Source: Rhodospirillaceae bacterium
GTDB taxonomy: Bacteria; Pseudomonadota; Alphaproteobacteria; Kiloniellales; DSM-21159
Reading direction: 5' to 3'
NCBI GenBank assembly: GCA_006969625.1
Contig: CP030885.1
Location: 2,615,430 to 2,679,429 of the forward strand
DNA length: 64,000 nt
A model generated the notes under the pieces. It ran no database searches. It was given only the letters and a program-made list of their open reading frames with translations, and was not told where the DNA came from. The position numbers were made by a program, and so were the translations under genes. Positions 1-64,000 of this stretch are shown here, in pieces (position 1 is the stretch's first letter; each line of letters begins with the position of its first letter).

Positions 1-54
1 CTCCTCGACGACGAGCACGGGCCCCGAGGACGCTCCCACTGGGGTGGCGGACAC
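1..54 (-). CDS. possible start of a gene following the TAXI protein (partial)
   Basis: Reading the minus strand from a GTG at 54, an open frame of 18 codons (MSATPVGASSGPVLVVEE) runs off the left edge. TAXI solute-binding genes are usually followed by a fused TRAP permease gene in the same direction, and this frame lies where that gene would start. The Shine-Dalgarno sequence is weak (GGAA about 9 bases upstream) and too little is visible to recognise a family. Confidence 0.3.
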   Translation of the reverse strand, partial: MSATPVGASSGPVLVVEE

Positions 55-78
55 CGGTCGTTCCAACGCCTGGACGGC

Positions 79-1053
79 CTAGAGCATGGTCTCCGGCACT
101 TCGACGCCCTGCTCCTCGTAGTAGCGGCGGGCGCCGGGATGCAGCGGTGCGCCCATCTGCGAGAGCATCTCGACCGTCACGCCGTCCCACCAGGGATTCT
201 CGCCGGCCAGCCGGTCCTTCCACTCCCAGAAGGTCTTGGTCAGGAAGTAGGCGACCTCGTCGCTCATGTTGACAGTGCCGTAGCCGCCGACCGGCACGCC
301 GACGGTCTGCACCGGCGCATCCTGCCCGTCGTATGTGCCGGCGGCGATCGTCAAGGGGCCGGACAGGGGGTCGAGCTCGATGACGGTCTGGCGCTCCGCG
401 TCGCTGAGCGACAGCAGCTTCACCGGCGTGGTGGTGGCGAGCTCCACCAGCCCCGGCGTCGGATGCGAGCTGCAGGTGGAATAGCCGTCGACCTTGGCGT
501 TGCGCATGGCCGGACCGGCGGCGTCCAGCTCGACGTCGACCAGGTCCACCTTGTCGGTCAGCTCGAGCGCGTCGAGGATCGCCTTCGTCCGCTTCTCGCA
601 GAACGAGCCCTTGCCGCCGGCGATGAACTGCTTGCCCGCCAGATCGCTCAGGCTGTCGACCCCGGCGTCCTCGCGCACGACGAAGTGGATCGTCACGAAG
701 GGCATGACGAAGAGGGTACGGGCGGTATCGAAAGCTTCGCCCTCGAAGGGCGCCCGGCCTTCGCGCGCCGCCGCCAGCAGGCTGGGTGGCGTGGTGAAGA
801 AGAAGTTGCCGGGTCGGACGTTGGATTCCTTGACGTTCTGGACCGAGCCCTGGCTTTCCTCGACGGTCGGCTGGATGTCGCCGCCGCTCGCCTCCTTCAG
901 CATCTCGGCAAGCTGGACCATCATCACGTAGTACGACGAGGTCGACTTGGCCGACTTCAGCGTGATTCGTTCTGCGGCTGAGGCCGCGCCGGCGAGCAGC
1001 GACAGTCCGGCCACGGCGGCGACGCCGGCCGCCAGAATTCCCTTCAACCTCAT
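79..1053 (-). CDS. TAXI family TRAP transporter solute-binding protein
   Basis: Predicted 324-residue periplasmic binding protein of the TAXI class, which captures a small acid or amino acid and hands it to a TRAP permease. The ATG at 1053 is chosen because AGGGAAGGAA lies just upstream and it begins a clean signal peptide (residues 1-26, ending AGAASAA). The mature part starts ITLKSAKSTSSYY and shows the TAXI-type GKQFIAGGKGSF segment and a C-terminal half rich in aromatic residues around WEWKDRL. A permease gene probably follows beyond the left edge. It is divergent from a DenD-like epimerase, so uptake of a sugar acid is a reasonable but unproven guess. The substrate cannot be read from the sequence. 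Confidence 0.85.
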   Translation of the reverse strand: MRLKGILAAGVAAVAGLSLLAGAASAAERITLKSAKSTSSYYVMMVQLAEMLKEASGGDIQPTVEESQGSVQNVKESNVRPGNFFFTTPPSLLAAAREGRAPFEGEAFDTARTLFVMPFVTIHFVVREDAGVDSLSDLAGKQFIAGGKGSFCEKRTKAILDALELTDKVDLVDVELDAAGPAMRNAKVDGYSTCSSHPTPGLVELATTTPVKLLSLSDAERQTVIELDPLSGPLTIAAGTYDGQDAPVQTVGVPVGGYGTVNMSDEVAYFLTKTFWEWKDRLAGENPWWDGVTVEMLSQMGAPLHPGARRYYEEQGVEVPETML

Positions 1054-1123
1054 GCAGCGTTCCTTCCCTGATGGCGTGTTCCGCGCTTCGCGCGCGTCGT
1101 CTCTTATCAGCCGTCGCCGCAAA

Positions 1124-1133
1124 CCCTATAGGG
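1124..1133. promoter_or_regulatory. perfect palindrome in divergent intergenic region
   Basis: CCCTATAGGG is a perfect 10-bp palindrome, flanked by A/T runs (AAA before, ATTTT after), in the 190-bp gap between the divergent TAXI and epimerase genes. It is a candidate operator for a regulator serving both. No regulator gene is adjacent in the window. Confidence 0.3.
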
Positions 1134-1243
1134 ATTTTGCGACAAGACAGGCGAAACTCTGCGGGGCGAACGACCGGACGGTCAAGCCGAACGGGGGCAC
1201 GACGCCCCAAGAGCCCGGAAAGCGAGCAGGGGCGGAGAAGGTA

Positions 1244-2227
1244 ATGCATCTTCTGGTCACCGGAGCGGCCGGCGAACTGGGAACCGCCGTTCTCCAGGCC
1301 CTGGAGGCGGGTGTTCGGCACGGGGATGTCGCACCGCCCGATCGGGTGCTGACGGCCGACCTCGCCGAGCGCCTGCCCTGCCCCCCAGAGTCCCTGCCGG
1401 TCGAGCACGCCCCCATCGATCTCGCCGACCCGGCGGCCGTCGAAACGCTCCCGCTCGCGGAGATCGACTCCGTCGTGCACTGCGCCTCGCCGACCGGCGT
1501 CCGTGCGGAGCGGGACTTGGCCGGAACGCTGGCCCTGAACGTCGAGCTGACGCGCCGACTGGCTTTCGCTCTGCCGAGCGGCGCGCGGCTGCTGTTCGCC
1601 AGCTCGGTTGCCGCTATCGGCGACTTCGGCGCGGCTGGGCCCGCTGGCGAAGACGCGCCGCTGCGCCCGCGTGGCGGCTATGGCACCGCGAAGGCCATGA
1701 CCGAACTGCTGCTCCAGCATCTTCGCGACAGCGGCCGGTGCGACGCGCGCGCGCTGCGCCTGCCGACGCTCCTGGTGCGCCGCGCGCAGCGCCGGGGCCG
1801 CCCGTCCACCGGGTTCCTCAGCGACCTGGTGAAGGCGTTTCGCGCGGACGCGCCCTTCACGGCGCCGGCGCCCCTGGACTTCCCGATCGCCGTCGCCGCC
1901 GGACGCACGGCTGCTGCAGCCATGGTCACGGCGCTGCGGATGGATGCGCCGGCCTGGGGCCGCCGGGCCGTGGCGAACCTGCCCGCCGTCCCCGCTACAG
2001 CGAACGAGGTGCTCGCGGTCCTGCGCGAGCTGCATCGCCGTCCCGGCCCGCCCGTCGCGGCTGCGCCGGACCCAGACTTGATGGCGCGGATCGGCGGCTG
2101 GCCTTCGGCGCTCGTGTCGCGCCTGCCCCAGTGGGCCGAGCCCGCGCCGCCGGATCGGTCGCTCGAACGCCTTCTGACGGAAGATCGGACCGCAGGGCAC
2201 ACGGATCAGCGGCCACAGCTCGCCTAG
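1244..2227 (+). CDS. NAD-dependent epimerase/dehydratase, D-erythronate dehydrogenase (DenD)-like
   Basis: A 327-residue extended short-chain dehydrogenase. The ATG at 1244 follows GGAGAAGG and starts directly with the Rossmann strand MHLLVTGAAGELG (GxxGxxG at residues 7-13). The catalytic YxxxK is YGTAK (Y146, K150), with serines at 120-121. The segment ALRLPTLLVRRAQRRGRPSTGFLSD and the late ANLPAVPATANEVL resemble DenD proteins, which oxidise D-erythronate in four-carbon sugar-acid catabolism. The divergent TAXI binding protein fits a sugar-acid role. Other extended-SDR activities cannot be excluded, and no other denD-pathway gene is visible. Confidence 0.75.
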   Translation: MHLLVTGAAGELGTAVLQALEAGVRHGDVAPPDRVLTADLAERLPCPPESLPVEHAPIDLADPAAVETLPLAEIDSVVHCASPTGVRAERDLAGTLALNVELTRRLAFALPSGARLLFASSVAAIGDFGAAGPAGEDAPLRPRGGYGTAKAMTELLLQHLRDSGRCDARALRLPTLLVRRAQRRGRPSTGFLSDLVKAFRADAPFTAPAPLDFPIAVAAGRTAAAAMVTALRMDAPAWGRRAVANLPAVPATANEVLAVLRELHRRPGPPVAAAPDPDLMARIGGWPSALVSRLPQWAEPAPPDRSLERLLTEDRTAGHTDQRPQLA

Positions 2228-2278
2228 AAACCGCTCGCGACGCTCAAGACAAGGCCGAGCCTCAGCGCTATGCGCGCC

Positions 2279-2306
2279 TTGACACTTCTATTTTTCTAGT
2301 TATTTT
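2279..2306 (+). promoter_or_regulatory. promoter and candidate operator of the ArsR-type gene
   Basis: A perfect -35 TTGACA (2279-2284) is followed after 16 bases by TATTTT (2301-2306). The ATG lies only six bases further, so the mRNA may be leaderless or nearly so. The spacer contains CTATTTTTCTAG (2288-2299), which recurs almost unchanged before the permease gene and is a candidate ArsR-family operator. Confidence 0.5.
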
Positions 2307-2312
2307 TAAGAA

Positions 2313-2627
2313 ATGGAAGAAACCTCACAGATCGCCCGCGCGCTTGCCGCACTCGGCCACGAAACGCGACTGTCGATCTATCGCTTGCTCGTGCGGGCCG
2401 GTCACGACGGCTTGAACGTTGGCGAGATCCGCAGCCTGGTCGCGATACCCATGTCGACGCTGACGCACCACCTGTCCCATCTCGTCGACGCCGGGCTCGT
2501 GGTCCAGGAGCGGCGCGGGCGTGAGGTGATCAACCGGGCCGACTTCGAGACGATGCGACGAACCCTGTCCTTCCTCACCGACGAGTGCTGCACCGGGGTC
2601 TCGCTGTCGAAGAGCGACGCGGCCTGA
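2313..2627 (+). CDS. ArsR/SmtB-family metalloregulator-like repressor
   Basis: A 104-residue winged-helix protein of normal ArsR length. The early ALAALGHETRLSIYRLLV is the typical dimerisation and first-helix segment. The recognition region MSTLTHHLSHLVDAGLV (about residues 47-63) and the wing QERRGREVIN follow. It ends with a vicinal cysteine pair, C92-C93 in TDECCTGV, a plausible As(III)- or metal-sensing site near the C-terminus. It precedes an ArsP-like permease by 51 bp, and both genes are preceded by nearly the same AT-rich motif. It therefore probably represses itself and the permease until an arsenical or metal binds. The ligand is inferred, not shown. Confidence 0.85.
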   Translation: MEETSQIARALAALGHETRLSIYRLLVRAGHDGLNVGEIRSLVAIPMSTLTHHLSHLVDAGLVVQERRGREVINRADFETMRRTLSFLTDECCTGVSLSKSDAA

Positions 2628-2656
2628 CGTCCAACCCTTCGTTTGCCCTTAAATAT

Positions 2657-2669
2657 CTAATTTTCTAGG
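2657..2669 (+). promoter_or_regulatory. second copy of the candidate ArsR operator
   Basis: CTAATTTTCTAGG lies 9 bases before the permease ATG and matches the copy in the repressor promoter (2288-2300) at 11 of 13 positions. The AGGA at its end doubles as the Shine-Dalgarno sequence, so a bound repressor could block the permease start directly. Confidence 0.45.
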
Positions 2670-2678
2670 AAAAACGCG

Positions 2679-3731
2679 ATGCCGGAACTCGTTCTCGCCT
2701 CCCGCAACCGCCTCGCCGGAGCCGGTCGGCAAGTCGTCCAGCACGAGCAGGCCTGGCTTGCGACGGCTCTGATCCTGGCGGGCCTGCTGGTGGTCGCTCC
2801 GGACCAGGCGACGGAGAGCGCCGCCTTCACGCTCGGGAGCCTGCTGGACGTCACGCCCTTCCTCGTCCTGTCGATCGGCCTGGCCGCCTATGCCGGCGCC
2901 ACTGGCGCCGATGCCCTGATCGCCCGCGCCTTCACCGGCTCTCCGCTCGTCATGATCGCCCTGGCCGCCGCGGCCGGCGGTCTATCGCCCTTCTGCTCCT
3001 GCGGCGTCATTCCGCTGATTGCCGCCCTTCTGTCGATGGGCGTTCCGCTTTCGGCCGTGATGGCCTTCTGGCTGGCGTCGCCGATCATGGACCCCTCGAT
3101 GTTCGTCCTGACTTCGGGCGTTCTCGGTATCGAGTTCGCGATCGCCAAGACGCTGGCCGCGATCGGTCTGGGCCTGGCCGGCGGCTTTGCGGTCCATGCC
3201 ATGGTCGGTGCTGGCGGCCTGCGCGATCCCCTGCGCCCGGGCATCGGCAACGGCGGCTGCGGCGGATCGGCGGTCCGGGCGCCAGGGCCGGTCGTCTGGC
3301 GCTTCTGGAGCGAGCGCGAGCGCTTGCGGAAGTTCGCCCGCGAGGGCCTGAAGGCCACGCTGTTCCTGGCCAAGTGGCTGACCCTGGCCTTCCTGCTGGA
3401 GAGCCTGATGCTGCGCTACGTCCCGGCCGATCTCGTGACCAGCGTCCTGGGGGGCGAGGGCCTGGCCCCGATCAGCCTCGCCACGCTGGTCGGCGTGCCG
3501 GCCTATCTCAACGGCTATGCCGCGCTGCCGCTCGTCGGCGGGCTGGTCGATCAGGGCATGGCCCCGGGGGCCGGCCTGGCGTTCCTGGTGGCCGGCGGCG
3601 TAACCTCCCTGCCGGCCGCCATCGCCGTCTGGGCCCTGGTGAAGAAGCCGCTCTTCCTGCTCTACGTCGGCTTCGCGCTCGGCGGATCCTTCGCTGCCGG
3701 TTTGCTGTACCAGGGTTGGCAGGTGCTCTGA
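2679..3731 (+). CDS. permease, ArsP/DUF318 family
   Basis: A 350-residue polytopic membrane protein. It carries the family hallmark FCSCGVIPL (C106, C108) followed by the conserved ASPIMDPSMF segment, and a second similar half near the C-terminus (AYLNGYAALPLVGGL). Members such as ArsP export trivalent organoarsenicals, while others (YraQ-like) are uncharacterised. The start has a good Shine-Dalgarno sequence (AGGAAA). The ArsR-type repressor upstream and the thiol-rich motif favour export of a thiophilic toxicant. Transport of arsenicals specifically is inference. Confidence 0.8.
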   Translation: MPELVLASRNRLAGAGRQVVQHEQAWLATALILAGLLVVAPDQATESAAFTLGSLLDVTPFLVLSIGLAAYAGATGADALIARAFTGSPLVMIALAAAAGGLSPFCSCGVIPLIAALLSMGVPLSAVMAFWLASPIMDPSMFVLTSGVLGIEFAIAKTLAAIGLGLAGGFAVHAMVGAGGLRDPLRPGIGNGGCGGSAVRAPGPVVWRFWSERERLRKFAREGLKATLFLAKWLTLAFLLESLMLRYVPADLVTSVLGGEGLAPISLATLVGVPAYLNGYAALPLVGGLVDQGMAPGAGLAFLVAGGVTSLPAAIAVWALVKKPLFLLYVGFALGGSFAAGLLYQGWQVL

Positions 3732-3780
3732 GACCGGCGGGCGTCGAGGCCCCCCCCCGGCAAACGGTCCCGGCCTGCCG

Positions 3781-4569
3781 TCAGGGAATGTAGATCTCGC
3801 CCGCCATGTAGGTCACGGCCTGGCCGCGCAACACGACGCGCGCGCCGGCCAGCTCGGCTTCGATGCGGCCGCCTCGGGCCGAGCGCTGGATCGCCGTGAA
3901 GCGGGTCCTGCCGAGGCGGTCGGCCCAAAACGGCACCAGCGTCGCATGGGTCGAACCTGTCACCGGGTCCTCGGGAATGCCGGCGCCGGGCGCGAAGTAG
4001 CGGGAAACGAAATCGACCTCCTCGCCCGGTCCCGTGATGCACAGCCCCAGTGGAAAGAACGCTGCGACGCGGCCCAGCTCCGGCACCCAGGCGCGCACCG
4101 CAGCCTCCGACCCGAGCTCGACGAAGAGGTTCTCGACGTTACGGAAGGCCGAAACCAGGTCGTCGCCGAAGAAGTCGCGCGCCCAGTCCGGCACCGGGTC
4201 GAGCCGCTCGTACGAAAAGACGGGCAGATCCATTCGGTAGCCGCCGCCGTCGGCCTCGACGACGAGTTCGCCCGCCTGAGTGTCGAACACGGCCCGCCCG
4301 TCCAAGCCGAACTCCGTCATCAGGCAGTGCGCCGTCGCAAGGGTGGCATGCCCACAGAAACCCGCCTCGTGGACCGGCGTGAACCAACGCAGTGCGAAAC
4401 GCTCGCCCGCGCGGACGGCGAAGGCCGTCTCCGCCAGGTTGTTCTCCGCCGCAATCGACTGCATCAGCCCCTCGTCCAGCGGCTCGTCGAGGACCATGAC
4501 GGCCGCCGGATTGCCGCCGAAGACGCGGTCCGTGAAGGCGTCGACCTGATACATATTGAAGCGACGCAT
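3781..4569 (-). CDS. PhzF family isomerase/epimerase-like protein
   Basis: A 262-residue protein of the phenazine-biosynthesis PhzF fold, which has two similar halves. Residues 5-25 hold the family opening (VDAFTDRVFGGNPAAV). The catalytic glutamate is E47 in NLAETAF, FCGHATLA is near residue 75, and the second-half signature DPVTGSTHATLVPFWADRLGR is present. The ATG at 4569 is chosen because homologues start here and GGGGAG lies upstream; the open frame extends further without homology. No phenazine genes are nearby, so it is likely one of the many PhzF paralogues with unknown substrate. It faces the permease gene convergently. Confidence 0.85.
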   Translation of the reverse strand: MRRFNMYQVDAFTDRVFGGNPAAVMVLDEPLDEGLMQSIAAENNLAETAFAVRAGERFALRWFTPVHEAGFCGHATLATAHCLMTEFGLDGRAVFDTQAGELVVEADGGGYRMDLPVFSYERLDPVPDWARDFFGDDLVSAFRNVENLFVELGSEAAVRAWVPELGRVAAFFPLGLCITGPGEEVDFVSRYFAPGAGIPEDPVTGSTHATLVPFWADRLGRTRFTAIQRSARGGRIEAELAGARVVLRGQAVTYMAGEIYIP

Positions 4570-4908
4570 GCCTTTGGCTCCCCGGCCGTTCGTTCGTCCA
4601 ACTTCTTGGCGCCTGCCGACGTCCGCCAGACATCGCGCTTGCCCAGCCAGCCTTCCACAGCGCGGTACCAGCTCCCACAGCATTTTTGATATGGAGACAA
4701 TGTGAGCCCGCGACTTCCGAGACGGCGCAGATGCGAGACCGCAGCCCGATCCCGGTCCGGCAGCGCAGCGGGTCCTGCAGGCGACAGCCGCAGGTCCGCA
4801 CGAGCGCAGTCCTGTCGCTTCACACGCACGGGATTTCGGGATCGATTGGCGCTAAGGCGCGCACGGTTCCGCCGCGCCCCAAGGGACCGGAGCGGCACAG
4901 CCGCTGGC
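4570..4908. other. gene-free stretch between two minus-strand genes
   Basis: 339 bp upstream of the phzF-like gene and downstream of the ThDP enzyme gene. An A/T-rich patch around 4680-4705 could hold the phzF promoter. No coding frame with a family signature, RNA gene or strong hairpin was recognised. Confidence 0.4.
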
Positions 4909-6774
4909 TCAGCCGTAGATCCCGATCGGCGGTTCCAAGGGCACTGCGTCCGTGTCGTATCCCAGGTGCTGCTGGGCGGCACGCCCGAGACGCCAGTCCC
5001 GCGCAATGGCCGGGTCCGCATCGGGCCGCGGAGGAAAGTCCCACCAGCCCGCCGGTTCGGCACCCGCGATCGACGGGTCCTGGGCGATCGGCACCTCGAC
5101 CAACGTCGGCCCGTCGGCCAGGAGGGCTCTTCTCACTTCGTCGGCGAGATCGTCGAGGCTGTCGGCCCGCGTTGTCCGTGCCAGCCCATACGCCCGGCCC
5201 AGCGCCGCGAAGTCGGCGATCCAGGCGGCATTGCCACCGCCTCCGCCTCGCGTGAAGGCGGCCCCGACGTTGCGCCCGAACAGCGCATTCTGGCCGTCGC
5301 GGATCGACATGAAGCCGGCATTGTTGAGAACCAGGAAAAGCACCGGCACGCCCAGCATGGCGGCGGTCGCCAGTTCGGGCGAGGACATCAGCATGTCGCC
5401 GTCGCCGACAACGGCGACGACCGGCCTGCCCGGCTCAGTCAGCGCCGCGGCGATCGCCGCCGGGATTGCGAACCCCATGGTCGAGTAGCCGCCGGACGTC
5501 AGGTGGGTGTAGGGTTCGTACACTGGAAATCCCTGCCGCACGGCGCCCTGACAGTGCCCGGAACCGACCGTGACGATGGTTTCCCGCGGCAGAACGGCAC
5601 GCAGGCGCTCCAGCACCGCCAACATGCCGAAAGGGGCCGCTCGCGCCGCGCGGCGGCGGGCCAGGACATCGCTCCACGCGCGCGTCTCGCGCGCCAGACG
5701 GTCCAGCCAGTCGGCCCTGGCGGTGTTCGTATCCCGGTTGGCTTGGCCGAGTTCGTCCAGAAGGTCGACCAGCGCCGCATCGGCGTCGGCGGTCATGGCC
5801 ACCTCGACGGGGTAAGCGCGCCCGATGACGTCCGGGTCTATGTCGACGTGGATCAGCCGGCTGGGCGGGAACGCAAAGGTGACGCCGCGCCGGTAGGAGG
5901 AGGAGGTCCAGTCCGTGAAGCGGCAGCCGAGCGCCAGGACGACGTCCGCGCCGCTCGCCGCCGAGTTGCCGGGCACAGATCCGGACACGCCGGTCGGGCC
6001 GAGACAAAGCGGGTGGTCCTCGGGAAATGCGCCCTTGCCGTTCCAAGTGAAAACGACCGGCGCCTGCAGCCGCTCGGCCAGCCTCCGCAGCGCCGGTGCC
6101 GCCCGCGCCGTCAGGACGCCGCCACCGGCGACGATGCAGGGACGCTCCGCCTGCGACAGCAGCGCCGCCGCACGGATCACGTCGGCGTGGTGCGGCCGCG
6201 CCCCCGGCCTGGCGCTGCGCCCCGACAGAGGCTGTACCCGCACGTCCGTCTCGGCAACCTGGACGTCGAGCGGGACGTCGAGCGCCGCGGGACCCGGGCG
6301 CCCGCTTAGCATCGCGTTGAAGGCTCGGTGCAGGAAGCTGGCCGTCAGATCCGGATGCATCAGGTCGAAGGCCGCCTTGGTGACCGGCTCGCAAAGCCGT
6401 GGGAAATCCGGGACCTGCTTGCGCTCCAGCGCCTGCATGACGGCCTGCCCACGCACGTGGGTCGCCGCGCTGCCGGTGACGAGCAAAGCGGCGCTGGAAT
6501 CCGCGTAGGCCGTCGCCAGACCGGTCACCGTGTTGGTCGCCCCCGGCCCGATCGAGGCCGCAGCAGCCGCCGGCTGGCCCGTCAGGCGGAAGTGGGCGTC
6601 GGCCATGTGGACGGCGCTCTGCTCGTTCATCGTCTGGACGAAGGCAGGGCGCTCGGCCCCGCCGCTCAACGCGTGGGTCAGTGCCCAGTTGCCGTGCCCC
6701 GGGATGCCGGCGACCCAGGGCACGTCATAGGCGTGCATCGCCTCGGCGATGACTTCCGCGACCGTCCGTGTCAT
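4909..6774 (-). CDS. thiamine diphosphate-dependent enzyme, acetolactate synthase-like
   Basis: A 621-residue protein with the three-domain ThDP architecture. The N-terminal PYR domain has the cofactor-activating glutamate in MNEQSAVHMADA (about residue 51) and SIGPGATNTVTGLATAYADS. A central TPP-M domain contains LIHVDIDPDVIGRAYP. The C-terminal PP domain has the Mg-ThDP motif starting VVGDGDMLMSS and ending LNNAGF. The reaction (carboligation or decarboxylation of a 2-oxo acid) cannot be assigned. The nearest recognisable group is acetolactate synthase/glyoxylate carboligase-like, but no small subunit follows. It is divergent from an XRE-cupin regulator across a 50-bp gap with a strong inverted repeat, so the pair probably forms a controlled catabolic unit. 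Confidence 0.85.
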   Translation of the reverse strand: MTRTVAEVIAEAMHAYDVPWVAGIPGHGNWALTHALSGGAERPAFVQTMNEQSAVHMADAHFRLTGQPAAAAASIGPGATNTVTGLATAYADSSAALLVTGSAATHVRGQAVMQALERKQVPDFPRLCEPVTKAAFDLMHPDLTASFLHRAFNAMLSGRPGPAALDVPLDVQVAETDVRVQPLSGRSARPGARPHHADVIRAAALLSQAERPCIVAGGGVLTARAAPALRRLAERLQAPVVFTWNGKGAFPEDHPLCLGPTGVSGSVPGNSAASGADVVLALGCRFTDWTSSSYRRGVTFAFPPSRLIHVDIDPDVIGRAYPVEVAMTADADAALVDLLDELGQANRDTNTARADWLDRLARETRAWSDVLARRRAARAAPFGMLAVLERLRAVLPRETIVTVGSGHCQGAVRQGFPVYEPYTHLTSGGYSTMGFAIPAAIAAALTEPGRPVVAVVGDGDMLMSSPELATAAMLGVPVLFLVLNNAGFMSIRDGQNALFGRNVGAAFTRGGGGGNAAWIADFAALGRAYGLARTTRADSLDDLADEVRRALLADGPTLVEVPIAQDPSIAGAEPAGWWDFPPRPDADPAIARDWRLGRAAQQHLGYDTDAVPLEPPIGIYG

Positions 6775-6802
6775 TTTGGCCTCGTCGATTTAGCCTTCAC
6801 CA

Positions 6803-6822
6803 AAAAAATGACTGCATTTTTT
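6803..6822. promoter_or_regulatory. inverted repeat operator between ThDP enzyme and XRE-cupin regulator
   Basis: AAAAAATG (6803-6810) and CATTTTTT (6815-6822) form a perfect 8-bp inverted repeat around ACTG. It is the only strongly A/T-rich element in a GC-rich gap of 50 bp, ends 2 bases before the regulator ATG, and is well placed to control both divergent genes. Binding by the adjacent XRE-cupin protein is inferred from position. Confidence 0.55.
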
Positions 6823-6824
6823 AG

Positions 6825-7439
6825 ATGAGTCAACGCGAAGCTTCCGAACCGCTGCGGCGGGTGCAGCACCGGAGCCGGGAAACCTGCGAGATCGTCGGCC
6901 ACCGGATCCGCGAACTGCGCAAGGTCCGGCGGATGGCGCTGAGGGACCTGTCGCAGGCGACCGGCCTGTCGGTCGGCTATCTCAGCCAACTCGAACGGAA
7001 TCTGGCGACGCCCTCGATCCGGGCATTGAGCGACGTGGCCCGCGCCCTCGAGGTCGGCATCAACTGGTTCTTTCCCGACCCCGAGGCCGAGGCCTCCCCC
7101 GAGGCCGCGACGGTGGTGCGCGGGGCGAAGCGCCGGGCGCTGCGGTTCGCCTCGGGGATCAAGGACGAGCTGCTCTCGCCGTCGCTTTCGGGTGCGCTGG
7201 AGATGCTGCTGTGCACCTTCGAGCCGGGCGCCTCCTCCGGCGAGAAGCTCTACGAGCACGAGGGCGAGGAAGCCGGCTACGTGGCCGAGGGGCAACTCGA
7301 AATCACGATCGAGGAACGGCTGCTGCACCTGCAAGCCGGCGACAGCTTCCAGTTCGAAAGCCGGCGCCCGCACCGCTACCGCAATCCCGGACCGGGGCGC
7401 ACCGTGGTCGTCTGGGCGATGACTCCGCCCCGCTATTGA
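6825..7439 (+). CDS. XRE-family regulator with C-terminal cupin domain
   Basis: A 204-residue regulator. A helix-turn-helix spans about residues 22-76 (RIRELRKVRRMALRDLSQATGLSVGYLSQLERN). A cupin sensor follows at about 130-200, with EHEGEEAGYVAEGQLEI and a terminal HRYRNPGP loop. Proteins of this build (PuuR and SutR types) sense a small metabolite and repress or activate a neighbouring catabolic operon. No clear ribosome binding site precedes the ATG because the operator-like inverted repeat occupies that space. The divergent ThDP enzyme is its likely target. Confidence 0.85.
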   Translation: MSQREASEPLRRVQHRSRETCEIVGHRIRELRKVRRMALRDLSQATGLSVGYLSQLERNLATPSIRALSDVARALEVGINWFFPDPEAEASPEAATVVRGAKRRALRFASGIKDELLSPSLSGALEMLLCTFEPGASSGEKLYEHEGEEAGYVAEGQLEITIEERLLHLQAGDSFQFESRRPHRYRNPGPGRTVVVWAMTPPRY

Positions 7440-7478
7440 CGGCGGCCGACCTGCCCGTTGCGCCGCCTGCCGAAACCT

Positions 7479-7952
7479 TCAGGTCTCGACGACGATGTCC
7501 GGCTCGGCCTTGACCGGGAAGTTGACCGAGTTGGCGATGAAGCATTTCGCGTGCGCCTCGTGGTGTAGGTCGGCCGCGGTCCGGACATCCGCGCCGGGCG
7601 CCAAACGGATACGCGGTCGCAGCACCACTTCGACGAAGCGGCCGCCGCCGTCCGGCGACTCCGCCATGACGCCTTCGGCCGTGTCCTCGTAGGCCAGCAC
7701 CGTGATGCCGCCGACCGCGCAAAGATGCAGGTACCACAGCATGTGGCACGCCGAGAGCGAGCCGACTAGCGACTCCTCCGGGTTCCAGCGGTCGCGATCG
7801 CCGCGGAAGGCCGGATCGGCCGACCCGGCGATGGCCGGCTTGCCCTCGGCCCTCAAGAGATGATCGCGACCGTAGGCCTTGTAGTCGCGCGTGCCAACGC
7901 CGCGTGCGCCGGTCCAGGAAAGGCTGACGGTGTACTCGTGGGATCGGCTCAT
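7479..7952 (-). CDS. OsmC family protein
   Basis: A 157-residue OsmC/Ohr-fold protein; AAGGAG upstream supports the ATG at 7952. Both redox cysteines are present: C69 in SLSACHMLWYLH and C137 in AHAKCFIANSVNFPV. The helix between them is followed by a beta-rich C-terminus. The family reduces organic or fatty acid hydroperoxides with thiol cofactors. The long N-terminal part (YTVSLSWTGARGVGTRDYKAYGRDH) matches the YhfA/OsmC-like subgroup rather than Ohr. It likely has a cytoplasmic detoxification role. Confidence 0.88.
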   Translation of the reverse strand: MSRSHEYTVSLSWTGARGVGTRDYKAYGRDHLLRAEGKPAIAGSADPAFRGDRDRWNPEESLVGSLSACHMLWYLHLCAVGGITVLAYEDTAEGVMAESPDGGGRFVEVVLRPRIRLAPGADVRTAADLHHEAHAKCFIANSVNFPVKAEPDIVVET

Positions 7953-8031
7953 GACGGGCTCCTTCCAGTGAGCGAGAGGTTGGGAACGGCAGGCGCCGGC
8001 CCATTGTCGATCGGCAGGCCGGGCCGACGTC

Positions 8032-8724
8032 TCATGCGGCGATCGCGGGCCGGCGCACCACAAGCCGATGGGTGGCGCCGATCTGGAAGCTCCAGTCGAC
8101 GGCCTCGATCGTCGCGCTGTGTCCCTGGCGCGCTACGGAAGCCAGGATCTGGGGCAGAAGCCGGCTGCTTTGGCCATCCATGCGCACCAGCGGGAACAGG
8201 CGGATCTCGCGGGCGACCCGGAGCATCTCCTTGACCGATGCAAGGGTGAACGCCCGTCCCTGCGTCGCCTCGTTCAGGAAGAGGAAGTGCGAGCAGAGGG
8301 CGACGTCAAATGCGGCGTCCGCGAACGGCAGCTTCGGCAAGCTGGCCTCCACGTAGCGATCCCCACCGTGCCTCTCGAAGTCCTTCAGGAAGGCCCGCAT
8401 GGTCTCGACGCGCCGCGCCTCCAGTCGGCGCGGTGTTCCGATCCGGTCCCACCGGTAGCCGCTGAGATTCCGGTTGATTTGCTCCATGACCAGGGTCCGC
8501 GCCGCCTGAAAACGCTCGGAAATCGCAGCCGCGGAAGACACGTAGAGCGGATCCGCCGCGGTCACCCGCCAGCCATCCGCATTCGCTTCCGCGGCAAAGC
8601 TGGCCGGTCCCGCGGCGACGTCGAGGATTCGCGCACCACGCGGGATCGCATGGATCGCGAAGATCTCGTCGTACTCCTCGAGATTGCGACCCCAAGGCAC
8701 GGCCTCATGAAGATGGAACGGCAT
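8032..8724 (-). CDS. SAM-dependent methyltransferase-like protein
   Basis: A 230-residue class I methyltransferase fold. The SAM-binding motif I is ILDVAAGPASFAAE, followed by VTAADPLYV as the acidic end of strand 2 and LPFADAAFDVALCSHFLF as the motif IV region, with a KEMLRVARE helix typical of the UbiE/type-11 group. The ATG at 8724 is preferred over one six codons upstream because GGGGGAG precedes it at normal distance. The substrate is unknown. Its stop lies 79 bp before the downstream OsmC start. Confidence 0.75.
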   Translation of the reverse strand: MPFHLHEAVPWGRNLEEYDEIFAIHAIPRGARILDVAAGPASFAAEANADGWRVTAADPLYVSSAAAISERFQAARTLVMEQINRNLSGYRWDRIGTPRRLEARRVETMRAFLKDFERHGGDRYVEASLPKLPFADAAFDVALCSHFLFLNEATQGRAFTLASVKEMLRVAREIRLFPLVRMDGQSSRLLPQILASVARQGHSATIEAVDWSFQIGATHRLVVRRPAIAA

Positions 8725-8745
8725 CCCGGCTCCCCCGCACATCGA

Positions 8746-9351
8746 TCAGAGCGGGAGATCGACGATGAAGACGACAGAGCCGGCCAGCAGCAGGCCCATC
8801 GAAACGTTGAAGATCCGCAGACGGCGGTCCGTGTCGAGCACGCGCGCGATGCCGATGCCGAAGGCGACCCAGGCCGGGATGCCGATGCAGGAGGCGCTCA
8901 GGAAGGCCAGAACGATGACCAGGCTCGCGAGCAGCGGCGGCATCGCCGGGTCGAGAAAGGCGCCGGCTGCGCCGACCCCCATGGTCCAGGACTTCGGATT
9001 GACGAACTGGAAGCCGGCCGCCTCGAAGAAGGTCAGCGGACGCCCCTGCACCCGCGCCTCGGCGCGCCGGGCCGTCGCGATACGCCAGGCCAGCCAGAGC
9101 AGCCACGCCGCACCGGCAAGCTGCAGCGCCACGTGCAGGCGGGGGGCGGCCTGAACCACGGCGCCGAAACCGGCCAGACAGAGTGCCAGCAGCGCCCCCA
9201 TGCCGAAAACGATGCCGGCCTGATGCGGGAGGCTGCGAAGAAAGCCGAAGTTCGCGCCCGAGGCGGCGAGCATCATGTTGTTGGGCCCTGGCGTCCAGGC
9301 GGTGGCTGCCGCGAAGGCGAACACGGCTGCAGCGAGTTCGATCGCGTTCAT
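8746..9351 (-). CDS. LysE/RhtB family amino acid exporter
   Basis: A 201-residue membrane protein of normal family length with about six hydrophobic segments. The signature near the N-terminus is TAWTPGPNNMMLAASGANFGF, and FQFVNPKSWTMGVGAAGAF gives the conserved NPK in the middle. The ATG at 9351 follows CAGGG; a TTG three codons upstream is an alternative. It probably exports an amino acid or derivative. It is 21 bp upstream of the methyltransferase gene and may be co-transcribed with it. Confidence 0.85.
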   Translation of the reverse strand: MNAIELAAAVFAFAAATAWTPGPNNMMLAASGANFGFLRSLPHQAGIVFGMGALLALCLAGFGAVVQAAPRLHVALQLAGAAWLLWLAWRIATARRAEARVQGRPLTFFEAAGFQFVNPKSWTMGVGAAGAFLDPAMPPLLASLVIVLAFLSASCIGIPAWVAFGIGIARVLDTDRRLRIFNVSMGLLLAGSVVFIVDLPL

Positions 9352-9478
9352 GCCCTGCAATCCGTAGCCGAAGGCCGGCGCAGCCCGCCGACCGACGATC
9401 TTCGTCTCACATTAGTCTCCGCGGCCATGGCGGTTCAATTGTCTCATTTGCGGACCTGGTGAAGTGCCGAGGTGGAGC

Positions 9479-10180
9479 TTAGCGCCATTTGCTCGCGGCG
9501 TGGGTGCGCACGGCCTGCGCGAAGGCGACGAGCAGCGGGTGGTCGCGGTCCTCAAGCGCGACCCGCTCCGGCTGATAGGCGGTGCCGAAGAAGAAGGGGT
9601 GCTCCTTCAGCTCCAGCGCTCGCGGATCGCCCGCCTCGCTCCAGCCGACAATCTGCAAGGCGGAACCGGCGACCAGAGCGGCATAGGCGAGATCGAGTCC
9701 GTAACTGCACTGAAATTTCTCCTGCGCCCTGTCGCCCCCGTAGATCCGCCGCAGCTCCGCGCCCTCATCGAAGCGGACGGAGTCCTTGCGATCGATCAGC
9801 GGACAGCTCATCGCGACGACCACGGGCAAGGACGTGGCGGCGTCGATCTCGGTACTGCCGGCTTCCGCGTACCCGAGCGCGTTGCGGGCGAACTCCAAGG
9901 CGGCGTGCTGATAGCCGCCACAGGTGCCGAGGAAGGGAAGGCCCTTGCGGCGCGCCCAGGAGATGGCGGTCAGGGCACCCTCCAGACTCGCGTAAGGACT
10001 CCCTGGCACGCACCAGATCCCCTCGACCTCGTCGAGGGGATCGGGGCCGCGCGCGAGCGCCTTCGTGTCCACCTAACGCCATGCCAGCTTTGTCAGCTTG
10101 CGCGACAGTGCCGACTCGATCGCCCGGTGGGCGGTCAAGGCCTCGTTGCGTTCGCCGATCAGAGCCACTCGCGGTTTCAT
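9479..10180 (-). pseudogene. CTP synthase C-terminal-region-related amidotransferase, in-frame TAG
   Basis: A strong Shine-Dalgarno (GGAGGGG) and ATG at 10180 open a frame MKPRVALIGERNEALTAHRA that matches the start of this family. After 35 codons it meets TAG (10075-10073), and the same frame then continues for 198 codons with family sequence: GIWCVPGSPYASLEGAL, the nucleophile elbow GTCGGYQHAALEFARN, MSCPL, CSYGLD and a late HPFFFGTAYQPER. A GTG follows the stop immediately (10072), so the second part could be made by reinitiation. The protein is related to the glutaminase domain of CTP synthase, but the family role is unknown. The simplest reading is a single nonsense mutation (for example TGG or CAG to TAG). 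Readthrough or split translation is possible. Confidence 0.75.
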
Positions 10181-10257
10181 CTCACCCCTCCAGTCTTGCC
10201 GTATCGCTCGAAACCGAGCCACAGTCGCGCCCGCGGCGAAGCCGCGTGACGCGCTCG

Positions 10258-12414
10258 TCAGACGAGTGCGGCGCCCAGCGGCTTGCCGACCAAGTCGCGG
10301 CAGGCGTTGGCGAGAATCCGCAACCCGGCCTGTCCCTCCATCGACATGATCGACTCGGGATGGAACTGCACCGCCAGAAGCGGCTCGGAGCGATGGCGCA
10401 CAGCCATCACCACGCCGTCGTCAGTGTGTGCGATCTCTTTGAGTTCCTTCGGCAGACTGCCGGCTTTCACGTAGAGGGAATGGTAGCGTCCGAGATCCAG
10501 GGCCTGCGGCAGACCTGCGAACAGCGGGTCCTCGGCGGTCCAGACCCGCGAGGTCTTGCCGTGCACCGGCTGGCGGGACAGCCGCAATTCGCCGCCGAAG
10601 TGCTCGACCAGACCCTGCATGCCGAGGCACACGCCAAAGAGCGGCAGTCCTTTGCGCCGCGCAGCCCGGATGGTCCGGTCGAGATCGAAGTCCTTCGGGC
10701 GGCCTGGCCCCGGAGAGAGCACGACGAGATGGGGCTCGGCGGCCATGATCGTCTGCAACGCGCGCGCCGGTCGCTGGGTCGCCACGGATGCGCCGAGTTG
10801 TCTGAGGAAGTCGGCGAGCGTCAGTACGAAGCTGTCCTCGTGATCGACCACCAATACCCGCCGACCCGTCAACACCGGCTCCACCGCAGCCGTGGCATCG
10901 GCCGAATTCGTGCGCTCGTCCTCGAGTGCCGCAAGCATGGCCGAGATCTTCAGCCTGCATTCCGCATCCTCGTCTTCGGGGACCGAGTCCCATAGCAGGG
11001 TCGCCCCAACCCGTGCCTCTGCGATCCCCTCCTTCAAGCGCAGCGAGCGCAGCGTCAGGCCGGTGTTCATGTCGCCGTTGAAGTTGACCACGCCGACCGC
11101 GCCGCCATACCAGTGCCGCGGCGTCTTCTCCGTCTCTTCGATGAAGCGGACCGCTGCACGCTTCGGTGCGCCGGTGACGGTCACCGCCCAGGCGTGCGAA
11201 AGGAAGGCGTCGAGGGCGTCGCAGTCCAGGCGCAGACGCCCCTCGACATGGTCGACCGTGTGAATCAGGCGCGAGTACAACTCCAATTGGCGCCGGCCGA
11301 TTACCCGCACGCTGCCCGGCTCGCAGACCCGGCTCTTGTCATTGCGATCGACGTCGGTACACATCGTCAGCTCCGACTCGTCCTTCTTGGAGTTCAGCAG
11401 GCGCAGGATCTGTCGGGCATCGGCGAGTGCGTCCTGTCCGCGCGCGATGGTGCCCGATATCGGACAGGTCTCCACACTGCGTCTGCGCACCCGGACGAAC
11501 ATCTCTGGCGAGGCTGCGATCAGGAATTCTCCCTCGCCCAGGTTCACGAGACATCCGTAAGGTGCCGGGTTGGCGGTCTTGAGACGCGCGAAGACCTCGC
11601 TGGGCGCGCGCTCGCAGCGGCGGAAGAAGGTCTGAGTCAGGACCGCCTCGAACATGTCGCCAGACAGGAAACGCGCCCGCGCCGACTCCACGGCTTCGGC
11701 GTACGCGCCGGGCAAGTGGTCGCAGGCCGTGCGAGGATGCGCCGGCGCGCCCAGCTCAGATGGCGCGCCGGTGCGCGCCAGCCCGTCCGTGCTTCGCCCT
11801 TCGACTTCGAACTCGTAGCGCACGACGCGGCAGGTCTCCGCGGCATGGTCGACCAAGGTCAGCTCGTCCGGCAGATAGAGCACCAGGTCGCGCTGCCCGG
11901 CAGTCCGCTCGAGGCACCGGGGCACCGGCTCCAACTGCTGGAGCAGATCGAAGCCGAAGGCACCGTACAGGCCCAGGTACGGATCGTCCGGCGCAGCGAA
12001 GGCGCCGACCACGCGCCGCAGCGCCTGGAAAAGTGCCGATCCACGTGTACGCCGCTCCTCCGTCGCCGGTGCGCACGGGGCGGGCAACTGCATTTCGGCC
12101 ACCTCCCGGGTCCAGGTCATGCCCGCGGCTGCGGCAACGGCTGGCGCCAGCACGGCGCCACGGTCGTTGAGCGCCCGCACCCGTAGCCGCGATCCGGCGA
12201 CCTCCAGAGCGATGGGCGGATCGACGAAGCCGATATCCCAGCGCGTGTAGCGGCTGGGGTATTCGAAGCTCGACGAGAGGACGGCACCGCGCGCGCGGTC
12301 GAGCCGGGCGGTCAGACTGTCGATCGCGGATTCGTCCCGGCCGGCCTCGACATGGCGGCGCACGCGAACGCCACAGGGCGTCGTAAAGCTGAGGCTTGTC
12401 TGGGCAGACGGCAT
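10258..12414 (-). CDS. trpE: fused anthranilate synthase TrpE-TrpG
   Basis: A 718-residue fusion catalysing chorismate plus glutamine to anthranilate, the first step of tryptophan synthesis. The TrpE part (about 1-500) has the chorismate-binding segments CPISGTIARGQDALAD, LTMCTDVDRNDKSRVCEPGSV and VTGAPKRAAVRFIEE. After a linker, the TrpG part has the glutaminase nucleophile C596 in GVCLGMQ and H685/E687 in QFHPES. Such fusions (TrpEG) are typical of Rhizobiales and Rhodospirillales. The ATG at 12414 follows GGAG. Expression is evidently controlled by the Trp-rich leader peptide and terminator hairpin just upstream. No other trp genes lie beside it. Confidence 0.95.
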   Translation of the reverse strand: MPSAQTSLSFTTPCGVRVRRHVEAGRDESAIDSLTARLDRARGAVLSSSFEYPSRYTRWDIGFVDPPIALEVAGSRLRVRALNDRGAVLAPAVAAAAGMTWTREVAEMQLPAPCAPATEERRTRGSALFQALRRVVGAFAAPDDPYLGLYGAFGFDLLQQLEPVPRCLERTAGQRDLVLYLPDELTLVDHAAETCRVVRYEFEVEGRSTDGLARTGAPSELGAPAHPRTACDHLPGAYAEAVESARARFLSGDMFEAVLTQTFFRRCERAPSEVFARLKTANPAPYGCLVNLGEGEFLIAASPEMFVRVRRRSVETCPISGTIARGQDALADARQILRLLNSKKDESELTMCTDVDRNDKSRVCEPGSVRVIGRRQLELYSRLIHTVDHVEGRLRLDCDALDAFLSHAWAVTVTGAPKRAAVRFIEETEKTPRHWYGGAVGVVNFNGDMNTGLTLRSLRLKEGIAEARVGATLLWDSVPEDEDAECRLKISAMLAALEDERTNSADATAAVEPVLTGRRVLVVDHEDSFVLTLADFLRQLGASVATQRPARALQTIMAAEPHLVVLSPGPGRPKDFDLDRTIRAARRKGLPLFGVCLGMQGLVEHFGGELRLSRQPVHGKTSRVWTAEDPLFAGLPQALDLGRYHSLYVKAGSLPKELKEIAHTDDGVVMAVRHRSEPLLAVQFHPESIMSMEGQAGLRILANACRDLVGKPLGAALV

Positions 12415-12450
12415 TTCGGTCTCCGTTCGTGGGTAAGACCGCCGTCGCAA

Positions 12451-12485
12451 GCCGAAAACGAAAGAGGCCGCCTTGCGAGGCGGCC
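12451..12485 (-). terminator. trp attenuator (rho-independent terminator)
   Basis: Read on the minus strand, AGGCGGCC pairs with GGCCGCCT as an 8-bp GC-rich stem (12466-12473 with 12478-12485) with a 4-base loop. The run TCTTTCGTTTTC follows. It lies 36 bases after the leader-peptide stop and about 35 bases before the TrpE(G) start, the position expected of an attenuator. An alternative antiterminator pairing with the G/C-rich stretch just after the leader stop is plausible but was not folded. Confidence 0.8.
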
Positions 12486-12520
12486 GATGGAAGGAATGCA
12501 CAGGGTCGGGCCGCCGGGAC

Positions 12521-12571
12521 TCAGCGCGGCCACCACCAGGAACTGCGGAAAGAATCTGGATGCTCGTTCAT
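12521..12571 (-). CDS. trpL: trp operon leader peptide
   Basis: A 16-codon frame, MNEHPDSFRSSWWWPR, with three consecutive tryptophan codons (12538-12530) just before its TGA. Ribosome stalling at these codons when charged tRNA-Trp is scarce would favour an antiterminator over the hairpin at 12466-12485. An ATG six codons upstream (12589) in the same frame is an alternative start. The position and the Trp run match rhizobial trpE(G) leaders. Confidence 0.85.
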   Translation of the reverse strand: MNEHPDSFRSSWWWPR

Positions 12572-12783
12572 CGGCAAAACTCTGCGCATTCCCGGTGCGA
12601 CCTGCAAGGAAAATCTCATTGCGAGGAGCCGGGGTTGCCTACGCTGGTTTACCGGCGAACGAGAACCATGCGGAGCGTGCGACCGTGGGACTTGTCCCCT
12701 AAATCGCTTGACTGCCGTTGCACCCTCTATGAATGAGACTGGTAGCGACATGGAGCGGTTCCCGACCCGAGGAGCGAAAGACC

Positions 12784-13116
12784 ATGATCACCTGCTATCT
12801 CGTTTACGAAATCGACCCTGCGAAGCTGAGCGACTTCGAGCGCTATTCGCGGTTCTGGCTCGAGGCGGTGCCGGAGTTCGGCGGCGTCCACCACGGCTAC
12901 TGGCTGCCGCACGAAGGTGCCAGCGACGAAGCGGTCGCTCTCTTCAGCTTCCAGAGCCTTGCCGCCTACGAGGATTACCGCCGGCGCAGCAAGGACGATC
13001 CCAGGTGTCAGGAGATGTTCCGCTTCGCCGAGCAGACCGGCTGCATCCGCCGATACAAGCGCAACTTCCTGCGGCCGCTGGCACCGGAAGGGTCCGGTCG
13101 ACCCGCCCAAACCTGA
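12784..13116 (+). CDS. NIPSNAP family protein
   Basis: A 110-residue protein with the ferredoxin-like alpha/beta barrel pattern of NIPSNAP proteins: MITCYLVYEIDPAKLSDFERY at the start, FGGVHHGYWLPHEGAS in the middle and a late RCQEMFRFAEQTGCIRRYKR. The ATG at 12784 is preceded by GAGGAG. The molecular function of bacterial NIPSNAP proteins is not established; they occur as small stand-alone dimeric proteins. It is divergent from the trp leader and has its own promoter region of about 200 bp. Confidence 0.85.
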   Translation: MITCYLVYEIDPAKLSDFERYSRFWLEAVPEFGGVHHGYWLPHEGASDEAVALFSFQSLAAYEDYRRRSKDDPRCQEMFRFAEQTGCIRRYKRNFLRPLAPEGSGRPAQT

Positions 13117-13130
13117 CGGTCGCCCTTTGC

Positions 13131-13172
13131 CTGATCGCGCCTAGCTGATCGCACCTGCCTGATCGCGCTTGC
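13131..13172. repeat. degenerate 14-bp tandem repeat, three copies
   Basis: Three successive 14-bp units beginning CTGATCGC (13131-13144, 13145-13158, 13159-13172) with one to three differences each. They lie just after the NIPSNAP stop and before a second tandem array. No function is evident. Confidence 0.7.
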
Positions 13173-13200
13173 CCGAACGCTGGGCGCGACGCACCGTCGA

Positions 13201-13238
13201 AGCCTGGGCATGAAGCCTGGGCATGAAGCCTGGGCATA
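13201..13238. repeat. 13-bp tandem repeat, three copies
   Basis: AGCCTGGGCATGA is repeated at 13201 and 13214, and again at 13227 with the final base(s) changed (AGCCTGGGCATA). It lies in the gap between the convergent NIPSNAP and 77-residue genes. It may be a polymorphic minisatellite. Confidence 0.8.
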
Positions 13239-13273
13239 TCGATATCGAACCGCTTCGATTCGCACGGGCGGCT

Positions 13274-13507
13274 TCAATGCAACGTGCGCGCAGCCGCCCA
13301 ACGGACGACGTAGGCGGCGAGCTCCGTCATCCGTTCGAGGTCCTCCCAATCGGCGACGCCGCCGCTGACGGCTCCGGCGACGTCGTCGACGCTGGGGTCG
13401 CGGTAGCTGTAGACCAGCGCCTTCGCCAGAAGCAGCCGATCGCAGACTCTTGTCGCCTGCGGACTGCAACAGGGCATCTGCGCCATCACCTCGTACAGGT
13501 CGCTCAT
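13274..13507 (-). CDS. small hypothetical protein with CC motif
   Basis: A 77-residue protein of unknown function. GAGGAG precedes the ATG at good distance, and a hyphenated dyad lies 25-50 bases upstream, so the gene looks genuine. It has three cysteines near the start (MPCCSPQATRVCDRLLLAKAL) and is otherwise a mostly helical, soluble-looking sequence with an acidic middle (SVDDVAGAVSGGVADWEDLERM). No family is recognised. The cysteine cluster could bind metal or be redox active; this is only a suggestion. Confidence 0.6.
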   Translation of the reverse strand: MSDLYEVMAQMPCCSPQATRVCDRLLLAKALVYSYRDPSVDDVAGAVSGGVADWEDLERMTELAAYVVRWAAARTLH

Positions 13508-13851
13508 CGCCGTCTCCTCAGCGCAGAAGACGAAATGTCACTATGACAATATTTCGTGCTCAGTCTTCAGGCATCCCTTTCACTTGGATTCGCATGTGAA
13601 AAGGCAGGCGCGCTTAGGTTTGTCGAGAGCTGCGGCAAAAACAAGACTTACTCAATACCTGAATTTCAACCCGGCCATGTGGCCCGAGAATAGCTCGCGT
13701 CTCGACCCGTCGACGGCCGCCGTCGCGAACAGCCCTTCGCGGGGGAAGGTCCCCGGTCCGCGGCCGCCGGCGACGAACGCGCGCAGGGCCACGCCCGTCC
13801 GCCGGTCCGCATTCCGGCCGCCCTCCGAGCGCGGGCCGACTCCGGCGAAGA
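13508..13851. other. gene-free stretch with a dyad element
   Basis: 344 bp upstream of the 77-residue gene. CGAAA-TGTCA-CTA-TGACA-ATA-TTTCG (13531-13556) is a nested inverted repeat and a likely operator for the minus-strand gene. 13557-13851 shows no gene, RNA or strong hairpin that I can support. Confidence 0.45.
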
Positions 13852-14511
13852 TCAGGGATCGTCCGACATCGCTTCGACGTACTCGGGCACGGCGAGGCCG
13901 GGCAGTTGCCGCGGGTCCGGCTCCGCTTGGCCGTACGCCTGACGGATCGGAACGACGCCGCACCAGACTGGCCAGGCGTAGTCCTCCTCGTCGTCGGCCG
14001 GCGGGCCGCTGCGCACCTTCGCCGCACCCTCCTCGATCGGCATCGACAGCACGGTGGTCGCCTTGAGCTCTTGCTCTGTCATCGGTCGCAGGGCGTCCCA
14101 TCGGCCGGGCCAGAGCCCCTCGACGAAGGCACGGAGCCGCGCCGCCTTGCGCTCCGGGTCGACGACTTCGCGCGCACGGCCGAACAGCATGACCGAGCGG
14201 TAATTCGCCGAGTGGTTCATGCCGGAGCGGGCCAACACGTAGCCGTCCAGCAGGGAGACCGTCAGACAGACCTCCGTGTTCGTGGACGTCCGCAACGTCC
14301 GGCTGGCGCTGGAGCCGTGCCAATAGACGTGGTCTCCCTCTCGCCACTGCAAGGTGGGCGTCACCACAGGACGGCCGGCCACCAGATAGCCCACGTGGCA
14401 GAGCGGCGAGGCATCCAGTATGGCGTGGATGTCGCTGCGCCGATGGCTGCCGCGCCGATGCTTGCGCTTCGGCCGCGACAGCGCAGTTGGCGTCAAAGTC
14501 TCATCGGTCAC
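13852..14511 (-). CDS. pyridoxamine 5'-phosphate oxidase-like FMN-binding protein
   Basis: A 219-residue split-barrel protein of the PNPOx-like group. After a basic N-terminus (KRKHRRGSHRR) come HAILDASPLCHVGYLVAGRPVV, WREGDHVYWHGSSASRTLR and NHSANYRSVMLFGRAREV, the usual order of strands and FMN-contact segments of this family. The GTG at 14511 is chosen because GAGGAG lies 8 bases upstream; no ATG fits. These proteins bind FMN, haem or F420 and mostly lack PNPOx activity itself. The substrate is unknown. Confidence 0.8.
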   Translation of the reverse strand: MTDETLTPTALSRPKRKHRRGSHRRSDIHAILDASPLCHVGYLVAGRPVVTPTLQWREGDHVYWHGSSASRTLRTSTNTEVCLTVSLLDGYVLARSGMNHSANYRSVMLFGRAREVVDPERKAARLRAFVEGLWPGRWDALRPMTEQELKATTVLSMPIEEGAAKVRSGPPADDEEDYAWPVWCGVVPIRQAYGQAEPDPRQLPGLAVPEYVEAMSDDP

Positions 14512-14791
14512 GACGCAGTCTCCTCGTATCTCTCGCACGCCCCTTGCCCCCGTGCCGCCTGGGACGCGCGGTCGGATGCACGACGCCGGCACGGCCCGTG
14601 TCGAACCCTGCTGTCTCCGTTCGAACGCTCTGCGGTGCCGTCGCAGGGATGCGGCCAGGACGACGGGATGCCGCGACGTCGATGACCATCGGCACTGCTC
14701 TTAGCTTTGTGGGTAAGTGCTTGCGCGCGGGCCAAGACGCACAATCCGGCATCGGAGGCGCCGTCAGTCGGAGATCTCGTGACACAGCGCC

Positions 14792-15163
14792 TCAATAGGT
14801 CCGCTGCCGTTCCCCGAAATGCGCGGCCAAGCGCTCGAAAAGCGTCGGTACGAGGGCAACGGGGTCGCTCGCCTGATCGATGCAGACGGAGACGTGGCCT
14901 CCGGGAACGGCGCGGACGAACTGCCAGAAGTTGCCGTAGCGAACGAGAACGTAGGACAGACCGCCGCAGCCGAGTTGACCGCGGTTGCCGGCGGCCAGCA
15001 GCAGGACCGGGTTGGTCAGCCACTCCTCGTAGGTGTCGGACTCCGACGAAGAGGCGCCGGCAAGACCCGCGTCTTTCTGGCGCATTCGCAGGTCGTCGCC
15101 TTGCTTGACGGCGACATAGCGGATGGCGGGATCCGCGTTGAGAAGATCCTCGACGATGTCCAT
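14792..15163 (-). CDS. conserved hypothetical protein, possible Roadblock/LC7-like fold
   Basis: A 123-residue protein beginning MDIVEDLLNADPAIRYVAVKQGDD, with a middle GGLSYVLVRYGNFWQFVRAV and a long C-terminal helix. The alternation of helix, strand pair (RYVAVKQGDDLRMR) and later strands resembles small Roadblock-type or profilin-like proteins, but I do not recognise a named family. The ATG at 15163 is used; a GTG seven codons upstream (15184) is an alternative, and neither has a strong Shine-Dalgarno sequence. Confidence 0.55.
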   Translation of the reverse strand: MDIVEDLLNADPAIRYVAVKQGDDLRMRQKDAGLAGASSSESDTYEEWLTNPVLLLAAGNRGQLGCGGLSYVLVRYGNFWQFVRAVPGGHVSVCIDQASDPVALVPTLFERLAAHFGERQRTY

Positions 15164-15473
15164 GCCCGTCAATCCCGTCGACACTCCAACGTCGCGACGC
15201 CGCGGTATATCTGCTTAGCGCCGCGCGCCCGGTGACTCGCCGCATTCTCCAGGTGGCGCCGTCGCCCCACCGGACCGTCAATCAATGTGACGAGATGAAC
15301 TCTCATATCGCAACGCGCGTCAATCCCCCAATGTTCATGTCTCAAATAATTGCCTATCCGTCCGTCTGGAAAGTGACACGGCCAGCAGGCTCTACGGGTC
15401 GATGCCGTGTTCGAGATGCCGCATTCCCCATGCGGGACGCTGCGAGAAAGGGGCTGCGAGGCTTCGCCGCGCG

Positions 15474-15935
15474 CTACTTGCGAGCCAGTTGCTCGATCAT
15501 CTTGAGGAGACGTTCGCGCTCGGAAAGCTGCTCCTGGCGCCGGCATTCGAGTTCGCCCCACAAGCGCTCGACCTCCTTGCGGAGAAACAGCAACTCGGCG
15601 TCGCGCCCAACTTCGCTCGGGACCGCGCCAGGGGCCGCCCGCATTAGCCTGCCTGCCTTGCGCGACGACGCATGAGAGACCGGCGCCGACCGAGTCCGAG
15701 TCCCGCGCACGTCGGCCGCAGCTTTCGTCTTCGCAGCGCCGGTGCCGGGCTTGCGCCCACGCCGCGGTCTGGCCGCTGAGTCCTCGACAAAGCGCTTCAA
15801 CGCCTCCCCATCCACGTAGCGCACCTTGCCGCGCGTTTCGGAGGGAACCGTACCGTCGTTGATGAGGCGATAAATGTGCGCGCGAGAAAGTCCGCTGTGG
15901 CCGACCGCGTCGGCGACCTTCATGTATACCGCCAT
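15474..15935 (-). CDS. excisionase-type HTH protein with C-terminal coiled coil
   Basis: A 153-residue protein. Residues 1-50 form a MerR/excisionase-like DNA-binding domain (MKVADAVGHSGLSRAHIYRLINDG, then VRYVDGEALKRFVED), followed by a basic Ala/Arg/Lys linker (RPRRGRKPGTG). The C-terminal 40 residues are heptad-like (LLFLRKEVERLWGELECRRQEQ), suggesting a coiled coil. GGGAGA precedes the ATG. It could be a plasmid- or phage-derived regulator or a nucleoid protein. No integrase is nearby. Confidence 0.65.
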   Translation of the reverse strand: MAVYMKVADAVGHSGLSRAHIYRLINDGTVPSETRGKVRYVDGEALKRFVEDSAARPRRGRKPGTGAAKTKAAADVRGTRTRSAPVSHASSRKAGRLMRAAPGAVPSEVGRDAELLFLRKEVERLWGELECRRQEQLSERERLLKMIEQLARK

Positions 15936-16185
15936 GCCTTTTGTCTCCCGTCTTTTCGGTCCATCGACAGGTTGCCTCAGGAAGCATCTTTCCGGACGCA
16001 GATGCAATGGCCTTCGGTGTGGGTAGGCTCTAGCTCCCTGGTCCCGTTGGATTCGCACCTCCCCGAAACGCAAGTGCGAAGGGCCGCGCGCCGTGGGCGG
16101 TTCCCATGCGTTTTGCGGTATTGTGCAGTCTCGGCGTTTTTGAGAGCGTCGGATCTCGACTAGCGAGGCAGCAGAGGATCGCCGA

Positions 16186-16779
16186 ATGTCCAGCGCTTTC
16201 AACACCCCGGTTCGCACCGCAGCGTTCTTGCCGGCCCTGGCGGGTTCGCCGTCGGTGGGGCGAAAGACCGTTCTGTTCTTCGCGGCGACGATTGTCCTCG
16301 CCGTCTCCTCCTGGATCGAGGTGCCGATGGTGCCGGTCCCGATGACGTTGCAGACGCTTGCCGTCGTCCTCGTCGGTGCGGCCTTCGGCGCCAAGCTCGG
16401 TTTCCTGGCCGTCGCGGCCTGGCTGGCGGAGGGCGCGATCGGCCTTCCCGTGCTGGCAGGCGGCGCCGCCGGCGCGCACCACTTCGCAGGGCCTACCGCC
16501 GGCTATCTCTTCGCCTTTCCGCTGATGGCCTATCTGGTCGGTCTGTGCGCGGAACGCGGCTGGACCGGTCACCGGTTGGTGCCCACTTTCGCGGTGATGC
16601 TCGGGGGGCATGCGCTCTGTTTCGCGCTGGGCTGGGCCTGGCTGGGTGTCCTGATCGGCGCGGAGCCGGCCTTCACGCACGGCGTGGCGCCCTTCCTTCT
16701 CGGTGCCCTGGTCAAGAGCGCGCTCGCCGCCGCCCTGCTGCGCACCTGGAAGTCCGCCCATACCAGGCTGGCCGGATGA
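16186..16779 (+). CDS. bioY: BioY biotin transporter S component
   Basis: A 197-residue integral membrane protein with about six segments. Family motifs are WIEVPMVPVPMTLQTLAVVLVGAAFG near the first helix pair, GAHHFAGPTAGYLFAFPLMAYLVG in the middle and the late ALGWAWLG. BioY binds biotin with high affinity, alone or with the ECF module (BioM/BioN), which is not seen here. AGAGGA precedes the ATG. Its stop overlaps the start of the next gene (ATGA), so the two are translationally coupled. No classical BioR box was recognised upstream. Confidence 0.92.
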   Translation: MSSAFNTPVRTAAFLPALAGSPSVGRKTVLFFAATIVLAVSSWIEVPMVPVPMTLQTLAVVLVGAAFGAKLGFLAVAAWLAEGAIGLPVLAGGAAGAHHFAGPTAGYLFAFPLMAYLVGLCAERGWTGHRLVPTFAVMLGGHALCFALGWAWLGVLIGAEPAFTHGVAPFLLGALVKSALAAALLRTWKSAHTRLAG

Positions 16780-17252
16780 TCGTCCGGCTGCGCGCGCACC
16801 ATCTGCTCTGCATCCTGACCTACCGGGGCAAGGGCTATTCCCCGGCCTTCGTCAGGACCATGAGCCGGGTGGTCGCGCGCCTGTCCCGCGGCGCGCGCGT
16901 CGGGATCGTGGCGGGGCCGGACGACATCTGCCGCGGACTGCGCGGCGGTCGGGCTCGGCACTGCGTGCGGCCCTCCGCGCGCCGCCGGGATCGCCTGGCC
17001 GCGGCCGACCTGCGCCGGGCGGGCGAAGCGGTCCGGTGCGGCCGCTCCATAGGCCGGCTCGGGAATCGGCGCTTGGCCGCATGGCGCGCCGGCTTTGCCG
17101 CCGGCCGCACACGCCGCGCCTGTGCCGCCTGCCCCTGGGCGTCCTTGTGCGACGCCACGGCCGAGGCCGGGTTCGCCGAGGCGTTTCTGGACCGGCGGAA
17201 ACGCGGGAGAGTGGCGTCCCCAACGGGAGTCGAACCCGTGTCTTCAGCGTGA
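16776..17252 (+). CDS. DUF1284 domain protein, 3' end overlapping tRNA-Glu
   Basis: A 158-residue protein starting within the bioY stop (ATGA). It opens with the DUF1284 signature VRLRAHHLLCILTYRGKGYSPAF and retains VAGPDDICRGL and cysteine pairs later (CAACPWASLCDATAEAGF), a pattern suggesting a metal or Fe-S site. The function is unknown. No stop codon occurs before the tRNA gene: the last 13 or so residues (ending SPTGVEPVSSA) are encoded by the antisense strand of tRNA-Glu. The natural gene may once have ended earlier, so the final residues need caution. Confidence 0.7.
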   Translation: MIVRLRAHHLLCILTYRGKGYSPAFVRTMSRVVARLSRGARVGIVAGPDDICRGLRGGRARHCVRPSARRRDRLAAADLRRAGEAVRCGRSIGRLGNRRLAAWRAGFAAGRTRRACAACPWASLCDATAEAGFAEAFLDRRKRGRVASPTGVEPVSSA

Positions 17253-17287
17253 AAGGCTGATGTCCTAGGCCACTAGACGATGGGGAC
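17212..17287 (-). tRNA. tRNA-Glu (TTC anticodon)
   Basis: The minus strand from 17287 reads GTCCCCA as acceptor arm, then GTCTAGTGGCCTAGGAC as D-arm, an anticodon loop CTTTCAC with anticodon TTC, GGGTTCGACTCCC as T-arm, TGGGGAC closing the acceptor, discriminator G and an encoded CCA (17214-17212). All four arms pair. It overlaps the 3' end of the DUF1284 gene in antisense by 41 bp. Confidence 0.97.
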
Positions 17288-17350
17288 GCTGGCCGTGAAT
17301 CGGTCTGGACGTGGCCAGGGGCGGCAAGCGCGCCCCGTGGGTCCCGTCAC

Positions 17351-18151
17351 TTACTCAGCGGCGGCGGGGATTGCAAGTCCGTCGTGGCCGTCGGCGAGGC
17401 GACCGGCTCGGCGTTCGGCGGCTTGGGTCGCCTTCGGCTGCAACGGCGCCTCGGCGATGGGCGGGCCGGCGATCTCGCGCAGCAGCTTCTGCTTGATGGC
17501 GCGCGCGAAGTCCTTGTAGTCGGTGGCGCTCAGCAGGAAGGCGCCGGAGCCGCCGATGACGTTCAACTCAAAATAGCGATCGACGCTGGGGTCCTCGTTG
17601 AGGATCGCCAAGCCGTTGACCGTGATACCCTGCGAAATCGCGGCGTCGCGCATCTGGGTCGTCTGGATGCCCTGGTTGGTGCGTCCGTCGCCGGAGACGT
17701 CGATCACCCGGCGCAGCCCCTCGTAGGCGTTGAAGGTCAGCAGGTTGACCGAAAACTCGATGGCGTTGCCGATCGCCGTCGACCCGCCCGAGACGAAGCG
17801 CGGCGTCGCCGCGAGCTCGTCGGCGAACTCGATGGCGCTGCCGGCGTCGTAGACCTGCATCCAGTCGGTCGCCAATACCTGCCGGTCGCGGCCCGACCAC
17901 TGCACCAGGGCGACGGCGATGCCGCGCTCGCCGGCGGCACGGATGGCGCCCTGCACCTCCGGATCGCGAAAGGCATCGGCCAGCCCCTGCATCTGCAGGT
18001 CGAATTCCCAGGAGGTGACGGAGGAGGAAGCATCGACTGCCAGCACCAACTCCAGCTCGACCACCTGATTGGCCGCGGCCGGCGCCGAGGCGATGGCCCA
18101 GGCGACCGCGCCGAGGGCGGCGAGCCCTATGGTGCGGCTGAAGCGTCTCAC
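17351..18151 (-). CDS. DUF1194 von Willebrand A-like secreted protein
   Basis: A 266-residue protein starting with GTG. A signal peptide (residues 1-28, ending ASAPAAAN) is followed by a VWA-like domain: ELVLAVDASSSVTSWEFDLQ contains the metal-ion-dependent adhesion motif DxSxS. VSGGSTAIGNAIEFSVNLL and VIDVSGDGRTNQG supply the other metal-site loops. Members of DUF1194 are predicted periplasmic or surface proteins of unknown role. It is last in a minus-strand run behind recJ, 57 bp after it. The C-terminal 40 residues are a low-complexity tail. Confidence 0.85.
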   Translation of the reverse strand: MRRFSRTIGLAALGAVAWAIASAPAAANQVVELELVLAVDASSSVTSWEFDLQMQGLADAFRDPEVQGAIRAAGERGIAVALVQWSGRDRQVLATDWMQVYDAGSAIEFADELAATPRFVSGGSTAIGNAIEFSVNLLTFNAYEGLRRVIDVSGDGRTNQGIQTTQMRDAAISQGITVNGLAILNEDPSVDRYFELNVIGGSGAFLLSATDYKDFARAIKQKLLREIAGPPIAEAPLQPKATQAAERRAGRLADGHDGLAIPAAAE

Positions 18152-18208
18152 GCCACTCAGTATAGGCCGTTCCGGCAGCAGAGGAAGCCTGGAGAGCCCG
18201 CCGGGCGG

Positions 18209-20017
18209 TCAAACCTCGGCGAGGGCCGCGTCCTCGAGGATCAGCTGCACCGCGCCGGGCCCGGCCCAGTCGTCGGGCCGCAGCTTGCCGGCCAAGTGCA
18301 CTGGCCGGCCGCGCGCCTGCGCCAGGCCCTGCCCCAGGTCGCTCTCGAAGGCGCGGAAGCAGATCGCCTTCAGACTGCCGCCTTCGGCGCCGGCGACGCG
18401 CAGGCGCAGGTGGGACTCGCCCACCGGCCGGGCGTCGACGACGCGGGCGGCGGCGAAGGCGAAGCGCGGCTCGGGGTTGCCCTGGCCGAAGGGGGCGCAG
18501 CGCTGCAGCTCGGCGACCAGCTCCGCACCGGCGGCACCCACCGAAAGGACGCCGTCGCAACCAAGCGCCGGCTGCCAGCCGATCTGCGCCATGCGCCGCG
18601 ACAGCCGCGCGTCGAGGAAGTCCGCCAGAGCCGGCAGCACTTCCTCCGCCACCGTCAAGCCGGCCGCCATGGGGTGCCCACCGCCATCGATCAGCAGGCC
18701 GGTCTGGCGTGCGGCGATCACCGCCGCGCCCAGGTCGACCTCCGGCACCGAGCGCGCCGAGCCCTTGCCGAGCCCCTGCTCGTCCAGCGCAACGACGAGC
18801 GCCGGCCGGTCGTAGCGCTCCTTCAGGCGCCCGGCGACGATGCCGATAACGCCCGGATGCCAGCCCCGTCCGGCCGCCAGCACCACGCCGTCCCGGCGCG
18901 GCGCTCGTTCGACCTGATCGATCGCCTGTTCCAGCACCTGGCGCTCGATCTCCTGCCGCTCGCGATTGAAGCCGTCGAGCTCGGCGGCCATCGCAGCGGC
19001 TTCGCGGGGATCGCAGCAGGTCAGCAGGCGCGCGCCGAGGTCGGCCTGCCCCACTCGGCCGCCGGCGTTGACCCGCGGGCCGAGCAGGAAGCCGGCGTGG
19101 TAGGTGCCCGGCGCCGCGTCCAGGCGGGCCACGTCGGCCAAGGCCGCAAGCCCCGGATTGGCGCGGCCTCGCATGACCTTGAGGCCCTGGGCGACGAAGG
19201 CCCGGTTCAGGCCGGTCAGCGGAACCACGTCGCAGATCGTCCCGAGCGCGACGAGGTCCAGCAGCGCCATCAGGTTGGGCTCGGGCCGCGCGCCGTAGTG
19301 GCCGGCCGCGCGCAGTGCGCGGTTGACGGCGACGGCCAGCAGGAAGCTGACGCCGACGGCGGCGAGCTGGCCCAGGCCGCTGATGTCGTCCAGGCGGTTC
19401 GGGTTGACCACGGCCAGCGCCGGCGGCAGCTGGGGCTCAGCGACGTGATGGTCGCAGACGATCACCTGGAGTCCGACCTCGGCCGCCACGGCCAGCGCCG
19501 CGTGGGCGGTGGTGCCGCAGTCGACCGTGACGCAGACCCCAGCGCCCTCCGCCTTCAGGCGGCGCAGCGCCGGGGCGTTCGGGCCGTAGCCCTCGGCCAC
19601 CCGGTCGGGAATGTAGGTTCGCGTGCGCCCGCCCACGGCGGTGAAGAAGCGCTGCAGCAGCGCCGCCGAAGTGGCGCCGTCGACGTCGTAGTCGCCGAAG
19701 ATGGCGATGATCTCGCCGCCCCGAACGGCCTGCGCCAGCCGCTCGGCGGCGACGTCCATATCGGCGAGCCGGGAGGGGTCGGCGAGTTGGTCGCGCAGCG
19801 AGGGCTCCAGGAACAGCGGCGCCTCTTCGGGGCCGACGCCGCGGTTGGCGAGCACGCGGGCGACCACCTCGGGCAGGTCCAGGCGCTGCGCCATCGCCAG
19901 CGCCTGGCGGGCGTCGCCGCCGCGCTGCTCCCAACGCTTGCCGGTCAGCGAGCGCTCGACGCCGAGCAGGCCGGACCGCCGGTCGGCCTGTCGCAGTATC
20001 CCGGAGTCCGGTGCCAT
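18209..20017 (-). CDS. recJ: single-stranded-DNA exonuclease RecJ
   Basis: A 602-residue protein of normal RecJ length. Motifs in order are AIFGDYDVDGATSAALL (first metal-binding aspartates), TVDCGTTAHAAL, CDHHVAEPQLP (the DHH motif) and VNAGGRVGQADLGARLLT, with the DHHA1 part giving IDGGGHPMAAGLTV. RecJ degrades ssDNA 5' to 3' in RecF-pathway recombination and mismatch repair. The ATG at 20017 is used; a GTG three codons earlier is possible. It is 17 bp downstream of glpX and belongs to the same minus-strand run. Confidence 0.95.
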   Translation of the reverse strand: MAPDSGILRQADRRSGLLGVERSLTGKRWEQRGGDARQALAMAQRLDLPEVVARVLANRGVGPEEAPLFLEPSLRDQLADPSRLADMDVAAERLAQAVRGGEIIAIFGDYDVDGATSAALLQRFFTAVGGRTRTYIPDRVAEGYGPNAPALRRLKAEGAGVCVTVDCGTTAHAALAVAAEVGLQVIVCDHHVAEPQLPPALAVVNPNRLDDISGLGQLAAVGVSFLLAVAVNRALRAAGHYGARPEPNLMALLDLVALGTICDVVPLTGLNRAFVAQGLKVMRGRANPGLAALADVARLDAAPGTYHAGFLLGPRVNAGGRVGQADLGARLLTCCDPREAAAMAAELDGFNRERQEIERQVLEQAIDQVERAPRRDGVVLAAGRGWHPGVIGIVAGRLKERYDRPALVVALDEQGLGKGSARSVPEVDLGAAVIAARQTGLLIDGGGHPMAAGLTVAEEVLPALADFLDARLSRRMAQIGWQPALGCDGVLSVGAAGAELVAELQRCAPFGQGNPEPRFAFAAARVVDARPVGESHLRLRVAGAEGGSLKAICFRAFESDLGQGLAQARGRPVHLAGKLRPDDWAGPGAVQLILEDAALAEV

Positions 20018-20034
20018 GCCCTCCACCGGCCCCC

Positions 20035-21012
20035 TTACACGCCGAGGTTGTCGTACCAGGTCTTGCGCGAGAAGTTGTGATGCGCCTCGATAAAGCGGAC
20101 CGTGCCCGTGCTCGAGCGCATGATCATCGAGTGGGTCGAGGCGCCGGCATGGTAGCGGCGCACGCCCTTGAGCATCGAGCCGTCGGTCACGCCGGTGGCG
20201 GCGAACATCACATCGCCGGAGGCCAGGTCGTGCAGGCCATACTTGCGGTCGAAGTCGGTGATGCCGATACGTGTCGCCCGTCCCCGCTCATCGTCGTTGC
20301 GGAAGACCAGGCGACCCTGGAACTGGCCGCCGATGCAGCGCAGGGCGGCCGCTGCCAACACGCCTTCGGGCGCGCCGCCCTGGCCCATGTAGATGTCGAC
20401 GCCCGACTCGCGCTGGCTGGTGGCGATCACGCCGGAGACGTCGCCGTCGCCGATCAGCATGATGCGTGCGCCCGCTTCGCGCACCTTGGCGATCAGCTCG
20501 GCGTGGCGCGGCCGGTCGAGGATGCAGACCACGAGGTCCTCGATCTCGACGTCCTTGGCCTTGGCCAGCGCCTTCAAGTTCTCCGTCGGCTCGGCGTCCA
20601 GGTCGACCAGCCCGTCGGGCAGGCCACCGCCTATCGCGATCTTGTCCATGTAGACGTCAGGCGCGTTCAGGAAGCCGCCCTCCGCGGCCATGGCAATTAC
20701 CGCCAACGCGTTGTGGCCACCCTTGGCGGTGATGGTGGTCCCTTCGAGCGGGTCGAGCGCAATGTCGATGGTCGGCCCGCCCTTGCCGACCTCCTCGCCG
20801 ATGAACAGCATCGGCGCCTCGTCGCGCTCGCCCTCGCCGATCACCACCTTGCCCGACATGGCCAGCCCGTTCAGCGCTTCGCGCATCGCGTTGACGGCGG
20901 CCTGGTCGGCCGCCTTTTCGTCGCCGCGCCCCATCAGGCGCGAGGCCGCCAGGGCAGCCGCCTCGGTCACGCGCACGGCCTCCAGGGCCAGGTTGCGGTC
21001 CATGAAGCTCAT
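20035..21012 (-). CDS. glpX: class II fructose-1,6-bisphosphatase GlpX
   Basis: A 325-residue cytosolic enzyme hydrolysing fructose 1,6-bisphosphate in gluconeogenesis. Recognisable segments are MDRNLALEAVRVTEAAALAA, GEGERDEAPMLFIGEEVG, the metal/phosphate site IALDPLEGTT, and GDGDVSGVIAT, followed by MGQGGAPEGVLAAAAL. GAGAGGAG precedes the ATG at 21012. It sits between hom and recJ; the grouping with hom is common in alphaproteobacteria and probably reflects shared transcription rather than a shared pathway. Confidence 0.96.
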   Translation of the reverse strand: MSFMDRNLALEAVRVTEAAALAASRLMGRGDEKAADQAAVNAMREALNGLAMSGKVVIGEGERDEAPMLFIGEEVGKGGPTIDIALDPLEGTTITAKGGHNALAVIAMAAEGGFLNAPDVYMDKIAIGGGLPDGLVDLDAEPTENLKALAKAKDVEIEDLVVCILDRPRHAELIAKVREAGARIMLIGDGDVSGVIATSQRESGVDIYMGQGGAPEGVLAAAALRCIGGQFQGRLVFRNDDERGRATRIGITDFDRKYGLHDLASGDVMFAATGVTDGSMLKGVRRYHAGASTHSMIMRSSTGTVRFIEAHHNFSRKTWYDNLGV

Positions 21013-21084
21013 CGCTCCTCTCACCCTCTCGCTCGCCGGTGCCGTCCCGCCCGGACCACGCGACTCGGCGTGTCGCTCGTCAGT

Positions 21085-22377
21085 TTACAAGGATTCGATG
21101 CGGATCACCCGCGGCGCCTCGAGCGTGGTCTCCTGCGCCGCGATCTCGTCGAGGGTGCTGCGCACGTTGGCCTCGCGGGCCTCGTGCGTGGCGATCACCA
21201 GCGGCACCGCCTCGCCGGGCGCGCGGCCGCGCTGCAGCAGGGCTTCGACGGAGATCTCCTGATCGCGCAGCACGGCGGCGATGCTGGCGATGACGCCCGG
21301 CCGGTCGACCACCATCAGCCGAAGGTAGTAGGCACCGACGTGCGCGGACATCGGCTGCGGAACGTTGCGGGCCAGGCGCTCGGCCGGCACCCCGAAGACC
21401 GGCAGGCGCGCGCCGCGGGCCAGATCCATGATGTCGGCGACGACGGCCGAGGCGGTCGGGCCGCCCCCGGCCCCGCGCCCCTCGGCGACGATACGGTCGA
21501 CGAAGTCGCCGGTGGCGGACACCGCGTTGAAGACGCCGTCGACATGCGCCAGGGGCGTGCCTGTGGCGATCATGCAGGGGTGGACGCGCTGGACGATGCC
21601 CGCCTCGGTCGCCTCAGCGATGCCCAAGAGCTTGATGCGGTAGCCGAGCTCCTCGGCGAACTGCATGTCGAGGGCCGAGATGCCGCGGATGCCCTCCACG
21701 TGCACCGAGCCGAAGTCGACCTCGCAGCCGAAGGCGAGCGCCGCCAGGATCGCCAGCTTGTGGGCGGCGTCGATGCCATCGACGTCGAAGGCCGGATCGG
21801 CCTCGGCGTAGCCGAGCTTCTGCGCTTCGGCCAGCACCTCGCCGAACTCCCGGCCGGTGTCGCGCATGCTGCTGAGAATGAAGTTGCAGGTACCGTTGAG
21901 GATGCCGTGGACGCGCTCGATCCGGTTGGCCGCCAGCCCCTCGCGCAGGGTCTTGATCGCAGGAATGCCACCGGCGACCGCCGCCTCGTAGGCCAGGCAG
22001 GCACCGTTCGCCTCGGCCAGCCGCGCCAGCGCGGTGCCATGGTGGGCGATCAGCGCCTTGTTCGCCGTGACCACGTCCGCCCCGCGCGTCAGCGCCCTCT
22101 CGACCACCGTCTTGGCGATACCGTCGGAGCCGCCGATCAACTCGACGACCACGTCGACCTCGGGATCGGTCGCCAGCGCCGCGGCATCCTCGTACCAGCG
22201 CACGCTGGCGACGTCGAAGCCTCGGTCCTTGCGGCGGTCCCGTGCCGAGACCGCCGTGACATGGAACGGCCGCCCGCAGCGCGTCGCGATCATCTCGCCG
22301 TGTCGCGTCAAGAGCTGCAGCACCGGCGCGCCGACGTTGCCCAGGCCGGCGACCCCGATCCTCAAGGCGTTACTCAT
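21085..22377 (-). CDS. hom: homoserine dehydrogenase
   Basis: A 430-residue enzyme reducing aspartate semialdehyde to homoserine, the branch point to threonine and methionine. The NAD(P) motif is GVAGLGNVG. VTANKALIAHHG, EAAVAGGIPAIKTLREGL and GILNGTCNFILSSM with EAQKLGYAEADPAFDVDG are the family signatures. The last 80 or so residues form an ACT domain (YYLRLMVVDRPGVIASIAAVLRD) for threonine feedback. GGGAGA lies before the ATG. It follows the aminotransferase gene by 33 bp. Confidence 0.97.
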   Translation of the reverse strand: MSNALRIGVAGLGNVGAPVLQLLTRHGEMIATRCGRPFHVTAVSARDRRKDRGFDVASVRWYEDAAALATDPEVDVVVELIGGSDGIAKTVVERALTRGADVVTANKALIAHHGTALARLAEANGACLAYEAAVAGGIPAIKTLREGLAANRIERVHGILNGTCNFILSSMRDTGREFGEVLAEAQKLGYAEADPAFDVDGIDAAHKLAILAALAFGCEVDFGSVHVEGIRGISALDMQFAEELGYRIKLLGIAEATEAGIVQRVHPCMIATGTPLAHVDGVFNAVSATGDFVDRIVAEGRGAGGGPTASAVVADIMDLARGARLPVFGVPAERLARNVPQPMSAHVGAYYLRLMVVDRPGVIASIAAVLRDQEISVEALLQRGRAPGEAVPLVIATHEAREANVRSTLDEIAAQETTLEAPRVIRIESL

Positions 22378-22410
22378 AGAATCTCCCGTCAGGCTTGAAC
22401 CCGGCCGACC

Positions 22411-23652
22411 TCAACCGGCGGCGCGAACGGCCTCGCCGCCCTCAGCCGCCACGGCGTCGCCGGGCGTCTCGTCGGCCCCGTAGCGGCGGAGGAAGGCCTT
22501 GATGTTGCGCACGGCCTGGCGGGTGCGATGAAGGTTCTCGACCACGGCCAGGCGCACGTGACCGTCGCCGTATTCGCCGAAACCGACGCCGGGCGCAACA
22601 GCCACCTTGGCTTCGCGCAGCAGAAGCTTGGAGAACTCCAGCGAGCCGAGATCGGCGAAGGCCGGCGGCAGCGGCGCCCAGGCGAACATGGTCGCCGGCG
22701 GACGCGGCACCGCCCAGCCCGCCGCCGCGAGACCGTCGATCAGCACGTCCCGCCGCTCCCGGTAGCGCTGGCGCATCTCCTCGATGCAATCCTGGGGGCC
22801 GTTGAGCGCCGCGGTCGCGGCGACCTGGATCGGCGTGAAGGCGCCGTAGTCGACGTAGGACTTCACGCGTGCCAGCGCGGCGATCAGCTTCGGGTTGCCG
22901 CTGCAGAAGCCGATCCGCCAGCCGGGCATGGAGTAGGTCTTCGACAGGCTGGTGAACTCGACTGCGATCTCCTTGGCGCCCGGCACCTGTAGGATCGAGG
23001 GCGGCGGCGCGCCGTCGAAGTAGACCTCGGCATAGGCCAGGTCGGAGATGATCCAGATGCCCTCGCGTCGGCAGAACTCGACGATCGGCTCGTAGAAGGA
23101 CAGGTCGACCGTCTCCGCCGTGGGGTTGCTCGGGTAGTTGACGATCAGCGCCAGCGGCTTGGGCACGCTGTGGCGCACCGCGCGTTGGAGCGCCGGCAGG
23201 AAGTCCGGGCCCGCCCCGGTCTGCAGCGAGCGGATCGCGGCGCCGGCGATGATGAAGCCGAAGGCGTGGATCGGATAGCTGGGGTTTGGGGCCAGGATGA
23301 CGTCGCCCGGGCTGGTGATCGCCTGCGCCAGATTGGCCAAGCCTTCCTTCGAGCCGAGGGTGACGATGGTCTCGCGCTCGGGGTCGAGCTCGACGCCGAA
23401 GCGGCGCGCGTAATAGGCGGCCACCGCCCTGCGCAGGCCCGGGATGCCGCGGGACGTCGAGTAGCGGTGGGCGCGCGGGTCGGCCAGCGTCTCCGCCAGC
23501 TTATCGACGACGTGCTGCGGCGGCGGCATGTCGGGGTTGCCCATGCCGAAGTCGATGATGTCCTCGCCGCGCGCGCGGGCGGCCGCCTTCAGGGCGTTGA
23601 CCTCGGCGAAGACGTAGGGCGGCAGGCGCTTGATGCGGTGAAACTCTTCCAT
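22411..23652 (-). CDS. alaC: class I/II aminotransferase, AlaC/LL-DAP aminotransferase-like
   Basis: A 413-residue PLP enzyme of fold type I. The start MEEFHRIKRLPPYVFAEVNALK and DIIDFGMGNPDMPPPQHVV are typical of AlaC-type glutamate-pyruvate aminotransferases, often annotated LL-diaminopimelate aminotransferase. The PLP lysine lies in SLSKTYSMPGWRIGF; NYPSNPTAETV and the C-terminal RLAVVEN supply the carboxylate-binding residues. It directly precedes hom in a minus-strand run. The exact amino donor/acceptor pair is not decided by sequence. The C-terminal 15 residues are a loose tail. Confidence 0.9.
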   Translation of the reverse strand: MEEFHRIKRLPPYVFAEVNALKAAARARGEDIIDFGMGNPDMPPPQHVVDKLAETLADPRAHRYSTSRGIPGLRRAVAAYYARRFGVELDPERETIVTLGSKEGLANLAQAITSPGDVILAPNPSYPIHAFGFIIAGAAIRSLQTGAGPDFLPALQRAVRHSVPKPLALIVNYPSNPTAETVDLSFYEPIVEFCRREGIWIISDLAYAEVYFDGAPPPSILQVPGAKEIAVEFTSLSKTYSMPGWRIGFCSGNPKLIAALARVKSYVDYGAFTPIQVAATAALNGPQDCIEEMRQRYRERRDVLIDGLAAAGWAVPRPPATMFAWAPLPPAFADLGSLEFSKLLLREAKVAVAPGVGFGEYGDGHVRLAVVENLHRTRQAVRNIKAFLRRYGADETPGDAVAAEGGEAVRAAG

Positions 23653-23743
23653 CGGGGCTTGGGCTCTCGGGGTCAGGCGAGGGAGCGGGGCAGGCTCGGG
23701 GCCGTGGCCGGCCGCCGCGCCGCGCCGCTCCCGGCCCGGCCGC

Positions 23744-24610
23744 TCAGTACTCCAGGTAGATCTCGACGCGGCGGTTGCCGGCCTCGCCGGTCGGCATGAA
23801 CTCGTAGAACACAGGCTGCTGCGCGCCGACGGCATCGATGACCAGGGCTGCGTCCGGCACGCCCAGACGGTTGAGTTCGTTGGCCACCGCCGCGGCGCGC
23901 TGCTGCGAGATCTCGAAGTTGGCCATGGCGTGGCGCGCCGGCTCCATCACGCCGGTGCGCATGGAGGCATGGCCGATCACCCGGAGCTGGCCGCCGGTGC
24001 CCTCCAGCATCGAACGGATCTGACGCAGCACCTCGCGGTCGCGGCCGTCCAGGTTGGCCGAGCCGTGGGCGAAGTAGATCACGCCGACCAGTTCGCGGCG
24101 CAGCGGCGCCTGCTGCTGGAACTGCGCCTGGAACTGCGGGACGGCAGACATCTGCGGCGCCGCCGCCGACTGCTGTTGCTCGAAGCCGGCCCGCGGCCCC
24201 GTCGGCGGCGCCGGCGGCGCGTCGCTGCGGGCGGGCGGCTGCTGCATCTGCGCGGCGCTCGCAGCGCCGCGGTCGTCCGTCGGAACGCCGGACGGGCTCG
24301 GCGCCTGGACGGGCCCCTGGTAGTAGGACGCGCCCTCGCGGTCGGCCTGCAGGCCCTGCTGCAGGGCGCGTCGCTGCGCCTCCGGGCTGGTCGCCCGCCG
24401 CTCCGGGATCGAGCCGAAGCTCGGCGTTTCCGCCTGCGCGCTCTCGGCCGGCACCTCGACCCGCGTCGGCTGCGGCTCCTCGCCGAAAAACTCGTCCCAC
24501 ACGCCGCAGCCGCCCAGCAGCAACGGCAGCGCCAAGATCGCCGCCCAGGACAAGGGCCGGCCGCCGCGCGCAGTCCGCCGCACCGACATCTCTCTCGCCG
24601 CCTCCGCCAT
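23744..24610 (-). CDS. OmpA-like outer membrane lipoprotein
   Basis: About 288 residues. A lipobox LLLGGC around residue 35 follows a hydrophobic segment, so the protein is probably a lipoprotein. A disordered Gln/Pro/Ala-rich region (about 60-165) leads to an OmpA-type peptidoglycan-binding domain: GVIYFAHGSANLDGRDREVLRQI, VIGHASMRTG, then QRAAAVANELNRLGV and a final NRRVEIYLEY. It likely tethers the outer membrane to peptidoglycan. ATG 24610 has GAGG 11 bases upstream; a GTG three codons earlier and an ATG seven codons later are alternatives. Confidence 0.85.
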   Translation of the reverse strand: MAEAAREMSVRRTARGGRPLSWAAILALPLLLGGCGVWDEFFGEEPQPTRVEVPAESAQAETPSFGSIPERRATSPEAQRRALQQGLQADREGASYYQGPVQAPSPSGVPTDDRGAASAAQMQQPPARSDAPPAPPTGPRAGFEQQQSAAAPQMSAVPQFQAQFQQQAPLRRELVGVIYFAHGSANLDGRDREVLRQIRSMLEGTGGQLRVIGHASMRTGVMEPARHAMANFEISQQRAAAVANELNRLGVPDAALVIDAVGAQQPVFYEFMPTGEAGNRRVEIYLEY

Positions 24611-24904
24611 ACCGATCACGCCTCACTTCCACCGCAGCCCGCTGCCGCACGCCCTGGAGCGCCACACCTGCGCCAGCCCGTCGCCGGCGGCCCCGGCCGG
24701 GCAGCACTTGGACGGCCGGAGTCGGCTGCTTACCTTGCGCGCGAAGCGGCGGCAAGGTAACACAGACCGCCCATGCGCCAAGGCATTATGCGCGCGAACC
24801 CGCTGCCTTTCGGCGAGGCGCGGCAGGCGCGCAGCGGCCTGTGGCGCAGGCCGAAAGCTGCGCGCCCGCGCAGCGGGACACCGAGAAGCGACAGGACATC
24901 CGAG

Positions 24905-26743
24905 ATGGCCGACGACAAGCAGGCAAGCGACGTGAAGCTGCCCGACCCGGTGGAGCTGTCCCGCGCCATGGCCGGCATCGCCGAGCGCAGTCAGAAGCTG
25001 GTGCACGAGTTCCTCGAGCGGCAGTCGAAGGACGGCAACGGCTTCGCCGGCGGCCAGAGCCTGGATCCGCTGAACGTCGGCGGCGCCTTCTTCGACATGA
25101 CGGCGCGCCTGATGACCGATCCGGCCAAGCTGATGCAGATGCAGCTCGGCTTCTGGCAGGACTACATGAAGCTGTGGCAGTCGACGGCGCAGCGCATGCT
25201 GGGCCACGAGCCGGAGCCGGTGATCGCCCCGGACCGCAGCGACCGGCGCTTCCGCGATCCCTTGTGGGAGGAGAGCCAGCTCTTCGACTTCATCAAGCAG
25301 TCCTACCTGCTCACTGCGCGCTGGATGCAGTCGACCGTCAACGAGGTCGAGGGACTGGATTCGAAGACGGCGAAGAAGGTCGACTTCTATACCCGGCAGT
25401 TCGTCGACGCGATGGCGCCCAGCAACTTCGTGATGACCAATCCCGAAGTGATCCGCGCGACCATCGAGAGCGGCGGCGAGAACCTGGTCAAGGGCCTGGG
25501 GAACCTGCTGGACGATCTGGAGCGGGGCAAGGGCACGCTGTCGATCAAGATGACCGACCTAGAGGCCTTCCAGGTCGGCGACAACATCGCGGTGACCGAG
25601 GGCAAGGTCGTCTACCAGAACGACCTGATGCAGCTCATCCAGTACGCGCCGAGGACCGAGAAGGTCCACAAGCGGCCGCTGCTGATCATCCCGCCCTGGA
25701 TCAACAAGTTCTACATCCTCGACCTGCGCGAGAAGAACTCCTTCGTGAAGTGGGCGGTCGAACAGGGGCTGACGGTCTTCGTCGTCTCATGGGTCAACCC
25801 CGACGAGAAGCTCGCCCAGAAAACCTTCGAGGACTACATGCTCGAAGGCCCCTTCGCCGCCATGGACGCCATCGAGCAGGCGACCGGCGAGACGGAGCTC
25901 AACGTCATCGGCTACTGCCTGGGCGGCACGCTGTTGGCCGCCACCATGGCCTATCTCTCGGCCAAGCCGAAATCGAAGCCCGGCCCGGACGTCGGGCGGA
26001 TCAAGAGCTGCACCTTCTTCACCACGATGACCGACTTCGCCGATGCGGGCGAGCTCGGCGTCTTCATCGACGAGGAGCAGCTCGCGGCCCTCGAGAGCCA
26101 GATGCAGCACAAGGGCTACCTGGACGGCTCGTCCATGGCGACCACCTTCAACATGCTGCGCGCCAACGACCTGATCTGGTCCTTCGTCGTCAACAACTAC
26201 CTGCTGGGCAAGGATCCCTTGCCCTTCGACCTGCTGTACTGGAACAGCGATTCCACCCGCATGCCGGCGGCCATGCACTCCTTCTACCTGCGCCGCATGT
26301 ACCAGGAGAACCGGCTGGTCAAGCCGGGCGGGATCGAGCTGCAGGGCGTGCCGATCGACCTCGGCAAGATCAAGACGCCGGTCTTCATGCTCTCGGCGCG
26401 CGAGGACCACATCGCGCCCTGGAAGTCGACCTACGCGCTGACCCAGCACGTCGGCGGCCCGGCCAAGTTCGTGCTGGCCGCCTCCGGCCACATCGCCGGC
26501 GTCATCAACCCGCCGGCGGCCGACAAGTACTGCTACTGGACCAGTACCAGGAACCCCGAGGACCCTGACACCTGGTTCGCCAAGGCGAGCGAGCACGCCG
26601 GCTCCTGGTGGCCGGAATGGCAGAAGTGGGTGGCCAAGCACGCCGGGCCGAAGGTGCCGGCCCGCGTGCCCGGCGACGGCGCGCTGACGCCGATCGAGGA
26701 CGCCCCCGGCTCCTACGTCAAGGTCCGCGCGCTGGCCAAGTAG
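24905..26743 (+). CDS. phaC: class I polyhydroxyalkanoate synthase
   Basis: A 612-residue enzyme polymerising (R)-3-hydroxyacyl-CoA into PHA granules. The lipase-like box is GYCLGGT with nucleophile C338; D501 (AREDHIAPW) and H529 (ASGHIAGVINPP) complete the triad at spacings equal to those of the Ralstonia PhaC. PPWINKFYILDL and VSWVNPDEKLAQKTFEDYM are class I signatures. The ATG at 24905 has AGGA upstream and begins MADDKQASDVK. No phaA, phaB or phasin gene adjoins it. It is followed by an EF-hand gene after 11 bp. Confidence 0.97.
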   Translation: MADDKQASDVKLPDPVELSRAMAGIAERSQKLVHEFLERQSKDGNGFAGGQSLDPLNVGGAFFDMTARLMTDPAKLMQMQLGFWQDYMKLWQSTAQRMLGHEPEPVIAPDRSDRRFRDPLWEESQLFDFIKQSYLLTARWMQSTVNEVEGLDSKTAKKVDFYTRQFVDAMAPSNFVMTNPEVIRATIESGGENLVKGLGNLLDDLERGKGTLSIKMTDLEAFQVGDNIAVTEGKVVYQNDLMQLIQYAPRTEKVHKRPLLIIPPWINKFYILDLREKNSFVKWAVEQGLTVFVVSWVNPDEKLAQKTFEDYMLEGPFAAMDAIEQATGETELNVIGYCLGGTLLAATMAYLSAKPKSKPGPDVGRIKSCTFFTTMTDFADAGELGVFIDEEQLAALESQMQHKGYLDGSSMATTFNMLRANDLIWSFVVNNYLLGKDPLPFDLLYWNSDSTRMPAAMHSFYLRRMYQENRLVKPGGIELQGVPIDLGKIKTPVFMLSAREDHIAPWKSTYALTQHVGGPAKFVLAASGHIAGVINPPAADKYCYWTSTRNPEDPDTWFAKASEHAGSWWPEWQKWVAKHAGPKVPARVPGDGALTPIEDAPGSYVKVRALAK

Positions 26744-26754
26744 CGGAGCCGCCC

Positions 26755-27285
26755 ATGCGCCGCCTCGCCCCCCTCGCCCTCGTCGCCCTCGCCCTGTTTG
26801 CCGCACCGCAGGTGGCGGCGGAGCCGCTGGGCGCGGGCGAGATCGGGCGATTCATCGGCGAGGCCACGCCGGTCTGCACCTTCCGTCCGGCGGCGGCCTG
26901 CGTCGAGGCCGGCTGGAGCTTCGCCGACCGCGACGGCGACGGCGCGCTCGGCCTCGACGAGGTGCATGCCGTGCGCGACGGCGTCCAGAGCTGGTTCCTC
27001 GGCATCCGCGAGGACCTGCCGCAGCGCACCGCCGCCGGTATCGCCGTCGGACTCCTGGCGCTGCAGGTGGTCGGGGTCGAGACGCTGCACGGCAGCTACG
27101 ACGCCGACGGCGACGGCCGCCTGACCCGCACCGAGGCGCTGACCGACGTCACCCTGGACGAGCGCCCCCTGCCCGTCATCCTGCAGGATCGCGCCGCCGT
27201 CGACTGGCAGCGCTTCCTGGACCGTTTGGGCGCCGGCGGTCTGGTCGTCGGCGACCTGATCCCCAAGGCCGAGGCGGCGGAATAG
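26755..27285 (+). CDS. secreted EF-hand domain protein
   Basis: A 176-residue protein with a signal peptide (MRRLAPLALVALALFAAPQVAAE). It contains two EF-hand calcium loops, DRDGDGALGLDEV (about residues 60-72) and DADGDGRLTRTEA (about 115-127). Both keep Asp at positions 1, 3 and 5 and an acidic residue at 12. A pair of cysteines near residue 40 (CTFRPAAAC) may form a disulfide. CGGAG precedes the ATG. It probably binds Ca2+ in the periplasm. The role is unknown, and the link to phaC is only positional (11 bp). Confidence 0.75.
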   Translation: MRRLAPLALVALALFAAPQVAAEPLGAGEIGRFIGEATPVCTFRPAAACVEAGWSFADRDGDGALGLDEVHAVRDGVQSWFLGIREDLPQRTAAGIAVGLLALQVVGVETLHGSYDADGDGRLTRTEALTDVTLDERPLPVILQDRAAVDWQRFLDRLGAGGLVVGDLIPKAEAAE

Positions 27286-27325
27286 CGCGCGCCGCGGCCG
27301 GCAAACGCCCGCCGGGCGCCCGGCC

Positions 27326-27472
27326 CTAAGCTTCGTCTCGCGCCTTGTGCTTGGGCTTGCGGCTGTAGGCCCTGGCCGAGGGCTTCACACTCGGACGCTT
27401 CGCCCAGAGCTGCGGGACCAAGGGGTTGCGCGGGCGCCTGAGTTTTCGTTTCACTTTAATCTTCCGCGCCAT
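27326..27472 (-). CDS. small basic protein, overlapping the carbonic anhydrase gene end
   Basis: A 48-residue, strongly basic protein (MARKIKVKRKLRRPRNPLVPQL, then many Lys/Arg). The ATG at 27472 follows AAGG and overlaps the end of the upstream carbonic anhydrase gene by 17 bp, suggesting translational coupling. The sequence looks like a nucleic-acid-binding peptide. I do not recognise the family, though the coding bias and the well-placed ribosome site make it credible. Confidence 0.5.
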   Translation of the reverse strand: MARKIKVKRKLRRPRNPLVPQLWAKRPSVKPSARAYSRKPKHKARDEA

Positions 27473-28043
27473 CGCCTTGATTTTTCTCGACTCTTTCGCA
27501 CAGATAAGTGGCACCCATCTGCGCATAGTGCGCCGCCTGCGGCCCCCAGCCGTCGATCTCCTCCTGGCTCAAGGCGCGCATGAGCTTGGCTGGACTGCCG
27601 GCCCAGAGCTGGCGGGCGGCGACCCGCTTGTTCGGCGTGACGAGCGCGCCGGCCGCGACCATGGCCTCACTCTCGACCACGGCGAGGTCCATCACAGTGG
27701 CGCGCATGCCGATGAAGGCGCGGTCCTCGATCGTGCAGGCATGGATCAGGGCGCAGTGGCCGATGGTCACCTCGTCGCCGATCACCGTCGGCATGCCGCC
27801 GCCGGACTCCCGATAGTCGCTGCCGTCGCGCGGCCGGTTGACGTGCACCACCGTGCCGTCTTGGATGTTCGTGTCGCGGCCCACGGTGATGCGGTTGACG
27901 TCGCCGCGCAGCACGCAGCCGTACCAGATCGAGCTGCCCGGCCCGATCTCCACGTCGCCGATCACCACCGCGGTCTCGGCCACGAAGGCCTCGGGATGGA
28001 TCTTCGGCGCGACGCCGCGGTAGGGCAGGATCAAGGGGGACAT
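27456..28043 (-). CDS. gamma-class carbonic anhydrase-like protein
   Basis: A 195-residue left-handed beta-helix protein with hexapeptide repeats (VVIGDVEIGPGSSIWYGCVLRGDVNRITVG and later turns). The Zn-binding histidines fit HVNR and GHCALIHAC. The C-terminal helix (SQEEIDGWGPQAAHYAQM) closes the trimer as in gamma carbonic anhydrases and YrdA/PaaY proteins. Activity may be CO2 hydration or only structural. GGAG lies upstream of the ATG at 28043. Confidence 0.9.
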   Translation of the reverse strand: MSPLILPYRGVAPKIHPEAFVAETAVVIGDVEIGPGSSIWYGCVLRGDVNRITVGRDTNIQDGTVVHVNRPRDGSDYRESGGGMPTVIGDEVTIGHCALIHACTIEDRAFIGMRATVMDLAVVESEAMVAAGALVTPNKRVAARQLWAGSPAKLMRALSQEEIDGWGPQAAHYAQMGATYLCERVEKNQGDGAED

Positions 28044-28117
28044 CGGACGGCTCCGGTCTGTCGGCAACGGGCCGGCGCTTGTAGCAAGTCCGGCCGTCGG
28101 CGTCAGCCGTGGCGCGC

Positions 28118-28741
28118 TTATCCGGGACGGCGCGACAGCGCCAGCCAGAGGCCGCCGCCGATCAATGCGCTGCCGCTGAGGATCTCCAGCAGGCGCACCC
28201 GCCGCTGGGTCAGCCAGCGGCCGGCGCGCCCGGCCAGCACCGCGTAGCCGCCGTCCAGCAAGGTGGCGACCAGCATGAAGGTCGCGCCCAGCAGCAGCGT
28301 CTGCAGCACCACGTCGCCCTGCGGCCGGACGAACTGGGGGATGAAGGCACCGAAGAACAGCAGCGCCTTGGGATTGGCCCAGATCACCAGCACGCCCTGC
28401 CAGAAGAAGGAGCGGCGCGTCTCCGGCACTGCCGCCGGATCGACGCTGAGCGCGCTGCGATTCAGCAGCATGCGGGCGCCGAGATAGATCAGGTAGGCCG
28501 CGCCCAACCATTTCACGATCTCGAAGAGGAAACCCATCGCCGCGACCACCGCCTGCAGGCCGGCCGCCAGCACCAGCAGCATCACCGCCAGACCGGCCTG
28601 GGTGCCGGCGACGTTGGCCAGGCCCGCCCCGGCGCCGTGGCGCAGCGAGTTGGCGATGATCACCGTCACCGTCGGGCCGGGCACGATCACCACGGCCACG
28701 CAGGCGAGCACGAAGGTCAGGTAGGCGGTCGGATCGAGCAT
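28118..28741 (-). CDS. LysE family translocator
   Basis: A 207-residue membrane exporter, the second LysE-type gene in the window and only distantly similar to the first. It has VVIVPGPTVTVIIANSLRHG near the start, KWLGAAYLIYLGARML in the third segment and VIWANPKALLFFGAF in the middle, the standard family landmarks. The ATG at 28741 is the family start; no strong Shine-Dalgarno sequence is seen. It lies 74 bp upstream of the carbonic anhydrase gene on the same strand. The exported compound is unknown. Confidence 0.85.
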   Translation of the reverse strand: MLDPTAYLTFVLACVAVVIVPGPTVTVIIANSLRHGAGAGLANVAGTQAGLAVMLLVLAAGLQAVVAAMGFLFEIVKWLGAAYLIYLGARMLLNRSALSVDPAAVPETRRSFFWQGVLVIWANPKALLFFGAFIPQFVRPQGDVVLQTLLLGATFMLVATLLDGGYAVLAGRAGRWLTQRRVRLLEILSGSALIGGGLWLALSRRPG

Positions 28742-28920
28742 GCCGGCAAGCAAGCCCCACCGCGCCGCAGCGGTCAAGCGCGAAGCGGCCGCCTACCGCG
28801 TCCCGCGGCGCCGGGGCGCACGGCGCGCTTGTGCCACAGCGGTCGCAAGTCTTACGACACAGCGACGGCTAGTAGCAGACCGTGGCCTGCCCATCTGCCC
28901 CAGGCACGGCCGAAGCGCCG

Positions 28921-28956
28921 GCCGGAACCACGGCCGGAACCACGGCCGGAACCACG
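28921..28956. repeat. 12-bp tandem repeat, three perfect copies
   Basis: GCCGGAACCACG occurs three times without change, ending 15 bp before the YghU-like start codon. It lies in the divergent gap between the LysE gene and the GST gene and might alter promoter-to-start spacing if it varies in number. Confidence 0.9.
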
Positions 28957-28971
28957 AGGGAGCGACCGACG

Positions 28972-29826
28972 ATGACTCAGACCGCCGCCTACACGCCGCC
29001 CAAGGTCTGGACCTGGGAGGCCGAGAACGGCGGCGCGTTCGCTAAGACCAACCGGCCGGTCGCCGGGCCCACCCACGACCAGGAGCTGCCGGTCGGCGAT
29101 CACCCGCTGCAGCTCTACTCCCTGGCCACGCCGAACGGCGTCAAGGTGACGATCCTGCTGGAGGAGCTGCTGGCGCTCGGCCACGCCGGCGCCGAGTACG
29201 ACGCCTGGAAGATCGACATCAAGGAGGGCGAGCAGTTCGGCAGCGGCTTCGTTGCGGTCAATCCCAACTCCAAGATCCCCGCCCTGCTCGACCGCAGCAC
29301 CGAGCCGGCGACCCGCGTGTTCGAGTCCGGCGCCATCCTGCTCTATCTCGCGCGCAAGTTCGGCGCCTTCCTGCCACAGGCGCACGCGGCCCAGACCGAA
29401 GCGCTCAACTGGCTGTTCTGGCAGATGGGCAGCGCGCCCTACCTGGGCGGCGGTTTCGGGCACTTCTACGCCTACGCGCCGGAGAAGATGCGCTACCCCA
29501 TCGACCGCTTCGCCATGGAGGTCAAGCGCCAGCTCGACGTGCTCGACCGGCACCTGGCCGCGCACCGCTACATGGCCGGCGAGGACTACTCCATCGCCGA
29601 CATCGCCATCTGGCCGTGGTACGGCGTGCTGGCCCAGGGCAAGCTCTACGACGCCGGCGACTTCCTCGACGTGCCGTCCTACACGAACGTCCAGCGCTGG
29701 ACGGCCGAGATCGCCGCCCGCCCCGCCGTCCAGCGCGGCCGCGTCGTCAATCGCACCTGGGGCGAGGAGAACGAGCAGCTTCCCGAGCGCCACAGCACCG
29801 CGGACTTCGAAAAGCTCGGGTTGTGA
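28972..29826 (+). CDS. yghU: glutathione S-transferase, YghU-like
   Basis: A 284-residue protein with the long N-terminal extension of the YghU/Nu-class GSTs (YTPPKVWTWEAENGGAFAKTNRPVAGPT). The thioredoxin-like domain follows (LYSLATPNGVKVTILLEELL, NPNSKIPALLD, VFESGAILLYLARKFG) and then the helical domain with DYSIADIAIWPWYG. Members reduce organic hydroperoxides or disulfides with two bound glutathiones. The ATG at 28972 gives the family length. It is followed by a strong bidirectional terminator. Confidence 0.93.
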   Translation: MTQTAAYTPPKVWTWEAENGGAFAKTNRPVAGPTHDQELPVGDHPLQLYSLATPNGVKVTILLEELLALGHAGAEYDAWKIDIKEGEQFGSGFVAVNPNSKIPALLDRSTEPATRVFESGAILLYLARKFGAFLPQAHAAQTEALNWLFWQMGSAPYLGGGFGHFYAYAPEKMRYPIDRFAMEVKRQLDVLDRHLAAHRYMAGEDYSIADIAIWPWYGVLAQGKLYDAGDFLDVPSYTNVQRWTAEIAARPAVQRGRVVNRTWGEENEQLPERHSTADFEKLGL

Positions 29827-29855
29827 GCCGGCCGGCATCCAACCCTTTGCACACG

Positions 29856-29893
29856 AAAAGGGGCCTCTCCCGCGGGAGAGGCCCTTCTCGTTC
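29856..29893. terminator. bidirectional rho-independent terminator
   Basis: GGGCCTCTCC (29861-29870) pairs with GGAGAGGCCC (29875-29884) around CGCG. T-rich sequence follows on the plus strand (TTCTCGTTCT), and on the minus strand the stem is followed by CCTTTTCGTG. It separates the convergent yghU-like and rplM-rpsI transcripts. Confidence 0.85.
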
Positions 29894-29928
29894 TGATCGG
29901 CGGATGCGCGCAGAAAGCCTGCGCGCGC

Positions 29929-30414
29929 TCAGCGCTTGGAGAACTGGAAGCTGCGGCGGGCCTTGGCCTTGCCGTACTTCTTGCGCTCCACCTCGCGGTC
30001 GTCACGGGTCAGGAAGCCGCCCTGCTTGAGCACCGGGCGCAGGCTCGGCTCGAAGTTGACCAGCGCGCGGCTGATGCCGTGGCGCACGGCGCCGGCCTGG
30101 CCGGACAGCCCGCCGCCGGCGACGGTGCAGACCACGTCGAACTGGTCGTCGCGGTTGGTCGCGCCGAAGGGCTGGTTGATGATCATGCGCAGCACCGGGC
30201 GCGCGAAGTAGACCTCGATCTCGCGCCCGTTGACGGTGACCTTGCCGGTGCCCGGCTTGACCCAGACGCGGGCGACGGCGTTCTTGCGCCGGCCGGTGGC
30301 GTAGGCGCGGCCCCACTGGTCGAGCTTGGGCTCCGCCGGCGCTTCGGCCTGCGGCGTGACGCCGGGCGCGCTGCCCAGCTGGGACAGGTCGGTGAGGGTC
30401 TGTTCCTCGGCCAT
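29929..30414 (-). CDS. rpsI: 30S ribosomal protein S9
   Basis: 161 residues. After an acidic 30-residue N-terminal extension common in alphaproteobacteria, the S9 core reads [28 protein letters not shown], then [20 protein letters not shown] and the basic tail [17 protein letters not shown], which reaches the P-site tRNA. It follows rplM by 7 bp as in most bacteria. Confidence 0.98.
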
Positions 30415-30421
30415 GACGGGC

Positions 30422-30883
30422 TCAGCCTCGCTTGTTCTTCGGGTTCATCGCGGCGACGTCCAGCGCCTCGGGCTGCTGGGCGACGTGCGGATGCTCGGGG
30501 CCGGCGTAGACGCGCAGGTTCTTCATCTGCGTGCGGCCGAGCGGGCCGCGCGGGACCATGCGCTCGATGGCCTTGTAGATGACGCGCTCGGGAAAGCGGC
30601 CGGTCAGCACGTCGTCCGCCAGGCTCTCCTTGATGCCGCCGGGATAGCCGGTGTGGCGGTAGTAGCGCTTCTGGAAGCGCTTGCGGCCGGTCAGCACGAC
30701 CTTTTCCGCGTTGACGACGATCACGTTGTCGCCGCAGTCCATGTGCGGGGTGTAGATCGCCTTGTGCTTGCCGCGCAGGATGTTGGCGACGCGGCTGGCG
30801 AGCCGACCGAGAACCACGCCATCGGCATCGATGACGAGCCACTTCTTCTCGATGTCGGACGGCTTGGCTGAAAAGGTCTTCAT
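30422..30883 (-). CDS. rplM: 50S ribosomal protein L13
   Basis: 153 residues, standard L13: [59 protein letters not shown] and [24 protein letters not shown] precedes the ATG at 30883. It is first in the rplM-rpsI operon, with a clear sigma70-type promoter upstream. Confidence 0.98.
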
Positions 30884-31010
30884 CGCTGCCAGTCCTGTGA
30901 GTGAGCCGGGTGGCACGCGCGGGCGCGCCGTGCCAGAAGGTGCGGTGCGGAGCGGAAGGGCGGCCGAAAGCTGCCGGAGGTGCCGATCCCGGCCGCGCGC
31001 TGCGGAGCGT

Positions 31011-31039
31011 GAGATACGCAGGGACGGGTTCGGTGTCAA
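31011..31039 (-). promoter_or_regulatory. promoter of rplM-rpsI
   Basis: On the minus strand TTGACA (31039-31034) is followed after exactly 17 bases by TATCTC (31016-31011). It lies about 130 bp upstream of the rplM start, with no other gene between, and is the best vegetative promoter match in the window. Confidence 0.7.
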
Positions 31040-31076
31040 TGGCGAAAAACGGCGTGAAACGAATGACTTGCTTATC

Positions 31077-31123
31077 AGGTATTAAAATACCTTTCCGCGA
31101 TCCCTTGTCAGCCGTGGGATCGC
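31077..31123 (+). promoter_or_regulatory. two palindromes before the SDR gene
   Basis: AGGTATT-AA-AATACCT (31077-31092) is a perfect 7-bp inverted repeat. GCGATCCC (31097-31104) and GGGATCGC (31116-31123) form a second one ending 4 bases before the SDR start codon. The first looks like an operator; the second could be an operator or an mRNA hairpin shielding the start. Confidence 0.45.
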
Positions 31124-31127
31124 GACG

Positions 31128-31910
31128 ATGAGCGATCCGAACGCGCCTGCGCTCTCCATCGGGCCGCGCCTGACCGGGCGCGTCGCCCTGGTGACCGGGG
31201 CCGCCGGCGGCATCGGCCGTGCAACCGTCGCCCGTCTTGCGGCCGAGGGGGCGCGGGTCGCCGCCAGCGACCTGAGTGCGCCCGAGGTGCCGGAGGCGGC
31301 AATCTCCCTGGCCCTGGACGTCACCGACCGGGACGCCTGGGACGCGGCCGTCGCGGCGGTGCAGGCCGATCTCGGCCCGCTCGACATCCTGGTCAACGGC
31401 GCCGGCCTGGCGGTCACCAAGGACCTGGAGGCGACGACGCCGGTCGAGCTGCGCCGCAGCTTGGCCGTCAACCTGGAAGGCCCCTTCTTCGGCCTGCAGG
31501 CCGCGGTGGCGGCGATGAAGGACCGGCAGGCCCCCTACCCCGGCGTGATCGTCAATCTTTCTTCGATTGCCGGGCAGGTGGCCGCCGTGCCGCTGGCCGC
31601 CTACTCTGCCGCGAAGGCCGGGCTGGTCGGGCTGACCCGGACGGCCGCCATCCACTGCGCCGAGGCCGGCTACCCGATCCGGGTCGTCGCGCTGTGCCCC
31701 GGCTTCGTCGAGACCGCCATGCTGGAGGGCATCGCCGGCGCCCTGGGCGAGACCGAGACAGTCCTCGCGAAACTGGCCGCCCGCCAGCCCAGCGGCCGCC
31801 TGGGCACGCCGGCGGAGGTCGCCGCGGCCGTCGCCTTTCTGGCCAGCGACGACGCCGGCTTCGTCAACGGCGAGGCGCTGGTCGCCGACGGTGGCTTTGC
31901 CGCACGATAG
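31128..31910 (+). CDS. short-chain dehydrogenase/reductase
   Basis: A 260-residue classical SDR. TGAAGGIG (residues 24-30) binds NAD(P), D49 suggests NAD preference, NGAG is at 90-93, and the catalytic set is N115, S145, Y159 and K163 (YSAAK). The C-terminal GGxGxPxE-like region reads GRLGTPAEVAAAVAFLASD and ends in VADGGF. The substrate is not evident. It is first in a run of three plus-strand genes (SDR, VOC, M24) with short gaps, behind two palindromes that may control it. Confidence 0.9.
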   Translation: MSDPNAPALSIGPRLTGRVALVTGAAGGIGRATVARLAAEGARVAASDLSAPEVPEAAISLALDVTDRDAWDAAVAAVQADLGPLDILVNGAGLAVTKDLEATTPVELRRSLAVNLEGPFFGLQAAVAAMKDRQAPYPGVIVNLSSIAGQVAAVPLAAYSAAKAGLVGLTRTAAIHCAEAGYPIRVVALCPGFVETAMLEGIAGALGETETVLAKLAARQPSGRLGTPAEVAAAVAFLASDDAGFVNGEALVADGGFAAR

Positions 31911-31921
31911 GAGACGCAGAC

Positions 31922-32284
31922 ATGACCGAAACCGCCATCACCGGCATCTCCGCCATCACGCTCGCCACCCACGACATGGCGCGGTCGTGCCGCTTCTACG
32001 AGAGGCTGGGCTTCGCGCTGAAGTACGGCGGGCCGGAGAGCGCCTTCACCTCCTACTATGCCGGCAGCGGCTTCCTGAACCTGATCGCCGCCGACCCGGA
32101 CCAGCCGGTGCAGTGGTGGGGCCGCGTCATCTTCTACGTCGAGGACGTGGACGCCTTTCACGCCAACGCCCTCGCCCAGGGGATCAGCCCCCAGTTCGGC
32201 CCCAAGGACGCGCCCTGGGGGGAGCGCTACTTTCACCTCGCCGACCCGGACGGCCACGAATTGAGCTTCGCCAAGCCCCTCTAG
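31922..32284 (+). CDS. VOC (glyoxalase/bleomycin resistance) family protein
   Basis: A 120-residue single-domain vicinal-oxygen-chelate protein with ITLATHDMARSCRFYERLGFALKYGG at the start and YFHLADPDGHELSFAKPL at the end. The metal ligands could be H15 and the late H and E of DGHELSF. GGAG lies upstream of the ATG. It begins 12 bp after the SDR stop, so the two probably act together, but no substrate is suggested by the sequence. Confidence 0.85.
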   Translation: MTETAITGISAITLATHDMARSCRFYERLGFALKYGGPESAFTSYYAGSGFLNLIAADPDQPVQWWGRVIFYVEDVDAFHANALAQGISPQFGPKDAPWGERYFHLADPDGHELSFAKPL

Positions 32285-32319
32285 CCATTATCCTCCGTCT
32301 CGGCAGGGGGAGGAGCAGC

Positions 32320-33492
32320 ATGAGCGAGACGGCGCCACCGCACGGCTTTCCAGACAGCGAGTTCGAAGCGCGCACGGCGCGCGCCCAGGCGATCGTGGCG
32401 GCGCACGGCTTCGACGCGCTGGTCGTCTGCACGCCGCCGAACGTACGCTACTTCACCGGCTTCGACAGCCAGTTCTGGGAGAGCCCGACGCGGCCCTGGT
32501 TCGTCGTTGTGCCGGCCGAGGGCCGACCCGTCGCCGTGGTCCCGGAGATCGGCGCGCCCGCCTTCGCCGCCACCTGGCTGGAGCGGGTGGAGAGCTGGCC
32601 GGCGCCGCGGCCGGACGACGACGGCACTTCGCTGCTGGCCGGCGTGCTGGACGCCCTGCCCCGCCGGCACGGGCGCATCGGCTTCGAGCTCGGCCGCGAG
32701 CAGGCGCTGCGCATGCCGGTCGCCCAGTTCCTGGAGTTGCGCGGGCGCCTGCGCGACCTGGAGCTGGCCAACGGCGGGCCGTGTCTGTGGGAGATCCGCA
32801 TGGTCAAGACGCCGGCGGAGACCGCACGCATCCGCCACGTCTGCCGCCTGGCCAGCGCCGCCTTTGCCGCCGTCCCCCAACTCGTCCGCATCGGCGACAG
32901 CGAGCGGGAGGCCTGCCGCAAGCTGCGCATCAAGCTGCTGCGCCGCGGCGCCGACGCCGTGCCCTTCCTGCCAGGTATCTCCGGGCCCGGCGGCGTGGCG
33001 CAGATCGTTTGCGGACCCAGCGACCGCATGCTGCAGGAAGGCGACATCCTGTTCTTCGACACCGGCGCCACGTATGACGGCTACTTCTGCGACTTCGACC
33101 GCAATTACGCGGTCGGGCGCGTGGACGACGCGGCCAAGCGCGCGCACGAGGCCATGTGGCGGGCGACCGAGGCCGGCATCGCCGCCGCCCGCCCCGGCGC
33201 CACGGCGGAGCAAGTCTTCGAAGCCATGGCGCCGATCTGTGCGGCGGCCGGCTCGCTCGGCAACAACGTCGGGCGCATGGGCCATGGCCTCGGGCTGCAG
33301 CTCACCGAGCCGCCGTCGAACATGCCGGGCGACGCGACGGTGCTGCAGCCGGGCATGGTGCTGACCATCGAGCCGGGCATCGAATATGCGCCCGGCCGCA
33401 TGATCACCCACGAAGAGAACCTGGCGGTCACCGAGGACGGCGCCGAACTCCTGACCGAGCGGGCGCCGCGCGAGCTGCCCGTCATCGGCTGA
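32320..33492 (+). CDS. M24 family metallopeptidase (Xaa-Pro peptidase-like)
   Basis: 390 residues. A creatinase-like N-terminal domain ([22 protein letters not shown]) precedes the pita-bread catalytic domain. Five metal ligands can be read: two aspartates in [22 protein letters not shown], the histidine of MGHGLGL, and glutamates in TIEPGI and [18 protein letters not shown] precedes the ATG. Such proteins act as Xaa-Pro dipeptidases, creatinases or ectoine/proline-derivative hydrolases; the exact substrate is undetermined. Confidence 0.9.
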
Positions 33493-33626
33493 CCCGTCCC
33501 GGGCCGGCGGGCAGACGCTCACCTCTTTGTGAACCCGTTCACATGACGGTCGCTGGCGTCGGATGGGTCCGCGACCACATCTTGGATGGCAGGCGCGCAG
33601 CGACGCGACAACCCAGGAGAGACGGA

Positions 33627-34085
33627 ATGGCGACCTTTACGCTCAACGGCGTCGAGACCACCCTCGACGCCGATCCCAACATGCCGCTGTTGTGGGCCCT
33701 GCGCGAGAAGGCGGGACTGACGGGGACCAAGTTCGGCTGCGGCCTGGCGCAGTGCGGCGCCTGCACGGTACATCTGGACGGCGTGCCGGTGCGCTCCTGC
33801 CAGACCTTCGTCGGCGACGTCGAGGGCGCCGAGGTCGTCACCGTCGAAGGCGCCGAGGGCCCGGTCGCCGAGGCGGTGCGTGCCGCTTGGGTTGCGCTCG
33901 ACGTGCCGCAGTGCGGCTACTGCCAGTCGGGGCAGATCCTCGCCGCCGTCGCGCTGCTGAGCGAAACGCCCAAGCCGAGCGACGCCGACATCGACGGCGC
34001 GCTGGACGGCAACCTCTGCCGCTGCGCCACCTATCACCGCATCCGCGCCGCGATCCACGACGCGGCCAGCCGCCTGGAGGCTTGA
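33627..34085 (+). CDS. (2Fe-2S)-binding subunit of a molybdenum hydroxylase (IorA-like)
   Basis: 152 residues carrying two [2Fe-2S] clusters. The plant-type N-terminal site is [22 protein letters not shown] and the alpha-helical C-terminal site includes CGYCQSGQ and [11 protein letters not shown]. It is the small subunit of a two-subunit xanthine oxidase-family enzyme and passes electrons from the Mo site to an external acceptor, since no FAD subunit is present. AGGAGAGACGGA precedes the ATG. The large subunit follows after 5 bp. Confidence 0.95.
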
Positions 34086-34090
34086 GCCAG

Positions 34091-36316
34091 ATGCTGTCCA
34101 ATGCCCGTCCCGACCTGCGCTTCGCCTTGAAGAAGCTGCAGAGCGCCCCGGTCTCGCGCCGCCGCTTCCTGATCGGCGCCACCGCAACGGCAACCGGCCT
34201 CGCCGTCGGCTTCCACAGCCTGCCAAGCGGCGCCGCCGAGGGCGGCACGCCGGCCCAGAGTGCCACGCCGTCGCCCTTCGCCAGCTACATCGAACTGTCC
34301 GAAGAGGGTGTCGTGACGGTGCTCTCCTCCCAGTTCGAGATGGGCCAGGGCTCGTACCACGGCCTCGCTACCCTGGTGGTCGAAGAGCTGGACTGCGGCT
34401 GGCAGGCCGTGAGCGTCGTCGGCGCCAGCGGCAACACCCAGCTTTACGGCAACCTGATGTGGGGCGGCGTCGCCCAGGGCACCGGCGGCTCGACCTCGAT
34501 CGCGACCTCCTGGACGCGCTACCGCACGGCCGCGGCCACCATGAAGGCGATGCTGGTCGCCGCCGCCGCCGAGGCCTGGGGCGTCCCGGCCGACGAGATC
34601 GAGGCGGCCGAGGGCCGCTTGGTCCATACCGCCAGCGGCCGGGCGGCCGGCTACGGCGACTTCGCCCGGCCAGCGGCCGCCCTGCCGGTGCCGCAGGAGG
34701 TGACGCTGAAGGCACCCGGCGCCTGGAGCCAGATCGGCAACCCCGAGGTCAAGCGCTACGACCGCCGGGCCAAGACCGACGGCACCCAGGACTTCACCCT
34801 CGACGTGCGGCTGCCCGGCATGCTGACGGCGGTGATGATCCACCCGCCGAAGTTCGGCGCCACCCTGAAAAGCTTCGATGCGAGCGGGGCCCGCGAGATG
34901 CCCGGCGTCGTCGAGGTGGTCGAAGTGTCGCGCGGGATCGCCGTCGTGGCAGAGGACACCTGGAGCGCGATCGACGCCAGCCATGCCGTCACCGCCGAAT
35001 GGGACGAAAGTGCCGCGGAGCAGCGCGGCTCGGCCGAGATCCTGGCGCAGTACCGCGAGCTCGCCAGGCAGGCGCCGCAGGCGCTCGCCCGCGAGGAGGG
35101 TGACGCGCTCGGGACCTTGGCCGGTGCCGAGCGGGTGATCGAGGCCGAGTTCGAGTTCCCCTTCCTGGCACACGCGGCGCTGGAGCCGATGAACGCCGTG
35201 GCGCGGATGAACGAGGGCGGCAGCCTGGAGGTCTGGGGCGGCCATCAGATCCCCGACCTCTATCGGTTCCTCGCCTCCCAGATCGCCGAGATCTCGCCCG
35301 AGCAGGTGCGCCTGCACGTCCTGAAGACCGGCGGCGGCTTTGGCCGGCGCGCCGTCGGCGACGGCGACGTGGTGGTCGAGGCGGTCGAGGTGGCCAAGGC
35401 GCTCGGCTGGCGCGCGCCGGTGAAGGTGCAGTGGACCCGCGAGAACGACATGCGCGGCGGGCGCTACCGCCCGGCCTACGTCCACCGCCTGCGCGCCGCG
35501 CTCGGCCCGGACGGCAAGCCGCTCGCCTGGGACAACCACATCGTCGGCCAGTCGATCGTCGCCGGCACACCCTTCGCCGGCCTGATCCGCGACGGCGTCG
35601 ACGCCACCTCGGTGGAGGGCGCCAGCACCCTGCCCTACGCCATCCCCAACCTGCGCGTCGGCCTGACGACGACCGACGTCAAGGTGCCGGTGCTCTGGTG
35701 GCGCGCGGTCGGCTCGACCCACACGGCCTATGCGACCGAGGTCTTCATCGACGAGCTCGCGGAGGCCGCCGGTGCCGACCCCGTTCAGTACCGCCTCGAC
35801 CTGCTGGCCGACCACCCGCGCCATGCCGCAGTGCTGCGCCTGGCGGCCGAGAAGGCGGGCTGGGGCCAGGCGCTGCCGGAGGGCCGCTTCCACGGCGTCG
35901 CGGTGCACGAAAGCTTCGCCAGCTTCGTCGCCCAGGTGGCCGAGGTCTCGATGGAGGGTGGGCAGGTCCGGGTCCACAAGGTGGTCTGCGCCGTCGACTG
36001 CGGCATCGCGGTCAACCCCGACACCATCAAGGCGCAGATGGAAGGCGGCATCGGCTTCGGCCTGGGCGCGATCCTGCAGGAGGAGCTGACCCTGACCGAA
36101 GGCGCCGTCGACCAGGCGAACTACGACAGCTACCGCCCCCTGCGCCTGTCGCAGATGCCGGAGGTGGAGGTGCACATCGTCGAGAGCGACGCCTCGCCCA
36201 CCGGCGTCGGCGAGCCCGGCCTGCCGCCGATCGGCCCGGCCGTCGCCAATGCGGTGGCCAAGGCCAGCGGCCGGCGCATCCGCGTCCTGCCCTTCGAAAA
36301 GGGGCTGAACGCCTGA
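34091..36316 (+). CDS. molybdopterin-binding large subunit of a xanthine oxidase-family enzyme (IorB-like)
   Basis: A 741-residue protein. A twin-arginine signal ([15 protein letters not shown], about residues 22-36) indicates export, as in isoquinoline 1-oxidoreductase IorB-type or periplasmic aldehyde oxidases. MoCo-binding segments include [33 protein letters not shown] and [21 protein letters not shown], and the catalytic glutamate is in [17 protein letters not shown]. With the preceding Fe-S subunit it should hydroxylate an N-heterocycle or aldehyde using water. Electrons probably pass to a periplasmic cytochrome, none of which is encoded here. Confidence 0.93.
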
Positions 36317-36348
36317 ACCGGCCGCGCCGCGGCGTGACGTGTCCAGCA

Positions 36349-36378
36349 AACGGGCGGAGCCGGCCGGCTCCGCCCGTT
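36349..36378. terminator. 30-bp perfect palindrome, terminator after the Mo hydroxylase
   Basis: AACGGGCGGAGCCGG is followed directly by its reverse complement. The plus strand continues TTCG (TTT counting the last palindrome bases). It is 32 bp after the large-subunit stop and fits a rho-independent terminator. The identical 30 bp recurs at 37327-37356. Confidence 0.7.
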
Positions 36379-36564
36379 TCGTACGCGCGTCCTATGCGCG
36401 CCGGCGCCACCACCGGTCCACAGCCTCGCGGGTCCGCACCCGAACGCGCCCGTCGCGCCGCCGCCCGCGGAAGGCCGCCGCAGGACCGCCGCGCTGCCGC
36501 GTCCCTGCCGCAGCCGTGCCGCGATCCTTTCGCGAAATCGGCGATAGACTTGCGCGTTTTGGTG

Positions 36565-36593
36565 TTGCGAACGAAACAAGAATATCGTAAGCT
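36565..36593 (+). promoter_or_regulatory. promoter with SOS-box-like element, upstream of the degenerate module copy
   Basis: TTGCGA (36565-36570) is followed after 17 bases by TAAGCT (36588-36593). Between them GAAC-N7-GAAT (36569-36583) matches the alphaproteobacterial LexA direct repeat GAAC-N7-GAAC at 7 of 8 fixed bases. The same arrangement precedes the intact gene at 38876-38904, so promoter and gene were duplicated together. Confidence 0.45.
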
Positions 36594-36610
36594 GTTTTTA
36601 TTGCGCGGCC

Positions 36611-37316
36611 GCACGCAGCCAGACCCGACCGATCCCGCACGCCCCCCGCTCCCGCACCCCCGCGACACGCCGCCGGCAGCCCGGCCGGACGGGACGGCCG
36701 CCGAGAGCCCCGGCCGGTTGGCGCTGCGCCGCAAGCTGGCGCCCGACGTCAGCGTCGACCCGGCCGACGTGGCGCCGGCGAAGACGGCGCTGCAGCGCCT
36801 CGGCTACGACCGGGCCCCGCAACAGGGCCTCACCCCCTACCCCGACCGCGATCTGTTCGAGGGCATCGGCAAGTTCCAGGCCGACCGCGGCCTGACCCGC
36901 GACGGCACCATGGCCCCCGGCGGCGAGACCGAGCGCGCGGTCAACCGCCAGCTCGCCGCCCTCGACCGCGAGCTGCGCGGCGTCGGCCCCGTGGCTGCGG
37001 CCTCGACGCGCGGCGCCACGGCACGACAGCAACAGACCGCCGGGGGCGGCGCGTCCCTCGACGCGCAGCAAGCGGTGTTCGGGATCGGCGGCCCGGTCGG
37101 CCCGGCCTGGAAGCTCGGCGGCGGCGCCAACGCCCCGCAGGACGTGATCGCCACCAAGCGCGGCCTCGCCTGGGCCGGCTTCTACCCGCCCGTGCGCGCT
37201 GGCGACTCCGACGTCAAGGCGAAAGCGGACCTGTTCGAGGCCATCGCCCGCTTCCAGCAGGCCCCCAAACGCTACGGCGACCCGAAGGTTGCTTGCCGCG
37301 GCGGCGAGACCAGAGG
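36611..37316 (+). pseudogene. degenerate copy of the peptidoglycan-binding toxin-like gene
   Basis: The frame here repeats the N-terminal part of the gene at 39040: LALRRKLAPDVSV, FQADRGLTRDGTMAPGGETERAV, then VFGIGGPVGPAWKLGGG and DLFEAIARFQQAPKRYGD. Compared with the intact copy it lacks a 110-bp segment containing the Shine-Dalgarno sequence, ATG and first codons. The junction falls in the short repeat ACGCCCC, found at both ends of the missing segment (38949-38955 and 39059-39065). It has also lost part of the inter-module linker and the whole C-terminal domain, ending after GGET. A TTG in frame near 36601 has no ribosome site. It is best read as a relic. Confidence 0.75.
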
Positions 37317-37326
37317 CATGGAATGC

Positions 37327-37356
37327 AACGGGCGGAGCCGGCCGGCTCCGCCCGTT
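37327..37356. terminator. 30-bp perfect palindrome, second copy
   Basis: Identical to 36349-36378 and followed on the plus strand by further T residues (TTTT to 37358). It lies between the relic module gene (plus) and the stop of the binding-protein gene (minus, 37382) and probably terminates one or both. The two identical copies bracket the relic module. Confidence 0.65.
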
Positions 37357-37381
37357 TTCCCTGGTGCGGCGCGTGGACGGC

Positions 37382-38590
37382 CTATTGCAGACCACACTCG
37401 GCGGCGTAGGCGTCCTGGTGGTCGCTGAAGGCGCGGCCGATGGTGCGGTTGGTCAGCACGCCGTCCTCCATCACCACCTCGCGCACGTAGATGTCCTGGA
37501 TCGGGTGGTTGTTGTTGCCGAAGCGGAAGGCGCCGCGGGTGGATTCGAAGTCCGCCGCCTCGATCGCCGCGCGCAGCGCGTCGAGGTCGCCGGCACCGCC
37601 GGTCGCCGCCAGCGCCGCGGCGATCAGCCGTGCGGTGTCGTAGCCCTGGCTGGCGTAGAGCGAGGGCAGCCGGCCGTAGGCTTCCTGGAAGGCGGCGACG
37701 AACTGCCGGTTGGCGGCGTTGTCCAGGTCCTTGTTCCACTGGCTGGAGTTCTTCACCCCCAGCGCCGCTTCGCCGACCGCGCCCAGGATCGCCTGGTCGA
37801 AGCTGAAGGCTGGGCCGAACAGCGGCACGCTCTCGCTCAGGCCGGCCTGGGCGTACTGCTTGATGAAGCTGATGCCCATGCCGCCCGGCAGGAAGAAGAA
37901 CACGCCGTCCGGCGCCGCCGCCCGGATCTGCGCCAGCTCGGCGGCGTAGTCGGTCTGGCCGAGCTGGGTGTAGAGTTCGCCGGCGAGATCGCCCTGGTAG
38001 TAGCGCTTGAAGCCGGTCAGCGCGTCCTGGCCGGCCGGATAGTTGGGCGCCAGGATGAAGACGTTGCGGAAGCCCTGGTCGTAGACGTACTGGCCCATCG
38101 CCTCGTGCAGGTTGTCGTTCTGCCAGGCCACGTTGAAGTAGTTCTCGTGGCAGCCGCGCCCGGCGAGCTGCGAGGGGCCGGCGTTGGGGCTGAGGTAGAG
38201 CACCTCCTCGCGCACCACGCCCGGGACCACGGCGATGGCGAGGTTCGACCAGATGATGCCGGTCATGAGGTCGACCTCGTCGCGCTCGACCATGCGGTCG
38301 GCGATCTCCTTGGCCAGGTCCGGCTTGCGCGCGTCGTCCTCGACGATCACTTCGACCGGCACGCCGCCGAGCGTGCCGCCCTCCTGCTCGACCGCCAGCA
38401 GGAAGCCGTCGCGCACGTCGATGCCCAGCGCGCTGCCGCCGCCCGACAGGGTAGTGATCATGCCGATCTTGACCGGCGCGTCCTGGGCGCCCGCCGGGAC
38501 CGGCGCCGCCAGCGCGCCGGCGAACAGGGCGGCCGCCGCGGCGCCGGCCAGAGTCTTGGCCAGAGTCTTGGCCGGAGTCTTGGATGTCAT
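37382..38590 (-). CDS. ABC transporter substrate-binding protein, branched-chain amino acid type
   Basis: A 402-residue periplasmic binding protein (Peripla_BP_6/LivK group). The signal peptide has an unusual n-region made by a 12-bp tandem repeat (KTPAKTLAKTLAG) and ends near VPAGAQDA. The mature part starts VKIGMITTLSGGGSALGIDVRDGF, with VEVIVEDDARKPDLAKEIADRMVE and LAPNYPAGQDALTGFKRYY in the two lobes. The matching permease and ATPase genes lie on the other strand at 41410-44736, separated by the toxin-like locus. The ligand could be an amino acid, urea or an aromatic acid. Confidence 0.92.
   Translation of the reverse strand: MTSKTPAKTLAKTLAGAAAAALFAGALAAPVPAGAQDAPVKIGMITTLSGGGSALGIDVRDGFLLAVEQEGGTLGGVPVEVIVEDDARKPDLAKEIADRMVERDEVDLMTGIIWSNLAIAVVPGVVREEVLYLSPNAGPSQLAGRGCHENYFNVAWQNDNLHEAMGQYVYDQGFRNVFILAPNYPAGQDALTGFKRYYQGDLAGELYTQLGQTDYAAELAQIRAAAPDGVFFFLPGGMGISFIKQYAQAGLSESVPLFGPAFSFDQAILGAVGEAALGVKNSSQWNKDLDNAANRQFVAAFQEAYGRLPSLYASQGYDTARLIAAALAATGGAGDLDALRAAIEAADFESTRGAFRFGNNNHPIQDIYVREVVMEDGVLTNRTIGRAFSDHQDAYAAECGLQ
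38546..38581. repeat. 12-bp tandem repeat inside the signal-peptide codons
   Basis: GGCCAGAGTCTT occurs at 38546 and 38558, and with one change at 38570. It adds Ala-Lys-Thr-Leu units to the n-region of the binding-protein signal sequence. A 9-bp repeat (TGGATGTC plus A or G) follows at 38581-38598 around the start codon. Confidence 0.85.
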
Positions 38591-38772
38591 GGATGTCGCT
38601 CCCTGATCCCCGCAGCCGCGCTCCCGTCAACGGGCCGGCCGCCCCCTTGCTTGGCCCGCCGCGGTTCGCCCCGCGCAGGCGGGCGGACTGTAGCGCAGCC
38701 TGCGCCGCGGCGCCAAGCGGGGCGGTTTCGCCGCGCCGCGCACAAGCCCGCCGCCGGAAACCGGCCGCAGAG

Positions 38773-38827
38773 GCGCCACGGCCGCGTCACGACCGCGCCA
38801 CGGCTGCGCCACGGCTGCGCCACTGGG
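38773..38827. repeat. 11-bp tandem repeat upstream of the toxin-like gene promoter
   Basis: Five consecutive 11-bp units of the form GCGCCACGGCT (38773, 38784, 38795, 38806, 38817); the third and fourth are identical and the others have one to three changes. The period equals about one helical turn, and the array ends about 48 bp before the -35 box at 38876. It could be a phased protein-binding array or simple slippage. Confidence 0.75.
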
Positions 38828-38875
38828 GCCTGCGATCTTTTCGCGAGATCGGGCGCGGAAATGCGTGCTTGGGCG

Positions 38876-38904
38876 TTGCGAACGAAGCGGGAATATTCTA
38901 CCTT
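38876..38904 (+). promoter_or_regulatory. promoter with SOS-box-like element for the toxin-like gene
   Basis: TTGCGA (38876-38881), 17 bases, then TACCTT (38899-38904). GAAC-N7-GAAT (38880-38894) overlaps the -35 box and spacer, resembling the GAAC-N7-GAAC LexA site of alphaproteobacteria with one mismatch. Repression by LexA and induction by DNA damage, as for colicins, is a testable inference. Confidence 0.45.
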
Positions 38905-39039
38905 GCCTGCCTGCGTGATTGCACGCAGCCAGACCCGACCGATCCCGCACGCCCCAAGGCTGCCGCCGGCAGCCGGGCCGGCCGATCGGTCCGGGCGCAG
39001 CCGCAGCCGGCGTGCCAGCAGACAGGAGCCTTGCACGCC

Positions 39040-40641
39040 ATGTCGTTCTTCGATCCCTACGCCCCCCGCTCCCGCACCCCCGTGACACGCCGCCGGCAGC
39101 CCCGCCGGCCGGACGAGACGGCCGCCGAAACGGCCGCCGAGAGCTCCGGCCGGCTGGCGCTGCGCCGCAAGCTGGCGCCCGACGTCAGCGTCGATCCGAC
39201 CGACGTGGCGCCGGCCAAGCGCGCCCTGCAGCGCCTCGGCCACTACCGGGCCCCGGACCAGGGCATCACCCCCTACCCCGACCGCGACCTCTTCGCCGGC
39301 ATCGCCCGCTTCCAGGCCGAGCGCGGCCTGACCCGCGACGGCACCATGGCCCCCGGCGGCGAGACCGAGCGCGCGGTCAACCGCCAGCTCGCCGCCCTCG
39401 ACCGCGAGGTGCGCGGCGCCGGCCCCGCGGCTGCGGCCTCGACGCGCGGCGCCACGGCACGACAGCAACAGACCGCAGGGCGCGGCACGGGCTTCGCCGG
39501 GCAGCAGCCGGAGCCGGAGATCCCGCCCCGCGCCGTCACCACCGTGCCGCGCCACACGCCGCAAGCGGTGTTCGGGATCGGCGGCCCGGTCGGCCCGGCC
39601 TGGAAGCTCGGCGGCGGCGCCAACGCCCCGCAGGACGTGATCGCCACCAAGCGCGGCCTCGCCTGGGCCGGCTTCTACCCGCCCGAGCGCGCTGGCGACT
39701 CCGACGTCAAGGCGAAAGCGGACCTGTTCGAGGCCATCGCCCGCTTCCAGCAGGCCCCTAAGCGCTACCGGGACCTGAAGGTCGATTCCTGGCTCGGCCG
39801 CGGCGGCGAGACCGAAGCCGCCCTCGAACGCGCCATCGCCCCGCGCCTCCGCCTCATGCAGGCGCAGGCGGAGAGCGAGGCGGAGCAGATGCCGGAGGCG
39901 GCGGATCGCCCCGAGGCGCGCGCCTGGACCGAAAACCGGGACGCCCTCATCGAACAGTACGAGGACCGGCGACTCGACGCGATCGGGAACCGCATCGACA
40001 CAATGGTGGAAGCGGGCGATGCGGTCGGGCTGAACCGCGCCGCCGTGCTTTGGCGCCACTTTCGCGAGGGCAGCGGGGAACCCGTCCGCATCCCACTCGA
40101 GGAAACCTTGAGCGATCCGTTTTTCGTGGATGCCGCGGAGAAGAATCGTGATCGGACGGCACGCAACACTTTCACCGGAACGACAAGCAACAACTCGGAA
40201 TTGAATACTAAGCTGCGCGGCCTCGAAGACGGTGGCGTCGAAAGAGACTTGACCGACACTTGGGTCGTGAACCAATCCGATCCGGAAGCCTTCAGACAGA
40301 TATTCGAGGAAGGCTTTCCAAAAGGCCCGGACAGCTTCGCCCAGTTCGGACGCCGCCGGCTAGAATCCGAGGTGGTCTTCAACGCCGTTCGAAGAGGTGA
40401 CCAGATCCTGGTCGCCGGGACCGTCGAACATTCGAGGCACGAGCCTTACGACTTCCACAAGGGGCGCTTGGGCGACATGCTCGGCGCCAAGGACCTGCAA
40501 GATGCCGGCAGGGGCACGCCGTTCGAGATCGAAGGGAGCTGGAAGCAAGCCTTCGAGGGCACGATCCAGGTATTGGGCCAAGACGAGAACGGCCTGATCC
40601 TCGGCGTGCCGCGGATCGTCTGGGGTGAGCCCAATGATTAG
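39040..40641 (+). CDS. two-module peptidoglycan-binding-like protein with unknown C-terminal domain (candidate polymorphic toxin)
   Basis: A 533-residue protein without a signal peptide. After a basic, Pro-rich start (MSFFDPYAPRSRTP) come two PG_binding_1-like modules: about residues 53-113 (DVAPAKRALQRLGHY, FQAERGLTRDG, PGGETERAV) and 195-262 (DVIATKRGLAWAGFY, DLFEAIARFQQ, GGETEAAL). A Gln/Thr/Arg linker joins them. Residues 263-533 are unlike any family I recognise; their DNA is visibly poorer in GC and starts exactly where a 94-bp repeat (39721-39814) ends. Motifs there include VEHSRHEPYDFHKGR and DAGRGTPFEIEGSW. AGGAG precedes the ATG by 11 bases. The next gene overlaps its stop by 8 bp. 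A contact- or secretion-delivered toxin acting at the cell wall is my inference; a structural wall-binding protein is the alternative. Confidence 0.7.
   Translation: MSFFDPYAPRSRTPVTRRRQPRRPDETAAETAAESSGRLALRRKLAPDVSVDPTDVAPAKRALQRLGHYRAPDQGITPYPDRDLFAGIARFQAERGLTRDGTMAPGGETERAVNRQLAALDREVRGAGPAAAASTRGATARQQQTAGRGTGFAGQQPEPEIPPRAVTTVPRHTPQAVFGIGGPVGPAWKLGGGANAPQDVIATKRGLAWAGFYPPERAGDSDVKAKADLFEAIARFQQAPKRYRDLKVDSWLGRGGETEAALERAIAPRLRLMQAQAESEAEQMPEAADRPEARAWTENRDALIEQYEDRRLDAIGNRIDTMVEAGDAVGLNRAAVLWRHFREGSGEPVRIPLEETLSDPFFVDAAEKNRDRTARNTFTGTTSNNSELNTKLRGLEDGGVERDLTDTWVVNQSDPEAFRQIFEEGFPKGPDSFAQFGRRRLESEVVFNAVRRGDQILVAGTVEHSRHEPYDFHKGRLGDMLGAKDLQDAGRGTPFEIEGSWKQAFEGTIQVLGQDENGLILGVPRIVWGEPND
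39721..39814 (+). repeat. 94-bp direct repeat, upstream copy
   Basis: Encodes DLFEAIARFQQAP through GGET of the second module. It is repeated with 2 mismatches in 94 bp at 41201-41294, 1,480 bp downstream. The interval holds the C-terminal domain and the overlapping membrane-protein gene, a layout in which recombination would exchange or delete that cassette. Confidence 0.9.
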
Positions 40642-41128
40642 ACGCTGGCGCCTGTACCTGTTCGGCGGTCTTTTCTTTGCGGTTGCGGTGACGGCCTATG
40701 TGTGGATTTTCCATGGCCGCTTCCAGTACGAGCCGTTATGCTGGCACAGTGGTAAGTCGTTCCACGGTCCCTTGGACGCCGAGTACATGAGCCTGTTCAT
40801 CGAAGTTCTACACGAGCTGAGGGGTGGGCCAGGACTCGCGTGGGATGGCGAGCTTGTGATCCGAGACCGTCGAATTTACTTCAACCGCTTCAGGATAGAC
40901 TACGACTTGCCACTGAACGCCGCTCTCAGGGCATTGAAATCTTTAGTCGAGCGCAAGATCGACCGAGGCGTGCGCGTGCCCGAGTTCGCGCTTTCCTGGC
41001 GAGAGATCGAGAGGCTGCCGCTCCAGGAGCGCGTAGCAGCCGACGGCCGGGACGAGCTCTTCTGCAAGACGCTCCAGTGGGTCGCCTTGGATCGGTCCCA
41101 CAGCGACGCCGCGGCCGACAGGCACTGA
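40634..41128 (+). CDS. single-pass membrane protein, candidate immunity partner
   Basis: 164 residues. A basic start (MIRRWR) precedes one transmembrane helix (LYLFGGLFFAVAVTAYVWIF, about residues 7-26). The remaining 135 or so residues should lie in the periplasm. The ATG overlaps the upstream stop by 8 bp, with GGGGTGAG in front, which implies coupled translation. GC is lower than in flanking genes. No family is recognised. Position, size and topology fit an inner-membrane immunity protein shielding the producer from a periplasm-acting toxin, but this is inference. A GTG at 40625 is an alternative start. Confidence 0.65.
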   Translation: MIRRWRLYLFGGLFFAVAVTAYVWIFHGRFQYEPLCWHSGKSFHGPLDAEYMSLFIEVLHELRGGPGLAWDGELVIRDRRIYFNRFRIDYDLPLNAALRALKSLVERKIDRGVRVPEFALSWREIERLPLQERVAADGRDELFCKTLQWVALDRSHSDAAADRH

Positions 41129-41200
41129 CCTGTCACCCGGGCGTCGAAGCCTTGGGCAAGCCCATCTTCACGATCGAGCACATAGACGAGAGCAAAGGAG

Positions 41201-41294
41201 GACCTGTTCGAGGCCATCGCCCGCTTCCAGCAGGCCCCTAAGCGCTACCGGGACCTGAAAGTCGACTCCTGGCTCGGCCGCGGCGGCGAGACCG
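41201..41294 (+). repeat. 94-bp direct repeat, downstream copy (module fragment)
   Basis: Matches 39721-39814 except at two positions. The frame gives DLFEAIARFQQAP through GGET and then APMA and a TGA at 41306-41308. There is no start codon; a stop lies upstream at 41183 and an AAAGGAGG just before the repeat leads to no start. It looks like the original 3' end of a gene displaced by an inserted cassette, or an orphan module end. Confidence 0.85.
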
Positions 41295-41409
41295 CACCGA
41301 TGGCTTGACCGCGGCGGCGGGTTTTCCGATGGTCTGCCGCGTTTTTCGCCGGGGCCTTTGCGCGCCGTCCACCCGCTCCGCCACGCCGCTGTCAGGTCCC
41401 GCCCCGGCC

Positions 41410-42330
41410 ATGTCCCTGCTTCTGGTTCTCGAGCAGTTGCTGAACGGCCTGCAGTTCGGCGTCATGCTGTTCCTGATCGCCGCCGGGCTGACGCTGGTGC
41501 TGGGGATCATGAACCTGGTCAACCTGGCGCACGGCTCGCTCTACATGGTGGGCGCCTTCGTCTGCGCCTGGGTCAGCCTGCAGACCGGCTCTTTCCTGCT
41601 CGGGCTGCTGGCGGCGCTACCGGCGACGGCGCTGGTCGGGATCGCGGTCGAACTGCTGGTGCTGCGCCGGCTTTACGCCCGCGACCACCTGGACCAGGTG
41701 CTGGCGACCTTCGGGCTCATCCTCTTCTTTAACGAGGGCGTCAAGATCGTCTTCGGCGCCCGGCCGCTGCGGCTCGACCTGCCGGAGTGGCTGTCGGGGT
41801 CGGTGGAGCTCCTGCCGGGCGTGCCCTACCCCGCCTTCCGGCTGGCGATCATCGCCGTCGGCCTGCTGGTCGGCCTGTTCCTTTTCTGGCTGGTCGCGCG
41901 CACGCGGCTCGGCATGCTGATCCGCGCCGGCGCGTCGAACCGCGAAATGGTGCAGGCGCTGGGGGTGGACATCGCCCAGCTCTACACCCTGGTTTTCGGC
42001 CTGGGCGCGGTGCTGGCGGCGCTCGGCGGCGTGATGGCCGGGCCGATCTACGCGGTCGAGGTCGGCATGGGCGAGCCGATGCTGATCATGGTTTTCGTGG
42101 TCATCGTCATCGGCGGCATCGGCTCGATCCGCGGCGCCTTCGTCGGCGCGCTGCTTGTCGGGATGACCTTCATGCTGTGCCGCGCCTTCCTGCCCGGGCT
42201 GTTCGGGCTGTTCCTGGACCCGGCGGGCGCGGCGGCCGTCGGCGGGGCGCTCGCCTCCATGGCGATCTACATCCTGATGGCCGCCGTGCTGATCGCCCGG
42301 CCGCGCGGCCTCTTCCCGGCGCACGGCTAG
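41410..42330 (+). CDS. livH: branched-chain amino acid-type ABC transporter permease (LivH-like)
   Basis: A 306-residue polytopic permease. The start MSLLLVLEQLLNGLQFGVMLFLIAAGLTLVLGIMNLVNLAHGSLYMVGA carries the LivH signature. GASNREMVQALGVDIAQLY is the cytoplasmic loop that contacts the ATPase, followed by GPIYAVEVGMGEPMLIMVFVVIVIGGIGSIRGAF. It is first of four plus-strand genes (livH, livM, livG, livF); the binding protein is encoded divergently 2.8 kb upstream. The gene name denotes the family; the real substrate is unknown. Confidence 0.92.
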   Translation: MSLLLVLEQLLNGLQFGVMLFLIAAGLTLVLGIMNLVNLAHGSLYMVGAFVCAWVSLQTGSFLLGLLAALPATALVGIAVELLVLRRLYARDHLDQVLATFGLILFFNEGVKIVFGARPLRLDLPEWLSGSVELLPGVPYPAFRLAIIAVGLLVGLFLFWLVARTRLGMLIRAGASNREMVQALGVDIAQLYTLVFGLGAVLAALGGVMAGPIYAVEVGMGEPMLIMVFVVIVIGGIGSIRGAFVGALLVGMTFMLCRAFLPGLFGLFLDPAGAAAVGGALASMAIYILMAAVLIARPRGLFPAHG

Positions 42331-42339
42331 GCGCGCGCA

Positions 42340-43305
42340 ATGACCCGCTCCGACCTCGTGGCGCTGATCGGGCTCGCCGGCTTCGCGCTGTTTCCGGCGC
42401 TGGCCTGGGCCGGCGGCGTGCTCTGGGCGGTGGATCTGGCCAGCCGCATGCTGATCTACGGCTTGGCGGCGCTGGCGCTCAACCTGGTGCTCGGCTACGG
42501 CGGTCTGGTCAGCTTCGGCCACGCCGCCTTCGTCGGGGCCGGCGCCTACGTGGTCGCCATCCTCTCGTTCCACAGCATGATGGGCGGCAGCATCCTCGGC
42601 TACGGCGGCACCGAGAGCGGCTTCGTCGCCTTCGCACTGGCGATCCTGGTCTCCGGCCTATTGGCGCTGGCGATCGGCACGCTGAGCCTGAAGACGAGCG
42701 GGCTCTACTTCATCATGATCACCCTCGCGTTTGCGCAGATGATCTACTACCTCTTCATCTCGCTGCCCGACTACGGCGGCGAGGACGGGCTCAGCCTCTG
42801 GGCGCGCAGCGACTTCGGGCCGCTCGACATCGGCGACGACGTCGTCTTCTTCTATCTCTGCTTGGTCCTGGTCCTGCTCTTCGCGCTGCTCAAGCGCCGG
42901 TTGGTGGCTTCGCGCTTCGGCTGGACCCTGATGGGCCTGCGCGACAACGAGCGGCGCATGTGTGCGCTCGGCACGCCAAGCTTTCGCTACCGGCTGGCGG
43001 CATTCACCCTTTCCGGCGCAGTCGCCGGTCTCGCCGGCGCGCTGCTCGCCAACCAGACCGAGTTCGTCAGTCCGGCCTTCCTGTCGTGGCATCTCTCCGG
43101 CGAGCTGCTGGTGATCGTCATCCTCGGCGGCATGGGCACGCTCTACGGCCCGCTGGCCGGGGCCGTCGCCTTCCTGCTGCTGGAGTTCGCCCTCAAGGAG
43201 GTGACCGAGCACTGGCAGCTCGCGCTCGGCCCGATCCTGATCCTGGTGGTGCTCTACGCCCGCCGCGGCCTCTGGGGCCTGGTCGAGGGCCGCAAGGATG
43301 GCTGA
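42340..43305 (+). CDS. livM: branched-chain amino acid-type ABC transporter permease (LivM-like)
   Basis: A 321-residue permease. LVLGYGGLVSFGHAAFVGAGAYV is the LivM hallmark, GLYFIMITLAFAQMIYYLF follows, and SRFGWTLMGLRDNERRMCALG is the ATPase-contact loop. It starts 9 bp after livH, and its stop overlaps the livG start by 8 bp, so these genes are co-translated. With LivH it forms the membrane channel. Confidence 0.93.
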   Translation: MTRSDLVALIGLAGFALFPALAWAGGVLWAVDLASRMLIYGLAALALNLVLGYGGLVSFGHAAFVGAGAYVVAILSFHSMMGGSILGYGGTESGFVAFALAILVSGLLALAIGTLSLKTSGLYFIMITLAFAQMIYYLFISLPDYGGEDGLSLWARSDFGPLDIGDDVVFFYLCLVLVLLFALLKRRLVASRFGWTLMGLRDNERRMCALGTPSFRYRLAAFTLSGAVAGLAGALLANQTEFVSPAFLSWHLSGELLVIVILGGMGTLYGPLAGAVAFLLLEFALKEVTEHWQLALGPILILVVLYARRGLWGLVEGRKDG

Positions 43306-44050
43306 GCCGCTGCTGGAGGCGCGCGGCCTGCGCAAGGCCTTCGGCGCGGTGCAGGCCTGCGACGACGTGGAGCTCGAGGTCGCGGCGGGCGAGCTGCGCG
43401 CCGTCATCGGTCCGAACGGCGCCGGCAAGACCACGCTGATCTCCCTGCTGGCCGGCGAACTGGCGCCCGATGCCGGCGCGATCCGCTTCCAGGGGCAGGA
43501 TGTCACGGCCATGCCGGCGCCGGCGCGCGCCCAGGCCGGCCTCGCCCGCTCCTACCAAATCACCAGCCTGTTCCCCCGCTTCACCGCGCTTCAGAACGCG
43601 GTGCTGGCGGTGCAGGCCAAAGGCGGGCACGCCTTCCGCTTCTGGCGTCCGGCGATGCGGGAGGCCGAACTGCGCGAGCCGGCTCTGGCGGCGCTGGCGC
43701 GCGTCGGCCTGGCCGAGCGTGCGGACGTGCCGGTGGCCGCCTTGGCGCACGGCGAGCAGCGCCAGCTCGAGATCGCTCTGGCCCTGGCGACCCGGCCGAA
43801 GCTGGTGTTGCTGGACGAGCCGACCGCCGGCATGAGCCGCGAGGAGACTCAGGAGATGGTCCGCCTGCTGGAGGGGCTGAAGGGCGAACTGACCATCGTG
43901 CTGATCGAGCACGATATGGACGCGGTCTTCGCGCTCGCCGAGCGCATCACCGTGCTGGTCTATGGGCGGCCGATCGCCACCGGCACGCCCACAGAAATCC
44001 GCGCCGACCGCGCCGTGCGTGCGGCCTATCTGGGCGAGGAAACCGGCTGA
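43298..44050 (+). CDS. livG: ABC transporter ATPase (LivG-like)
   Basis: A 250-residue ATPase with Walker A GPNGAGKTTL, the Q-loop region SYQITSLFPRFTALQNAVLAVQ, signature LAHGEQRQLEIALAL, Walker B LVLLDEPTAGMS and switch histidine in LIEHDMDAV. The signature reads LAHGEQ rather than LSGGEQ, as is common in LivG proteins. Its stop overlaps the livF ATG (TGATG). Confidence 0.95.
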   Translation: MAEPLLEARGLRKAFGAVQACDDVELEVAAGELRAVIGPNGAGKTTLISLLAGELAPDAGAIRFQGQDVTAMPAPARAQAGLARSYQITSLFPRFTALQNAVLAVQAKGGHAFRFWRPAMREAELREPALAALARVGLAERADVPVAALAHGEQRQLEIALALATRPKLVLLDEPTAGMSREETQEMVRLLEGLKGELTIVLIEHDMDAVFALAERITVLVYGRPIATGTPTEIRADRAVRAAYLGEETG

Positions 44051-44736
44051 TGCTGGAAGTCGCCGGGTTGAGCGCCGCCTACGGGCCGAGCCGTGTGCTC
44101 TTCGGCCTGGACTTCGCGGTGGGCGCCGGCGAGGTGGCGACGCTGTTGGGCCGCAACGGCATGGGCAAGACCACCACGGTGCGCTGCCTGATGGGCCTGC
44201 TCAGGCCGACCGGCGGCTCGATCCGCTTCGCAGGCGCGGAGCTGCGCGGCAGCCCGCCGCACAAGGCCGCACGCGCCGGCCTCGGCCTGGTTCCGGAGGG
44301 CCGGCAGATCTTCCCAAACCTGACGGTCGAGGAGAACCTGGTGGCGACCGCCCGGCCAGGCCACTGGACGCTGTCGCGCGTGCGCGACCTCTTCCCCGTC
44401 CTGGCCGAGCGGCGGGCCGCCATGGGCACCCAGCTCTCCGGCGGCGAGCAGCAGATGCTGGCCGTCGCCCGGGCGCTGATGACCAACCCCAAGCTGCTGA
44501 TCCTCGACGAGGCGACCGAGGGCCTGGCGCCGCTGATCCGCGCCGAGATCTGGCGTGTGCTCGGCGAACTCAAGCGCCAGGGCCAGGCCATCTTGGTCAT
44601 CGACAAGAACCTGGAGGCGCTGCTCGCGCTCGCCGACCGGCACACCCTGATCGAAAAGGGCCAAGTCGCCTGGACCGGCAGTTCGGCGGAACTGGCCGGG
44701 GATCGCACGCTGCAGATGCGGTACCTGGGGGTCTAG
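44050..44736 (+). CDS. livF: ABC transporter ATPase (LivF-like)
   Basis: A 228-residue ATPase with Walker A GRNGMGKTTT, the LivF-type GLGLVPEGRQIFPNLTVEENL, signature LSGGEQQMLAVARAL, Walker B LLILDEATEGLAP and VIDKNLEAL in place of the usual switch-histidine segment. It is last of the operon and pairs with LivG to power the transporter. A convergent small gene begins 19 bp later. Confidence 0.95.
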   Translation: MLEVAGLSAAYGPSRVLFGLDFAVGAGEVATLLGRNGMGKTTTVRCLMGLLRPTGGSIRFAGAELRGSPPHKAARAGLGLVPEGRQIFPNLTVEENLVATARPGHWTLSRVRDLFPVLAERRAAMGTQLSGGEQQMLAVARALMTNPKLLILDEATEGLAPLIRAEIWRVLGELKRQGQAILVIDKNLEALLALADRHTLIEKGQVAWTGSSAELAGDRTLQMRYLGV

Positions 44737-44755
44737 CCCGGGTCTCGGCCCAGCC

Positions 44756-45031
44756 CTACCCCGCGACGCCGATGCGCGGCGGGCCGCCGTGCTCCGACTG
44801 GCTGGGCCCGAAAGCCTTGTCCAGGGTTCGGGTGGAATCCTCCGCAAGGCGGCGCGCCTCAGTCAGCAGGCCGAGGATCTTCACGTTGTTGTCGAGCACG
44901 TGACGCGCCTCGGGCCGGCCGTCGTCGGCGATCTTCTCGGCGCGGTAGAGTACGTCCTTCGACAGCGCGGCGAGGATGTCCTCCAGCTTATAGCCCTCGG
45001 GCTTGACGTCGGATTTCAGGAAGTGAGTCAT
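44756..45031 (-). CDS. conserved hypothetical protein
   Basis: 91 residues, mostly helical: MTHFLKSDVKPEGYKLEDILAALSKDVLYRAEKIADDGRPEARHVLDNNVKILGLLTEARRLAEDSTRTLDKAFGPS. I recall similar short proteins in alphaproteobacteria but no known function. There is no signal peptide or membrane segment. It is convergent with livF and divergent from the GMC oxidoreductase. Confidence 0.7.
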   Translation of the reverse strand: MTHFLKSDVKPEGYKLEDILAALSKDVLYRAEKIADDGRPEARHVLDNNVKILGLLTEARRLAEDSTRTLDKAFGPSQSEHGGPPRIGVAG

Positions 45032-45185
45032 GCGGCGTGCCGCCTCTCGCGGCTCAAGTGGCTGCTGCCGAGACAATGCCCGGCAAGCCTTGCCGAAAGG
45101 TGAAGGCCGCGCAGGCTTGGCGCACGCCGGCCGTCTGGGGCACTCTCCGGCCGGCCACGCGAGAGACGCCCGAAGGAGCGCCACC

Positions 45186-46823
45186 ATGCCCGAGCCGCGC
45201 GAAGAGATCGGCCCCTTCGACTACATCGTGGTCGGCGCCGGCTCGGCCGGCTGCGTGCTGGCCAACCGCCTATCGGCCGACCCGGAGGTCAAGGTCCTGC
45301 TGCTGGAGGCCGGCGGCAAGGACGACTGGATCTGGTTCAAGATTCCGATCGGCTATCTCTACTGCATGGGCGATCCGCGCGCCGACTGGGGCTACAGAAC
45401 CGAGCCCGAGCCGGGCCTCAACGGCCGCGCGCTCAACTACCCGCGCGGCAAGGTGCTGGGCGGCTGCTCCTCGATCAACGGCATGCTCTACCTGCGCGGC
45501 CAGGCGGCCGACTACGACGGCTGGCGCCAGATGGGCAACCTCGGCTGGGCTTGGGACGACGTGCGCCCCTACTTCCTGCGCTCCGAGGACCATTTCGCCG
45601 GCGCCAACGCGGACCACGGCGCCGGCGGCGAGTGGCGGGTCGAACGGCAGCGCCTGTCCTGGGAGATCCTGGAGGCCTTCGCGCAGGCGGCCGAGCTGTG
45701 CGGCATCCCGCGCACCGACGACTTCAACCGCGGCGACAACGAGGGCGTCGGCCTGTTCCACGTCAACCAGCGGCGCGGCGTGCGCTGGTCGACCGCCACC
45801 GGCTTCCTGAAGCCTGCGTCGCGGCGGCCCAACCTGACCGTCCTGACCCATGCCCAGGCCGAGCGGCTGACGCTGGAGGGCGGCCGCGTCACCGGCCTGA
45901 CATTCCGCCGCGACGGCCGCCCGGCGCATGCGACCGCCGCAGGCGAGGTTATTCTGGCGAGCGGCTCGATCGGCAGCCCGCAGATTCTCGAGCTCTCCGG
46001 CATCGGCGATCCCGAGCTTCTGCAGGCGCATGGCATTGCGGTGCGGCACGCCCTGCCCGGCGTCGGCGAGAACCTGCAGGACCACCTGCAGATCCGAACG
46101 GTCTACAAGGTCCAGGGCACCAGGACCCTGAACCAGGTGGCCAACTCCCTGCTCGGCAAGATGGGCATGGGGCTGGAGTACCTGCTCAGGCGCACGGGGC
46201 CGCTGACCATGGCGCCCAGCCAACTCGGCGCCTTCGCCAAGTCCGACTCCAGCCAAGCGACGCCGAACCTGGAGTACCACGTCCAGCCGCTCAGCCTGGA
46301 TGCCTTCGGCGAGCCGCTGCACCGCTTCCCCGCCTTTACCGCAAGCGTGTGCAACCTGCGCCCGGAAAGCCGCGGCTCGATTCACATCAAGGGTCCGGAC
46401 CCGCAAACCGCCCCGGCGATCCGGCCGAACTATCTCTCCACGCCCGCCGACCGGAGAGTGGCGGCCGAGTCGATCCGCCTGACCCGCAAGATCTGCGCGC
46501 AGGAACCGCTGCAGCGCTTCCAGGCCGAGGAGTTCAAGCCGGGCCTCGACTTCGCCAGGGACGAGGAACTGGCGAGCGCCGCCGGCGACATCGCCACGAC
46601 CATCTTCCACCCGGTGGGCACCTGCAAGATGGGCAGCGACAGTCTGGCCGTCGTCGACGCCCGCCTTCGGGTCCACGGGCTGCAGCGCCTACGGGTGGTC
46701 GACGCCTCGATCATGCCGACCATCACTTCGGGCAACACCAACTCGCCGGTCGTCATGATCGCCGAAAAGGCCGCCGACATGATCCGGGAGGACCGGCGCA
46801 GCGCCGCCCGCAGCGCGGCGTGA
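45186..46823 (+). CDS. GMC family oxidoreductase (choline dehydrogenase-like)
   Basis: A 545-residue FAD enzyme. The dinucleotide motif is [19 protein letters not shown]. The GMC signatures are [20 protein letters not shown] and [19 protein letters not shown]. The catalytic histidine lies in [11 protein letters not shown], with the partner asparagine in [21 protein letters not shown]. The group oxidises alcohols (choline, polyethylene glycol, other primary alcohols). No betaine genes adjoin, so the substrate is open. Its stop overlaps the start of the MFS gene. Confidence 0.93.
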
Positions 46824-48004
46824 AGCGTGTCGGCTCGACCCCACCGCCGTCGCCGACCGTCCTCGCCGCCCGCTTCGCCGCCTTCTACGGCGGCCTGTTC
46901 CTCGTCCTCGGCATCTACCTGCCGTACTTTCCCCTCTGGCTGGAGGCGCACGGCTTTTCCGACGCCGCGATCGGCCTGGTGCTGGCGATCCCCGCCTGGC
47001 TGCGCATCGCCACCACGCCCGGCCTCGCCGTGCTGGCCGACCGGCAGGGGCGGCGGCGGCGCATGGTCCTGGTTCTGGCGGCGCTGACCCTGCTGTCCTT
47101 CGCGTCGCTGGATCTGGCCGCCGGCTTCGCCGCCATCGTGCTGCTGCACACCTTCGCCGCGATCGTGCATCAGCCGCAGATGCCCCTGGTCGAGGGGCTG
47201 GCGGTGCGCGCCGCCGAGCGCCACGGCTTCGCCTACGGCCGCGCGCGCCTGTGGGGCTCGCTCGCCTTCGTCGCCGCCAACCTGGGCGGCGGCGCGCTGA
47301 TCGGCGCCTACGGCCCGGCCTGGGTGCTGCACCTGATCGTTCTCGGCGCCCTCTTGACGCTGGTCGCCGCCTGGCTGCTGCCGGCTTCGGTCGAGGCCAC
47401 CCGCCGCGCAGCCTCGGCGTGGGAAGGCGGCCGGCCGCTCGCGCTGCTGCGCCGGCCCGACTTCCTGCTGCTGCTCGCCGCCGGAGCCGCCATCCAGGGC
47501 AGCCACGCGGTCTACTACGCCTACTCGGCGCTCGACTGGTCGCGGGCGGGCCTGTCGGAGACCCTGGTCGGCGCGCTCTGGGCGCTCGGCGTGTTGGCCG
47601 AGGTGGTGCTGTTCTGGTTCGGCCGGCCGCTGATCGATCGCTTCGGCCCGCTCCGCCTGCTCGCGCTGGCCGGCGCGGCGGGATTGGTGCGCTGGCCGCT
47701 CACGGGGCTGACCGGCGATCCGCTGCTGCTGGCGCCGATCCAACTTCTGCACGCCCTAACCTTCGGCGCCGCCCATCTTGGTGCCCTGACCTGGCTGGCC
47801 CGTTCCGTGCCCGACGCCCAGGCCGGCAGCGCCCAGGCGGTCTACGCCACCGCCGTCGGATCGATCGGCCTGGGCAGCCTGATGTTCGCCGCCGGCTGGC
47901 TCTACACGGCCTTCGGGTCGGGTGCCTATTTCGCCATGGCGCTGACATCCGGGCTTGGTATGGTGGCGGCTATCGGACTTCGGCGACTCGCAAGGACTTC
48001 ATGA
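46820..48004 (+). CDS. MFS transporter, HcaT/PPP-family-like
   Basis: A 394-residue membrane protein with about 12 hydrophobic segments. It starts with GTG at 46820 inside the previous stop (GTGA). [42 protein letters not shown] is typical of the 3-phenylpropionate transporter (HcaT) group, and the loop [17 protein letters not shown] is the MFS motif [21 protein letters not shown] follows. The substrate is unknown. Overlaps on both sides (GMC oxidoreductase, upp) imply one transcript. Confidence 0.88.
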
Positions 48005-48651
48005 GCGACAGCGACGCGAGCCAGTTCCCCAACCTGCGCGTGGTCGACCATCCTCTGGTGCAGCACAAGCTGAGCGTTCTGCGCGACAAGGACACGACGC
48101 CGCTCGTCTTCCGCCAACTCCTGCACGAGCTCGGCCTGCTGCTCGGCTACGAGTTGACGCGCGACCTGCCGCTGGAGCACCGCCCGATCGAGACGCCGAT
48201 CGCGCCGATGAACGCACCGCACCTGGCCGGCGAGATTACCATCGTCTCGATCCTGCGCGCCGGCCTGGGCCTCGCCGAGGGCCTGCGCCAGCTCATCCCC
48301 TCGGCGCGCGAGGGCCACATCGGCGTCTTTCGCGACCCGGAAACGAAGGCGCCGCAGGAGTACTACGTCAAGCTGCCGGACACCCCCGGCCGCGTGCTGC
48401 TGATCGACCCGATGCTCGCGACCGGCGGCTCGGCAGCGCATGCCATCGACGTCCTTCTGGAACGCGGCGTCGCCGAACGCGACATCCGCTTCCTTTGTCT
48501 GGTGGCAGCGCCCGAGGGCGTCCAGCACCTCGCCAAACGATACCCGCAAGTGCCGCTCGTGACAGGCGCACTTGACAGCCACCTCGACAGCCACGCCTAC
48601 ATCGTCCCGGGGCTGGGCGATGCCGGCGACCGGCTGTTCGGCACGCTTTGA
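48001..48651 (+). CDS. upp: uracil phosphoribosyltransferase
   Basis: A 216-residue enzyme converting uracil and PRPP to UMP in pyrimidine salvage. [29 protein letters not shown] is the conserved start, ISILRAGLG-type text appears as [19 protein letters not shown], the PRPP loop is [12 protein letters not shown], and the C-terminal [13 protein letters not shown] closes the uracil site. Its ATG overlaps the MFS stop (ATGA). Confidence 0.97.
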
Positions 48652-48662
48652 GCGGCAAGTCA

Positions 48663-48706
48663 TTGATTCTCGACAGCGATCAAATCTGACCGATTTTGTC
48701 GGATTT
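48663..48706 (+). promoter_or_regulatory. inverted repeats upstream of the suf regulator
   Basis: AAATCTGAC (48682-48690) and GTCGGATTT (48698-48706) form a 9-bp inverted repeat with one mismatch around 7 bases. TTGAT (48663) and ATCAA (48679) form a smaller one just before it. They lie 105-150 bp upstream of the Rrf2-type gene and are candidate sites for its autoregulation or an iron regulator. Confidence 0.5.
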
Positions 48707-48810
48707 GTGCTTGAATTCGCCGGGCAAGATGGTACTTCTGGAATTCGGAGCGGATCGCTCGGGATTGTCGCCGAGAATCGCATCCGGGTGCCGAAAGGAC
48801 GCCTTAGCGC

Positions 48811-49266
48811 ATGTTTCGCCTCAACCGCTTGACCGATTATGCCGTGGTCGCCCTGGCGCAGATGGCGCTCCGGCCCGACCGGCTGGTCAATGCCACGCGC
48901 CTCGCCGAGGACACCGGCATGTCGCAGCCGACGGCTGCGAAGGTGCTGAACCTCTTGGCCAAGGGCGGCCTGCTGGCCTCGCAGCGCGGCGCCGCCGGCG
49001 GCTACACGCTGGCCCGGCCGGCCCGGGACATCTCGGTCGCCGAGATCATCCAGACGATGGACGGGCCGATCGCGCTGACCGCCTGCGTCGAGGGCGCGAC
49101 GGACACCTGCGGCGTCGAGTCCCTGTGCCCGATGCGCGGCAACTGGGAGCGGGTCAACACGGCGATCCGCACGGCGTTGGACGGCGTCACGCTGGCCGAT
49201 ATGGCACTGCCCTTCGAGATGCCGGCTCGCCGCGACGCGCGGGCGGCCGAGCGGGCGAGCGCGTGA
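48811..49266 (+). CDS. Rrf2 family Fe-S-responsive regulator of the suf operon
   Basis: A 151-residue winged-helix protein. LNRLTDYAVVALAQMALRPD and ATRLAEDTGMSQPTAAKVLNLLAKGGLLASQRGAAGGYTLARP form the Rrf2 DNA-binding region. Three cysteines, C92, C100 and C106 (CVEGATDTCGVESLCPM), are spaced as in IscR-type [2Fe-2S] sensors. It precedes sufB by 69 bp and is the known type of alphaproteobacterial suf regulator. It probably represses the operon when its own cluster is occupied. Confidence 0.93.
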   Translation: MFRLNRLTDYAVVALAQMALRPDRLVNATRLAEDTGMSQPTAAKVLNLLAKGGLLASQRGAAGGYTLARPARDISVAEIIQTMDGPIALTACVEGATDTCGVESLCPMRGNWERVNTAIRTALDGVTLADMALPFEMPARRDARAAERASA

Positions 49267-49335
49267 AGCCGGCAAGGACAGGGACGCCGGCGTGCCGCGC
49301 CGGCAAGGTAAACCGAGACTAGAGAGACCGGAATC

Positions 49336-50787
<1,452 letters not shown>

Positions 50788-50829
50788 CGACCGGCCAACA
50801 CTCCGCAACGCTTGCAAGAAACGAGACCC

Positions 50830-51576
50830 ATGCTCGAGATCAACAACCTGCACGCCACCGTCGACGGCGCCGAGATCCTCAAGGGCATCGACCTGACGAT
50901 CCGCGCCGGCGAGGTGCATGCCATCATGGGGCCGAACGGCTCCGGCAAGTCGACCCTGTCCTACGTGCTGGCGGGCCGCGACGGCTACGAGGTGACCGAG
51001 GGCTCGGTCACCTTCAACGGCAAGGACCTGCTGGAGATGCCGACCGAGGAGCGCGCCGGCGAGGGCGTCTTCCTGGCCTTCCAGTACCCGGTCGAGATTC
51101 CCGGCGTGCCGAATACCACCTTCCTGAAGGAGGCGGTGAACGCGGTGCGCAAGTACCGCGGCGAGCCCGAGCTCGACGCCATGGAGTTCGTCAAGCACCT
51201 GCGCGCCAAGGCGAAGGAACTGGGCATGAATCCCGAGTTCCTGAAGCGCGCCGTCAACGCGGGCTTTTCCGGCGGCGAGAAGAAGCGCAACGAGATGCTG
51301 CAGATGGCGATGCTGGAGCCGAGCCTCTGCCTGCTCGACGAGACCGACAGCGGCCTCGACATCGATGCGCTCAAGGCCGTCTCCGAGGCGATCAACGCCA
51401 TGCGCAGCCCCGAGCGCGCCATGCTGGTGATCACCCACTACCAGCGCCTGCTGACCTATGTCGTGCCCGATCACGTGCACGTGCTCTCCAAGGGCCGCAT
51501 CGTCCGCTCGGGCGGCCCGGAGCTGGCGCAGGAGCTGGAAGAGAAGGGCTACGGCGAGTCGATCGAGGCGGCCTAG
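50830..51576 (+). CDS. sufC: Fe-S cluster assembly ATPase SufC
   Basis: A 248-residue ABC-type ATPase. Walker A is GPNGSGKSTL, the SufC-specific FLAFQYPVEIPGV contains the Q-loop, the signature is FSGGEKKRNEMLQM, Walker B LCLLDETDSGLD, and the switch histidine is in ITHYQRLL. The ATG at 50830 gives the normal start; a TTG six codons earlier is unlikely. Lies 42 bp after sufB. Confidence 0.98.
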   Translation: MLEINNLHATVDGAEILKGIDLTIRAGEVHAIMGPNGSGKSTLSYVLAGRDGYEVTEGSVTFNGKDLLEMPTEERAGEGVFLAFQYPVEIPGVPNTTFLKEAVNAVRKYRGEPELDAMEFVKHLRAKAKELGMNPEFLKRAVNAGFSGGEKKRNEMLQMAMLEPSLCLLDETDSGLDIDALKAVSEAINAMRSPERAMLVITHYQRLLTYVVPDHVHVLSKGRIVRSGGPELAQELEEKGYGESIEAA

Positions 51577-51622
51577 GCGACGCCCCGTCCCGCCCCACCC
51601 GCGAGGCAAAGAAACGGTTCCG

Positions 51623-52974
51623 ATGGCACAGCAAGAGATCCTCTCCACCGAGCCCTACCTGGCCCGCTTCAACGCTGCCAAGGCGCGCCTGCCCGGCGCC
51701 GGCCAGTCCTGGCTGGACGAGCTGCGCGAGACGGCCGCGGCGCGTTTCCGCGACCTCGGCTTTCCGACCCAGCGGCACGAGATCTGGAAGTACACGCCGC
51801 TGAAGGCGCTGCAGGGCATCGGCTTCACCCCCGCCGGCGAGGTGGCGCGCCCGGCCAGCCTCGACCATGTGCCGAGCCTGCTTCCGGCCAAGGCGCCGCG
51901 CTACCGCGCGACGCTGGTCGGCGGGGTCGTCCGCCCGGAGCTGTCGAGCCCGGACGAAGAGCTGCCGGCCGGCGCCACGATCGAGCGGCTGGCTGCCGCC
52001 CTGGAGCGCGACCCGGCGGGCCTCGCCGAGCTGCTCGGCCGCGTCGCCGACGACCGCGACCAGCCGCTGCTCGCCCTCAACACCGCGCTGTTCGAGGACG
52101 GCGTGGTGATCCGCCTGGGCCGCAACCTGGTGCTCGACCGCCCGCTGGAGCTCACCCTGGTGGGTCCGCTGGCCGAGGTTCCGACGCAGGTGCACCCGCG
52201 CATCCTGATCGTGCTGGAGGAGGGCGCACAGGCGACGGTCCTGGAGCATCACCTGGGTTTCGGCACCGAGCCGGTCTTCCACAACGGCGTCAGCGAGATC
52301 GCCCTCGGCCCCAACGCCCGGCTGACCCACATCAAGGTGCAGGCCGCGCCCCTCGAGACCTTCCACTTCGCGACGACCCATCTGCGGCAGGAGCGCGACA
52401 GCGCCTACGACGGCTTCACCCTGAACCGCGGCGCCGGCCTGTCGCGCCTGGAGACGCGGGTCAAGCTGGTCGGCGAGGGCGCCGATTGCCGCCTGAACGG
52501 CGCCTATCTGCTGCGCGGCCGCCAGCACGGCGACATCACCACCGTGGTCGACCACCAGGTGCCGCACTGCACCAGCCGCGAGGTGGTCAAGGGCGCCATC
52601 GACGACCGCGGCCGCGGCGTCTTTCAGGGGCTGATCAAGGTCGCACCGCACGCCCAGAAGACCGACGGGCGCATGCTGAACAAGACCCTGCTGCTGTCCG
52701 AGAAGGCGGAGATCGACACCAAGCCGGAGCTGGAGATCTTCGCCGACGACGTGCAGTGCGCGCACGGCGCCACCGCCGGCGCGATCGATGACATGGCGCT
52801 GTTCTACCTGCGCAGCCGCGGCCTGGACGAAGCGGCCGCCCGGGCTCTGCTGGTCGAGTCGTTCCTCGCCGAGACGGTCGAGGAGCTGGGCGACGAGAGC
52901 CTGCGGCCGCTGCTGCTGGAGCGCATCCGCGACTGGTTGCAGGTGCGCCGCGAGAGCCTGGAGGAGGTGGCCGC

Positions 52975-52978
<4 letters not shown>
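51623..52978 (+). CDS. sufD: Fe-S cluster assembly protein SufD
   Basis: A 451-residue SufB paralogue with the SufD start WLDELRETAAARFRDLGFPTQRHEIWKYTPLKAL, a central beta-helix, and the C-terminal FADDVQCAHGATAGAIDDMALFYLRSRGLDEAAARALLVESFLAE, which contains the conserved CxHG region of the SufB-SufD interface. Its stop overlaps the sufS start (ATGA). Confidence 0.97.
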
Positions 52979-54264
<1,286 letters not shown>

Positions 54265-54281
54265 AGCAGCAGGATCGAGCC

Positions 54282-54767
54282 ATGAGCAACGAGACCGACA
54301 CCAAGCCGAAGCAGGACAGCCAGGCCGCCCCGGAGCGCCTCGAGCCGCTCGCGCAAGCGCACTACAACCCCTACCTCTGGCCGGGGGCGATGCAGGACGA
54401 CGAGGCGGCCGAAGAGGGAGCGACGACGACGGCCGGCGAGCCCAAGGCAGCCGACGAGCCGGTCGCCTCGGAAGAAGCGGTGATCGAGGCACTGCGGCAG
54501 GTCTACGACCCCGAGATCCCCGTGAACATCTTCGACCTGGGGCTGATCTACGAGCACAAGATCGACCCCGAAAGCGGCGACGTCGCGATCCTGATGACGC
54601 TGACCGCCCCCTCCTGCCCGGTCGCCGGAACCCTGCCGGGCGAGGTCGCCAACCGGGTGGCGGCAGTTCCGGGCGTCGGCGAGGCCAGCGTGACGATCAC
54701 CTGGGACCCGCCCTGGAACCATCACAAGATGAGCGAGGACGCCAAGCTGGCGCTCGGCATCTTCTAA
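54282..54767 (+). CDS. sufT: SufT-like MIP18 (DUF59) family Fe-S maturation protein
   Basis: 161 residues. A variable, acidic N-terminal half (1-65) includes YNPYLWPGAMQDDEA. The MIP18/DUF59 domain follows: IEALRQVYDPEIPVNIFDLGLIYEHKI, MTLTAPSCPVAG with the conserved cysteine, and a late TWDPPWNHHKMSEDAKLALG. SufT proteins help mature Fe-S enzymes under high demand. Lies 17 bp after sufS, so it is in the operon. Confidence 0.93.
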   Translation: MSNETDTKPKQDSQAAPERLEPLAQAHYNPYLWPGAMQDDEAAEEGATTTAGEPKAADEPVASEEAVIEALRQVYDPEIPVNIFDLGLIYEHKIDPESGDVAILMTLTAPSCPVAGTLPGEVANRVAAVPGVGEASVTITWDPPWNHHKMSEDAKLALGIF

Positions 54768-54840
54768 CTCTTCCGTCGCGGGGGCGAAATCTTACATACT
54801 GAAGGGCAAGACGGATTTCGATCCGAGGAGTGATGCACCC

Positions 54841-55176
54841 ATGGGCCCGATGCTGACGCTGACCGACCGCGCCGCCGAGCGCGTCAAGACGCTGATCGCG
54901 AACTCCCCTGACGAGGCCGTTCTCGGCCTGCGCGTCGGCGTGAAGACGCGTGGTTGCTCCGGCATGAGCTACTTCGTCGAGTACGCCAAGGAGCAGAAGC
55001 GCTTCGAGGACGTGGTCGAGGACAAGGGCGTCAAGATATTCGTCGACCCGACGGCGGCGATGTTCATCCTGGGCAGCGAGATGGACTACCAGGAGGACAA
55101 GCTCCAGTCCGGCTTCGTCTTCAACAATCCGAACGAGAAGAGCCGCTGCGGCTGCGGCGAAAGCTTCTCGGTCTGA
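54841..55176 (+). CDS. sufA: A-type Fe-S carrier (SufA/IscA-like)
   Basis: A 111-residue HesB/IscA-fold protein. The three cluster-binding cysteines are C39 (TRGCSGMSY), C103 and C105 (CGCGESF). It receives clusters from SufBCD and passes them to target proteins. CGAGGAG lies before the start region; the ATG at 54841 gives the usual length. Last gene of the suf run, 73 bp after sufT. Confidence 0.96.
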   Translation: MGPMLTLTDRAAERVKTLIANSPDEAVLGLRVGVKTRGCSGMSYFVEYAKEQKRFEDVVEDKGVKIFVDPTAAMFILGSEMDYQEDKLQSGFVFNNPNEKSRCGCGESFSV

Positions 55177-55374
55177 GGTTTCTGCCGTTTCTGCCCGCGC
55201 GGCCGCTTGCGGCCGAGCCTCGTCTGCGGGCTTCGTCGCCCCACTTTCCCGGTGCCAACTGCAGCTTGCGCCTGAAGCGCGGCTCGGAAAGACTTGCGCC
55301 AGATTGCCGCGTCGGCTATCTGCGCTGGCGATTCTTGCGGGTCGGTCAAAGTCCTTCCTATCGGGTGCTCTCGC

Positions 55375-56298
55375 ATGCCGAACGTCCTGTCGCCGGCACT
55401 GGTGGCGGTCTACGCCCTCGTCGCCTCGGCCCTCTACGTGCATTTCAGGGGACGAGACCGGCATCCCTTCACGCGTCAATTGACCGACCACTCGACCTTC
55501 CTGGCGCCCTTCAACCTACTGATTTATCTCTTTTCGGCCGTCCCCAACCGACCGTTCATCGAGACCGAGCGCTTTTCCGACCTGGCGCTGCTGCGCGAGA
55601 ATTGGCAGGTGTTCCGCGAGGAGGCGCTGAACCTTTACGAGCAGGGCGGCATCGCGGCTTCCGAAAGCTACGACGACCTCGGCTTCAACTCTTTCTTCAA
55701 GAAGGGCTGGAGACGTTTCTACCTGAGCTGGTACGGAGAGCCCTTGCCCTCGGCGCAGGCCATGTGCCCGCGCTCGGTCGCTCTGCTGGCGCAGGTGCCG
55801 AGCGTCAAAGCGGCGATGTTCGCCGTGCTGCCGCCGGGCGGCAAGCTGGTGCGGCACCGCGACCCCTACGCCGGCTCGCTGCGCTACCACCTCGGCCTCG
55901 CGACGCCCAACAGCGCCGCCTGCCGCATCCTCATCGACGGCACCCCCTACCACTGGCGCGACGGCGAGGACCTGGTCTTCGACGAGACCTACATCCACAG
56001 TGCGGTCAACGAGTCCGACCAGACCCGGATCATCCTGTTCTGCGACATCGAACGGCCGCTGCACACCGCCGCCGCGCGCGCCGTCAACCGCTTCATCGCG
56101 ACGCGCGTGCTGCCGGCCACGGCGACCAAGAACCAGCCGGGCGAGCGGGTCGGCGCGCTGAACAAGCTCTTCGGCCTGGTCTACCCGGTGCGGCTCAGGA
56201 TCAAGCGCTTCAAGCACGCCAACCGCCGCCTGTACTACCGTCTGAAGTACGCCGGCGTGGCCCTTGCGCTCGGGCTCGTCGTCTGGTCGGCAATCTGA
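55375..56298 (+). CDS. lpxO: lipid A hydroxylase LpxO-like (aspartyl/asparaginyl beta-hydroxylase family)
   Basis: A 307-residue membrane-anchored Fe(II)/2-oxoglutarate dioxygenase. The N-terminal hydrophobic segment and VHFRGRDRHPFTRQLTDHSTFLAPFNLLIYLFSAVPNRPF resemble LpxO strongly. Iron ligands are H and D of RHRDPYAGSLRYHLGL and H of YIHSAVNES, and the 2-oxoglutarate arginine is in DQTRIILFCDIERP. LpxO adds a 2-hydroxyl to a secondary acyl chain of lipid A at the inner membrane. It follows the suf operon by 198 bp and needs iron itself, but shared control is not shown. Confidence 0.88.
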   Translation: MPNVLSPALVAVYALVASALYVHFRGRDRHPFTRQLTDHSTFLAPFNLLIYLFSAVPNRPFIETERFSDLALLRENWQVFREEALNLYEQGGIAASESYDDLGFNSFFKKGWRRFYLSWYGEPLPSAQAMCPRSVALLAQVPSVKAAMFAVLPPGGKLVRHRDPYAGSLRYHLGLATPNSAACRILIDGTPYHWRDGEDLVFDETYIHSAVNESDQTRIILFCDIERPLHTAAARAVNRFIATRVLPATATKNQPGERVGALNKLFGLVYPVRLRIKRFKHANRRLYYRLKYAGVALALGLVVWSAI

Positions 56299-56314
56299 GC
56301 CGCAGCGCGCCGCC

Positions 56315-57559
56315 TCAACTGGTCGGGTCGGTGGAGCGGCTGGCCAGGGCCCGCGCCGGGAAGCCGGCGGCCTCCAGCGCCGCGACGATTTCGGTGACGT
56401 GCTCGGCATCGCGGGTTTCCAGCGTCACGTCGATGTCGGCCCGCTTGGCCGGCACGTCGGCGAACAGCCGCTGGTGATGGACCTCGATGATGTTGGCGCC
56501 GGTCGTGCCGATGACCTGGGACAGCCGCGCCAACTGCCCCGGCTGGTCGACGATGGCGATGCGCAGCCGCACCAGCCGCCCGTCGCGCACCAGGCCGCGG
56601 ATCAGCACGCCGGACAGCAGGCGCATGTCGATGTTGCCGCCGCAGATCACCACGCCGACCCGCTTGCCGGCGAAGCGTCGGGGCTCTGCGATCACGGCGG
56701 CGAGCCCGGCAGCGCCGGCGCCCTCTGCGACCAGCTTCTGCTCTTCGGCCAGGTGGTGGACCGCGCTCTCCAGCGCCGCCTCGTCGACCGTCAGGATCTC
56801 GCTGACGAGGTCGCGCACGATCCGCCGGGTCAGTTCGCCCGGCGTTTTCACCGCGATGCCGTCGGCGAGCGTCGTGCCGCCGCACGACACCGGCTCGCCG
56901 CGCAGGACCTGCAGCATCGAGGGGAACAGGGCCGCCTCCACGCCGATCACCTCGATCGTCGGCCGCAGCGCTTTGGCGGCTGTCGCGATCCCCGAGATCA
57001 ACCCGCCGCCGCCGATCGGCACCACAAGTGTGTCGAGGCTCGGCGCGTCCGCCAGCATCTCCAGGCCGATGGTCCCCTGCCCGGCGACGATCAGCGGGTC
57101 GTCGTAGGGGTGCACGAAGGTCAGCCCCTGCTCCTCGGCGATCTGCCGCGCCGTTGCGAAGGAGACGTCCAGCGTATCGCCGGTCAACACGACCCGGGCC
57201 CCGTAGGCGCGCGTGCGCTGCACCTTGGTGAAGGGCGCGAACTCGGGCATCACCACGGTCGCGGGGATGCCCAGGCGCTGGGCATGGTAGGCGACGCCCT
57301 GGGCATGGTTGCCCGCCGACATGGCGATGACGCCACGCGCCCGCTGGGCGGAGTCGAGGGCGCTGAGCTTGTTGCAGGCGCCGCGGTCCTTGAAGGAGCC
57401 GGTGACCTGGAAGTTCTCGCACTTCAGGTGCAGCTCGCAGCCGAGGCGGCCGGAGAGGCGAAAGGCCGGCACCAGTGGCGTGCGCACCACCTGCCCGTCG
57501 ATCGTCTCGGCCGCCCGGTGGATGTCCTCGAGGGTTACGGTGGCCTCGTGCAGGGCCAT
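56315..57559 (-). CDS. ilvA: threonine ammonia-lyase
   Basis: A 414-residue PLP enzyme (fold type II) deaminating threonine to 2-oxobutyrate. The PLP lysine is in TGSFKDRGACNKL, SAGNHAQGVAYHA binds the substrate, and the phosphate loop is GGGGLISGIA. An ACT-like domain follows from about residue 330 (RLRIAIVDQPGQLARLSQVIGTTGANIIEVHHQR). The shorter form with one ACT domain resembles TdcB-type or allosteric catabolic dehydratases rather than the long biosynthetic IlvA, so the symbol is provisional. Confidence 0.92.
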   Translation of the reverse strand: MALHEATVTLEDIHRAAETIDGQVVRTPLVPAFRLSGRLGCELHLKCENFQVTGSFKDRGACNKLSALDSAQRARGVIAMSAGNHAQGVAYHAQRLGIPATVVMPEFAPFTKVQRTRAYGARVVLTGDTLDVSFATARQIAEEQGLTFVHPYDDPLIVAGQGTIGLEMLADAPSLDTLVVPIGGGGLISGIATAAKALRPTIEVIGVEAALFPSMLQVLRGEPVSCGGTTLADGIAVKTPGELTRRIVRDLVSEILTVDEAALESAVHHLAEEQKLVAEGAGAAGLAAVIAEPRRFAGKRVGVVICGGNIDMRLLSGVLIRGLVRDGRLVRLRIAIVDQPGQLARLSQVIGTTGANIIEVHHQRLFADVPAKRADIDVTLETRDAEHVTEIVAALEAAGFPARALASRSTDPTS

Positions 57560-57596
57560 GGCAGTTTCCTCCGCGCGCCGGGCGTTTGCCGACAGT

Positions 57597-59954
57597 CTAG
57601 CGCGGACGGAGCACGAGGCGCCCGCCCTCGGCGCGTTCGTTACCGACCAGTTTTACGAAACCGCCGTCGCGCCACATCGGCGCGATGTCGAGGAGGTGCG
57701 GCGAGAAGGGGTTGCCCGACTGCCCGGCGGTGATGACGAAGCGCGACTCGTCGAGATTCGCCAAGTCGTAGACCGCCCGCAGACCGGCGCCGTGCACCAT
57801 GCGCATCGGCGTCCGCTCCTCCCAGGCCGGCGTGGCGCGCTTGACGGTGTAGTTGCCGCCACCCACCGGGAAGCGCTCGCGATAGGCAGCGCCGAGCAGC
57901 GGCACGTGGCCGAGCAGCACGTGCTGCAGACGGGCGACGTGCCAGTCGCCCCATTCCAGGTCGGCCGGCGCGTCCGCCTCGGCGCCGATCTCCTCCAGCC
58001 AGGCCAGTGCCGCCTCCAGCCCCTGCCGACGTGCCCAAGCGCAGTCCTCGACGGTGGGCGTCGCGGTGTCATCGCACCAGCGCGGTGCCGCCTGCAGCGC
58101 ATGCGCGATGCCTTCCGGATTCCAGTAAGCGTAGCCCTTGTAGGCCTTGCCCAATTCGTCGGCGAAAATCGTCGCGTTGAGCGCGCGCAGCCAGGCGTAG
58201 AGCAGCAGAGGCTGCGGCTGTCCCGGCGTCATTTCGAAATCCCAGCCGGCCAGCAACGCCACCGCTCGCCCGGCGGCGCCATCGTCCTGCGGCAGGCCGT
58301 CGATCAGCAGGGGCACCAGTTCGCGCGCCATGACCGAGTGGGCATCGCGTTGCAACAGCCAGCTCTCCTCGGTCGAATGGACCTGCTGGCCGTCCAGCAC
58401 CTCGGCGATCCGGCGGGCGCGATAGCTCGGCTCGAAGCGGGTGGCCAGCAGGTAGGGGTAGTCCGGCCCGGCGATGCGGTTGTTGGCATTGATCAGCACA
58501 CCGTCGGCGGGATTGACGGCATGGGGCAGCTCTTCGAAGGGGATCATGCCGCGCCAAAGCTGCCGGCGCTCGGCGCCGCGCACCGGCAAGCTGCCGTCGA
58601 AGCCGTCGCGCACAGGCACCAGGGCGGGGGCATAGAAGCCGATGTCGCCGGCGGTGTTGGCCCAGAAGACATTCTGCTGCGGGCCGGTCCAGGACCGCAT
58701 CGCCCCGGCGAACTCGTCCCAGGTGCGGGCGAAATTGAGTTTGTAGAGCGCTTCCGGCGAGGTGTCGGGGCGCTGCAGGAAGGGCCAGGCGAGCGCCAGC
58801 ACCTCGCCCTGCCCGACGGCATCGGCCGCCTCTTCGCGCGCATCCGAGACGACGGGGCCGTGGCGCGTCGCGCGGAAGGTCTCGGTGACGTCCGTACCGA
58901 AGCGCACGACGAAGGTCTCCTCGCGCGTCTCGAAGGGCAGCGGCCCGTCCGGCGTCAGGTAGCGGCCGGGGTCCTGCGGATCGAGCGTCTCGACGACCAG
59001 GTCCTGGACGTCGCTGTGGGTGGTGGTGAAGCCCCAAGCGGCATGGCCGTTGTGGCCCAGCACCATCAGCGGCACGCCGGGCGAGGTGGCGCCGGCGAGC
59101 ACGCCCTCGGGCGTCTCCAGGCGCGCCAGGTACCAGGTGGCCGGCACCTGCAGGCCCAGATGCGGGTCGTTGGCGAGAATCGGCTTGCCGCTCGCCGTCC
59201 GCGCGCCGGCCACCGCCCAGACGTTGCTGGCGCCTAGGGTCCAGTCGCGCGGCACTGCATCCAGCAGGGTCGAGAAGTCCCGGAACCCAGCGCCGGAGAT
59301 CGTCGCGGTGCCGGAGTCGAGGTCCGGGAAGAGGTCGCCCAGGGCCTCCGGCCCGACCGCAGCGGCGAGGCGCGCGTTGTCCAACTCCTGCCACCAGTTG
59401 CCCGACAGGCGGAAGGCCATCAGCTTGCCCCACAGCAGGGAATGCCAGGGCTCCCAGGCCTCCGGTCGGCCGGCGAGCAGGAATTCCGGCGGCAGCGGAC
59501 CGTCGTGCGTCTCCAAGTAGGCGTTGACGCCCTCGGCGTAGAAGTTCAGCGCCCGCTTCACCTCGGGGCTGACGCCTGGCCAGGTTTGCTGCGCCCGGCC
59601 AGCGAGGTCGAGCGCCCGCATCAGTCGGTCGAAGTCGAGCGTCATGGAGCCGGCGACTTCGGAGAGCCGTCCGGTGGCGATGCGGCGCAGCAGTTCCATC
59701 TGCACCAGGCGGTCCTGGGCGTGGACGTAGCCGAGCGCGAACCAGGCGTCGGGCCAGCTCTCGGCCTCGATGGTCACGATGCCCAACTCGTCGCGCAGGA
59801 TCTCGACCGGCTCGTCCGGGCTGCCGACCACCACCGTGCCCTCGGTCTTCGGCAGGGAGAACTGCAGCCAAGCCCAGCCGCCAGCCAGCACCAGGACCAG
59901 GGCGGCCACCAGTCCGACGAGGCCGCGAGCGGCCCACTTCAACACCTTACGCAT
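57597..59954 (-). CDS. penicillin acylase family protein (Ntn hydrolase)
   Basis: A 785-residue exported precursor. A hydrophobic N-terminal segment (VGLVAALVLVLAGGWAWLQF) precedes the alpha chain. The autocatalytic cleavage site is just before the nucleophilic serine of GASNVWAVAGARTASGKPILANDPHLG, which starts the beta chain. GHNGHAAWGFTTTHSDVQDL and VLINANNRIAG are other family segments. Such enzymes cleave amides, including penicillins and acyl-homoserine lactones; the substrate here is undetermined. It lies 37 bp upstream of the threonine ammonia-lyase gene, on the same strand. Confidence 0.92.
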   Translation of the reverse strand: MRKVLKWAARGLVGLVAALVLVLAGGWAWLQFSLPKTEGTVVVGSPDEPVEILRDELGIVTIEAESWPDAWFALGYVHAQDRLVQMELLRRIATGRLSEVAGSMTLDFDRLMRALDLAGRAQQTWPGVSPEVKRALNFYAEGVNAYLETHDGPLPPEFLLAGRPEAWEPWHSLLWGKLMAFRLSGNWWQELDNARLAAAVGPEALGDLFPDLDSGTATISGAGFRDFSTLLDAVPRDWTLGASNVWAVAGARTASGKPILANDPHLGLQVPATWYLARLETPEGVLAGATSPGVPLMVLGHNGHAAWGFTTTHSDVQDLVVETLDPQDPGRYLTPDGPLPFETREETFVVRFGTDVTETFRATRHGPVVSDAREEAADAVGQGEVLALAWPFLQRPDTSPEALYKLNFARTWDEFAGAMRSWTGPQQNVFWANTAGDIGFYAPALVPVRDGFDGSLPVRGAERRQLWRGMIPFEELPHAVNPADGVLINANNRIAGPDYPYLLATRFEPSYRARRIAEVLDGQQVHSTEESWLLQRDAHSVMARELVPLLIDGLPQDDGAAGRAVALLAGWDFEMTPGQPQPLLLYAWLRALNATIFADELGKAYKGYAYWNPEGIAHALQAAPRWCDDTATPTVEDCAWARRQGLEAALAWLEEIGAEADAPADLEWGDWHVARLQHVLLGHVPLLGAAYRERFPVGGGNYTVKRATPAWEERTPMRMVHGAGLRAVYDLANLDESRFVITAGQSGNPFSPHLLDIAPMWRDGGFVKLVGNERAEGGRLVLRPR

Positions 59955-60217
59955 GAACGCTCCCGCAGCGTGACGATGTCTGGCTATATGGACCGTCTTT
60001 GCGACGAAAACAGCACCGCAGGAAGGCTCAATCGCGGGCGGGAAACCAGGTGGCCGATCGGGTAGAGCCCACCGGGGCAGGATCCTGGGGGCCGGCTTGC
60101 CGGCTCGCCGTCGCGTTCACGAGAGCTGTGCCGGCCGCCGGAGCGTGCACCCTTGCCCGAACCGCTCCCGGCGCCCATCCTGCCGTACTCTAGCCCCCGG
60201 CACGAGAGCGCTCTGTC

Positions 60218-61609
60218 ATGGCCGACACGCACTTCCCCGGACCGGTCTACTCCAGCGCCCTGGAGATGATCGGCAACACACCGCTGGTCCGCGTCAACAA
60301 CCTGGAGACCGGCCCCTGCACGCTCTTCTTGAAGCTGGAAAGCCAGAACCCCGGCGGCTCGATCAAGGACCGCATCGGCCGCTCGATGATCGAGGCGGCG
60401 GAAGCCGACGGCCGGCTCGGGCCCGGTGGCACGATCGTCGAGGCGACCGCCGGCAACACGGGCCTGGGCTTGGCGCTCGTCGCCGCCCAGAAGGGCTACC
60501 GCCTGATCATCGTCATGCCGGACAAGATGGCGCAGGAGAAGATCTTCCACCTCAAGGCACTGGGCGCCGAGGTCCGCATGACCCGCTCCGACGTCGGCAA
60601 GGGGCACCCGGAATACTACCAGGACCTGGCCAAGCGCATCGCCGAGCAAGAAGGCGCCTGGTTCGTCGACCAATTCGGCAACGAGGCTAACCCGCGGGCG
60701 CACGAGACGACCACGGGTCCGGAGATCCTGGCGCAGATGGACGGCGACGTGGACGCGGTGGTCTGCGGCGTCGGCTCCGGCGGGACGATCACCGGCCTGT
60801 CGCGCTTTTTTGCCGAGGCCTCGCCGAAGACCGAGATGGTGCTGGCCGACCCGGAGGGCTCGATCCTCGCCGACTACATCCGCACCGGCGAGGTGAAGGG
60901 CGAGGTCGGGAGCTGGATCGTCGAGGGCATCGGCGAGGACTTCGTGCCGCCCGTCTCCGACTTCTCTCGGGTGCACACCGCCTACAGCATTCCCGACAAG
61001 GAGGCGCTGCTGGCGGCGCGCGAGCTGCTGCGCGCCGAGGGGCTGCTGGCCGGCTCCTCCTCGGGCACGCTGATCGCCGCCGCCCTGCGCCATTGCCGCG
61101 CCCAGAGCGCGCCGAAGCGCGTGGTCGCGTTCCTCTGCGACAGCGGCAACAAGTACCTTTCCAAAATGTATAACGACTTCTGGATGCGCGATCAGGGCTT
61201 CCTGGAAGAGCCCAGCACCGGCGACCTGCGCGATCTGATCGCCCGCAAGCACACCGAGCACGCCACCGTGACGGCGGCGCCGGGCGACACTCTGGCGCAG
61301 GCGCTCGGCCGCATGAAGCTCTACGACGTTTCGCAGCTTCCGGTGCTGGACGAGGCCGGACGGCCGGTCGGCATCGTCGACGAGAGCGATGTCCTGCTGC
61401 AGGTCTACGCCGACAGGAGCGGCTTCGCCGAGCCGGTTTCGGCGGCGATGACCGCCAAGCTGGAGACCCTGCCGCCGACCGCCGCCCTGGAGGACCTGCT
61501 GCCGATCTTCGCCCGCGACCACGTCGCCATCGTCGCGGAGGGACAGCGCTTCTACGGCCTGATCACCCGCATCGACCTGCTCAACCACCTGCGGCGGCAG
61601 ATGCCGTGA
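60218..61609 (+). CDS. cystathionine beta-synthase
   Basis: 463 residues. The fold type II PLP core has MIGNTPLVRVNNL, the lysine in NPGGSIKDRIG, ATAGNTGLGLALVAA and GVGSGGTITGLSRF. The C-terminal part holds two CBS motifs (ATVTAAPGDTLAQALGRMKLYDVSQLPVLDE and PVSAAMTAKLETLPPTAALEDLLPIF), presumably regulatory. There is no haem-binding N-terminal extension. It condenses serine with homocysteine to cystathionine. The gamma-lyase/synthase gene follows after 49 bp, forming a reverse transsulfuration pair. Confidence 0.93.
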   Translation: MADTHFPGPVYSSALEMIGNTPLVRVNNLETGPCTLFLKLESQNPGGSIKDRIGRSMIEAAEADGRLGPGGTIVEATAGNTGLGLALVAAQKGYRLIIVMPDKMAQEKIFHLKALGAEVRMTRSDVGKGHPEYYQDLAKRIAEQEGAWFVDQFGNEANPRAHETTTGPEILAQMDGDVDAVVCGVGSGGTITGLSRFFAEASPKTEMVLADPEGSILADYIRTGEVKGEVGSWIVEGIGEDFVPPVSDFSRVHTAYSIPDKEALLAARELLRAEGLLAGSSSGTLIAAALRHCRAQSAPKRVVAFLCDSGNKYLSKMYNDFWMRDQGFLEEPSTGDLRDLIARKHTEHATVTAAPGDTLAQALGRMKLYDVSQLPVLDEAGRPVGIVDESDVLLQVYADRSGFAEPVSAAMTAKLETLPPTAALEDLLPIFARDHVAIVAEGQRFYGLITRIDLLNHLRRQMP

Positions 61610-61658
61610 CGTCGATATCCGCCTGACGGCGGCTGTCGCATCACCCGAAAGGACCGCC

Positions 61659-62828
61659 ATGCCGGACATCACCAAGCCGAACCGCCCGAGCTTCGAGACC
61701 CGCGCCATCCATGCCGGCCAGGCACCGGACCCGACGACCGGCGCGATCATGACCCCGATCTACGCCACCAGCACCTACGTGCAGCAGAGCCCGGGCGTCC
61801 ATAAGGGCTACGAGTACTCGCGCAGCCAGAATCCGACGCGCATGGCCTACGAGCGCTGCGTCGCCGACCTGGAGAGCGGCGCACGGGGCTTCGCCTTCGC
61901 CAGCGGCATGGCGGCGACGGCCACGGCACTGGAGCTGCTCGACAGCGGCGACCACGTCGTCGTCATGGACGACGTCTACGGCGGCACCTATCGGCTGTTC
62001 GAGAACGTGCGCCGCCGTTCGGCCGGGCTGGACTTCAGCTTCGTCGACCTGACCGACCGCGGCGCGCTGGAAGCGGCGATCCGGCCGAACACCCGCATGG
62101 TCTGGATCGAAACGCCGACCAACCCCCTGCTGAAGCTGGTCGACCTCGAGGCGATCGCCGAGGTTGCGCGCGCCCGCGGCCTGGTCACGGTCGCGGACAA
62201 CACCTTTGCGAGCCCCTGGGTGCAGCGCCCGCTGGAGCACGGCATCGACTTGGTGATGCACTCGGCCACCAAGTACCTGGGCGGCCACAGCGACCTGGTC
62301 GGCGGCGTTCTGGTGGCCCGCGAAAGCGGCGAGCTGGCCGAGCGGCTGGGCTATCTGCAGAACGCCGTCGGCGGCATCCAGGGCCCCTTCGAGTCCTTCC
62401 TCGCGCTGCGCGGCCTGAAGACGCTGCACCTGCGCATGGAACGCCACTGTGCGAGCGCCCAGACAGTCGCGGAATTCCTGCACGCCCACCCCAAGGTGGC
62501 CCGGGTCGCCTACCCAGGCCTGCCCAATCACCCGCAGCACGCCCTGGCCCAGCGCCAGATGCGCGCCGGCGGCGGCATGGTCACGGCGGTGCTCGAAGGC
62601 GGTCTGGATGCCGCCAAGCGCTTCCTGGAGCGGGTGCGGGTCTTCGCTCTGGCGGAATCGCTCGGTGGCGTCGAGAGCCTGATCGAGCATCCGGCGATCA
62701 TGACCCACGCCTCCATCCCAACGGAAAAGCGTACAGCGCTCGGCATCGACGACGGCTTGATCCGCCTTTCGGTCGGGGTCGAAGGGCAAGACGACCTGCT
62801 GAACGACCTACGCGACGCCCTGGCCTGA
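61659..62828 (+). CDS. cystathionine gamma-lyase / gamma-synthase family enzyme
   Basis: A 389-residue fold type I PLP enzyme. Signatures are FETRAIHAGQAPDPTTGAIM, YEYSRSQNPTRMAYERCVADLE, WIETPTNPLLKLVDLEAIA and the PLP lysine in MHSATKYLGGHSDLVGG. ESLGGVESLIEHPAIMTH closes the active site. Gamma-lyase, gamma-synthase and related activities are hard to tell apart by sequence. Pairing with a cystathionine beta-synthase favours gamma-lyase (cystathionine to cysteine). Confidence 0.92.
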   Translation: MPDITKPNRPSFETRAIHAGQAPDPTTGAIMTPIYATSTYVQQSPGVHKGYEYSRSQNPTRMAYERCVADLESGARGFAFASGMAATATALELLDSGDHVVVMDDVYGGTYRLFENVRRRSAGLDFSFVDLTDRGALEAAIRPNTRMVWIETPTNPLLKLVDLEAIAEVARARGLVTVADNTFASPWVQRPLEHGIDLVMHSATKYLGGHSDLVGGVLVARESGELAERLGYLQNAVGGIQGPFESFLALRGLKTLHLRMERHCASAQTVAEFLHAHPKVARVAYPGLPNHPQHALAQRQMRAGGGMVTAVLEGGLDAAKRFLERVRVFALAESLGGVESLIEHPAIMTHASIPTEKRTALGIDDGLIRLSVGVEGQDDLLNDLRDALA

Positions 62829-62930
62829 CCCGGACGGTTCCGACTCCGGTCGGCACCTCGGCGGAACCGCGGCTTCCAAGCAGCCGTTCACTTGCACAGC
62901 GCCCGACCTGCACTTCGTGGGAGGACTGCC

Positions 62931-63239
62931 ATGAGACAGGCGCAAGAAGGCCGAGCACAAGCACCGGCGGAGCGGCGCAACACGAAGACGCGCACGACGT
63001 AGCGCCGCTGGGTGTTTCGCGGTTACGTCGCCCTGACCGTTCTGTTCGCCATCTGGATCGGCGCAGCCGATCCGTTTGCCGTCAGCGGCGCGCTGAACGA
63101 CGGGCTGTTGGCTTGGATCATTCCGCCTTTGCTGTTTCTCGGACTGGCGGCTGGGCTCGGCTGGCTGATTCTGCTGGTTTCGAGCCGGCGTACGCCGGCC
63201 GCCGACCGCGACGTGGCTGCCCGGCGTGCGCGCGAGTAG
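62931..63239 (+). pseudogene. small membrane protein gene with in-frame TAG
   Basis: GGGAGG at a good distance precedes an ATG at 62931 that opens a basic 23-codon frame (MRQAQEGRAQAPAERRNTKT) ending in TAG (63000-63002). The same frame continues without other stops to 63239 and encodes two clear hydrophobic helices (GYVALTVLFAIWIGAA and LLAWIIPPLLFLGLAAGLGW) and a basic tail. A GTG at 63012 could start the second part but lacks a Shine-Dalgarno sequence. A nonsense mutation in a roughly 102-residue two-helix protein is the simplest explanation. No family is recognised. A 16-bp perfect palindrome (63184-63199) lies in its 3' part. Confidence 0.5.
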
Positions 63240-63983
63240 CGACTCCGGATCCTGAGTCGGCGCGCGCACCGGAAGAGCGCCAAGAAGCGCGACACCACTT
63301 GCAACGCATCGGTCAGGCGGCCGTCGAGAGTTCGAGAGCATACGCCCGCATCCCGCAAGACGAGTGCACTTCCCGTACCCGTGCCGCCTGCGGCGTCAGC
63401 CGGCGGACTTCCTTGGCGATATGCGCCGGAACAGCAGGGAATTTCGGCTTCGCTGTCCCGCTGGACCTCGCCACTTTCGAGGCACGCACCTCAGGACAGC
63501 GAGCGGGTTCGAAGTCCTGAACCGATGGAGACGCGGCAGCCCCTTTCGAGCGTAAGGCCGCTTCGATGCGGCCCCACCCGTCGGTCCCGGCGCCATCCGG
63601 AAGTCAAGAACGACATGAAACCGGCGGAAAGCCTGCGGTCGCTCTCACCAGGTTTGCTGGATAAAGAGGTACCGGAACGCTTTTACAATATAACCGCTGC
63701 AGCATGATAAGAAAATAGTGGGAAATACGCCTCTTGGTGTTGAATAAAAATATTGGATTTCTCCAACACATCGCAGGGATTTAACCTATGATAACATCCC
63801 TACACTCCACATTTATCCAAAATGACTGAATGTATTATTTTTGCCACAGCGCATTCTATTGTTTACAACGCTAAAGTGAGTCACCATCTACGTCGTGAAC
63901 CCGACATGCCGATCCCCAAGGAAATCGCGCACGCGTAAAGAACGAAGACGTGCGGGGGTCCCCGAAACCCTGAGGAGGGGGAC
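63240..63983. other. long gene-free stretch with AT-rich segment
   Basis: 744 bp. The first 400 bp are GC-rich with no recognisable gene on either strand. From about 63640 to 63900 the sequence is strikingly AT-rich for this chromosome and contains two inverted repeats: GTGTTG (63737) with CAACAC (63764), and AGGGAT (63775) with ATCCCT (63796). TTGCCA (63841-63846), 17 bases, then TACAAC (63864-63869) is a candidate promoter for the gene starting at 63984. The composition suggests either a heavily regulated promoter or acquired DNA. Confidence 0.5.
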
Positions 63984-64000
63984 ATGCAAGACCGCATCGA
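63984..64000 (+). CDS. start of an unidentified gene (partial)
   Basis: ATG at 63984 with GAGGAGGGGG just upstream begins MQDRI and runs off the right edge. The ribosome binding site is among the strongest in the window. Nothing more can be said about the product. Confidence 0.55.

Follow-up and report, generated by a model that had tools for sequence, protein, structure and literature searches.

Layout of the interrupted gene

The window, a stretch of bacterial DNA of 64,000 nucleotides, carries on its minus strand an amidotransferase-like gene that is interrupted by a stop codon. The frame opens with an ATG at position 10180 and runs for 35 codons to a TAG at 10075-10073, after which 197 further codons lead to a TAA at 9481-9479. 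No other in-frame stop was found on this strand from 10180 to 9479. The features of the locus are listed below.

9479 to 10180, minus strand: interrupted amidotransferase-like gene, an NF004836/PRK06186 homologue, ATG to TAA with an in-frame TAG
10185 to 10191, minus strand: Shine-Dalgarno sequence GGAGGGG for the ATG start, from sequence and duplex energy
10076 to 10180, minus strand: N-terminal fragment, codons 1-35, with predicted strand 1, helix 1 and the start of strand 2
10073 to 10075, minus strand: TAG, codon 36, in a column that is Trp (TGG) in 34/34 relatives
10070 to 10072, minus strand: GTG, codon 37, a possible but poor reinitiation start
9479 to 10072, minus strand: open remainder, 197 codons and TAA, with the nucleophile Cys87 and the Q203-P-E205 motif
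10016 to 10042, minus strand: perfect 12-bp inverted repeat with a 3-nt loop, within the coding frame

The duplex energy of the Shine-Dalgarno sequence is −10.7 kcal/mol, which places this ATG among the best 1% of 1579 minus-strand ATG/GTG triplets. A sequence-only reading of this DNA had described this opening, the TAG following codon 35 and a GTG immediately after it, and all of these are seen in the sequence, the GTG directly abutting the TAG. That reading also counted 198 open codons beyond the TAG. The remainder is indeed open, and its length is 197 codons plus the stop.

A simple scan of positions 9300-10600 revealed neither a sigma-70-like promoter nor an intrinsic terminator. An overlapping plus-strand frame (9464-10249) was considered as a gene and rejected, as it has no Pfam match. 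Directly upstream of the broken gene, positions 10258-12501 of the minus strand encode a protein of 747 aa that combines chorismate-binding and GATase domains and resembles a fused anthranilate synthase. The downstream neighbour is a LysE-type gene.

Family assignment and conservation among relatives

When the TAG is read through, residues 4-224 of the protein match positions 2-227 of the NCBIfam model NF004836 with an E value of 2.9e-71. Because this match spans both sides of the TAG, the family likeness is beyond chance, and the earlier description of a CTP-synthase-related amidotransferase-like protein is upheld. The model, also designated PRK06186, bears the name "CTP synthase C-terminal region-related (seleno)protein"; in a search of the PMC literature, one paper contained the family's name and none contained PRK06186. 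The score is 239.2 bits with X at the TAG position and 246.3 bits with W, and the curated cut-off is 260 bits, a value passed by all seven relatives from genome contigs and by 26 of 27 others. Since the score falls below this cut-off, we call the protein a divergent NF004836 homologue rather than a formal member. Two CTP synthase models score only 97 and 90 bits against the 239 bits of NF004836, and the Pfam GATase model is matched above its cut-off (32.3 versus 22.8 bits).

An AlphaFold2 prediction made with the TAG read as W and with seven relatives gave a confident model (mean pLDDT 87.8, pTM 0.89). A Foldseek search with this model placed CTP synthase glutaminase domains first, with 2vkt at rank 1 (E 3.9e-18, TM 0.82). 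The read-through protein is predicted to adopt a CTP-synthase-glutaminase-like fold.

Class I glutamine amidotransferases carry a Cys-His-Glu triad. In the read-through protein Cys87 (codon TGT) and Glu205 are present and Gln203 replaces the His. The relatives have Gln at the position of the His of the CTP synthase HPE motif in 32 of 34 cases (the remaining two carry Glu and Val), and at the other two triad positions Cys is kept in 34/34 and Glu in 33/34. Gln at the HPE His, with Cys and Glu kept, raises the possibility that NF004836 is not a family of standard glutaminases. If this His is catalytic, as we presume it to be in CTP synthase, then glutaminase activity should not be assumed for the family.

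Conservation was examined in an alignment of 34 relatives, consisting of seven from genome contigs and 27 class- and phylum-sample matches at E 1e-55 or better, with the window's own copy excluded. Nine weaker class-sample matches (E 9e-41 to 1e-44), whose frames of 538-564 aa have the length of a whole CTP synthase, were left unaligned, as were 66 plasmid records, all below 60% identity and 59 with a query coverage of 80% or more. The TAG column is tryptophan in 34/34 aligned relatives and the codon is TGG every time, in line with the TGG or CAG that had been anticipated for this codon. Because TGG is found in every relative, a single base separates the TAG from the family codon. In all 34 relatives both parts lie in one uninterrupted frame, and no internal stop was found in the other 27 matches at E 1e-55 or better from the class and phylum samples. 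An arrangement as two separate genes, which had been named as the case that would speak against an interruption, was thus not seen among these relatives, a set picked by strong whole-family matches in which split genes would be under-sampled.

Columns conserved in at least 90% of the 34 relatives, excluding that of the TAG, number 55. The window gene keeps 50 of these. Ahead of the TAG the share is 7 of 9 and beyond it 43 of 46, where all three departures are conservative substitutions (L to M, Y to F and F to Y). When each relative was scored against the rest, three of the 34 kept a smaller conserved share (lowest 42/55) and one an equal share. The closest of the compared relatives are less than 50% identical to the window protein. 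The claim that every family motif is retained holds for the GTCGG nucleophile motif, but it is too strong for the conserved columns as a whole.

The simplest account of the early stop is a recent single-letter change that broke the gene, or one misreading during sequencing, and either would be ordinary. A sequencing or assembly error, with TGG as the true codon and an intact gene, is the main rival to a genuine mutation, and we give it a minor though real chance. The distance of one base from the family codon and the almost undamaged remainder of the gene speak for an error, and the strong hairpin 30 nt away could conceivably disturb sequencing. Against this, the genome consists of one contig with a listed completeness of 100% and a contamination of 0, and the matched stretches of 114 ABC-ATPase matches genome-wide are all free of stops. 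An assembly rich in errors overall is therefore not indicated. It also counts against an error that substitutions are rarer than indels among the errors of long-read assemblies.

Decoding of the TAG and options for restart

Several observations bear on whether TAG could be decoded as an amino acid in this genome. The window contains 68 frames of at least 300 aa, of which 30 were kept for their gene-like codon-position composition, and TAG terminates nine of these 30. The genome also has a match to release factor 1 (492 bits versus a cut-off of 423). On these two results genome-wide recoding of TAG was rejected. The 114 stop-free ABC-ATPase matches likewise give no hint of recoding. Decoding by pyrrolysine or by an amber suppressor was rejected as well. 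The genome gave no PylS match at E 0.001, in a search that found a match in 13 of 14 control genomes and scored above the cut-off in one of them. No CTA anticodon was found among the 49 tRNAs detected by Rfam (48 genome loci and one in the window, anticodons by ARAGORN), a survey that could miss a highly atypical tRNA scoring under the RF00005 threshold.

Selenocysteine is coded by UGA, and the frame contains no in-frame TGA. The published NF004836 selenocysteine lies in a GxUxG motif that matches the nucleophile motif (PMC13188914). Codon 36, a TAG, is away from that site, and codon 87 at the nucleophile is TGT; selenocysteine was therefore rejected.

A second way to obtain a product from this gene would be a restart downstream of the TAG. 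Reinitiation at GTG37 or internal initiation at GTG58 would yield a shortened functional protein, with relaxed selection on the N-terminus. That GTG37 adjoins the TAG favours this explanation, as does the fair pairing of the G-rich stretch upstream of GTG58 (−8.3 kcal/mol). The departures from conserved columns also cluster upstream of the TAG (2/9 versus 3/46), and the stretch at positions 24-36 holds 11 residues in the window gene versus 15 in 33 of the 34 relatives and 12 in one. However, the upstream excess does not reach significance (Fisher p 0.18; 0.06 when the TAG is counted). Furthermore, GTG37 lacks a Shine-Dalgarno sequence, and its pairing of −2.8 kcal/mol is below the median, with 66% of start-like triplets at least as good. 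The predicted model places strand 1 (4-8), helix 1 (16-26) and the greater part of strand 2 (33-37) within residues 1-36. The part cut off by the TAG is core fold, which a product begun at GTG37 would lack, and a start at codon 58 would additionally lose strand 3. A functional product of restart is unlikely on this evidence, and the earlier suggestion that reinitiation is possible is weakened. We infer that the gene yields no stable enzyme.

A hairpin downstream of the TAG is the only feature that sustains any recoding idea. The inverted repeat at 10016-10042 begins 30 nt past the TAG and encodes residues 47-55, including the conserved Leu49. Among 5000 dinucleotide shuffles of the gene, only 6 produced a perfect stem of at least 12 bp. 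The 95-nt segment containing the hairpin has a folding z of −2.97, and its counterpart is less stable in 34/34 relatives, a raw comparison without correction for base composition. If the hairpin were to aid programmed or leaky UAG readthrough, then some full-length protein could be produced, and the unusual strength of this structure for the gene speaks for such a mechanism. In contrast, the missing PylS match and CTA anticodon speak against it, and an Rfam search of 9000-11000 gave nothing at E up to 1, a result that also led us to reject a structured RNA. Moreover, 10 of 228 95-nt segments of 9001-12501 (overlapping segments counted) fold at least as stably, and we know of no bacterial UAG readthrough system that uses a hairpin of this kind. 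Readthrough of this sort is very unlikely. We hold a regulated stop, at which the hairpin would modulate readthrough or reinitiation and the protein would be made conditionally with no dedicated suppressor tRNA, to be just as improbable. The hairpin may be a coincidence in GC-rich DNA.

Shuffles of the whole window (n=20) contained a mean of 0.1 such stems, whereas the window itself has three, two of them belonging to copies of a single other element. That element is represented by identical 30-base hairpin sequences at 36349-36378 and 37327-37356, about 1 kb apart. None of 100 shuffles of the window held two such identical hairpin matches.

Distribution, age and likely fate of the gene

The family is patchily distributed. 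At E 1e-40, an order-level search of 61 genomes found a match in one, the window's own, and two genomes of the same genus (one of them 82% complete) gave no match at this threshold. At E 1e-55 or better, matches were obtained in 5 of 385 genomes of the class sample and in 25 of 398 of the phylum sample, the window's own genome being counted in each. Order-level searches around other class carriers (43 and 7 genomes) revealed no new copy, and one scan for viral relatives yielded a single pattern match and no confirmed relative. Ten frames neighbouring the relatives at 10 scanned loci were mixed, with LysR-type domains in three of the 10. This patchy distribution suggests that the gene is probably dispensable in the lineage and that its loss was tolerated.

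When positions 7300-13500 were compared by blastn with the 12 genomes of the taxonomic family, matches were found in 9 of the 11 others. The longest was about 400 bases and no two were adjacent; because the matches are so short and scattered, no empty site can be read at the locus.

A neutral simulation starting from the present sequence provides a guide to age. At 5% substitutions per site, 223 of 1000 runs ended with the frame open and no more than five conserved columns changed, whereas at 8% and 10% the same frame-open criterion left 22 and 4 of 1000, respectively. Because an open frame survives in the simulation at low divergence, the present state fits a young pseudogene, and a pseudogene here would have to be young. 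Ongoing selection or a sequence error would be equally compatible with these data.

The locus is probably a young nonsense pseudogene of a dispensable, probably accessory amidotransferase-like gene. To judge from the relatives, a formerly intact gene would have lost its function when one base changed and turned its invariant tryptophan codon into a nonsense codon. Translation would start normally and end after 35 codons, giving a useless peptide and no stable full-length protein. The nearly intact state of the rest of the frame would reflect a recent event. Against a pseudogene stand the absence of any further stop or frameshift and the few, conservative departures after the TAG (43/46 columns kept), which also fit continued selection, together with the upstream pairing of GTG58 and the unusual hairpin. 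The earlier reading had left the mutation as recent, tolerated or functional. The scarcity of further decay that it noted is borne out, and the balance lies with a young loss of function rather than with a functional stop.

The finding matters mostly for clean annotation: the appropriate label is probable pseudogene, or site for re-sequencing, rather than recoded gene. NF004836 is itself of some interest, being a stand-alone, CTP-synthase-glutaminase-like family without the usual His and with a reported selenoprotein member.

Comparison with known systems brings out what is ordinary and what is distinctive at this locus. With the NF004836/PRK06186 family, the window gene shares full-length homology, the GTCGG nucleophile and, at the site of the CTP synthase HPE, a motif of the FQPE type (here YQPE), but it differs in the in-frame TAG, the shorter 24-36 stretch and the score below cut-off. 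With the glutaminase domain of PyrG (PDB 2vkt, 3nva and 1s1m) the window protein shares the predicted fold, whereas it is stand-alone, lacks the synthetase domain and has Gln203 at the His of HPE. Selenoprotein members of NF004836 belong to the same family and likewise have a stop codon within the reading frame. Their selenocysteine, however, is at the nucleophile, where the window gene has Cys (TGT), and its TAG is at codon 36. Bacterial nonsense pseudogenes are likewise family-like genes with a single in-frame stop, and the window gene, which has no match in the order's other 60 genomes, is distinctive among them only by its neighbouring hairpin.
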